35,675 bases of DNA from Nitrospira sp. (GTDB taxonomy: Bacteria > Nitrospirota > Nitrospiria > Nitrospirales > Nitrospiraceae). The position numbers and the translations under genes are program-made. The notes under the pieces were generated by a model. That model saw only the letters and a program-made list of their open reading frames with translations, was not told where the DNA came from and made no database searches. Positions 1 to 35,675 of this stretch are shown here, piece by piece (within the stretch, counting starts at the first letter, position 1; each line of letters opens with the position of its first letter). The DNA lies in assembly GCA_023248215.1 (NCBI GenBank), contig JAHFEW010000045.1, positions 1-35,675 of the forward strand, read 5' to 3'.

Positions 1-2
1 AG

Positions 3-164
3 ACCAGCTTAGATGCTTTGGGTCTCGAGGACGTGCAAGCGGAGAACGTGCAGGTGATGGACTCGGTGAAGCACATCGCAGACATCCAGCGGGTTGGTGG
101 AGCGTATGCGCAGAAACATGTCAGCCTGAGCCATCTGAATCCCTTCTTAAACACCAGCGCGTGA
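3..164 (+). CDS. C-terminal end of an unidentified protein (cut by window edge)
   Basis: An open frame enters from the left edge and runs about 53 codons to TGA at 162-164. The peptide ends in YAQKHVSLSHLNPFLNTSA, and its codon use looks like real coding sequence. I do not recognise the family. About 85 nt separate its stop from the convergent trmL stop, and that gap holds a half-copy of the inverted repeat family seen elsewhere in the window. It could be a chance frame, because no start is visible. Confidence 0.4.
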   Translation, partial: TSLDALGLEDVQAENVQVMDSVKHIADIQRVGGAYAQKHVSLSHLNPFLNTSA

Positions 165-209
165 GCAACGCCCAGTACGAACAAAGGAGTTCTGTTTTTT
201 CTGCGACAT

Positions 210-245
210 GCTATCGGCCATAAGCCATAGGCTATGTGCTCTTCA
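210..245. repeat. Interspersed repeat, single arm (copy A)
   Basis: This sequence reads on the minus strand as GAGCACATAGCC followed by TATGGCTTATGGCCGATAGC. It matches the right arm of the inverted repeat at 23758-23851 and the arms at 16347-16464. It sits between convergent genes and no partner arm is evident here. Confidence 0.55.
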
Positions 246-250
246 CTTCT

Positions 251-715
251 TTACCGACCCTTTCCAAACCCCAGCTGCCGCCAGGCTTCGTAGATGATCA
301 CGGCGACCGTATTGGAGAGATTGAGGCTACGGCTTCCAGGAACCATGGGCACGCGAATCCGCTGCTGCTCGGAGACGCTTTCCAGGATCTCAGGCGGCAG
401 GCCGCGAGTTTCCGGGCCGAATATAAAGGCATCGCCCTCGGCATAGTTCACCAAATCGTATCGTTGCGTGCCTTTGGTGGAGACGGCGAAGAAGCGGCGA
501 CCTTGCAAGCGCTCCACACAGTTTGCCCAGCTTTGGTGGACCGTGATGGTGGCGAACTCGTGATAATCGAGCCCCGCCCGCAACAATTGTTTATCCTCCA
601 GCGTAAACCCCAGAGGTTGGACTAGGTGCAGCCTGGCGCCCGTGTTGGCGCAGAGCCTGATGATGTTGCCGGTGTTCGGAGGAATTTCAGGTTGAAAAAG
701 GATGACGTTGAACAT
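251..715 (-). CDS. trmL: tRNA (cytidine/uridine(34)-2'-O)-methyltransferase TrmL
   Basis: This 154-residue protein is a SpoU-type SPOUT methyltransferase that 2'-O-methylates the wobble base of tRNA-Leu in the cytoplasm. It opens MFNVILFQPEIPPNTGNIIR, the TrmL signature with the conserved N-x-G-N-I-x-R block. Later it has FGPETRGLP and a C-terminal RSLNLSNTVAV(I)IYEA motif, the knotted SAM-binding region. The length matches the family (about 155). I chose the ATG at 715 rather than an upstream start because the family begins exactly at this Met. The gene appears monocistronic and points left, toward the partial gene at the window edge. Confidence 0.95.
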   Translation of the reverse strand: MFNVILFQPEIPPNTGNIIRLCANTGARLHLVQPLGFTLEDKQLLRAGLDYHEFATITVHQSWANCVERLQGRRFFAVSTKGTQRYDLVNYAEGDAFIFGPETRGLPPEILESVSEQQRIRVPMVPGSRSLNLSNTVAVIIYEAWRQLGFGKGR

Positions 716-928
716 GGAGTGCGTCACGGGCCGGGCAGTCTGACCAGAATCTGTGCAGTCTAGCACGTGAGCCACCCACGACCCCACCTCGATTTTTACG
801 ACTTGCCAGGCTGCCGAAAAACTAGTTTCAGCCCTCCCGAAATCGACGAGCTCAACCTAGGGGGTCACACATGAATATCCCCGCAAGACGAACGGCGGGA
901 GACGAACTGACACGCGCTGGTCACACCC

Positions 929-2407
929 TCACTCGGACAGGTCGGAACCACCGGCCCACTGTCCGATTTTGAAAATGACGAATTCAGCCGGCTTGATCGG
1001 AGCAATACCGATCACCATGATGAGTCTGCCATTCTCGAGATCGGCTTGCGTCATCGTCGTTCGATCACATGTGACAAAGAATGCCTGTTCCGGCTTCTGT
1101 CCCTGGAGCATGCCGTCTTTCCACAATCTCACGAGAAAGTCGCTGACGCTGCTGCGCACTCGCGCCCACAGGGGTTCGTCGTTGGGTTCAAAGACCACCC
1201 ACTGCGTGCCCTTTTGGATAGACGCTTCAATGAAGATGAATAGACGGCGGACGTTGACATACTTCCAATCGGGATCAGAAGCCATCGTCCTCGCTCCCCA
1301 TACGAGAATCCCCCTCCCAGGGAAATACCGCAGCACATTGATTCCCCGCGAGTTGAGCCCATCCTGTTGTGTTTTAGTGACCAGCAGGGCCAATCCTCGC
1401 GCAGGGTCGAGCGGATCTGTCAGCAAACCGCGGAGAGCCTCGTTGGCGGGAGCTTGATACACCCCTCGCTCACTGTCCGTCCGAACATAGATGCCCGCAA
1501 TGTGCCCTCCCGGTGGAATCAGTTTTTCCGCCCCCGTCTCGGGATGTCGGATGCGCAACCATGGCAGGTAGTAGGCTCCATAGCGAGAATCACGCGGGGG
1601 CCGATGCGTCGTCAGGTCGTAACCCGACAACGGGGCCTGGAGAATGGCGAAACGATTTTTCAGACGTTCGCATTGGCCCAGAAGCTGCCCTGTGATGCGG
1701 GGAAAACCATTCTCTTCCGGACAACACAAGATGGCGATGTCCTCCACCTTCTCGAACAAATCTAAAGCAGCCTTGAAGTCGTTCTCGGCGTAGGCCTGCC
1801 CATCGCTTCCTCCGGTCAGCCAAATTGCCGCAGCATCTGCCGGACGCCCGCCCACGCCGGCTTTTTCGGCCGTCACGAGTCGAGATGCACCGTTGACCCT
1901 CTTCCTGTAGAAGTCTGTCGAGCCTTCGTCTGCCGACAGGTTCTCGTACTCCTCGCGAACTGTCGGTTCCCCTGACTGTGGCTTCCCCGGCGCCCAATAC
2001 CGCACCGTGAGCCTAAAAAACTGACTGAGTCCTGCCGGTGTGATCTCGACAGCGATTCGATTCCCCCATAGCCCAGGGCCGAGAGCGGCGACCTTGAGTG
2101 TTGCGTCAATAGTTGTGTCGGCCGTCGTGGCACCCTTCCCAACCACTCGTTGGACGTAACAGCGCCGACCGCCATTCTGGAAATAGCCCTCTACCGCATA
2201 GGTTAGATAACGATCCTGCGTTCCGTCGAGTACGTAGCCGCCGAACGCCCCGCGATACGCATTGAAGCTGGAGAGAAAAATCGGCGTCGCTGGTCCTCGC
2301 TCGGCTATTCCAAGGAAACCGACCGTACTCGTCGCCACCCCTTCAATCGGCTGGCTTCCTCTTTGGGTTTCTTGAACATAGACACCTGGTGAATGGTACT
2401 CGGGCAT
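929..2407 (-). CDS. Contractile tail sheath protein (phage or phage-like injection system)
   Basis: This 492-residue protein belongs to the phage tail-sheath family (Phage_sheath_1 type). Its N-terminus, MPEYHSPGVYVQE, is the classic sheath opening, followed by STVGFLGIAERGP. The C-terminal third (VNVRRLFIFIEASIQKG, then WVVFEPNDEPLW and a terminal domain with FFVTCDRTTMTQADLENG) is the conserved core and handshake region. The start at 2407 is supported by AAGGAGG five bases upstream. Sheath proteins polymerise around a tail tube and contract to inject. No tube, baseplate, spike or AAA unfoldase gene is visible nearby, so this is an orphan. The copy I regulatory-type element lies about 187 nt upstream. 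An intact but solitary gene could act with components encoded elsewhere. Confidence 0.93.
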   Translation of the reverse strand: MPEYHSPGVYVQETQRGSQPIEGVATSTVGFLGIAERGPATPIFLSSFNAYRGAFGGYVLDGTQDRYLTYAVEGYFQNGGRRCYVQRVVGKGATTADTTIDATLKVAALGPGLWGNRIAVEITPAGLSQFFRLTVRYWAPGKPQSGEPTVREEYENLSADEGSTDFYRKRVNGASRLVTAEKAGVGGRPADAAAIWLTGGSDGQAYAENDFKAALDLFEKVEDIAILCCPEENGFPRITGQLLGQCERLKNRFAILQAPLSGYDLTTHRPPRDSRYGAYYLPWLRIRHPETGAEKLIPPGGHIAGIYVRTDSERGVYQAPANEALRGLLTDPLDPARGLALLVTKTQQDGLNSRGINVLRYFPGRGILVWGARTMASDPDWKYVNVRRLFIFIEASIQKGTQWVVFEPNDEPLWARVRSSVSDFLVRLWKDGMLQGQKPEQAFFVTCDRTTMTQADLENGRLIMVIGIAPIKPAEFVIFKIGQWAGGSDLSE

Positions 2408-2594
2408 GACTGCCTCCTTAGCGGATGATGGCATCACCCTGTCTTGAGCAACGGCCGCGCCGCTGCGTCACCGCCACAAGCATCCTGGCTTCATATCATC
2501 TCCAGGGTCGGCGACGATGCCAGGCTAGACGTTGAGAATGAGAGTGTCAACGCAACGTTGGAGAAATGCGCGTATGGGAAGAATCGGCACCTGA

Positions 2595-2632
2595 CTGTAT
2601 CCAATTCGTTTGTTCTGTATCGCAGCCGATAC
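2595..2632. promoter_or_regulatory. CTGTATCC-type repeat element, copy I (candidate operator)
   Basis: This 38-nt element contains CTGTATCCAAT, then CTGTATCG 20 nt later, then CGATAC. GTATCG and CGATAC form a dyad around CAGC. It matches the element upstream of the tyrosinase (7761-7798) at 33 of 38 positions by my count. It lies about 187 nt upstream of the divergent sheath gene and directly abuts the tyrosinase-partner relic. Two half-sites spaced by about two helical turns suit a dimeric regulator. MocR/GntR-type regulators bind direct repeats of this kind, but no such regulator gene is in the window. Confidence 0.5.
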
Positions 2633-2725
2633 AAGATTCAGGCGGTGGATGGGCGCAATGCTCCTCTTACGGATTTAGAATGGTCCGCAGAGAGCGTGCG
2701 GCTCGAAACGAAGCAGAAATAATCG
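2633..2725 (+). pseudogene. 3' remnant of a second copy of the tyrosinase-partner gene
   Basis: Bases 2636-2725 align without gaps to 9776-9865, the 3' end of the small gene that follows the tyrosinase, including its stop codon and four bases after it. The peptide runs QAVDGRNAPLTDLEWSAESV and then RLETKQK. There is no signal peptide, start codon or upstream part. It is fused to the upstream element that belongs about 190 nt in front of the tyrosinase. It is therefore the scar of a duplicate cassette that lost about 1.97 kb. Confidence 0.85.
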
Positions 2726-3169
2726 CCTGGTGTCAGAAAATTTCCGACAAGACCGAGCCAACCCATCATAGGCTTCCGGCGCCTTTTTCCAACCTCATTC
2801 CTCGCACGCGGTCTTCGGCAAGATCAAATCAGATGTCCAATACGCAGTTCAATTCCGTGCGGACCTCGACGGTTCATCGGACTCTTGGGCCTTTGAATCG
2901 GCCCGGAGGAACGGACCCTTTATCCACTGATCAAGGCAACTCGCAGAAGGCTGCGTAGGCATCAGCAGGCCAAAAGACCGACAGGACTGTGTGATTGCAA
3001 AACCTGAGGTTCATCTAATCCGCCACACTGAATCTTGCGGGAGTGAATAGATCCAAATCGTCAGGAAGGTCGTAGGTTAGGTAGAGGTAATAGGTCGGCA
3101 AGTCTCTCACCAGCTCCTCTGGTCTTGCGGAAATCCCTCACGAGTGCGTCACGATACAGGAGAAGGCAT
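2726..3169. other. Intergenic region without recognisable gene
   Basis: I see no convincing gene, RNA or repeat here. A 130-codon frame crosses the first part (2566-2958) but reads through the relic in a different frame and has no ribosome-binding site or family resemblance. The last bases hold the ribosome-binding site for the next gene. Confidence 0.5.
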
Positions 3170-3469
3170 ATGGAGAACGCAACGGTCCGGGTGGTGGCAC
3201 GGATCGTGGCTAAGAGCGAAAAGGTGAACGAACTTCATACGCTGCTGCATGGCCTGCTTGAGCCGACGCGCAAGGAGCAAGGCTGCGTGAACTACGAGCT
3301 TCTTCACAACAGGGCCGACCCGACGGATTTTACCTTTGTCGAGGAATGGGCGAGCCAACCTGCCGTGGGCGCGCATCTTCAGACGCCGCATATGCAGCAG
3401 GCGCTTCTGAAGCTGCCGGACCTTGCAGCGGAGGCTCCGGACATTCGCAGCTATTCAGTTGCCAACTAA
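3170..3469 (+). CDS. Antibiotic-biosynthesis-monooxygenase (ABM) fold protein, putative quinol monooxygenase
   Basis: This 99-residue single-domain protein is of the ABM / YgiN type. It starts MENATVRVVARIVAKSEKVNEL, then has REQGCVNYEL-like KEQGCVNYELL, followed by FTFVEEWASQPAVGAHLQTPHMQ. The Y-E-L, E-x-W and H-x-x-T-x-H positions are those conserved in this ferredoxin-like dimeric family, which oxidises quinols or aromatic substrates without a cofactor, or simply binds them. ATG 3170 is chosen because AGGAGA lies six bases upstream and the homology begins there. It is a single gene with no obvious partner. An aromatic or quinone role would fit the nearby tyrosinase, but that link is inference. 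Confidence 0.85.
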   Translation: MENATVRVVARIVAKSEKVNELHTLLHGLLEPTRKEQGCVNYELLHNRADPTDFTFVEEWASQPAVGAHLQTPHMQQALLKLPDLAAEAPDIRSYSVAN

Positions 3470-4141
3470 CACCCACCAGCACTTGCGTCATACCCTCCTC
3501 TTCAACATCTCATGTCCGTCACGATGATAGCAGAATGATGTCAGGCCCCCGCTTGACGGTCAACGAGTCCTTGAGGCGAGCAGCCGGAACTAGACGTAGC
3601 CCACGAAAGTCCTCTCACTCATGCCACAACACCTCTCACGAAACTTCATCAACCTGCCTTCGCCGCAGGATCAAGCCGTGGTGTCGTCCGGAACCCCACA
3701 CAAGCCGAGCACACGCGTCCATAGATGACGTCTTTGCGCGGGCTTTCAGAATCAACTGAACGCGAACTGTAGAATGTATGAGCGCAGGACCAGACGCTCA
3801 CCTTCTCTCCAAAAACTTAATCGTCTAACTACGGATGGTCGACCTTTTCCAAATGATGCCAGCCTCGTATCCAATCTAATACAGCGCTGTATCCATTCGA
3901 TCATTTTGATTATTGCTGAATACATCCCTAAGACATTGCTGGTATTAATTTTGTTATATGCGTGTATAGGTTGTGCTGAATTCCATCCTCGTGTTGTTCT
4001 GGCATCCCTTCTGCACATATTCCTTCTCATCTCGGGCGTTGGCATTGAGTATGTGTCCTTTGGTGAGCCTCAAGGTTGGGGCGGTCATTGCGTCTCCACC
4101 AGCACACCATCAGCAACTAGTACAAACGGAAGGGAGGAAGT
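3470..4141. other. Long intergenic region upstream of the protease, with an AT-rich core
   Basis: No gene is supportable. The stretch around 3850-3970 is clearly more AT-rich than its surroundings and holds the third copy of the CTGTATCC element plus the perfect palindrome ATACAGCGCTGTAT at 3880-3893. Overlapping short frames here (for example 3774-4145) have no ribosome-binding site or family features. The region looks like a long promoter/leader for the protease gene. Confidence 0.5.
3867..3923. promoter_or_regulatory. CTGTATCC-type repeat element, copy III (candidate operator)
   Basis: GTATCCAAT at 3867 is followed 22 nt later by GTATCC inside CTGTATCCATTCG. From 3887 to 3923 the order of blocks (CTGTATCCA, ATTT, TAT, GC, ATAC) parallels the elements at 2595 and 7761 with more divergence. 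Its right edge is about 218 nt upstream of the protease start, a distance similar to the other two copies. The regulatory role is inferred from position and repetition only. Confidence 0.4.
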
Positions 4142-5530
4142 ATGAAAAACCGGAAATCAGCCGGCAAACCTGCCCCTGAAACCAGCGCGTCGGAGATCCC
4201 ATTCGAAGTCACGGTCCACCCGGAGTCGGACGGCAAATCGGTCTTCGAGAGCGAATTGCTGCCCACCACGGCAAACCTCGACCGCTACCGCGTTCCGCTT
4301 GACAAGATGGTCGAGACTTCGCGCCTGCTCCAGCGGCAACACATCGTCGTGCACAACGTCTCGGAATTCAGCATCTCGGCATCCTGTTCGGCCAAGCAGT
4401 TCGAGGCCTTGTTTCGCACACGGCTCGTCAAAAAACCGATGCCTAAGCAAGGCTTCCACGTAGCCACCGTGAAGTCTTACCTGGCGCCGGACACTCGGGT
4501 GCTCCCGCCTGCCGTTGAAGGGCTCGCCGATCTCGTCGAGCGCGTCTATGTACAGCCGCCGGCGATCTTCTTCGCCGGAGAACGACCGATACCGCCATTC
4601 TGGAATGACAAGTACCGCCTGCGTGTGCCGGTGGATGTGGCGGACATCATGCGCGCCAACGAGGTGCATCAGCACGGCCTCACGGGCAAAGGCATCCGAG
4701 TGGCCATGCCCGACACCGGGTTCTACCATCATCCGTACTTCCAGGGGCAGGGCTACAACTTTCTGGCCATCACCGCACCGGATGCCACCGATCACACCAC
4801 CGATGGGAACGGTCACGGGACCGGCGAGTGTGCAAACCTTTTCGCAACCGCGCCAGGCATCAACTTCATCGGGGTGAAAATGGGGGCAAATCCCACGCTC
4901 GCTTTCAAGACGGCGACAGATTTGCGCCCGCACGTGATGACGAACAGTTGGGGTTACAGCGTTGATGTTCCCAACTCGACGATGCCGAACTTCCTCGTGC
5001 CGCTCTACCTGGCGGTGCTCGATGCGGTCTCAAAGGGCATCACCGTCTGCTTCTCCGCCGGCAATGGTCACTTCGGATTCCCCGGCAGTATGCCCGAGGT
5101 GATCAGCGTCGGCGGCGTGATCGTGGATCAGAACCTCAACTACTCCGCCACAAAATACACCAGCGGTTTCGACTCGACGTGGTTCCCCGGTCGGCGCACG
5201 CCAGACGTATGCGGGCTATGCGGCGAGTTGCCCACCGCCGACTACATCGTGCTGCCCGTGCAAAGCGGCGCCGCCCTTGACAAGCAGGGCGGATGGGGCG
5301 CATTCAGCGGCACCTCAGCAGCCAGCCCGATGGTCGCCGGCGTCTGCGCGCTGCTGAAAGAGGCCGATCCCACCTTGACACCGGATCAGGTCAGGAACAT
5401 CCTGAAGTACACAGCACGCGACATTCTCGTCGGCACAAACGCCCATGGAAAAATCGCCGGCCCTGGTCCCGATGGCGCCACCGGCTTCGGCCTCGTTGAT
5501 GCCGCACGTGCCGTCAACGTGTTGCTTTGA
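4142..5530 (+). CDS. Subtilisin-family (S8) serine protease with N-terminal pro-domain
   Basis: This 462-residue protein has an N-terminal pro-domain (about residues 20-145) and a subtilase catalytic domain (about 160-460). The catalytic triad is visible: Asp191 in VAMPDTG, His225 in DGNGHGTG and Ser392 in SGTSAASPMVAG, with the oxyanion Asn308 in FSAGN. The pro-domain, with DRYRVPLD, FSISASCSA and FEALFRT, resembles the kumamolisin-type activation domain more than the usual S8 inhibitor I9. No signal peptide precedes it, so export, if any, is unexplained. GGGAGG lies four bases before the ATG. The next gene, 63 nt downstream, is a stand-alone relative of this pro-domain. An element shared with the tyrosinase and sheath genes lies upstream. 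The fold and the active site are certain; the substrate is unknown. Confidence 0.93.
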   Translation: MKNRKSAGKPAPETSASEIPFEVTVHPESDGKSVFESELLPTTANLDRYRVPLDKMVETSRLLQRQHIVVHNVSEFSISASCSAKQFEALFRTRLVKKPMPKQGFHVATVKSYLAPDTRVLPPAVEGLADLVERVYVQPPAIFFAGERPIPPFWNDKYRLRVPVDVADIMRANEVHQHGLTGKGIRVAMPDTGFYHHPYFQGQGYNFLAITAPDATDHTTDGNGHGTGECANLFATAPGINFIGVKMGANPTLAFKTATDLRPHVMTNSWGYSVDVPNSTMPNFLVPLYLAVLDAVSKGITVCFSAGNGHFGFPGSMPEVISVGGVIVDQNLNYSATKYTSGFDSTWFPGRRTPDVCGLCGELPTADYIVLPVQSGAALDKQGGWGAFSGTSAASPMVAGVCALLKEADPTLTPDQVRNILKYTARDILVGTNAHGKIAGPGPDGATGFGLVDAARAVNVLL

Positions 5531-5593
5531 CCGTCCGCACAAGGAATATTGCGCGGGCCGACCGATCGACCCGCGCCCGGGCCTTTCCTAGCC

Positions 5594-5938
5594 ATGCCTG
5601 ACTCCACCGTTTCATTTGAAATCCTTCTGCGCACGGCCGGCAGCGGCCAACTCCCCACGGCACGGACCATTGACCGCTTCCGACCTGATCCGGAAATCAT
5701 GGAGTCCTGTCGACGCTGGCTTCACGCGCATGGCGTCGTCGCCCACCCGACAGGCTTCAGCCTGGCTTGCTCTGCCGCGCCTGCGGTGTTCGAGTCGCTG
5801 TTCGGGGTGAAACTGGTCGCGCTCGACCCTGTGCCGGGCGTCCCCAGGTGGCGCATCGAGGGCGCGCTGCGCGTTCCGGAAACACTCTCCGCGTGGGTCG
5901 AGGACGTGACGCTGCCACCGCCGCCTGAATTCTTGTAG
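5594..5938 (+). CDS. Free-standing protease pro-domain homologue (candidate inhibitor or folding chaperone)
   Basis: This 114-residue protein is collinear with residues 20-140 of the protease just upstream. Both begin with an FE strand (SFEILLR / PFEVTVH), then DRFR / DRYR, then FSLACSA / FSISASCSA, then FESLF / FEALF, and end in a proline-rich V-x-x-P-P segment. It has no catalytic domain and no signal peptide. Subtilase pro-domains act as intramolecular chaperones and tight inhibitors, so a separate copy probably controls the neighbouring enzyme; that is inference. I chose the ATG at 5594, where homology starts. A TTG at 5549 has AAGGA just upstream and could extend the protein by 15 residues. 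The pair is probably co-transcribed. Confidence 0.8.
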   Translation: MPDSTVSFEILLRTAGSGQLPTARTIDRFRPDPEIMESCRRWLHAHGVVAHPTGFSLACSAAPAVFESLFGVKLVALDPVPGVPRWRIEGALRVPETLSAWVEDVTLPPPPEFL

Positions 5939-6139
5939 TGCACGCCTGACCGAAGCAAATGCCATGCAGCCGCGGCCTCCTGCTTAGGCGGGTGAAACCG
6001 TTATAAACCTATGAGTCTAAGGCCTGCCCCTGGCTGCCTTTCTTCGTTCGCGCTCAGACTCTACCCCGACTTGCATACACTCTTGGACATCTCTACGATG
6101 ACACGAGGTGATGTCCGGCAAATCAGGATGGTCTTATCA

Positions 6140-7420
6140 AAGCCCAACCTGCACACAGCCTTGATCCATGTGACCCCCCATGCATCCAGCACCCGAGATT
6201 TTATCTCAAAAGCACAAGAAGAACCGCTCGATGATACGCCCGGCAGGCAGCGATTGAGTCGTCCCATCTTATTGAGCCAAGCGGGCACGGTAGGCGGACT
6301 GACGGCGGCTCAAGCCATCTTGAGTCCTTTGCGGGCGGAAGACCCGTTGGTGCTGTCCGACCCGACCACAGTGCCCGGCACCCCGCCCAGCCGGTACGGC
6401 GGGCTCTCACCGTTCGAGAAGAGTGAGCGCGTGGCGAGGTCCTGCTGATCGTCCCCTACCCCGCTGCAGGATCTTGATGGCGTGGTGACTCCCGCGTCCT
6501 TGCACTTCGAGCGCCATCACAATGGCGTGCCAGCCATCGATCCGTCCCGCCACAGACTCGTTGTGCATGGCCTGGTTGATCGGCCGCTGATCTTCACGAT
6601 GGACGAACTGAAACGGTTTCCCTCCGTCTCACGGCTCGCCTTCATCGACTGTTCGGGAAATTCCGCGCTTGAATGGCGGGCTCCGACCGGACAGACCGTG
6701 CAGCACACTCAGGGGCTCACGAGCACAAGCAAAAGGACAGGAATACGGCTTGCGATCACCCTGCAAGAAGTCGGCGCGCAACCTGACGCAACCTGGATGC
6801 TGGCGGAGGGCAGTGACGCGGCGGCCATGAGGCGCAGCCTGCCGCTGGCCGACATTGATGATGCGCTCCTCTGGTATGCGCAAAACGGTGAGGCACTCAG
6901 GCCGGAGCAAGGGTATCCGCCGCGGCTGCTGATTCCCGGTTGGGAAGGGAACACCTGCATCAAATGGCTGCGCCGGCTGAAGCTGGGCAGGGCACCATTC
7001 ATGACACGCGAGGAGACCTCGCAATATACCGATCTCATGCCGGATGGGACCGCGCGGCAACTCACGATGGTCATGGAGGCCAAGTCGGTGATCACCAGTC
7101 CTTCTGGCGGGCAGAGGATCCAACCCGGCTTTGTTGAAGTTCGCGGCCGCGCCTGGAGCGGTCGCGGATCTGTGACCAAGGTGGAGGTCAGCACCGACGG
7201 AGGACGCTCGTGGGAACAAGCGCAGCTACAGGAGCCGGTCCTCCCTAAATGCCACACCCGGTTTCGATTCTCCTGGCGCTGGAGCGGAGAAGAAACGATT
7301 TTGCAGAGTCGCGCCACCGATGAAACCGGATACGTGCAGCCTGATCGGGCCGCGCTGATCGCAGTCCGCGGGGTGAACTCGGTTTACCATAACAACGCCA
7401 CTCAGAGTGCCATGAACGCT
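6140..7420 (+). pseudogene. SoxC-like molybdopterin sulfite/sulfane dehydrogenase, disrupted
   Basis: Two parts in the same frame are interrupted by TGA at 6446-6448. The upstream part carries a decayed Tat-like leader (RQRL where RRxFL is expected, then AGTVGGLTAAQA) and VPGTPPSRYGGLSPFEK. The downstream part carries TPLQDLDG, LHFERHHNGVP, FIDCSGN (the Mo-ligand Cys is retained), PLADIDDALLWYAQNGEALR, PGWEGNTCIKWLRRLKLG and the dimerisation domain with VEVSTDGGRSWE. After NSVYHNNATQ the usual C-terminus is lost and the frame wanders. The segment before the first conserved block is unlike the family. Intact SoxC proteins are periplasmic and work with a cytochrome SoxD, and none is present. 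Several eroded conserved positions indicate a true pseudogene rather than one sequencing error. Confidence 0.85.
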
Positions 7421-7985
7421 TCAAAACAGATCAGCCCGCACTGCTCGGCGTCCTCAAGCCTCGCCGCTCGTAATTGCACGTTCATTGATAGAAATCTCCA
7501 ACATAGTGTACGTACTCTTTGACCCGGGATATAGTGGCTCCCCACCACTCCGAAATCAGCGAACAGATCAACGGCAACCACCTTTGCAGCAGAGCGACAG
7601 GCTGCCGCTACATCGATGGGAAAGCAGTGTACCGAAACGTCCGACGCGTATCCAGCCGGTTTCGTCTCAACCCGCGCGCGATCTCTGGCACACGAGCACG
7701 TGCACCAGTGGATAATTTCTTGCGGCTCCCGTCTCTTCAGTGAGGCTGTTCACCGGCCGACTGTATCCAATCCGTTATTTCTGTATCGCATCAGATACGC
7801 ACCCTTCCCTGATATGTCTCTCTACTCACCATCGACCCGACGATTTCAAAAATGTAGAGGCTATCTCCACGGTTTGTTCTGGGCACGCTTATTGATGTAA
7901 CTGATCCTGATCCAACAATTGGCCGCTACAGCAATCCATCGCATGGAGCCAACCAGCCTCGGACCAACAACAGAGGAGGTAGGTC
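7421..7985. other. Intergenic region upstream of the tyrosinase operon
   Basis: No gene is supportable; short overlapping frames lack ribosome-binding sites and family features. The region contains copy II of the CTGTATCC element (7761-7798) and ends with the strong ribosome-binding site of the tyrosinase gene. The first 100 bases are probably the eroded tail of the SoxC-like pseudogene. Confidence 0.5.
7761..7798. promoter_or_regulatory. CTGTATCC-type repeat element, copy II (candidate operator)
   Basis: CTGTATCCAAT is followed 20 nt later by CTGTATCG, and GTATC pairs with GATAC as a dyad over six bases. It ends 187 nt before the tyrosinase start, the same distance that copy I keeps from the sheath start. 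Conservation with copy I is 33 of 38 positions, although the flanking bases on the left are unrelated. Confidence 0.5.
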
Positions 7986-9422
7986 ATGTCTAGTCGTGAA
8001 GAGAGTGTGATTACACCCCTGCCGTCGCGCAGGAGGTTTCTTCAGCAACTCGGGTTGGGCGCCGGGGCGCTCGGCTTCAGCATGTTCGGAGGATTGGCTT
8101 TGCCTCAATCCGCCCTGGCTGTCTGCGAACCACCGGGCAATCCTGGGACCGCGAAACGCTGGCGCAAAGATTGCCGCATGATCCTTCCACGGCGCCCCGC
8201 CTCGACCCTCAGCTCGGATGAACTCAAGAAACTCAAAGAAGCCTATCAAGCCATGCGCGCGCTGGATACGAGTGACCCCAGCGATCCGCGGGGATTCAAG
8301 CGCCAGGCAAATATCCATTGCTGGTATTGCGGTGAGGGGACGCAGGTGCACTTCTCCTGGCAGTTCTTCGCCTGGCATCGGGCCTATCTGTATTTTCATG
8401 AGCGCATTCTCGGCAAACTCATCGGCGACATGAACTTCCGACTCCCCTATTGGGATTGGGACAGCCCGGCCCATCGCACACTGCCGGCCGGTTATACGTC
8501 GCCGAACGACAACAGCAACCCGCTTTGGAACGGCACTCGCGACATGAGCCCGACCGACGAAATTCCGAACGAGGATGTCGGAGATTCAGTGATGGACGCG
8601 GCGCTCACGGCAGGGACCTTCGCCGAATTCGGCGGGACCGCGGGAGGCAGCGGCATCCCTGAAGGGGCGCCGCACGGCTCCGTGCACGTCGACGTGGGCG
8701 GCGACATGGGATTCTTCGATTCGGCAGGCAAAGATCCCATCTTTTACGTGCACCATTCCAACGTGGACAAGATCTGGTCGGACTGGAACAAAGCCTCCTC
8801 CACCCACACGAATTCGACGGACCCCGCCTTCCTCAATCTCACCTGGACCTTTTTCGACGAGAATAAAGTCTGGCGCTCGATGACGGCGGCGCAGGTGCTG
8901 AACCACGAGAACCAATTGCGCTACCTCTACGGACCGTCCAAGTTTTTCGAGCTCCTGCCATGCCTACTTGATTGGATTGTCATTCGGACCGATTGGCGCA
9001 TCAGCAAAACGCTCAAAGTGGTTCGCCAGACGCGTGATAAAATGGCCAAAGTCCTCGAACAGGGAGGGCGGGCCAGGTTGCATCTGACCGACCTCTCATT
9101 ACCGTTGGACAAGAGTGCGGTCTATCGGTTATACGCCACGCCGGAAACGGCCAAGGCCGACGAAGGCCCGAGCGGGAAGGGATACCTCGGCACATTCCCG
9201 ATCGTTCTCAATGATCGTGCAGGAAGGCATACATCCAAGCAGGCCCGCAACATGGTCGTGAATCTGTCCACGCCGATGCTCGATGCACTCAGCGGCGCTC
9301 AGGGTCCTGTGCGGCTTGCCTTGGTGGAGCGAAAGGGCAAGAATCACAATCCAACGGTGATCCCTGTGCGGGCGAAGGACGTCCACCTCACGATCGCGGA
9401 GGTCGAACGCGAAGACAAATGA
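7986..9422 (+). CDS. Plant-type tyrosinase / polyphenol oxidase, Tat-exported
   Basis: This 478-residue type-3 copper enzyme oxidises phenols to o-quinones. A Tat leader (SRRRFLQQLGLGAGALGF) targets it to the periplasm. CuA ligands are His111 (IHCWYC), His122 and His131 (VHFSWQFFAWHR). CuB ligands are His230, His234 and His256/257 (PHGSVHVD and FYVHHSNVDKIW). Cys115 sits where plant polyphenol oxidases form the Cys-His thioether bridge, and the C-terminal region (about 310-478) resembles the DWL/KFDV shielding domains. The architecture is thus plant-like rather than Streptomyces-like. AGAGGAGG precedes the ATG by about seven bases. The stop overlaps the start of the next gene (ATGA), so the two are translationally coupled. 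Confidence 0.93.
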   Translation: MSSREESVITPLPSRRRFLQQLGLGAGALGFSMFGGLALPQSALAVCEPPGNPGTAKRWRKDCRMILPRRPASTLSSDELKKLKEAYQAMRALDTSDPSDPRGFKRQANIHCWYCGEGTQVHFSWQFFAWHRAYLYFHERILGKLIGDMNFRLPYWDWDSPAHRTLPAGYTSPNDNSNPLWNGTRDMSPTDEIPNEDVGDSVMDAALTAGTFAEFGGTAGGSGIPEGAPHGSVHVDVGGDMGFFDSAGKDPIFYVHHSNVDKIWSDWNKASSTHTNSTDPAFLNLTWTFFDENKVWRSMTAAQVLNHENQLRYLYGPSKFFELLPCLLDWIVIRTDWRISKTLKVVRQTRDKMAKVLEQGGRARLHLTDLSLPLDKSAVYRLYATPETAKADEGPSGKGYLGTFPIVLNDRAGRHTSKQARNMVVNLSTPMLDALSGAQGPVRLALVERKGKNHNPTVIPVRAKDVHLTIAEVEREDK

Positions 9423-9862
9423 CGAGGCGAGTGGTTTTCCTGGTACTAAGTCTGATAGCGAGTCTGTCCATGCCGGCCCATGCAGACGAAGAGAAACATC
9501 ACTTCACCGTCGCGCTGCCGGCACAATGGGAGGATGCGACAAGGATCAGGCTGGTGCTGGAAGGATTGACCGTACCGGGAGATCGACCACTCAAGCTTCG
9601 CGTGACCACCGTCACGGACGAACAACAGACGATGGTCCTGGGCTCGGCAGGCATCGTGGCGGAACGGCGAACCAGGTCGGAGCCACAACTCCTGCCAACC
9701 TTTCGCATCGACGTGACACAGTCCCTGAAGGCGCTGCCCAAGCGCCGTGAAGGCGAGCAGCATTTGACAATCGAAATTCAGGCGGTGGATGGACGGAATG
9801 TTCCACTCACGGACATAGACTGGTCAGCGGAGAACGTGCGGCTCGAAACGAAGCAGAAATAA
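9419..9862 (+). CDS. Small secreted partner of the tyrosinase, unknown function
   Basis: This 147-residue protein has a typical Sec signal peptide (MTRRVVFLVLSLIASLSMPAHA, cleavage after AHA). The mature part is predicted to be mostly beta (FTVALPAQWEDATRIRLVLEG, LKLRVTTV, LTIEIQAVDGRNVPLTDIDW). It contains no cysteine and only a few histidines, so it does not look like the MelC1 copper chaperone of Streptomyces. The ATGA overlap with the tyrosinase implies coupled translation and a joint periplasmic role. Candidate roles are maturation or docking, which is inference. Its 3' end exists a second time at 2636-2725, showing that the cassette was once duplicated. Confidence 0.75.
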   Translation: MTRRVVFLVLSLIASLSMPAHADEEKHHFTVALPAQWEDATRIRLVLEGLTVPGDRPLKLRVTTVTDEQQTMVLGSAGIVAERRTRSEPQLLPTFRIDVTQSLKALPKRREGEQHLTIEIQAVDGRNVPLTDIDWSAENVRLETKQK

Positions 9863-9895
9863 TCGACGGGTGGTGGGACCTATTGCGAACTCTCC

Positions 9896-10462
9896 TCAGT
9901 CCGCAGGTGATCGTGGGGCCACAGGCCAACGTCGCCACACCTGTTTCAGGGTTCGAAGCCCCACGAACACCATCGCGGCCGGCAGCCAGATCCACTTCGC
10001 CTCGCTGGCAAGGACATGCAGACCCTGATCGCTGAAAAATTCATGGATGCCGATCGGAGACACGGCGATGGGCCGAACCGAGAAGAAGTACCTGGTCGTA
10101 TCGAACGGGGAGAAAAACGCCACGCCCAATCCTCCATCGGTCATCGCGTCGAATACCCCATGGGACGTGGCAGACAGAAAAAAGTAGAGACCCATTCCAG
10201 CTCTCACCGCCCCGGACTCCCCTCGATAACACAAACCGACCAGCAGCACGCTCAACAGAGCGGCAAAGGCTAATGAATGCGTCAGCCCGCGATGCCCCAA
10301 CAGATCGCCATACTGAATGCCGTGGCCGAATCCGATCACATCGATATCCGGCAAGACTGCGCATAAGACGCCCAACCACAAGGCGCGTCGGTCCATGACA
10401 GGACTGTGGGAAAGTTTGCCCATGGCCAGCGCAACCATGGTATGTGAGAAGGCAGAGGCCAC
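9896..10462 (-). CDS. YdjM-type inner-membrane metal-dependent hydrolase-like protein
   Basis: This 188-residue polytopic membrane protein belongs to the YdjM / LexA-regulated membrane hydrolase family. It shows ASAFSHTMVALAMGKL at the start, LGVLCAVLPDIDVIGF, and HRGLTHSLAFAALLSVLLV, the conserved H-R-G-x-T-H-S metal-site motif. Later helices follow, with ATSHGVFDAMTDGG. I chose the GTG at 10462, because family members begin M-x-S-x-F-S-H; no strong ribosome-binding site is visible. It starts 20 nt after the ychF stop on the same strand and is probably cotranscribed. The substrate is unknown. Confidence 0.85.
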   Translation of the reverse strand: MASAFSHTMVALAMGKLSHSPVMDRRALWLGVLCAVLPDIDVIGFGHGIQYGDLLGHRGLTHSLAFAALLSVLLVGLCYRGESGAVRAGMGLYFFLSATSHGVFDAMTDGGLGVAFFSPFDTTRYFFSVRPIAVSPIGIHEFFSDQGLHVLASEAKWIWLPAAMVFVGLRTLKQVWRRWPVAPRSPAD

Positions 10463-10482
10463 GATGGATTTTTTGCGGGCTG

Positions 10483-11574
10483 CTAGACGTTGAAGCGGAA
10501 GTGCATCACATCGCCGTTCTGGACCACGTACTCCTTGCCTTCCAGCCGCATCTTCCCTTTCTCTTTCGCGCCCGCTTCCCCCTTGCAAGCGATGAAGTCG
10601 TCGTAGCCGATCACTTCCGCGCGGATGAATCCCTTTTCAAAATCCCCATGGATGACGCCGGCCGCCTGCGGAGCCGTATCTCCGATATGAATCGTCCAGG
10701 CGCGAACTTCTTTCACGCCCGCGGTAAAATACGTTTGCAGACCGAGTAGCTGATACGCCGCGCGAATGAGACGGTTGAGCCCCGGTTCGGTCATGCCGAT
10801 GTCGGCCAGGAATTCCCGCTTCTCCTCGTCCGAGAGCTCCGCAATCTCCGACTCCAGCGCGGCGCAAATGGCCACGACCGGCGCCCCTTCACGCACCGCG
10901 AATTCCTCCACACGAGTCAACAGCGGGTTGTTCGTGAACCCCTTTTCAGCCACGTTGGCCACGTACATCACGGGCTTCATCGTGAGCAGACACAGCGGTT
11001 TCAGTAAGGCGCGCTGCGCCGCATCCAATTTCATCGTCCGCGCCGGCTTGCCTCCATTCAAACAGGCCGACACCTGAACCAGCAGCTCGCCCAGTTTCGC
11101 GGCCTCTTTATCGCCGGAACGAAGGACCTTCATGTTTCGCTCCTGGGCCTTTTCCACCGTCGCGAGGTCCGCCAGCGCGAGCTCGGTGACGATCGTGGCA
11201 ATGTCGGAAATCGGATCGACCTTGCCCGCCACGTGGATGACGTTGTCGTCCTCGAAACAGCGCACCACATTCACAATGCCGTCGGTCTCACGAATATTGG
11301 CAAGAAATTGGTTGCCTAGGCCTTCGCCCTTCGACGCGCCGGCCACTAACCCGGCGATGTCCACGAACTCGGTCGTGGCATATTGCATCCGCTGCGGCTT
11401 GACGATGTCGGCCAGCGCCTGCATCCGCGCATCGGGCACCTCCACAATGCCGATGTTCGGCTCGATGGTACAGAACGGATAGTTCTCCGCCGCGATCCCC
11501 GACTTGGTGAGCGCATTGAACAAAGTGGACTTGCCCACATTGGGCAAGCCGACGATTCCACATTTCACACTCAT
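10483..11574 (-). CDS. ychF: Redox-/translation-associated GTPase/ATPase YchF (OLA1 family)
   Basis: This 363-residue protein matches the universal length. The P-loop is GLPNVGKS (residues 9-16), with [15 protein letters not shown] (switch), the G3-type [23 protein letters not shown] and a C-terminal TGS domain ending MHFRFNV. YchF binds ATP in preference to GTP, associates with ribosomes and modulates stress responses. The ATG at 11574 has AGGAAGG upstream and the family begins MxxKCGIVG. It leads a likely two-gene minus-strand unit with the YdjM-like gene. Confidence 0.97.
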
Positions 11575-11943
11575 GACGATCCCTTCCTGGTCATTGCGAT
11601 AGTATTCGAGCAGTGCCGCTTCCAATGCGCCGTCACGGCCGAGAGGGAAAGGAAACGCGGTCGCGCATTGTACGTGTTCAGAGTCGGTCCGGTCCACCCC
11701 TCCGTGCGCGCGTGAGGTGAAAGGAAGCGCGTATGGCTGATGGCCTATAGCCAGGATCTTAAGGTTGATTCTCCATCCACCGACATGGAGAAGTGGGAAT
11801 CCCGGTTCTCCGACCGGTCCTGCGATACCTTCTTAGGAAGCAGTCCGGTTGCTCCGCCAATCAGCCGGCGGCGAGAGTTCATGCCCCCGATCACCGCCCC
11901 CAACGGGTCGGCTGACTCTCTCACGTGCCCTGGAGGATCATTG
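11575..11943. other. Divergent intergenic region with repeat copy B
   Basis: This region separates ychF (minus) from the carbonic anhydrase (plus) and should contain both promoters. An open frame in phase with the carbonic anhydrase extends up to 11740, but it is not family-like and the better start is internal. I saw no other gene. Confidence 0.5.
11723..11752. repeat. Interspersed repeat, single arm (copy B)
   Basis: This copy reads GAAGCGCGTATGGCTGATGG followed by CCTATAGCC. It is very close to the left arm at 23758-23790 (GAGCGCATGGCTAATGGCCT...). No inverted partner is evident nearby. Confidence 0.55.
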
Positions 11944-12636
11944 ATGAATCGATCAGTTTTACTCTCGACCAGCCTGAGCCTGAACCTCCTCTTCCTTGGG
12001 ATCGCGCTCGTGGGCTGGGTGGCTCCCAACGTCTCGACCACATTTAACCCTGATGTCGATGAGCCAATCATTGTCCCATCCGCCCGCATTCACCCCTTAG
12101 CCGTGGTGAATGGATCCGTGACGATCGGCGAGATGATTTTCGTCGCACCAGGCGCCTCCATCCGCGGAGACGAAGGGCAGGATATCTTCGTCGGCGATCA
12201 GAGCAACGTACAGGATGGAGTGGTCATCCATGGATTGGAGACGTTCGAGGGAGATCATGAACTGCCTGAAAATGAGGTGCAGGTAGCGGGAAAGAGCTAC
12301 TCGGTCTATATCGGGAAACGAGTCTCACTGGCCCACCAATCGCAGGTGCATGGACCGGCCAAGGTTGGCGACGACACCTTCGTCGGCATGCAGGCCCTCG
12401 TCTTTCGCACGGAACTCGGCGACCATGTGGTGGTCGAGCCGGGAGCGAAACTCATCGGGGTCAAGATCGCCTCCGGCCGCTATATGCCGGCCTTATCCCT
12501 GATTACCACGCAAGCACAGGCCGATGCCCTCCCCGTCATCACGGCCACCTATCCCTATCGCAATTTGAATGAGGGTGTGGTGAGCGTCAACATACAATTG
12601 GCCAAGGCCGGGCAGCCAAACCAGATCAGCCGCTAA
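11944..12636 (+). CDS. cam: Gamma-class (Cam-type) carbonic anhydrase, membrane-exported
   Basis: This 230-residue protein is a left-handed beta-helix carbonic anhydrase of the true Cam subclass of Methanosarcina thermophila. Zinc ligands are His96, His131 and His136 (VVIHGLET, SLAHQSQVHGP). The catalytic acidic residues Glu77 (RGDEGQD) and Glu99 are present; their spacing matches Cam Glu62, His81, Glu84, His117 and His122 with a one-residue shorter loop. The N-terminal segment MNRSVLLSTSLSLNLLFLGI is a signal peptide or anchor, so the trimer should act outside the cytoplasm, interconverting CO2 and bicarbonate for uptake. The start at 11944 follows GGAGG by about eight bases. It stands alone and is convergent with the next gene. 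Confidence 0.95.
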   Translation: MNRSVLLSTSLSLNLLFLGIALVGWVAPNVSTTFNPDVDEPIIVPSARIHPLAVVNGSVTIGEMIFVAPGASIRGDEGQDIFVGDQSNVQDGVVIHGLETFEGDHELPENEVQVAGKSYSVYIGKRVSLAHQSQVHGPAKVGDDTFVGMQALVFRTELGDHVVVEPGAKLIGVKIASGRYMPALSLITTQAQADALPVITATYPYRNLNEGVVSVNIQLAKAGQPNQISR

Positions 12637-12741
12637 GCCCTCTTTCAGCAGACCTTCCGCATCCTGCAGCGACCACAGAAGCTCGTCCTGCACAGGCACA
12701 TGTCGCCTTTGCGGAGTCTGCATGATCGATCCTCTCATCAC

Positions 12742-13974
12742 TCACTTGGGTGCCGTGAGCGCATCCTGAGACACGTGGCCACTCATGGATTTCTCGAGGA
12801 TGTTCTGCTGAATTTCAGCAGCGATGACCCGTGCGAGCTGGTCCGCAGAAAGTGCCCCCATCGGCACCCCCTTCGTGTCTGAATGAAACGGGTCGTCTGG
12901 CGCGGCAATCCGGTAAGTGTTCACCAAAATGCTGGCCGGTTGAATTCGTTGATCGCGTTCCCCCACCAACACCGATTTGTCCTCCGGCAACACCCTGGTT
13001 CGCGTGGCCCAATCCCGTTGATCGAGTTTCACGAACGTCACGTTCCAGATCTTTCCATTGAGCAGGCTTCTGACTGCCTTCGGGGTGCGTTCCCAGAAAG
13101 CCGGCTCTCGCACGATCTTCTGCAGGGCTTCACGGACCCGAATCTCGTAGAGCTTGATCGTGGAATCCGGTTGAGTCGGCGGAATCAGCGTGCTGCTGCC
13201 GACTTCGTAAAACGGCTGACCCTCGAGGCTCTTGAGGTCATCCACGGTTCGCAGATACGTATCGAACAGTTGTTGTAGGATCCGCACCCGCTCCTCAGCC
13301 GCCATCCCCTGAATTTCTTGGTCCCGGTGTATCGGAGCCTGCTTAAGCTGTCGTTCGGCCGAAGCGGTTGTGGATTTCGGAGCGGTATCCGCCTTGCTTA
13401 CGACCCACTGAAACTCTCTGGCTAACAGCGGCACCAATTTGTCGGGATGGTTCAGGTACCCGTTGTCCTTGAGGGATGAGCCGCTGATCAGCAGCTTGAC
13501 CCGCCCCTGCTCCTTCGTTCGAGCAACCAGAAATGGAAATTCTTTCCCTTCCTCATTGAGGACGCGCGGTTCGATGACGACCTGTTTGAGGGCGTCTTTC
13601 TTGAGACTTTCATCGAATCGCGGATAGTCGGCCCGATGCTGCAGCATGACGGTAAAGGCCTCGATGACAGTCTGGACTGCCGCATTAGCGTCGGCTCGGT
13701 TCAGCCCTCCGGCATCCGCCTGGTCTTTTCCATAGTCCAAGAACACCTGAAACGATGCGCCCGGGATCGGATAGCTTGGGCCAGTCGTCGCATGGAGTTC
13801 TGCATCAGCATGCCGCACATGGCCTTGATGGCTCGCACCCGCCGGTGACAGGAAGAAGGCCGACCATCCCACCACCAATGCGCCGATCGCCCATGCAGGA
13901 CACAGTCTGTGCTTCATCCGAGAAGCGGCGAATATACGGCTTCCTCTATGGCAGTTTCTTGTGACCCTTTCCAT
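12742..13974 (-). CDS. Secreted hypothetical protein
   Basis: This protein of about 410 residues has a hydrophobic export signal (CPAWAIGALVVGWSAFFLSPAGA, residues about 25-47). The mature part is hydrophilic and mixed alpha/beta, with no motif I recognise. It includes PIPGASFQVFLDYGKDQADA, a Thr/Ala-Ser linker (APKSTTASAERQ), and FYEVGSSTLIPPTQPDSTIK. The ATG at 13974 has GGAGG five bases upstream. An internal ATG at 13917 would give a more usual signal peptide but lacks a ribosome-binding site. It is convergent with the carbonic anhydrase, separated by 105 nt, and monocistronic as far as I can see. Coding quality is high, so it is a real gene of unknown role. Confidence 0.8.
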   Translation of the reverse strand: MERVTRNCHRGSRIFAASRMKHRLCPAWAIGALVVGWSAFFLSPAGASHQGHVRHADAELHATTGPSYPIPGASFQVFLDYGKDQADAGGLNRADANAAVQTVIEAFTVMLQHRADYPRFDESLKKDALKQVVIEPRVLNEEGKEFPFLVARTKEQGRVKLLISGSSLKDNGYLNHPDKLVPLLAREFQWVVSKADTAPKSTTASAERQLKQAPIHRDQEIQGMAAEERVRILQQLFDTYLRTVDDLKSLEGQPFYEVGSSTLIPPTQPDSTIKLYEIRVREALQKIVREPAFWERTPKAVRSLLNGKIWNVTFVKLDQRDWATRTRVLPEDKSVLVGERDQRIQPASILVNTYRIAAPDDPFHSDTKGVPMGALSADQLARVIAAEIQQNILEKSMSGHVSQDALTAPK

Positions 13975-14245
13975 GTCCACCTCCCTCGACCATCGACGTA
14001 TCGCTCAAGAAAGACTCACCGGTCGTATGTTCTGATTCTACACGTTCACGGATTGCGTTGAGGAGCCAAAAAGCCGAATAGGAAGGCGTGGCATCGGGCA
14101 GGACAAATCCGCAAGTCGTGATAGGCGAAACTGGTTCCGTGGCTTCTCGAACCCTCTGAAAAACGATCATGCAGAAAGAACGTGCGGCGAGGACCGCGAG
14201 GAACCGGAGAGGAATATCCCGGACAGATCCTCGAGCACAGGAGAC

Positions 14246-15265
14246 TCAGCCCGCATACCCTTTGGGATTTGTACTCTGCCAGCGCCAGGCATCTTCGCAC
14301 ATCTCACTCAGCCCGCGCTCCGCTCGCCAACCCAACAGGGTGAATGCCCGATTCGGGTCAGCATAGCAGGAGGCAATGTCACCGGGACGACGGGGTGCAA
14401 CCTTATAGGGGACCGGTTTCCCACTGGCTGCTTCAAATGCCCGCACGATTCCCAGCACGCTGTACCCGTTCCCCGTGCCCAGATTCACCGTTAAGCACTC
14501 CGCCTGGCGTTCCAGACGAGACAGCGCTTCCAATGCTTTGAGATGCCCCAGCGCCAAATCGACGACATGAATATAATCCCGCACTCCGGTCCCGTCAGGA
14601 GTAGGATAGTCAGCGCCCCACACATTCAGACATTCCCGCCGTCCCACTGCAACCTGCGCCACAAATGGCAGCAAGTTGTTCGGCATTCCCTGGGGATCTT
14701 CGCCGATCAGGCCGCTGGCATGCGCCCCCACTGGGTTGAAATAGCGCAAAATACCGATCCGCCAGGAGGGATCGCTGCGGTGCAGGTCGCGCAGGACCTC
14801 TTCAACCATCAGTTTCGTCCGGCCGTAGGGATTGGTAGCAGAGAGCGGGTGTTCCTCGGTGAGCGGGAGACGTTGCGGATCGCCGTACACCGTGGCAGAA
14901 GAGCTGAACACCAGCCGTTTCACCCCGCACTCGCCCATCGCCTCCAACACACGCAGGGATCCGACCACATTGTTGTCGTAGTAGGCCAACGGCTGCCGGA
15001 CCGATTCCCCCACTGCCTTGAGACCGGCAAAGTGAATGACTGCGGTGGCCCCGCTTTCGCGCAGAGCCGCCACCAATGCGGTGCGATCACGGCAGTCACC
15101 GCGTATCAGGCGAAGGGACTTCCCCGTGATACGCCGCACCCGTGCCAGTGACTCAGGATGGCTGTTGGAAAAGTTGTCAAAGACCGTGACATCCCAGCCG
15201 GCATTGAGAAGCTCAACGCAGGTATGCGAACCGATATAGCCGGCACCGCCGGTGACCAAAATCAT
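14246..15265 (-). CDS. galE: UDP-glucose 4-epimerase
   Basis: This 339-residue extended short-chain dehydrogenase interconverts UDP-glucose and UDP-galactose with bound NAD in the cytoplasm, supplying galactose units for polysaccharide or LPS. The NAD motif is TGGAGYIGSH (residues 5-14). The active-site block is FSSSATVYG followed by NPYGRTK (Tyr and Lys of YxxxK). Later motifs RYFNPVGAHASG and GTGVRDYIHVVDLA are characteristic of GalE. The start at 15265 is supported by GGAGG eight bases upstream. It is a single gene; an aldose-1-epimerase-like gene lies 5 kb away in the same orientation. Confidence 0.96.
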   Translation of the reverse strand: MILVTGGAGYIGSHTCVELLNAGWDVTVFDNFSNSHPESLARVRRITGKSLRLIRGDCRDRTALVAALRESGATAVIHFAGLKAVGESVRQPLAYYDNNVVGSLRVLEAMGECGVKRLVFSSSATVYGDPQRLPLTEEHPLSATNPYGRTKLMVEEVLRDLHRSDPSWRIGILRYFNPVGAHASGLIGEDPQGMPNNLLPFVAQVAVGRRECLNVWGADYPTPDGTGVRDYIHVVDLALGHLKALEALSRLERQAECLTVNLGTGNGYSVLGIVRAFEAASGKPVPYKVAPRRPGDIASCYADPNRAFTLLGWRAERGLSEMCEDAWRWQSTNPKGYAG

Positions 15266-15449
15266 CAGTATCGCCTCCAATGGAAGAGGAGTGTGGAATC
15301 AGCCTGTTCGGGGCCTACCATACACCGCGTCCCGCTCACGCACAATGGCGAGCCGCAGTGAACAGGTCGATCCGTCCACACCGATCATTTCAATCTAGCG
15401 CTTCACCTTGCACTCCGCTACACTTCGTCGACTCGAATAGGAAAGACCG

Positions 15450-16310
15450 ATGCGGGACGAACGGGCCACCAACTACTACGCCGTACTGGAACTCTCCCCT
15501 ACGGCCACCGAGGCGGAGATCAAGAGAGCCTGGCACGAGCACATGCAGGTCTGGCATCCCGATCGCTTCGTCCATTCACCGACCCTGCACCGGAAAGCCG
15601 AAGCGCGCACGCAGCTGATCAACCAAGCCTATCAAACCCTCAGCGACCCCGTCGCACGCACTCGTTACGACGCCGCCAGGCAACAGACTCCGTCGGCCAC
15701 CGCCCCTCCACGGCCCTCGCCGTCGCCACGCCCGCAACCAGCCCCGCGATCCCGACAGGAACTGCGCGGGCCTCAAACGATGCTGAACGTCTGTCGGTTC
15801 AGTCATCCCAAAGTTATGGTCCCGGCCGTCCATCTGCTCGTCGATACCCGTGAGCACCTGCCCTATGAATTTAAGGGGCTCATACGCATCGCCGGAACCA
15901 TTCGACAGGCCCTGCCGGCGGGTGACTATGCGATTGCGGAAGCTCCGGACATTTTCTGCGTGGAACGTAGGCGCGTGGAAGAGTTCAGCACGATCTTCTC
16001 GAATCCTTCCGACAATCGCCCGCGTTTTCTGCGAGAACTCGAACCACTCCTTGCCGTTCCGCATCGATTCCTGGTCATCGAAGGCACCATCCACTACAGC
16101 ACAGGCGGAGGGCGATTAGGCCAATATCACAAGAATGGCATGGTAGATTTCCTGGATGCGCTGACGGCGCGATATGGAATTCAGATTATCTATTCCGATA
16201 GTCGCGAAGAGGCTGAAGAACGGGTCGCAAACCTGGCAGCCCTGCACTATGCCTATCACCTTGCCGAACAACAGGGCCTCGGCCGCTGCCTTACTGAAAA
16301 TGATGCCTAA
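15450..16310 (+). CDS. J-domain / ERCC4-nuclease fusion protein
   Basis: This 286-residue protein combines two domains not normally joined. Residues 6-76 form a DnaJ J-domain with the HPD tripeptide at 36-38 (MQVWHPDRF) and DPVARTRYDAA. A Pro/Ser/Arg-rich linker follows (80-105). Residues about 125-270 form an ERCC4 (XPF/MUS81-type) nuclease domain with VDTREHLPYEF, AGDYAI (Asp159), and VERRRVEEF, the ERKxxxD-like metal-binding motif, then RFLRELEPL and HRFLVIEG. The domain resembles the stand-alone ERCC4 nucleases of phages and mobile elements. A predicted role is an Hsp70-recruiting structure-specific DNA nuclease; only the domains are seen, the role is inference. No clear ribosome-binding site is visible upstream. 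Confidence 0.88.
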   Translation: MRDERATNYYAVLELSPTATEAEIKRAWHEHMQVWHPDRFVHSPTLHRKAEARTQLINQAYQTLSDPVARTRYDAARQQTPSATAPPRPSPSPRPQPAPRSRQELRGPQTMLNVCRFSHPKVMVPAVHLLVDTREHLPYEFKGLIRIAGTIRQALPAGDYAIAEAPDIFCVERRRVEEFSTIFSNPSDNRPRFLRELEPLLAVPHRFLVIEGTIHYSTGGGRLGQYHKNGMVDFLDALTARYGIQIIYSDSREEAEERVANLAALHYAYHLAEQQGLGRCLTENDA

Positions 16311-16346
16311 GCGACGCACCGGATAGCGCAGGCTGATAGCGTGAGA

Positions 16347-16464
16347 GAAGAGCGTATGGCCGATGGCTCGGAAAAAGCACCGTCTGTCGGAAATGGTCTT
16401 TGGTTCTGAGTTTCGGCGCTCTGTCTCCGAGTCCGAGCCATTTGCCAAAAGCCATAGGCTCTTC
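16347..16464. repeat. Inverted-repeat element (copy C), about 118 bp
   Basis: The left arm (16347-16372) reads GAAGAGCGTATGGC...GGCTCGGA. The right arm (16432-16464) read in reverse complement gives GAAGAGCCTATGGC...GGCTCGGA. The middle is unrelated sequence of about 60 nt. It lies entirely between the nuclease fusion and the AAA gene. The arms match copies A, B and D, so this is a dispersed, MITE- or BIME-like family. No coding capacity is seen. Confidence 0.65.
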
Positions 16465-16542
16465 CCTCCCCGGACAGGGCGTTCGCTGCCTGAATCAGCT
16501 CACGCCGCTGCCTATGAACCCACGTCACAAACGTCCGTTTTC

Positions 16543-16571
16543 TTGGTGACGCGCGAGCCTCGTGCTAGCAT
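16543..16571 (+). promoter_or_regulatory. Candidate sigma-70-type promoter for a leaderless AAA-ATPase mRNA
   Basis: TTGGTG (16543-16548) and TAGCAT (16566-16571) are separated by exactly 17 bases. The expected transcription start falls within a base or two of the ATG at 16581, and no Shine-Dalgarno sequence precedes that ATG. Together this suggests leaderless translation. The evidence is sequence pattern only. Confidence 0.45.
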
Positions 16572-16580
16572 CTCACTTCT

Positions 16581-18143
16581 ATGGCCTTGTCAACCAGCGT
16601 GCATGATCTCCGCACCCTCATCCGCTCCTGCCATCCGCTCATCGTGATTGAAACCGTGGAGGAAGAGCGGGTGCTGGCATTGCTGCAATCAGTGGCCGCC
16701 CAAGAGCGGATGCCGCTGTTTGAATGGTCGATTACCAGGGGCCTCACGAGACACGACGATGGACCGACGCTCAGCAAGATGACGGCCACACCCTTGGCCT
16801 TGCTTCAGCATCTCAACGGGCTGACCGTGGAGGCAATGTTCTGGCTGAAAGACCTCGCCCCGCACTTGCAGGACGCCGCCGCGGCACGGCAGCTGCGCGA
16901 GGTTGCGGCCATCTACGGCCGATCACGGGCGACCTGCGTGCTCACCGGTCATCCCATCGTCCTTCCGCTTGATATCGAACAGATCACGGTCCGACTCGAG
17001 CTGCAGCTGCCGGATCGGAACGAACTACAGTCCATGCTCCAAAGCGTCCTTCAGTCGCTCAGTTCCAGAACCTCGCCTCGTCGGCCGCGATCAACCACGG
17101 TCGTGCAAAGTCTTCTCAACTCTCGCAGCGACTCCAAGACGGCGGACATGGGCCCATCTGCACAGGAACGTGACGCGATCCTCCGCGCCTTGCAGGGACT
17201 GACGCTCCATCAGGCTCGGCAGGTCATCACGCAATGCATCGTGGGAGACGGCACACTCTCCGCCGAGGATGTGCAGACGATTCTGAAGCGGAAGGTGCAG
17301 GCCATCAAGGATGGCGGCCTGCTTGAATATTATCCGCTGGAAGACAACCGGTTTGAATTGGGTGGCTTCGCACATTTGAAATCCTGGCTGGAACGGGCGA
17401 AGGTGGGATTCACCGCAGCGGCCAAAGCGCTCAACCTGTCTCCCCCACGCGGCCTCATGCTGGTCGGTGTCCCAGGTTGCGGCAAATCGCTCGCGGCGAA
17501 AGCCATCGCGCGCGAGTGGCAACTCCCGTTGCTCAAACTCGATGCCGGCCGGCTGTTCGACAAGTTCGTCGGAGAATCCGAAAAGAACTTCCGCAAGGCG
17601 ATCGAAATGGCGGAATCGCTGTCGCCGATCGTGCTGTGGATCGATGAAATTGAAAAGGCGATGGTCGCGGGCGGCGGCAGCGGAGAGGCCGACGCGGGAT
17701 TGAGCCGCCGGCTCTTCGGCGCCTTCCTCACCTGGCTCCAGGAAAAGAAACAGGAAGTGTTCGTCGTCGCCACTGCGAACAATCTCACGTCTCTTCCTCC
17801 GGAACTCCTCCGCAAGGGCCGGTTCGACGAAATCTTCTTCGTGGACTTGCCGGATCAGGGCGAACGAGAGGCCATTTGGAAAATTCACCTCGAGCTCCGC
17901 AAGCAGGACACGACACACTTTGATCTCATCACAATCGTCACAGCCAGTGACGGCTTCAGCGGCTCGGAGATCGAACAGGCCGTGGTCGCAGCACTGTATC
18001 GCGCGCTGCACCTGAAAATTCCGCTGACAACCGACTTGTTGGTGAAAGAATTGACCCATACCGTGCCGCTCTCCGTCACCCGTCGCGAAGACATTGATCA
18101 ACTCCGAGCCATGGCCAAAGGCCGGTTCGTCAACGTACGGTGA
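16581..18143 (+). CDS. Ycf46-type AAA+ ATPase
   Basis: This 520-residue protein has an N-terminal P-loop-lacking, ATPase-like domain (1-240, beginning with DLRTLIRSCHPLIVIETVEEER) and a classical AAA module from about 250. Walker A is GVPGCGKS (296-303), Walker B is VLWIDEIEKA (351-360), and sensor/arginine-finger positions are in VVATANN and ELLRKGRFDEIFFVDLP. This layout is typical of Ycf46 of cyanobacteria and related bacteria, linked to CO2 utilisation there. Its role here is unknown. It lies 270 nt after the J-domain nuclease, separated by repeat C. Its stop overlaps a possible tiny frame (GTGA). Confidence 0.92.
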   Translation: MALSTSVHDLRTLIRSCHPLIVIETVEEERVLALLQSVAAQERMPLFEWSITRGLTRHDDGPTLSKMTATPLALLQHLNGLTVEAMFWLKDLAPHLQDAAAARQLREVAAIYGRSRATCVLTGHPIVLPLDIEQITVRLELQLPDRNELQSMLQSVLQSLSSRTSPRRPRSTTVVQSLLNSRSDSKTADMGPSAQERDAILRALQGLTLHQARQVITQCIVGDGTLSAEDVQTILKRKVQAIKDGGLLEYYPLEDNRFELGGFAHLKSWLERAKVGFTAAAKALNLSPPRGLMLVGVPGCGKSLAAKAIAREWQLPLLKLDAGRLFDKFVGESEKNFRKAIEMAESLSPIVLWIDEIEKAMVAGGGSGEADAGLSRRLFGAFLTWLQEKKQEVFVVATANNLTSLPPELLRKGRFDEIFFVDLPDQGEREAIWKIHLELRKQDTTHFDLITIVTASDGFSGSEIEQAVVAALYRALHLKIPLTTDLLVKELTHTVPLSVTRREDIDQLRAMAKGRFVNVR

Positions 18144-18202
18144 AGCCGATTCGATTGCTCTTCATCATGACGATGGTCGCGATTGTGACACTCGTCGGCT
18201 GA
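18140..18202 (+). pseudogene. Possible tiny lipoprotein frame ending at its lipobox (TGA in place of Cys)
   Basis: GTG at 18140 overlaps the AAA stop (GTGA) and encodes 20 residues, KPIRLLFIMTMVAIVTLVG, followed by TGA. TGA occupies exactly the position where a lipobox (LVG-C) would have TGC. If read through, the peptide continues TSPCRKIFF and then stops at TAG, giving a 30-residue entericidin-like lipoprotein. It may equally be a chance hydrophobic frame. Confidence 0.3.
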
Positions 18203-18453
18203 ACCAGCCCCTGCCGGAAGATCTTCTTCTAGCCTGTCTCGTTACGCCTCCAGGCGCAGGGTCACTCGCAGCGACAGGCTTTCGTACAGTAAGATACCTC
18301 ATCGTTCGAGGCGCTCGAAGCACCGCGAATCCTTCTCTTGTACGGTGCCTCTAATGACTAAACCAGGGAATGCTCCTTGGGCGCCTACCCGCTTTGTGCT
18401 GTCCATCCCAGACGAGGAAGGGGATGCCTGTACCTTAACGAGAGACTGTGACC
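18203..18453. other. Intergenic region with a long-range inverted repeat
   Basis: AGCCTGTC (18231-18238) pairs with GACAGGCT (18273-18280) around a 34-nt loop that contains a small nested GCCTCCAGGC hairpin. This could be a terminator or structured leader; no long T-run follows. Nothing else is recognisable before the TPR gene. Confidence 0.35.
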
Positions 18454-20220
18454 ATGCTCATACATCGGTGTGCGCCGTTCAGCCTGCGAGAAATGTTCGT
18501 CCGGCCGAGACATCGCTACATTGGAATGCTCCTGGCCCTCTTGCTGCCGGTGACGCTGGCAGAAACTCCCTTGGCATGCGCGAATGACCTCCCGCTCCGC
18601 TCAGAGGCGCAGGTCGCCCAGCGTGCAAAGGTTGCGTGGGAACAGGGTACGATAGACCTGGCGCTCGACATTCTTGATCAAGGGCTTCATGACAATCCCC
18701 AGGCGCTCGCGCTGCATCAACTCCGCGGCGACATGCTTGCCACCTCGCGCCACACCGAAGCAGCACTTCAGTCCTATGAGACCGTCCTGGCCAGCATACC
18801 CACCGCGCTGGATGTGCGATGGGCCAAATGGAGTGTGTTGGTTCGGTCGGGACAGATTGAGGAATCCGTCACCGAGTTACAACGCATTGCCGCGGTCGAT
18901 CCCCAGAATCCGCTGATCCATTTGCGGTTGGCACGTGAACTCCGCAAACTCGATCGCCTTGAGCAATCCTTCGACTCGTACCAGAAGGCCGTGGAACTGG
19001 CTCCGGATTTGCTTGGCTGGCGGCTAGCGATGGCCCGGGCGCGGTTTGACGTGCTGGATTACGAGGGGGCGGACCGTGACGTGCAATTCGTCTTACAACG
19101 GGTCTCACCCGGTTCTCCGCTGGAGCTCTCCGCCAAGAATCTGCTCACCGTCTTTTATGGATCGACGGAACGAGGCCGACGTTTTGCTCCCGTGATGACC
19201 CCGGACGCGACACCGAAACAACTGAGGGACTGGTCGATGATTCGCGCTGACGGATATCGGCTCTTCGAGGAGGGGCGATTTCAGGAAGCCGAACCGATTT
19301 ATCGAACACTCCTGCTCCTCAACCCGATGGATCCCCTCGCCACCCAACATTTAGGCCTGATCCTCATGAATCTTGGTCGGTGCAAAGAAGCGCTCACCAT
19401 TTTTCGAAAGGTGTCGGACCTTGATCCCACTGACGAAGACTATGCGGTGACGGTCTATCGTATGGGCCAATGTCTGGTGGACCTGGGGCGGTGGGAAGAT
19501 GCATACGTCCAATTCAAGGTCCTCTATGATGCGACCGTGGAATTTGAACAGGCGACGAAGGATGTCGAACTGCCAACGGGAACCCGGGTGTTGGATAAAG
19601 GAAAACTGGCGCGGTGGTTGGATAAGATTCGTCCACATGTTCCCGACCTTGCGATGGAAAGCGCACCCGGGGCCACTGACGGCGCCTCCTCGGGCCAGCC
19701 TTCTCCTCCGACAGTCCCTTCGGAGGAAGAACTGGCTGCGAAAACTATTGAGCGGTTGTCACCTCAGAACACGCTGGATACGGCGGCGTCGCTCATAGGC
19801 AGAGACGCCGATTTTACCTGGTTTCGATTCGTCATCCCGGCCAAGAAAGTCATGCGGGATGATTCTCCCACCGGAGCCCATGACTTCATTCCCTTGGACC
19901 CTGGAATCAGCTTCCCCACCACACAGCAAGAAATCTATTTGGTGTTTGGACTAGTCACGGCCTCGTACGATGAGGTGCCGCTCGCCGCACGATGTTTCAA
20001 AGAGACATCCGAACTGACCGGAGAGCAGGCGGCCGTCGCGCAGGACCACCTCATCATGTCCACTAACGACCAATCCGGTTATTTTATACTTCCTCGTCCA
20101 GCCAGCGGTTGGGCGCCGGGCCTTTACCGATGCGGATTGTTCGCAGGCGAGCAGACGTCGGCCTATAGCCAAGTTGACGAGGTGCGGTTCCGCATCACGG
20201 AGCCGATCCGGCCGTCGTAA
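18454..20220 (+). CDS. Secreted tetratricopeptide-repeat protein
   Basis: This protein of about 588 residues has an export signal (HRYIGMLLALLLPVTLAETPLACA, residues about 22-45). Multiple TPR units follow through about residue 370, for example VAWEQGTIDLALDILDQGL, TEAALQSYETVLASIP, RLEQSFDSYQKAVELAPD and GRCKEALTIFRKVSDLDPTD. A C-terminal region (about 440-588) begins DADFTWFRFVIPAKKVMRDD and looks like a beta-rich domain of unknown family. TPR proteins scaffold envelope complexes; no partner is apparent. The start is uncertain: ATG 18454, GTG 18448 and ATG 18493 are all possible, and none has a strong ribosome-binding site. The 18493 start would give the most regular signal peptide. Confidence 0.85.
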   Translation: MLIHRCAPFSLREMFVRPRHRYIGMLLALLLPVTLAETPLACANDLPLRSEAQVAQRAKVAWEQGTIDLALDILDQGLHDNPQALALHQLRGDMLATSRHTEAALQSYETVLASIPTALDVRWAKWSVLVRSGQIEESVTELQRIAAVDPQNPLIHLRLARELRKLDRLEQSFDSYQKAVELAPDLLGWRLAMARARFDVLDYEGADRDVQFVLQRVSPGSPLELSAKNLLTVFYGSTERGRRFAPVMTPDATPKQLRDWSMIRADGYRLFEEGRFQEAEPIYRTLLLLNPMDPLATQHLGLILMNLGRCKEALTIFRKVSDLDPTDEDYAVTVYRMGQCLVDLGRWEDAYVQFKVLYDATVEFEQATKDVELPTGTRVLDKGKLARWLDKIRPHVPDLAMESAPGATDGASSGQPSPPTVPSEEELAAKTIERLSPQNTLDTAASLIGRDADFTWFRFVIPAKKVMRDDSPTGAHDFIPLDPGISFPTTQQEIYLVFGLVTASYDEVPLAARCFKETSELTGEQAAVAQDHLIMSTNDQSGYFILPRPASGWAPGLYRCGLFAGEQTSAYSQVDEVRFRITEPIRPS

Positions 20221-20273
20221 GACCGATGCGTGGTCCAACTCTTAGGACGCGGTAATCGGCCGACGGACCGTTC

Positions 20274-21227
20274 CTAGCCGCGGCGCGGTCTCACCAGGTA
20301 GCAGCCGGCGAACGTTTCGCCTGGAAGCAATCGTTTCAAGCCCCACTCAGGGTGATTCAACGCATCCGTCGCGCAGGTCATCGGCTCAATGGCCAAGGCG
20401 CGTCGTGGGGCGTCGGCAATGGCGTCGCCGGTATAGACCACGACAGCGGAGAACGAGCGATCCATCACGATGTCGATGGTGCGACCGCTTCCCACGTGGC
20501 GCAGTGACGCCGTGGCCATCCCTTCCGCATCGCGTTCAAGTTGGACATAGCAGTGGTTGAAGCGGCGACTGCCGATCTGGCGATAGTCGCGATAGTCCCA
20601 CTCGGTGCCCGACGCATCGACAATGGTTCCGGTCGGCACCAGCCGTTCGTTGAACTCCAGGTACCCGGCGCCAGGAATCTTGGCCTCGGCCTCGTCAACT
20701 ACGGCAGGGCCGACCGTGAAGTAGGGATGAAACCCAACCCCGACCGGCGCCGCCTGACAATCCACGTTCTGCACGGTAAAGGCACAGGACAGTCCCTGGC
20801 TATCCAAGCTGTACGTGACGCGAATGGCGAGTGAAAATGGATACCCACGACGGCCATATGACTCAGCATCGAGGTGTACATCGAACGCGACTCGGTTCGG
20901 CTCGATGACAGGCACCTTCCACGGCAACGTCCGGACAAAGCCGTGGATCGCGTTCGGACCTTCCTTATCGTTCCGGTCGAGTTGTAAGGCCTGCCCATCG
21001 AAGGTATAGCAGCCCTCCGCAACGCGTCCAGGAAATGGGATGAGGACATCCCCCTGCCCGCCCTTCTTGTGACTGCCTCCCGAATAGCCCCACAGGATAT
21101 CAGTTTCACCGCCGTCGGCTTCCAGCAGGTAGTACCGCCGTAAAGAGGCGCCCCAGGGGGACAGCACCGCTTGCTGGTTGTCGAAGGAGAGCGAAATTTC
21201 AGTATCGGGCGTGGGATCGATCATCAT
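20274..21227 (-). CDS. Aldose 1-epimerase-like protein (GalM family)
   Basis: This 317-residue protein has the galactose mutarotase fold. Characteristic segments are SPWGASLRRYYL at the N-terminus, VLIPFPGRVAEGCYTFDGQ, NAIHGFVRTLPW (catalytic-type His), VGFHPYF (second His) and ALAIEPMTCATDALNH near the C-terminus (catalytic-type Glu). It interconverts alpha and beta anomers of aldohexoses or a phosphorylated sugar; the exact substrate is open. Two adjacent ATGs (21227, 21224) are possible starts and there is no obvious ribosome-binding site. It lies downstream of the phosphofructokinase gene on the same strand but 666 nt away, so it is probably a separate unit. Confidence 0.9.
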   Translation of the reverse strand: MMIDPTPDTEISLSFDNQQAVLSPWGASLRRYYLLEADGGETDILWGYSGGSHKKGGQGDVLIPFPGRVAEGCYTFDGQALQLDRNDKEGPNAIHGFVRTLPWKVPVIEPNRVAFDVHLDAESYGRRGYPFSLAIRVTYSLDSQGLSCAFTVQNVDCQAAPVGVGFHPYFTVGPAVVDEAEAKIPGAGYLEFNERLVPTGTIVDASGTEWDYRDYRQIGSRRFNHCYVQLERDAEGMATASLRHVGSGRTIDIVMDRSFSAVVVYTGDAIADAPRRALAIEPMTCATDALNHPEWGLKRLLPGETFAGCYLVRPRRG

Positions 21228-21893
21228 GCCAACATACTTATCAGGATGCTGAGCTCATGAAGCGCATCCGAAGATCAGCGTATCTCGTGAAGCGTATTTT
21301 GTATCTCGTTTCAGATCAGCCCCACTGGCAGCAGGAACGACGAGAGAGGAACTGTGGACGCTGTAGCGGCTGTTCAGATTGAACCGGTTGCGGAAAGTTA
21401 CTGCTATTTTGATCTTCGCCAAATCAAGAGGCCTCCAGAAGGAATAAACCACCCAAACAACCGGAACACCCTCAGAAAGACAATCTCCCCAGTCACAGCA
21501 GCAGTAGATGGCCCCAAGAGGTTCCAGAACGCGCTGGTCATCCACAGCGGAACAAGGAACTACAAAACCATCCCGATCAGGGCAACACCAGAGTGGCGGG
21601 CGAATGAAGGCCACCCACTATCAACCTCCCTTCAATTCGGCACAAAGTACTCAACGATCCATCGGGCAAGATCAACGTAGGCACCAACACCCACCGTGAG
21701 ACCAAGACACAAGACTATGTCCATCATCGTGTGGGCCATCGATTCGAGGCTGAGTTAGGAAAACCTGCTCTTAGATAGTACGGGCGTTAAGAACGGCAGC
21801 GGGCAATGCAGAAGCCATGCTGAACAGGATGACGACGAGGAAGCGAGGCCTCATGTGTGATGGCAAGACCGTTCCTCATTCCTCGTCCATTTT
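21228..21893. other. Long intergenic region between the epimerase and PFK genes
   Basis: No gene is supportable; opposing frames at 21255-21614 and 21354-21680 are shadows of each other without ribosome-binding sites. Two features stand out. GTATCTCGT occurs at 21280 and again at 21301, a 21-nt direct repeat upstream of the epimerase gene. GACGAGGAA (about 21834) also pairs with TTCCTCGTC (about 21881), followed by a T6 run on the plus strand. Confidence 0.45.
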
Positions 21894-23153
21894 TTACAGA
21901 TCCTCTGCTACCAGGTATTCGAACCGCTTGCGAAAGGCCTCCGGCGACAGGCCAACGGTTTTCGCGTGGTGGGACAGTTCCTGCGGTTGACTGAAATCAT
22001 CCTGGGATAATCGAATCATGTATCGGCGAGCGATGGTGTAGGATTCCGATTCCACGTCCACCATGCGAACTCTGGTGCGGCCTGTGGCAGGGTCCAAAAT
22101 CTGCGCAAACGGGATCGGAATAAACCGGCCATTTTGGATCGACACCATGGCGGCATTCCCCCCCTCCAGGAGAAACTGCGCCGCACAATACCCGAGGTCT
22201 CGCGTGTATTCCATATCAAAGGAAATGGGGTCGGCGCAGCGGAGCTCGTAGCCGATGTTTTTGTCGACGATCGTCGTCTTGATGCCAAGGGTCCGCAGCT
22301 CTTTCTCGACTGCCCGCTTAAGCACGAACCCAAAGTTGATCTCAGCAAGCCGCACATGTCCATGCTGGTCCCGCTCCACATCCTCCAATCCATCGAGGTC
22401 CCGTTGATCGAGGAATTCGACCAAGCCTTCCGCCAACACCGCCACGCCATCCGACCTCCCAGCTGTGAGCCGCTTGATGAACGCACCGGCCAAGGTATCG
22501 ACCAAGGTGGTCAGACGGATGGGCCTGTGCCGAAACTCCTCGGGAATGAGCGTCAGCGTCGCGCCGGCTGCCTTGCCGATTCCAAGGGCAAGATGTCCGG
22601 CCTTGCGGCCCATCGTGACAATGAAGTACCAGCGCGAAGTCGTCTCGGCATCCACCATCAAACTTTTGACCAGCTCGACGCCGATGTGGCGAGCCGTCTG
22701 GAAGCCGAACGTGGGAATCCCATGCGGCAGGTCCAGATCATTATCGATGGTCTTCGGCACATGCACCACCTGGAGTCGACCGGCCGCCCGCTGCTCCAAC
22801 TTCAGTGCGGAAAAGGCGGTATCATCCCCGCCGATCGTGATCAGCCTGGTTACGCCGAGCTTTGTCAGGGTCGCGAGGCAGGCATCAAGATGCTCGACTT
22901 TCTGCGTGGGATTCGCGCGCGCCGTGCCGAGACAGGAGCCCCCGCTGAAGTGAATCCGACTGATATCCTCGATCGACAAGGGTCTGACCTTGCTCGCATC
23001 GCCCGCCATAATCCATTTGAAGCCATCCAGAATGCCGATCACGTCGCAACCGCCAAGAATGCTCCGAATCGTGGCTGCGCCGATGACGCTATTGATGCCC
23101 GGCGCCGGCCCACCTCCGACAAGAATCGCCACCCCCGGTCGTTGTTGACTCAT
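21894..23153 (-). CDS. 6-phosphofructokinase, predicted pyrophosphate-dependent
   Basis: This 419-residue enzyme phosphorylates fructose 6-phosphate in the cytoplasm. The N-terminal nucleotide/PPi loop is VGGGPAPGINSVI. GGDDT (108-112) and PKTIDND (133-139) carry the Asp and Lys that replace two glycines of ATP-dependent PFKs and specify pyrophosphate. The substrate block includes VTMGRKAGHLALG. PPi-PFK is reversible and could serve glycolysis and gluconeogenesis from fixed CO2. I chose ATG 23153, because AGGAG lies six bases upstream; the ATG at 23159 overlaps that site. The phosphate-donor call rests on two motif positions and family knowledge. Confidence 0.93.
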   Translation of the reverse strand: MSQQRPGVAILVGGGPAPGINSVIGAATIRSILGGCDVIGILDGFKWIMAGDASKVRPLSIEDISRIHFSGGSCLGTARANPTQKVEHLDACLATLTKLGVTRLITIGGDDTAFSALKLEQRAAGRLQVVHVPKTIDNDLDLPHGIPTFGFQTARHIGVELVKSLMVDAETTSRWYFIVTMGRKAGHLALGIGKAAGATLTLIPEEFRHRPIRLTTLVDTLAGAFIKRLTAGRSDGVAVLAEGLVEFLDQRDLDGLEDVERDQHGHVRLAEINFGFVLKRAVEKELRTLGIKTTIVDKNIGYELRCADPISFDMEYTRDLGYCAAQFLLEGGNAAMVSIQNGRFIPIPFAQILDPATGRTRVRMVDVESESYTIARRYMIRLSQDDFSQPQELSHHAKTVGLSPEAFRKRFEYLVAEDL

Positions 23154-23268
23154 CTCCATCTCCTCTGGTTCTCCTATCGCGCTCTGACGCGTTTCGTTTC
23201 GACCTGTTCAACGCCTTGATACTCGCTCACCACCGCCGCTGTGTTCAGACCATCTCCTGACCGCAAGG

Positions 23269-23545
23269 TTATCGCTCTGAGCTCTGCTTCTTTTCCGGCG
23301 GGACTTCACCCTGCTTGCCGCCTTGCGCTCTTTCAGTTTGGCACTCATTATTTTCACAGATCTTCGCCTGAGCGTCCTGTTTATCCCCACAGGAGATTTT
23401 ATCCTCCTGGCTGATGGCATTGTCGAGGCAGCGCTTGAGCTCTTCCTGGGAGGCCTTCAAACATTCCTCGCAAGGGCTTTGTGCGTAGCCAGGAGCTCCC
23501 GCGAACAGGAATGGAACCATAGACGAATGCGAGTATGACTTTCAT
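23269..23545 (-). pseudogene. Small secreted cysteine-rich protein with a split signal peptide
   Basis: An 83-codon frame from ATG 23520 gives a short hydrophobic start (MVPFLFAGAPGYAQS) and a mature peptide of about 68 residues with six cysteines (PCEECLKASQEELKRCLDNA, then ISCG, KICENNEC). Directly upstream, in the next frame, ATG 23545 begins MKVILAFV. Removing the single T at 23521 would join the two into a regular Sec signal peptide. The gene therefore looks like a one-base frameshift, or a sequence error. Alternatively the shorter frame is translated from 23520, but no ribosome-binding site supports that. The function is unknown; the sequence is lineage-type and Cys-rich. Confidence 0.6.
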
Positions 23546-23923
23546 GACAAGACCGCCTGTAAGAGGCACCGAGGAACCATCGAACGTGCACGACGAATTC
23601 CCCACCGTGGATCTCGGGAATATCGCCGAACGTGATGGGACCCTACACTGAGAATGGGGGTGCGTCAAGAAGGAGCAAGCGCGGGTCACAGACGGGCACG
23701 TACCTCCTGAAGCATCAAGGATATCACGCGGGAGGCGGGGGCTGATAGCTGGAGATAGGAGCGCATGGCTAATGGCCTATAGCTGGTACCAAAGCCCTCA
23801 CTCTCCACTTCGAGCCGTACGCTATTGGCTATACGTCATGTGCTCTCTTCTTCGGGCGAGAGACGAACGATGCTTCAGGAACGACGAGAACTGGACGTGG
23901 TGAGCGGCGGGGAGGCGAGACAA
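23546..23923. other. Intergenic region holding repeat copy D
   Basis: No gene is supportable between the Cys-rich gene and the toxin gene. The main content is the inverted-repeat element at 23758-23851. Confidence 0.5.
23758..23851. repeat. Inverted-repeat element (copy D), about 94 bp
   Basis: The left arm (23758-23790) reads GGAGCGCATGGCTAATGGCC then TATAGCTGGTAC. The right arm (23816-23851) in reverse complement reads GAGAGCACATGACGTATAGC then CAATAGCGTAC. Arms are imperfectly paired and related to copies A, B and C. Confidence 0.6.
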
Positions 23924-24350
23924 TTACGTTCCCTGTGGAAGGTCTTCCCCCCACATCGCCTTCCGACCATAGGGCCCATTGGCAAGTGCGGCGTAGAATT
24001 TTCGGTCGGCCGTGACCACAGCGCCGTCGACCGCCTCGGCCAAAGCCAGATACAGGCAATCGTAGACACTTCTCCGAGTGTCTACCGCCAGTTGATAGGC
24101 GGCGGGAAACAGCCGCGCATCGGCATGCCGGTGGTGCGGAAGATGCTTCAACTCCATGACAATCATTTCACCTTCAGCCGGCGTGAGTTCTGCTCGCCGA
24201 ATTTTCTTGGCGATGACATTGCCGAGCTCCAATGTCATGAATGCGGGAACGTGAAGTCGAAAGCGCGAACGGCGCAAGCGCAGCCTCCGAGTGGATCTCC
24301 GGAATGAACCATTTGATCGCCACGCTGGCATCGACCACATAGCAACTCAC
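23924..24350 (-). pseudogene. vapC: VapC-like PIN-domain toxin, frameshifted near its N-terminus
   Basis: The expected start is GTG 24350, overlapping the antitoxin stop (GTGA), and it reads VSCYVVDASVAIKWFIPEIH then SEAAL. After about 24276 this frame fails, and the rest continues one base off as RRSRFRLHVPAFMTLELGNV through VYDCLYLALAEAV and VTADRKFYAAL to MWGEDL. All four PIN acidic positions exist across the two frames (Asp in VVDAS, Glu in LELGN, Asp in YDCLY, Asp in TADRK). VapC toxins are Mg-dependent RNases cutting tRNA or rRNA. One surplus base near 24275 disrupts it, so as written no toxin would be made. A sequencing error remains possible. Confidence 0.82.
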
Positions 24351-24580
24351 CGATCACGATCCTCACGGATGAGCCCCGCGCTGTCGCTGAACTTCCGGCC
24401 AGACTTTCTCAATCCCTTGCGAAATGCTTCGATCCGCAGCCAGGCTCCCTCATAGTCCGGCACAGCCTCTTCCAGAATCGTCTTCACTTCCGATTGCAGA
24501 GACCGACCATGCTCCTTCGCCCGCTTCTTCAATCGTTCGACCACTTTCTCGTTGAGCTGTCGAACAAGGACTTGGGCCAT
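24347..24580 (-). CDS. vapB: FitA/VapB-type ribbon-helix-helix antitoxin
   Basis: This 77-residue protein has an N-terminal ribbon-helix-helix DNA-binding domain: MAQVLVRQLNEKVVERLKKR, then AKEHGRSLQSEVKTILEEAV. The acidic/basic C-terminal tail would wrap the toxin. It should neutralise the adjacent VapC and repress its own promoter. The stop overlaps the toxin GTG, the usual toxin-antitoxin arrangement. The antitoxin frame itself is intact. Confidence 0.88.
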   Translation of the reverse strand: MAQVLVRQLNEKVVERLKKRAKEHGRSLQSEVKTILEEAVPDYEGAWLRIEAFRKGLRKSGRKFSDSAGLIREDRDR

Positions 24581-24696
24581 AGGTACCCCCTGAATTTAGA
24601 CAACTGCTAGCAGAACGATAGCAGGCTCTATTATAGGGTCAATACACTCGGCGCGGTGAAAGGCTGAGGAGTCAAACGATACCGGGTTTCCTGCAA

Positions 24697-25160
24697 TCAC
24701 ATCTGTTTCTTCTTGGCCTGTTTCAGTCGACGGCTGACCGTGGCCGCATGGACAGCCACATGGTCAGCAATCTCGGCTAGCCGATACTCATATTGCCGAT
24801 TGGCCGTGTGGATGAGCTGCGCCCTCGTCCATTTCAGCTGAAACAGTACGTGCTGCGAAGACCGTTGCGCCTGTGTGTGACGACGGGGAATATCTCGGAT
24901 CACTCGATTGGGCTGGTGCTGCGCCACGAACTTCTCAGAGCCCACATAGATCTGGCCCGGGAGCTTCTCCCAGGGCCGCGGTCCGCCACGCCCTTCGGCC
25001 ACAAAGGTCCGATAACGCTCCTGAGTCGGCCCCACCCGTTGGCCAAACTGCCCGAGAATCCAATCGGTGGTGAGCCACGAGGGAGCCGTTGTTTCTCCCA
25101 CCGTCGCCCAATAGCTGCTCCAGGCCCACTGTCGGGGATGCGAGATCTGGCATTCCCCCA
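24697..25160 (-). pseudogene. RAYT / IS200-type transposase remnant (C-terminal part)
   Basis: The conserved C-terminal half of REP-associated tyrosine transposases is visible: HPRQWAWSSYWATVGETTAP, WLTTDWILGQFG, YRTFVAEGRG and PWEKLPGQIYVGSEKFVAQ. A helix-turn-helix tail follows (LAEIADHVAVHAATVSRRLK). The N-terminal Y1 catalytic domain, with its HUH and tyrosine residues, is missing; upstream sequence in the same frame is unrelated. It cannot transpose. REP-like sequences occur at 25533, 34832 and 35458. Confidence 0.82.
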
Positions 25161-25223
25161 CCGAATTCAGCACCACAATTGGACACGGTGGGCGGCTGAC
25201 TGGCCTGACACTACATCTGTGAT

Positions 25224-25409
25224 TTGCAGGAACTGGAGCTGGCCACGCGGAAGAACCCGGTGATGCGGACCTTCTACCAGTGCTTGTGTCAGGTGGAAAA
25301 GGCAAAGAAGCTGGCGTTGACGGCCTGCATGCGGAAGCTGCTGACCATTCTGAATGCGATGCTCAAGAGTGTGACACCCTGGCGGGTGGCGGCCAATCAG
25401 CCGGCTTGA
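25224..25409 (+). pseudogene. IS110-family transposase, C-terminal remnant
   Basis: Sixty-one codons end with TARKNPVMRTFYQ-like ATRKNPVMRTFYQCL, then KAKKLALTACMRKLLTILNA and MLKSVTPW. This is the conserved C-terminus of IS110/IS116/IS902 transposases. The DEDD catalytic N-terminus is absent. Confidence 0.82.
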
Positions 25410-25532
25410 TTTTCAAGACAGTTGCTGACCCTGAATTCTTCAATTTCCATCCTCTGTATGAAGCGCTGCTGCCAGGGGCAGAGGTAAGAAATCTCAGACT
25501 GCCGGCGACGCAAGCCCGCCAGAAGAATGCCA

Positions 25533-25557
25533 TGAAGGGGACAGATCGGATTTATTC
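25533..25557. repeat. REP-like GGGGACAGAT...ATTTATTC sequence
   Basis: TGAAGGGGACAGATCGGATT followed by TATTC resembles the short REP-type sequences that accompany RAYT genes. It lies about 370 nt from the RAYT remnant and resembles the elements at 34832 and 35458. Confidence 0.4.
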
Positions 25558-25578
25558 TTTGGTGCCTTACCGGGCAAT

Positions 25579-25959
25579 GGTCGCGTGCTGGTAGTAGCTG
25601 ATGAGCCGGCGATCAGGAAAGTCGTGCGGACGATGCTCGAAAAGGCCGGGCATGACGTTGTAGAAGCGAACAACGGGAAAACCGCAATCGACGTCATCAA
25701 TAGCGGTGAGAACCGTCTGATCTAGGATGATTTGTGACATCCATATGCCGAAGATCAATGGCTTGGACACCCTCGCCTACTTCCGCCCCGAGTATCCACA
25801 TGCTCCCATGGTGGTCCTCATGGGCTCTCCGGATACCGGCATGGCCGTCTCCTGCATGCACGATGGCGTGGTGGCCTATTTGTGAAGCCTGTAGCCGGTG
25901 AGCGCCTGAAGGCGGCCGTGGCTCAGGCGATGGAACAACAAGAGTTGGCCTGGCGGTGA
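25579..25959 (+). pseudogene. Response-regulator receiver domain, degenerate
   Basis: The pieces of a CheY-like receiver are in order but in shifting frames. They are GRVLVVADEPAIRKVVRTML (one of the usual two acidic residues is Ala), then EKAGHDVVEANNGKTAIDVI, then a TAG, then CDIHMPKINGLDTLAYFR (phospho-acceptor Asp kept) one base off. VVLMGSPDTGMAV and KPVAGERLKAAVAQAMEQQE follow, back in the first frame, after another TGA. Two compensating shifts plus a nonsense codon show decay. Confidence 0.82.
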
Positions 25960-26710
25960 CGCATCTCACCGCCAGAGGTCTACACCTGCGCAGAGTAGTC
26001 GCTGGGTCAACCGAAGGTTGATTTGGTACGCACGTAGTGAGATTTCTTGAGAGCAGAGATACGTGAGGGTTTGATCCCGACGCCTCAGTCAATGGGCGTC
26101 GAGTCGCGCAGGCGAGGGTTGGTGGAGGGCAAGCATTCCGCCCATCGTTGGTATCAGGCCTGTCCTTCAGAATTGAAGGAATCGCTCCGGCTGCGTGACG
26201 CTAACTGTAGTTCACAATGTGGGCGAGTTTCACTATTATAGGAACCGTCTCTGCGACGCGAGACACATGGCTGGCCGACGCAGGTCCAAAGATCACAGCA
26301 GGAGTCGCCACAGTCCCATACTTTAGGCCGATTGGGAGCGATAAGTCTAAGTCGGTTTGGTTAACTAAGATTTCAGCGCCAACCATCTCACATGCTTACC
26401 TCTGGGTGCCGCTGGAAGACTCACACTTGATGTTCAGGTCGATAGGACAAGATTAGCCTGGACAGCGGCGATCGACGGGCTAAAGGATCCGCCAACGTAA
26501 GGCCCCTGATTAAGAGTCCTGCCGATACCCCAACTCAGCCGACCCAACACGACGAATTAGAAGGCAAGAACGAAGTTGCGTGATAACTCATCGTGTGCTT
26601 GGGTCACGGTGTATCACGGTTCTTTGGCACCAAGTTGGCACCAGGATTGCCGCTGCACCATTAGTAAGGCTTAGGTGCCTGCATAAGACTTGGACCGGTT
26701 TACAGGGGCA
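25960..26710. other. Region without recognisable gene inside the remnant-rich segment
   Basis: Short frames at 26047-26241 (+), 26217-26456 (+) and 26201-26386 (-) show no family features or good ribosome-binding sites. Given the transposase remnants on both sides, this is most likely decayed mobile DNA. Confidence 0.5.
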
Positions 26711-26869
26711 GGTCAGCAAGTGGTGATCCAACGCTGGTGGCAGACGTATAATCAGGTTTGCCCGCGTAGCGCTCTTGGCTAGCGGCTCCCTGCACCAGAG
26801 GCGACCGAACCGCAGCGGATGTGTGCATGCCTAACATTGAACGTGGTAAAACAACTGAGGGTACCTCAG
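26711..26869 (+). pseudogene. DDE integrase-type (IS3/IS481-like) transposase, C-terminal remnant
   Basis: QQVVIQRWWQTYNQVCPRSA then LG-stop-RLPAPEAT corresponds to the W-R-x-x-Y-N-x-x-R-P-H-S-A-L-G-Y-R-P-P-A-P-E terminus of integrase-core transposases. The Tyr codon has become TAG and the diagnostic His is lost. About 30 further codons follow (TLNVVKQLR). Confidence 0.65.
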
Positions 26870-26871
26870 TG

Positions 26872-27053
26872 GCACGAATGAAAATACGAACCGCTTGCTG
26901 CGTCAGTATTTCCCGAAAGGCACAGACCTGTCACACTACTCCCAAGCAGACTTGAACCAGATCGCGTTACGCTTGAACCAACGTCCACGAAAGACGTTGG
27001 GGTTTCAGACACCGGCGGCTATACTGGAGGCGGCTGTTGCACGCACCGCCTGA
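26872..27053 (+). pseudogene. IS30-family transposase, C-terminal remnant
   Basis: This 60-codon stretch reads GTNENTNRLLRQYFPKGTDL, SHYSQADLNQIALRLNQRPR and KTLGFQTPAAILE before TGA. It is the conserved end of IS30 transposases (the E-N-x-N-x-L-x-R-Q-Y-F-P-K-G-T motif, including the last catalytic Glu). The rest of the gene is gone. Confidence 0.88.
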
Positions 27054-27269
27054 GCCTACCAAACACTTTCGGCGACTGAAGTATTGCATGCTGCTGCCTG
27101 GCTCGAGATGTGGGAAAGCCTTGCGATGACATTCAATGGCCGGCTCCTTGGTACCATTAACGATATCGGAGCCCCGGGAGGCGAATGGTACGGCCCCTCG
27201 CCATGTCACCTTCTGAATCGCGTCAGTCCATCGCGCGGATTTCCTTGCCGCAGATTGAAGGTGTGTGCC

Positions 27270-28103
27270 ATGCAGCTCCGGATCGGTTACGAACTAATTT
27301 ACAGCTTTCCACAACCCACGCCGATCATCCTGGTCGTGAATATCCACGATTCAAGGGCCTCCGACATAGTCGTCCCCGATCGCCTTACCGCCGAGCCATC
27401 CATTCCGATCACCGGCTACCGCGACGCCTTCGGAAACCGGTGCAACCGCCTCCTCGCGCCTGCGGGCCGGCTCCGCCTGGCTGCCGACGGCGTAATCAGA
27501 GATAGCGGCCAGCTAGATGAGATTGTGTCCGCTGCCCGGCAGGACTCCGTACAGGATCTGCCCGAAGAAACCCTCGTGTTCCTGTTGGGCAGCCGCTATT
27601 GTGAGACCGATTTGCTGTCTCAGACGGCATGGCAACTCTTCAGTGGCACAACTCCGGGGTACCCGCGCGTGCAGGCCATCTGCGATTACGTTCATAACCA
27701 TATTGCCTTCAACTATCAGAGCGCCCGCGCCACCCGCAGCGCCGCGGAGGCGTTCAACGAACGGACCGGCGTCTGCCGCGACTACGCGCATCTCGCCATC
27801 GCCTTCTGCCGCTGCATGAATATTCCGGCGCGCTACTGCACCGGCTATCTGAGCGATATCGGAATGCCACCTCCTTTCGGCCTGATGGATTTCGCGGCCT
27901 GGATCGAGGTCTGGATCGCGGGCCGCTGGCACATTTTCGACCCGCGCAACAATGTGCCGCGCACGGGCCGCATCCTGATGGCGCGAGGCCGCGACGCGTC
28001 CGATGTCGCGATCGCCACGACGTTCGGACCCAACACGTTGGAGAGCTTCAGGGTCTGGACCGATGAGATTCCGGATGGCGAGATTCCCGGAACAGCCCAC
28101 TGA
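27270..28103 (+). CDS. Transglutaminase-like protein; catalytic-His position appears to be Ala
   Basis: This 277-residue protein has an N-terminal beta domain (1-100) and a transglutaminase core. The nucleophile Cys169 is in TGVCRDYAHLAIAFC and Asp224 is in WHIFDPRNN. The segment between reads MDFAAWIEVWIAGRW, so Ala209 stands where many relatives have the triad His (F-H-A-W). If the alignment is right, protease or cross-linking activity would be lost. The C-terminus (GRILMARGRDASDVAIATTF) is typical of the bacterial subfamily found in Anbu/alpha-E neighbourhoods. AAGGTG lies seven bases before the ATG. The stop overlaps the next start (TGATG), so translation is coupled. Confidence 0.9.
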   Translation: MQLRIGYELIYSFPQPTPIILVVNIHDSRASDIVVPDRLTAEPSIPITGYRDAFGNRCNRLLAPAGRLRLAADGVIRDSGQLDEIVSAARQDSVQDLPEETLVFLLGSRYCETDLLSQTAWQLFSGTTPGYPRVQAICDYVHNHIAFNYQSARATRSAAEAFNERTGVCRDYAHLAIAFCRCMNIPARYCTGYLSDIGMPPPFGLMDFAAWIEVWIAGRWHIFDPRNNVPRTGRILMARGRDASDVAIATTFGPNTLESFRVWTDEIPDGEIPGTAH

Positions 28104-28969
28104 TGTCTGTTCTTAAGGTGCACCACTCCACCGTCTACCGTTACCGTGAGCGCGTCGGCCTCGGCGAACACCGCATGATGTTCCGCCCGCGCGAGAGTCA
28201 CGACCTGCGGTTGATCCGGACCGATCTGGTCATCGCGCCGCAACCCGCTCACTTGCGCTGGGTGCACGATCCGTTCGATAACTCTGTCGCCGTTGCCACC
28301 TTTGAGGGGACCACGTCCGAACTCCGCTTCGAAAGCACTGTGACGCTGGAGCATTTCGAGGACTCCATGCCGGAGTATCCGCTGGAAGAGTATGCGCAGG
28401 TGTATCCTTTTCGCTATTCCGACGAGGACTTCCCCAACCTCGCGCGCGCTCTGGCTCATCACTACCAGGGCGAGAGCGTGTCCGAATGGGCATTGCAGTT
28501 TCTCGATCCATCGGATACGACTGGCACCATGAAAATACTTCGCGCCATGACGCACGGCATTCGCGAACAGTTTATTTACACCCGCCGCCCTGAGAAAGGC
28601 GTGCAGACTCCCGAGGAGACGTTGCGAAAGCGGCGGGGCAGTTGCCGGGATTTCGCGGTCCTGATGATGGAAGCCTGCAGGTCGCTGGGTGTCGCGGCGC
28701 GGTTTGTCAGCGGTTATATCTTCGTGCCCAACTGTTCTGGCCACGTAGGCGGCGGAGCCACCCATGCATGGATGCAGGCCTATCTTCCCGGCGCCGGCTG
28801 GATCGACTTCGACCCCACCAACAGCATCATCGGCAACCGTAATCTCATTCGCGTCGCCGTTGCTTGGGCTCCCGACCAGGTGCTGCCCTTGTGGGGCACC
28901 TACGCTGGTTCCCCGGGAGCCTTCCTCGGTATGGACGTAGCCGTGACCGTTACCGAGGAGGCGGGATGA
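28103..28969 (+). CDS. Transglutaminase-family protein (predicted active)
   Basis: This 288-residue protein has an N-terminal beta domain (MSVLKVHHSTVYRYRERVGL and onward) and a transglutaminase-like core. The core carries an intact triad: Cys181 (RRGSCRDFAVLMMEACR), His221 (ATHAWMQAYLPG) and Asp237 (WIDFDPTN). Bacterial members may act as peptidases or amide-group transferases, probably in the cytoplasm since no signal peptide is seen. It overlaps the preceding transglutaminase by one base and is followed by the amidohydrolase gene after seven bases, forming an operon. Confidence 0.93.
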   Translation: MSVLKVHHSTVYRYRERVGLGEHRMMFRPRESHDLRLIRTDLVIAPQPAHLRWVHDPFDNSVAVATFEGTTSELRFESTVTLEHFEDSMPEYPLEEYAQVYPFRYSDEDFPNLARALAHHYQGESVSEWALQFLDPSDTTGTMKILRAMTHGIREQFIYTRRPEKGVQTPEETLRKRRGSCRDFAVLMMEACRSLGVAARFVSGYIFVPNCSGHVGGGATHAWMQAYLPGAGWIDFDPTNSIIGNRNLIRVAVAWAPDQVLPLWGTYAGSPGAFLGMDVAVTVTEEAG

Positions 28970-28976
28970 CGATGAC

Positions 28977-29693
28977 ATGACGGCGCCTCGAATCCTTCGC
29001 CCGCAGGGATCCGGCCGCTTTGTCTTCTTCTGCGATCACGCCAGCAACTACGTTCCGGCGGAACTTCGCGACCTCGGTTTGCCGGCGTCTGAACTTGCGC
29101 GACACATCGCGTGGGATATCGGCGCGGCGGGCGTCACCGAGGCGCTCTCGGAAATCTTCGACGCCCCGGCGATACTCTGCAATGCCTCGCGCCTCGTCAT
29201 CGACTGCAACCGCCATCTCAACGCTTCGGATCTTATACCTGAAGTAAGCGACGGGACGGTGATCCCTGGCAATCTGCATCTCAGCGAGGCAGCCAAAGCG
29301 ACCCGCCGCGAGCGCTGGTTCCATCCGTATCACGATGCGGTCGAAGCGGTCTTGCTGGAACGCGAGACGAGAGGCGTGCAATCCATCGCGGTGTCCGTTC
29401 ATTCCATGACGGCTTCTCTTGCCGGCAAACCAAGGCCCTGGAGAATCGCTCTCTCCAGCCATCTCGACCGCAGCCTTGCCGACCCGGTGCTCGCTGCGCT
29501 GCGTCGGCCCGGCGACGTGGTTGTCGGAGATAATCAACCATACGGTCTGGATCCAGAGGTGGACTACAGCATCCCATTCCATGCACTGCGCCGGGGACTG
29601 CCACACGTCCAGGTGGAATTCCGGCAGGACGAGATAACGGAAACGACGGCCCAGCGCCAATGGGCTCTGCGTTTCGCCCAGACGTTGATGTAA
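28977..29693 (+). CDS. N-formylglutamate amidohydrolase-family protein
   Basis: This 238-residue protein has [14 protein letters not shown] near the N-terminus, [46 protein letters not shown] and [13 protein letters not shown], all motifs of the FGase family of zinc amidohydrolases. It probably hydrolyses an amide linked to glutamate. In comparable clusters it may remove or edit products of the ATP-grasp ligase and transglutaminases. It is the third gene of the plus-strand operon. Its stop lies directly at the point where the alpha-E gene has lost its 5' part. Confidence 0.92.
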
Positions 29694-29699
29694 CGCTCC

Positions 29700-30294
29700 C
29701 GATCTGGACCATTCGCCCTGTCAAAGCCGCCAGTCATCTTTTTCTAGGAATTACCGATGCCACCATGTCGCACGGAGAAGGCTGGCATTTTGCTCGACTC
29801 GGCCGCCTTCTGGAACGAGCGGACAAGACGTCCCGCATCCTCGACGTGAAATATTTCATGCTGCTCCCACCGTGCCCGAAGTCGGCACGCCGTTCGATAT
29901 CATCCAGTGGTCCGCGCTGTTGAAGTCCGCCAGCGCCCTGGAGATGTATTGCAAACAGCACGGCCCTATCGCACCCAACCTTGTGGCCGAATTTCTGATT
30001 CTCAATCCGAACTTTCCGCGAGCCATCCGCTATTGCCTCATCAAGGCTGAGGACTCGCTCCATGCGATTGCCGGATCGGAAAGCGACCGGCATAACAATC
30101 TCGCAGAAAAGCGGTTGGGACGGTTACCGTCGGAAATGGACTCCATCGATATGGCGGAGATCTTGTTGAGCGGGTTGCATGAGTTTTTCGATGGCTTTCA
30201 ATTCAAGCTCAATCGGACCGACGACGCCATTTACGAAACGTTCTTTGCCTTGCGCCCGGTCGAAGGGGTGATGGCGAGGGAGGGATCCCAGTGA
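29700..30294 (+). pseudogene. Alpha-E domain protein (DUF403), 5'-truncated and frameshifted
   Basis: The C-terminal half of an alpha-E protein is visible in two frames. First come [20 protein letters not shown] and [20 protein letters not shown]. After about 29865 the frame shifts by one base and continues [40 protein letters not shown], and AILLSGLHEFFDGF-like AEILLSGLHEFF to ALRPVEG. The N-terminal 130 or so residues (normally with YWMSRYIERAEN) are absent, and homology begins about 25 nt after the preceding stop. Alpha-E proteins normally pair with the circularly permuted ATP-grasp (DUF404/DUF407), which is also absent. A deletion fused the truncated gene to the operon. Confidence 0.9.
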
Positions 30295-30316
30295 GATGTC
30301 GGCTCTGCACGAACGT

Positions 30317-33300
30317 CTAGGTTGATGCGGGCTTGCGCCGCAGGTCGAGGGTAAAGGGAAAGTACCGATTCCGCTCTTCAGGTCGGACCGTCATGGGTCC
30401 CGGCGTATGACCGTGATCCCAGAAACGCGCCATGCGACGAGCTTCGGCTGCGTTCGCGTTGACCGGAAACGAGGGAGAGCTCCGTCCTCCCGGATGCACC
30501 ACGTGATACGTGCACCCGCCGATTGCGCGGCCGGTCCAGGTATCGACGAGATCAAACACCAGCGGAGACTGCACTGGGATAGTCGGATGCAACCCCGAAG
30601 GTGGTTGCCAGGCCTGGTAGCGGACTCCTGCCACGAACTCGCCGCACGTTCCGGTCGGATGGAGCGGGACGGGACGACCATTGCATGTCACGACGTGACG
30701 TGCATCGGTCATACCGTTGACTTTGACCTGCACCCGTTCCACCGAAGAATCCACATAGCGCGCGGTGGCGCCCGCGACCGCTTCTTCTCCCAACACGTGC
30801 CACGGTTCAATAGCCTGACGCAGCTCGAGCTCAATGCCTTCAGAAACCACGCTGCCGTACCGGGGAAAGCGAAACTCAAGAAATGGCGCAAACCACTCAC
30901 CACGAAACGGATATCCGCCGGTCTGTAAGTCCCACATCACGTCCTTCATATCTTGCGCGACGAAATGGGGCAGCATAAACCGGTCATGCAATTCGGTTCC
31001 CCAGTGCACCACCTGAGCTTGATAGGGCTGGTTCCAGAACTTCGCGACGAGGGCGCGCAGCAACAACATCTGTGACAGACTCATCTGGGGATGAGGCGGC
31101 ATTTCAAAGGCCCTGAATTCCACCAAACCCAGGCGTCCCGTAACAGAATCCGGCGAATAGAGCTTGTCGATAGAGAATTCCGCACGGTGCGTATTCCCGG
31201 TCAGATCCACGAACAAATGCCGCAGCAAGCGATCCACTAGCCACGGCGTCACCGTTTCTTGCCCGGCTGGCTGCTTGGCCGTCATTTGCTGAAATGCAAT
31301 CTCGAGTTCATACAGGTGATCATGGCGCGCCTCATCTACCCTGGGTGCCTGGCTGGTCGGTCCCACAAACATGCCGGAGAATAGGTAGGACAACCCAGGA
31401 TGATTCAGCCAATAGGTGGTGAGGCTCCTGAGCAGATCCGGACGGCGCAACATCGGACTGTCTGCCGGCGTGAGGCCGCCTAAGGTGACATGGTTCCCGC
31501 CACCCGTGCCGGTATGGCGCCCATCGAGCATGAACTTTTCCGTACCCAGTCGTGACTGGCGCGCTTCTTCGTAGAGAATGTGCGTGTTGGCAACCAGCTC
31601 GTCCCAGGTCTTCGCCGGGTGAATATTGACTTCAATGACTCCTGGATCAGGGGTGACCTTGAACGACTGCAATCGGGGATCATAGGCAGGCGGATACCCT
31701 TCCACCCACAGAGGACTGTGCAGCTCAGCCGCTGTCTGCTCAACCGCGCTGACCAGATCGAGGTAGTCTTCCAGATAGGGCTGAGGCGGCATGAAGACGT
31801 GCAGTCGTCCCTGCCGGACTTCGACGCACAGTGCCGTCCTAAGCACATCGCGAGCCGATTCACCGACCGCCCATGCTGTGGTAATCGAGAGCTGCCGTTG
31901 ATCGGGTGCGCCTGGCTGGCGCGTTCTAGACCTGGCCGGCCCTAAGGGCTCGCGCGCCTCCAGAGGGTCTCGTTCTAGTTCGATCTCTACATCTTCCGGA
32001 GCCGCCCAAGGGAGCGAGGTCAAGGGGAGCCGATAGCCCATCGGTGAATCCCCTGGTAACAGGTACAGCCGCCCTCGCTTCAGCGGCCAGGGGCCGGAAA
32101 TCCATCGGGCTTTGCGCGGCCACGAGTGACGGAACGCCGACGGCGCCACTGCCCTCAGAGGCAATACATAGCCGGCCACTTCCCCCAGCCCACGATCCAG
32201 CAATCGAGCCAAGGTATGACGCTGCTCTGGATCCTTGAGGTCCTTTTGCAGCGGGTCCACATTGACCGGCAGCTTCTGTTCCTCCATCAGGTAATGCCAG
32301 ACATCTTCGTAGGCAGGGATGACACAGGCGGGATTCAGGTTTAGTCGTTCGGCCAACCGAGTCGCAACCTTCTGCGCGTGCTCGGTCGAATAGCCATAGG
32401 GGACTGATTCATCGGCAACCAATGCCGGATCATGCCAAACCGGTTCACCATCGAGCCGCCAATAACAACCCAGCGCCCAACGGGGTAAGGGTTCTCCTGG
32501 ATACCATTTGCCCTGGCCATAGTGCAGCAGCCCGCCTGGAGCAAAGCGATCCTTGAGGCGCTTGAGTACATCACCGGCGAGCTTGCGCTTGCTGGGACCC
32601 AGCGCCTCGGTATTCCACTCGGCACCCTCCATATCGTCAATCGAGACAAAGGTCGGCTCTCCGCCCATCGTGAGACGCGCCTCTCCAGCCTGCAAATCGG
32701 CATCGACCTGATGGCCCAGCGCTTCGATGGCGCGCCATTGTTCTTCGGTATAGGGCTTCGTGACGCGCGGATCCTCGTGAATCCGCGTGACCGACATACG
32801 GAAGTCCATCTCGGATTCGCACACATCGGTACGGCCGATCACCGGCGCGGCACTGGACGGAGAGGCCGTGCAGGCCAAGGGGATGTGTCCTTCTCCCGCG
32901 AGTAAGCCTGACGTCGGATCGAGCCCGATCCACCCTGCGCCCGGAATATAGACTTCCGCCCAGGCGTGGAGGTCGGTGAAATCCTGCTTGGGCCCAGCCG
33001 GTCCCTCGAGCGGCTTGACATCAGCGGCCAGTTGGATGAGATACCCCGACGCAAACCGCGCAGCGAGACCCAAATTGCGCAGAATCTGCACCAGCAGCCA
33101 GCCACTATCGCGACAGGACCCCTGACGCAGGTGCAACGTGTCCTCACAACGTTGAACGCCCGTTTCTAGACGGACAATGTAGTCGATATCCCGCTGGAGT
33201 CGTTGATTGAGGCGAACCAGAAAGTCGTTAATGAAGTTCGACTCCCCGCGGTCGGCATTCTTAAACCGTTCCAGCCAGGCTCCAAGCAACGGCCCGCAGG

Positions 33301-33664
33301 GTTCGACTTCGAGGAACGGCACCAACTCCTTCGTCAACTGCGGGGCATAGGTAAACGGAAATCGCTCGGCGGACGGCTCAACGAAGAAATCGAACGGGTT
33401 GATCACCGTCATATCGGCCACCACATCCACCACGACCTCGAGTTCGGTGGCCGGCTCCGGAAAGACGAGGCGTGCCACGTAATTGCCGTAGGGGTCCTGC
33501 TGCCAGTTGATGAAATGATTGGTAGGACGAACATTCAGTGAATAGCTACAAATCCGCGTTCGGCAATGTGGCGCGGGGCGCAGCCGGACTTCATGCGGGG
33601 ACAGGGTCACCGGTCGATCGAAGCGATAATGGGTGGTGTGGTTGAGCGCGACTCGGATGCTCAT
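30317..33664 (-). CDS. Large transglutaminase-DUF2126 protein
   Basis: This 1115-residue protein has an N-terminal transglutaminase module (1-300) with Cys184 (RQGSCRDSGWLLVQIL), His233 (DLHAWAEVYIPGAGW) and Asp249 (GLDPTSG). It continues into the large DUF2126 region (about 315-1110), with TMGGEPTFVSIDDMEGAEWN, GGLLHYGQGKWYPGEPLPRW, TGTGGGNHVTLGG and HPQMSLSQMLLLRALVAKFW. The DUF2126 part has been compared to amidoligases of the COOH-NH2 type and is a hallmark of the Anbu/alpha-E neighbourhood, possibly making or removing peptide-like tags. It follows the Anbu gene by four bases on the same strand and converges with the alpha-E remnant. The frame is intact and full length. Confidence 0.95.
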   Translation of the reverse strand: MSIRVALNHTTHYRFDRPVTLSPHEVRLRPAPHCRTRICSYSLNVRPTNHFINWQQDPYGNYVARLVFPEPATELEVVVDVVADMTVINPFDFFVEPSAERFPFTYAPQLTKELVPFLEVEPCGPLLGAWLERFKNADRGESNFINDFLVRLNQRLQRDIDYIVRLETGVQRCEDTLHLRQGSCRDSGWLLVQILRNLGLAARFASGYLIQLAADVKPLEGPAGPKQDFTDLHAWAEVYIPGAGWIGLDPTSGLLAGEGHIPLACTASPSSAAPVIGRTDVCESEMDFRMSVTRIHEDPRVTKPYTEEQWRAIEALGHQVDADLQAGEARLTMGGEPTFVSIDDMEGAEWNTEALGPSKRKLAGDVLKRLKDRFAPGGLLHYGQGKWYPGEPLPRWALGCYWRLDGEPVWHDPALVADESVPYGYSTEHAQKVATRLAERLNLNPACVIPAYEDVWHYLMEEQKLPVNVDPLQKDLKDPEQRHTLARLLDRGLGEVAGYVLPLRAVAPSAFRHSWPRKARWISGPWPLKRGRLYLLPGDSPMGYRLPLTSLPWAAPEDVEIELERDPLEAREPLGPARSRTRQPGAPDQRQLSITTAWAVGESARDVLRTALCVEVRQGRLHVFMPPQPYLEDYLDLVSAVEQTAAELHSPLWVEGYPPAYDPRLQSFKVTPDPGVIEVNIHPAKTWDELVANTHILYEEARQSRLGTEKFMLDGRHTGTGGGNHVTLGGLTPADSPMLRRPDLLRSLTTYWLNHPGLSYLFSGMFVGPTSQAPRVDEARHDHLYELEIAFQQMTAKQPAGQETVTPWLVDRLLRHLFVDLTGNTHRAEFSIDKLYSPDSVTGRLGLVEFRAFEMPPHPQMSLSQMLLLRALVAKFWNQPYQAQVVHWGTELHDRFMLPHFVAQDMKDVMWDLQTGGYPFRGEWFAPFLEFRFPRYGSVVSEGIELELRQAIEPWHVLGEEAVAGATARYVDSSVERVQVKVNGMTDARHVVTCNGRPVPLHPTGTCGEFVAGVRYQAWQPPSGLHPTIPVQSPLVFDLVDTWTGRAIGGCTYHVVHPGGRSSPSFPVNANAAEARRMARFWDHGHTPGPMTVRPEERNRYFPFTLDLRRKPAST

Positions 33665-33668
33665 AGGT

Positions 33669-34397
33669 TCAATTGTCCCAGTACGGATCAGGCAGGTCGC
33701 TGAACAGCCGCTTCAACCCCGCCCCCCACCGCTGTCGCACATCGTCAAAATAAGAGTCTTGTTCTCCCATGCGCCGTTGGAGTCCGACTTTCAGGCTGTC
33801 CCGCTCGTAACACAACAAGTCAATCGGTGGACCGACGGAAATATTGCTGCGCATGGTCGAATCGAACGAGATCAGGACGCATTTCGCCGCCTCCATCAGA
33901 CCGGTGGAGTAGGTGATCACTCGGTCGATGATCGGCTTCCCATACTTGATTTCTCCGTTCTGGCAGTAGGGCGTATCCGACGTCGCTTCTATGAAATTGC
34001 CTTCGGTGTAGATATTGAACAACCGATGCCGCTCGCCACCGATTTGCCCACCCACAATGAAGCCGGCACTGGTATCAATATTGCGTTCCACGAGATAGGG
34101 ACCGTCGCGCTTCTGCACTTCGCGTAAGGTGTCACCTAGGAGGCAGGCCAGATCGTACAGGGACCCGAGATTCCAGATATTCTGTTGGTTCATTTGCGCT
34201 CGCTGTTCCAGCAAGGCCACCACTCCTTGGGTCACGGCGAGATTGCCGGAACTCAGCATGACGATGAGCCGATCCCCTGGACGCTCGAACACGGTCATCT
34301 TGCGAAAGTTGCCGATCTGGTCCATTCCTGCGTTGGTCCGTGAATCCGATGCGAGTACCAATCCCGAATCCAGGATGACACCGACACAATAGGTCAT
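33669..34397 (-). CDS. Anbu (ancestral beta-subunit) proteasome-like protease
   Basis: This 242-residue protein begins MTYCVGVILDSGLVLASDSR then TNAGMDQIGNFRKM, the Anbu signature. Removal of Met would expose Thr as the N-terminal nucleophile of this Ntn hydrolase, and the Asp and Lys-type residues of the fold follow in the conserved N-terminal block. Anbu assembles as open helical rings and is cytoplasmic. The second of two possible starts (ATG 34397) is used so that Thr is residue 2; GTG 34400 would add one Met. It is the first gene of a minus-strand pair with the transglutaminase-DUF2126 gene. The substrate is unknown. Confidence 0.94.
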   Translation of the reverse strand: MTYCVGVILDSGLVLASDSRTNAGMDQIGNFRKMTVFERPGDRLIVMLSSGNLAVTQGVVALLEQRAQMNQQNIWNLGSLYDLACLLGDTLREVQKRDGPYLVERNIDTSAGFIVGGQIGGERHRLFNIYTEGNFIEATSDTPYCQNGEIKYGKPIIDRVITYSTGLMEAAKCVLISFDSTMRSNISVGPPIDLLCYERDSLKVGLQRRMGEQDSYFDDVRQRWGAGLKRLFSDLPDPYWDN

Positions 34398-34547
34398 CAC
34401 TTACCCCCACAACGTTAGGATATGGCCTGAACAGCGTTCCGTCGTCTCGCGTGGGCTGAGGAAGAACTGACGCTCACGTGATCAAGCGTAGGTTACGCCC
34501 TTCCAGGCCGTCAAGACAACTCAGCCTTACGATGCAGGTGCGTTGTC

Positions 34548-34681
34548 TATGTACTCGCACTGTGAGCCAAGCCTGCATCGGCTGCCACAACGGCCGCTAT
34601 CGAAGCTCCAAGGACACCTTCACACTGGGCGACCCCATGGGGGAGCTGATGGTTGAGATACCGCTGTCCCTGCAGGAATGA
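34548..34681 (+). pseudogene. Fragment of a DUF3365 / Tll0287-like haem-binding domain
   Basis: Within a 67-codon frame, the stretch ACIGCHNGRYRSSKDTFTLG then DPMGELMVEIPLSLQE matches the end of DUF3365 sensor domains: a CxxCH c-type haem motif, a SPK-like stretch, then GD-x-x-G-x-L-x-V-x-I-P-L. The preceding residues are Arg/Ser-rich and unlike the family, and no kinase or further sensor part follows. It is a relic rather than a working gene. Confidence 0.65.
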
Positions 34682-34746
34682 GGGCCGACTTGACCCACTG
34701 AACCCAGGCTGGAATGGAGGGACAAGAGCCACCGAAGGCAAGGGGG

Positions 34747-34776
34747 AGGCGAAGGCCGGGTGATCGGCCTTCGCCT
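34747..34776. terminator. Perfect 11-bp hairpin (possible terminator)
   Basis: AGGCGAAGGCC pairs perfectly with GGCCTTCGCCT around GGGTGATC. A CTTTT run follows about 15 bases later on the plus strand, so classical terminator strength is doubtful. It sits right after the DUF3365 fragment. Confidence 0.45.
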
Positions 34777-34831
34777 CGTTCCTCGCCGCTTTTACCGCAC
34801 GACGATGGTGATCGTGCTCGATTTGCGACCA

Positions 34832-34856
34832 GAATTAAGGGGTCAGACCCATTTGT
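34832..34856. repeat. REP-like GGGGTCAGACCC sequence
   Basis: AATTAAGGGGTCAGACCC followed by ATTTGTA resembles short sequences commonly found beside RAYT/REP elements. It contains the near-palindrome GGGTCAGACCC. Confidence 0.45.
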
Positions 34857-34957
34857 ACGAGCTCCGCATCGGCTCCATGCGCTATTAGGCGGCTGGCGCC
34901 ACCGCGAAGTGGGCAGCAGCTCCCAGAGGCAGGACGAAACGTTCGCCGGTGGAGGTA

Positions 34958-35384
34958 CTACTTCAGTCCAGGAATCGGAGGCGCTTTAGAGAGGGCCGAA
35001 AGCAATTCCGCTTTCGCGTCGGCGATCCCAAGCCACTGAAAGGCGTCATCCAGTTTCCGGAAGATCTCCAGCTCGTCAGGCGATTCGTCCAGCAGGATTT
35101 GGTACATGCGTGCCATGCCGAAGAGCACGTCGCTTGTGACCACCAGGGCGCGCCGGGCACCGGCACCGAAAGGGATTCAGCCTGACCATCTCTCTGATAG
35201 TGGAGGCAGTGACCCGGACGTCCGTCACATCGCGCAGATCGACGAGCTGACGAAAGCTCCGCGCGAAGCGTGGGTCGGCGGTCAGAGCACGTGCGTGCGC
35301 CAGAAGCTCACGATCCGTCACTATGCCCCATCCGTGGGATAGGACTAAGGACCGTGCCAGGTCGATTGTGTAGACGCCAGGCAT
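34958..35384 (-). pseudogene. Small conserved cytoplasmic protein (STAS-like), split by a one-base frameshift
   Basis: The 5' frame from ATG 35384 reads MPGVYTIDLARSLVLSHGWG, then RSFRQLVDLRDVTDVRVTAS and TIREMVRLNPF. One base off, it continues GAGARRALVVTSDVLFGMAR, MYQILLDESPDELEIFRKLD and DAFQWLGI. Deleting one C near 35175 restores a single product of about 140 residues. The fold suggestion (strand-helix pattern of STAS/SpoIIAA-like proteins) is tentative. Either decay or a sequencing error explains the split. Confidence 0.72.
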
Positions 35385-35652
35385 GTGAGGCAACCTTACG
35401 ACAGTTCACGGGACGCCGCAAGAGAGGACGCACGCGGAAAGGCGAAGCTTCGTACGAAGGAAATAAAGAGGTCAAACCACTTTATTTCCTCCACTCGAAA
35501 GTGTGCGCCACCCTTCTTGTTTTGCAGGAGGGATCTGAGTAGTCTTCGGACAGGTGATCCTATAAACGGCTGTAGAAACGTGGTGCTGCTACGCGATACC
35601 CTCACTGGCTGCGGGTGAGGGGGGCATTGCTTATCACGGAGGGACTCACCCT
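35385..35652. other. Intergenic region with a hairpin
   Basis: No gene is supportable; the short frames on both strands are shadows. AGGAAATAAAG (35458-35468) pairs perfectly with CTTTATTTCCT (35480-35490) around AGGTCAAACCA, a REP-like arrangement similar in wording to the element at 34832. Confidence 0.45.
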
Positions 35653-35675
35653 ATGGGTGAAGCAACACGCAAGGC
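35653..35675 (+). CDS. Possible first codons of a gene cut by the window edge
   Basis: ATG at 35653 follows GGAGGG (35638-35643) by nine bases and reads MGEATRK before the window ends. The ribosome-binding site is the only support. Confidence 0.3.

What the first reader, a model, noticed from the sequence alone, without database searches (positions are those of the whole stretch)
4142..5938. Subtilase followed by a separate gene for its own pro-domain
The 114-residue downstream protein is collinear with the protease pro-domain (FE strand, DRxR, FSxxCSA, FE-LF, V-x-P-P end) and has nothing else. Pro-domains fold and inhibit subtilases, so a trans copy would make a two-gene protease/inhibitor (or protease/immunity) switch. 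The pro-domain looks kumamolisin-like although the catalytic triad is S8, and neither protein has a signal peptide. This is the best candidate in the window for an undescribed system.
Basis: partly seen in the sequence, partly recalled or inferred. Interest (0 to 1): 0.72.

Follow-up and report, generated by a model that had tools for sequence, protein, structure and literature searches.

The report
Protease paired with separate pro-domain inhibitor
A bacterial protein-cutting enzyme that already carries its own built-in safety cap is encoded next to a second gene that makes a free-standing copy of that cap, and the same pair recurs in widely separated microbes, which points to a portable protease and inhibitor switch.

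Summary
Window 4142-5530 encodes a 462-aa S8 subtilase with an intact triad and its own N-terminal pro-domain. Sixty-three bases downstream, 5594-5938 encodes 114 aa that match that pro-domain end to end (BLASTP E=5e-9; profile-profile probability 98.7%) and nothing else. It is not a local duplication. All 15 relatives of the protease scoring above 330 bits have the small gene beside it or, in two cases, one gene away. They come from Pseudomonadota, Bacteroidota, Planctomycetota, Actinomycetota, Cyanobacteriota and Thermoplasmatota genomes. In one family of 27 genomes the same 4 carry both genes and 23 carry neither. The small proteins evolve under purifying selection and mirror their protease's phylogeny. 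Most end at the residue aligned with the predicted P1 cleavage position, or carry one extra residue, usually proline. Most likely the small protein is a product-mimicking trans inhibitor that holds a signal-peptide-less protease silent. This works like PopC/PopD of Myxococcus and resembles Aeromonas ASP/ORF2, but here the protease keeps its own pro-domain. Inhibition is inferred; docking could not be modelled, and homology to PopC/PopD could not be tested. New variant of a known kind.

The parts
4142..5530 (+). S8 subtilase gene, 462 aa, 49.5 kDa, no signal peptide
4196..4573 (+). cis pro-domain (residues 19-144), kumamolisin/I9-like beta-alpha-beta-beta-alpha-beta fold, ending at predicted P1 residue F144
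   Evidence: AF2 pLDDT mostly 75-91 with dips to 45-63; structural matches to zymogens 1t1e, 3afg, 3whi; profile match to the trans protein; P1 assignment by length against subtilisin propeptide is inference
4574..5530 (+). catalytic domain; D191 (4712-4714), H225 (4814-4816), oxyanion N308 (5063-5065), S392 (5315-5317)
   Evidence: Pfam PF00082; residues invariant in A2
5531..5593 (+). 63-nt intergenic gap, no + strand promoter or terminator match; in frame with both genes, no further stop codon
5594..5938 (+). trans pro-domain gene, 114 aa, 12.5 kDa; C-terminus PPPPEFL aligned to the cis P1 position

Best explanation
A conserved two-gene module: a cytosolically made (signal-peptide-less) subtilase zymogen and a dedicated, separately encoded pro-domain-like inhibitor. 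The small protein has the same ferredoxin-like pro-domain fold as the protease's own N-terminus. It most likely packs on the active-site face of the protease as a pro-domain does, with its C-terminal residues lying in the S4-S1 subsites as an uncleaved or already-cleaved product. The cis pro-domain would serve folding and first-round autoinhibition. The trans copy, which ends at P1 or carries a Pro at P1' in several relatives and so cannot be cut there, would keep the matured or misfired protease silent inside the cell until it is removed (by degradation, dilution or export), as PopD does for PopC. Shown: homology, predicted shared fold, gene linkage, co-inheritance, purifying selection and the C-terminal register. 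Inferred: binding, inhibition, cellular location, trigger and substrate.
For: Full-length homology of small protein to cis pro-domain. AF2 gives the same order of elements in the cis pro-domain and in the trans protein (residues 341-454 of the fused model, mostly pLDDT 65-93). 15 of 15 relatives above 330 bits carry the partner, found by protease-first and by small-protein-first searches. 4 of 27 genomes of one family have both genes, 23 neither. Trans and catalytic-domain identity matrices correlate (Mantel r=0.71, p=1e-4 for all 15 loci; r=0.63, p=0.009 for the core 7), and the core cis and trans trees show the same groupings. Purifying selection on the trans gene, dN/dS 0.16-0.26. 6 of 15 trans proteins end exactly at the column aligned with P1; 6 have one residue more, of which 4 are Pro; one has 2 more and two have 6-8 more. 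In the cis pro-domains the residue after P1 is never Pro. No conserved third gene in the core clade.
Against: No direct evidence of binding or inhibition. The catalytic domain was poorly predicted (overall pLDDT about 50 with 7-11 rows), so docking could not be judged. The P1 assignment rests on alignment length with subtilisin propeptides. Two RiPP-cluster members (L034, L035) run 6-8 residues past P1. Nonomuraea and Calothrix copies lack the first strand as annotated. More distant homologues in rhizobial plasmids (31-33% identity) and a broken Paenibacillus copy have no partner, so the protease fold alone does not require it.
Confidence: 0.7

Rival explanations
1. External folding chaperone (foldase), as ORF2 for Aeromonas ASP: the small protein mainly templates folding of the protease, and inhibition is incidental.
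For: Same architecture: small gene directly 3' of a subtilase gene, C-terminus thought to contact the active site (ASP/ORF2, PMC5638518). Pro-domains of subtilases are known intramolecular chaperones (general knowledge).
Against: Unlike ASP, every protease here that has the partner keeps its own full pro-domain with a plausible cleavage junction, so a folding template is already in cis. Several trans copies carry Pro at P1', which suits a lasting inhibitor better than a transient foldase.
Confidence: 0.13
2. Toxin-immunity or toxin-antitoxin module: the protease is the harmful element and the small protein its immunity protein, spread as a mobile conflict unit.
For: Rare, patchy occurrence (1 of 175 genomes of the family has this type); recurrence across phyla including a Thermoplasmatota genome; self-contained pair without conserved neighbours; trans protein evolves about twice as fast as the cis pro-domain or more.
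Against: No secretion or delivery domain, no polymorphic toxin architecture, no phage or plasmid context seen in the core clade; only a generic subtilase hit in PADLOC. Trans and protease trees agree rather than showing immunity swapping.
Confidence: 0.12
3. Maturation protease of a peptide pathway whose activity is timed by the small protein, as suggested by the sister clade in radical-SAM RiPP-like clusters.
For: In G107 and G562 the protease, a RiPP maturation radical SAM C-methyltransferase (TIGR03975, 442 and 644 bits) and the small pro-domain protein lie in one cluster. Weak similarity to QhpE and PatA/PatG maturation proteases.
Against: No radical SAM or precursor-like gene next to the core clade including the window.
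Confidence: 0.05

Closest known systems
PopC/PopD of Myxococcus xanthus
   Same: Subtilase of 50.8 kDa without signal peptide, N-terminal part without recognisable domains, in an operon with a downstream gene whose start lies 1437 nt after the popC start (computed from PMC4320627; here 1452 nt); [quoted passage not shown]
   Different: PopD is not described in the texts read as a pro-domain copy. The FtsH-type trigger, secretion and substrate are unknown here.
ASP/ORF2 of Aeromonas sobria and relatives in Vibrio, Shewanella, Chromobacterium, Pseudoalteromonas
   Same: Subtilase with a separate downstream gene; ORF2 inhibits ASP (IC50 84 nM) and its C-terminal residues contact the catalytic centre (PMC5638518).
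   Different: ASP is extracellular and propeptide-deficient and needs ORF2 to mature; here the protease keeps its own pro-domain and has no signal peptide. No sequence match to an ORF2 entry in the PDB profile searches.
Subtilisin propeptide-like inhibitors, MEROPS I9 (for example Plasmodium SUB1-ProM; fungal POIA1)
   Same: Free-standing protein with a pro-domain fold; SUB1-ProM is a potent SUB1 inhibitor (PMC6993865, title and abstract; POIA1 from general knowledge).
   Different: Those are eukaryotic; the sequence here is closer to the kumamolisin (S53) activation domain and the gene sits beside its protease.
Pro-kumamolisin activation domain (PF09286, PDB 1t1e)
   Same: Best profile match of the trans protein and best structural match of the full protease model.
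   Different: Kumamolisin is an S53 sedolisin with the pro-domain in cis only; here the enzyme has an S8 triad.

Membership tests
Peptidase family S8 (subtilase) | Pfam PF00082 above cut-off with D-H-S order and oxyanion Asn | tested here: met
   96.4 bits vs 21.8; D191, H225, N308, S392 invariant in 7 sequences
Pro-kumamolisin activation domain PF09286 | score at or above the curated cut-off | tested here: not met
   small protein 22.0 bits vs 23.5; 8 of 11 trans proteins hit it at E up to 0.1; cis pro-domain alone not hit. Not filed as a member.
Subtilase-type pro-domain (fold) | beta-alpha-beta-beta-alpha-beta ferredoxin-like domain | tested here: met
   AF2 elements E19-25 H53-65 E69-73 E78-82 H84-91 E132-137 and E346-352 H373-385 E389-392 E396-401 H403-410 E442-446; a prediction, not a solved structure. 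The trans region itself was barely tested in the structure search.
Propeptide-like protease inhibitor | pro-domain without a protease domain | tested here: met
   114 aa, no other domain
Propeptide-like protease inhibitor | inhibits the cognate protease | not testable with these tools
   needs an assay
PopC/PopD | protease without signal peptide and downstream small gene | tested here: met
   PMC6434023, PMC4320627
PopC/PopD | sequence homology to MXAN_0206 and MXAN_0207 | not testable with these tools
PopC/PopD | complex formation and regulated degradation of the small protein | not testable with these tools
   needs experiment
ASP/ORF2 | protease lacks its own propeptide | tested here: not met
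   the protease has a full cis pro-domain
ASP/ORF2 | protease is exported by a signal peptide | tested here: not met
   hydropathy of N-terminus max 0.49 over 12 aa

The most novel reading that the evidence does not exclude
A widespread, horizontally moving prokaryotic protease/inhibitor module in which the inhibitor arose by one ancient duplication of the protease's own pro-domain and was turned into a non-cleavable product mimic (chain end at P1, or Pro at P1'). It would unite the core pairs, the RiPP-cluster proteases and possibly PopC/PopD under one regulatory principle and explain the origin of PopD.
Probability: 0.45. Interest if true: 0.72.

Novelty: new variant of a known kind. Interest (0 to 1): 0.6.

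Why it matters
Free-standing pro-domain inhibitors are known mainly from eukaryotes, and the described bacterial subtilase partners (PopD, ORF2) are single cases. A linked, co-inherited pair in at least six phyla, in which the protease keeps its own cis pro-domain, would be a general way for bacteria to carry a cytosolic subtilase safely. It makes specific, cheap predictions: the C-terminal residues of the small protein should set inhibition, and a P1' proline should make it resistant to cleavage. It also offers a testable origin for PopD in C-signal production.

Tried and rejected
Local tandem duplication: rejected, because the core trans proteins group together (99/98) apart from the cis pro-domains and a single origin of all trans copies is not rejected (p-AU 0.249). 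Pseudogene or chance ORF: rejected by conservation in 15 relatives and dN/dS 0.16-0.26. Viral or phage origin: no relatives in IMG/VR or INPHARED. Defence-system filing: only a generic subtilase hit in PADLOC. Conserved third gene in the core clade: none, only generic ABC ATPases among wider neighbours. Small-protein profile hits L012-L014 were YrdC/Sua5-like proteins by their sequence and were discarded. Docking of the small protein: attempted with a read-through fusion (TGA read as W) of catalytic domain and small protein; the catalytic part was too poorly predicted (pLDDT mostly below 50), so no statement is made. In the structure search of the fused model the small-protein region was barely tested because the catalytic domain filled the list.

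Full report
WHAT IS THERE. The window (contig C65 of a 4.69-Mb genome) encodes a 462-aa protein at 4142-5530 (+) and a 114-aa protein at 5594-5938 (+). The first has a Peptidase_S8 domain (96.4 bits) with an invariant triad D191/H225/S392 and oxyanion N308. Its N-terminal part hits nothing significant in Pfam. The second hits only the pro-kumamolisin activation domain, just under the curated cut-off (22.0 against 23.5 bits). Eight of 11 homologues of the small protein hit the same family at E up to 0.1, and the best PDB profile hit is pro-kumamolisin 1t1e (E=0.071 with 7 rows, 0.0043 with 11).

IS THE RESEMBLANCE REAL. The small protein aligns with the protease N-terminus with E=5e-9 and a Smith-Waterman score of 94 against a shuffled maximum of 48. 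In the whole genome the only other convincing match is that pro-domain. A profile of 7 small proteins against a profile of 7 cis pro-domains gives probability 98.7 and E=3.6e-16 over 115 columns, reaching the last residue of the small protein and residue 144 of the protease. AlphaFold2 gives the same order of strands and helices for both. The full protease model matches zymogens best: pro-kumamolisin (Z 10.0), pro-TPP1, ProN-Tk-SP, pro-subtilisin E. Its overall pLDDT is only 49, so only the pro-domain part is trusted.

IS THE PAIR CONSERVED. A protease search of 84,980 species genomes returned six relatives at 60-71% identity, from records titled Rubrivivax, Cytophagales, Pirellulaceae, Thermoplasmata, Hwanghaeella and Alphaproteobacteria. 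All six have the small gene 19-73 nt downstream. More distant proteases have it too. It lies upstream in three Bacteroidota genomes (63 nt), a Thermoplasmatota genome (156 nt), Calothrix (244 nt) and Nonomuraea (32 nt). It lies downstream after one radical-SAM gene in two further genomes. A fourth genome related to the Bacteroidota ones adds another pair. In all, 15 of 15 relatives scoring above 330 bits against the protease profile have the partner. Small-protein-first searches of Pseudomonadota, Planctomycetota and Thermoplasmatota samples found three new loci, all linked to such a protease. In one family of 27 genomes the same 4 carry both genes and 23 neither; by hand this is 1 in 17,550 by chance. 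Distant relatives (31-33% identity, rhizobial plasmids) and a broken Paenibacillus copy lack a partner.

HISTORY. In a tree of cis and trans domains, the seven core small proteins form a supported group (99/98), and the groupings inside it (window with Rubrivivax; the two Alphaproteobacteria; Cytophagales with Pirellulaceae and Thermoplasmata) are the same as in the cis pro-domains. A single origin of all trans copies is not rejected (p-AU 0.249), but deep branches are weak. Distance matrices of small proteins and catalytic domains correlate (Mantel r=0.71, p=1e-4 over 15 loci; r=0.63, p=0.009 in the core). The pair therefore travels together. The small gene is under purifying selection (dN/dS 0.16-0.26) but changes faster than the cis pro-domain (0.05-0.09). 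Core neighbours are not conserved. The small protein occurs in 1 of 175 genomes of the host's own family by direct search, and the same family holds one genome (G107) with the radical-SAM version. This patchy spread, with groupings that cross phyla, suggests transfer as a unit (inference; several records are metagenome bins).

MECHANISM. By length, F144 of the protease corresponds to the P1 residue of the subtilisin propeptide (inference from the known subtilisin junction). Aligned small proteins end exactly there in 6 of 15 loci and run one residue further in 6, that residue being Pro in four. Cis pro-domains never have Pro after P1. In the Bacteroidota type the cis pro-domain reads PPEFH and the trans chain ends in PPEFH or SPEFH at this point. 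A chain that ends at P1, or continues with Pro, cannot be cut there by a serine protease (established enzymology), which is what a product-like inhibitor needs. Because the protease retains a full cis pro-domain, a separate foldase is less needed. The best reading is therefore a trans inhibitor that holds a signal-peptide-less protease silent. This step is inferred: no binding or assay data exist, and the attempt to model docking through a read-through fusion failed for lack of a reliable catalytic domain.

COMPARISON. PopC/PopD of M. xanthus has the same layout: PopC is 50.8 kDa, lacks a signal peptide and has an N-terminal part without recognised domains; PopD forms a complex with it and blocks secretion (PMC6434023). 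The popD start lies 1437 nt after the popC start (derived from PMC4320627), against 1452 nt here. Homology could not be tested. ASP/ORF2 of Aeromonas has a downstream inhibitor/chaperone whose C-terminus contacts the active site (PMC5638518), but that protease lacks its own propeptide, so membership fails. SUB1-ProM of Plasmodium is a free-standing propeptide-like inhibitor (PMC6993865).

VERDICT. Observation confirmed; interpretation partly supported. A conserved, co-inherited protease/trans-pro-domain pair is shown; inhibition is likely but untested. New variant of a known kind, interest 0.6.

Noticed in passing
L034:5942-10433 and L035:5680-10544: Sister-clade proteases sit in RiPP-like clusters: subtilase, radical SAM C-methyltransferase (TIGR03975), small pro-domain protein, and a ~210-aa protein with an HxD...H pattern suggestive of a 2OG-Fe(II) oxygenase (no NCBIfam hit; the L034 copy has no Pfam hit).
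   Followed up: partly
L034:8625-10379, L035:8703-10544, L036:4604-6190: These proteases carry a Pro-rich repeat tail (for example PIKPIQPI) ending in an acidic LSEEDVxxLQDLI-like motif; it might be a substrate or modification region for the neighbouring radical SAM enzyme.
   Followed up: no
L028:1248-7353, L029:1487-7389: Rhizobial plasmid relatives (31-33% identity) lie beside nucleotide-type genes (purH, folE, purA/purB-like, CoF synthetase) and have no small pro-domain gene.
   Followed up: no
window:929-2437: Gene with phage tail sheath domains (PF04984, PF17482) upstream of the pair; whether other tail genes lie nearby was not examined.
   Followed up: no
window:6011-7522: Molybdopterin sulfite-oxidase-type gene whose start (145-aa and 346-aa frames) looks interrupted by a frameshift.
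   Followed up: no
window:7986-9422: Tyrosinase with a twin-arginine signal, downstream of the pair.
   Followed up: no
window:5549-5594: Alternative TTG start at 5549 with an AAGGA motif close upstream would extend the small protein to 129 aa; the ATG at 5594 matches the relatives better.
   Followed up: partly
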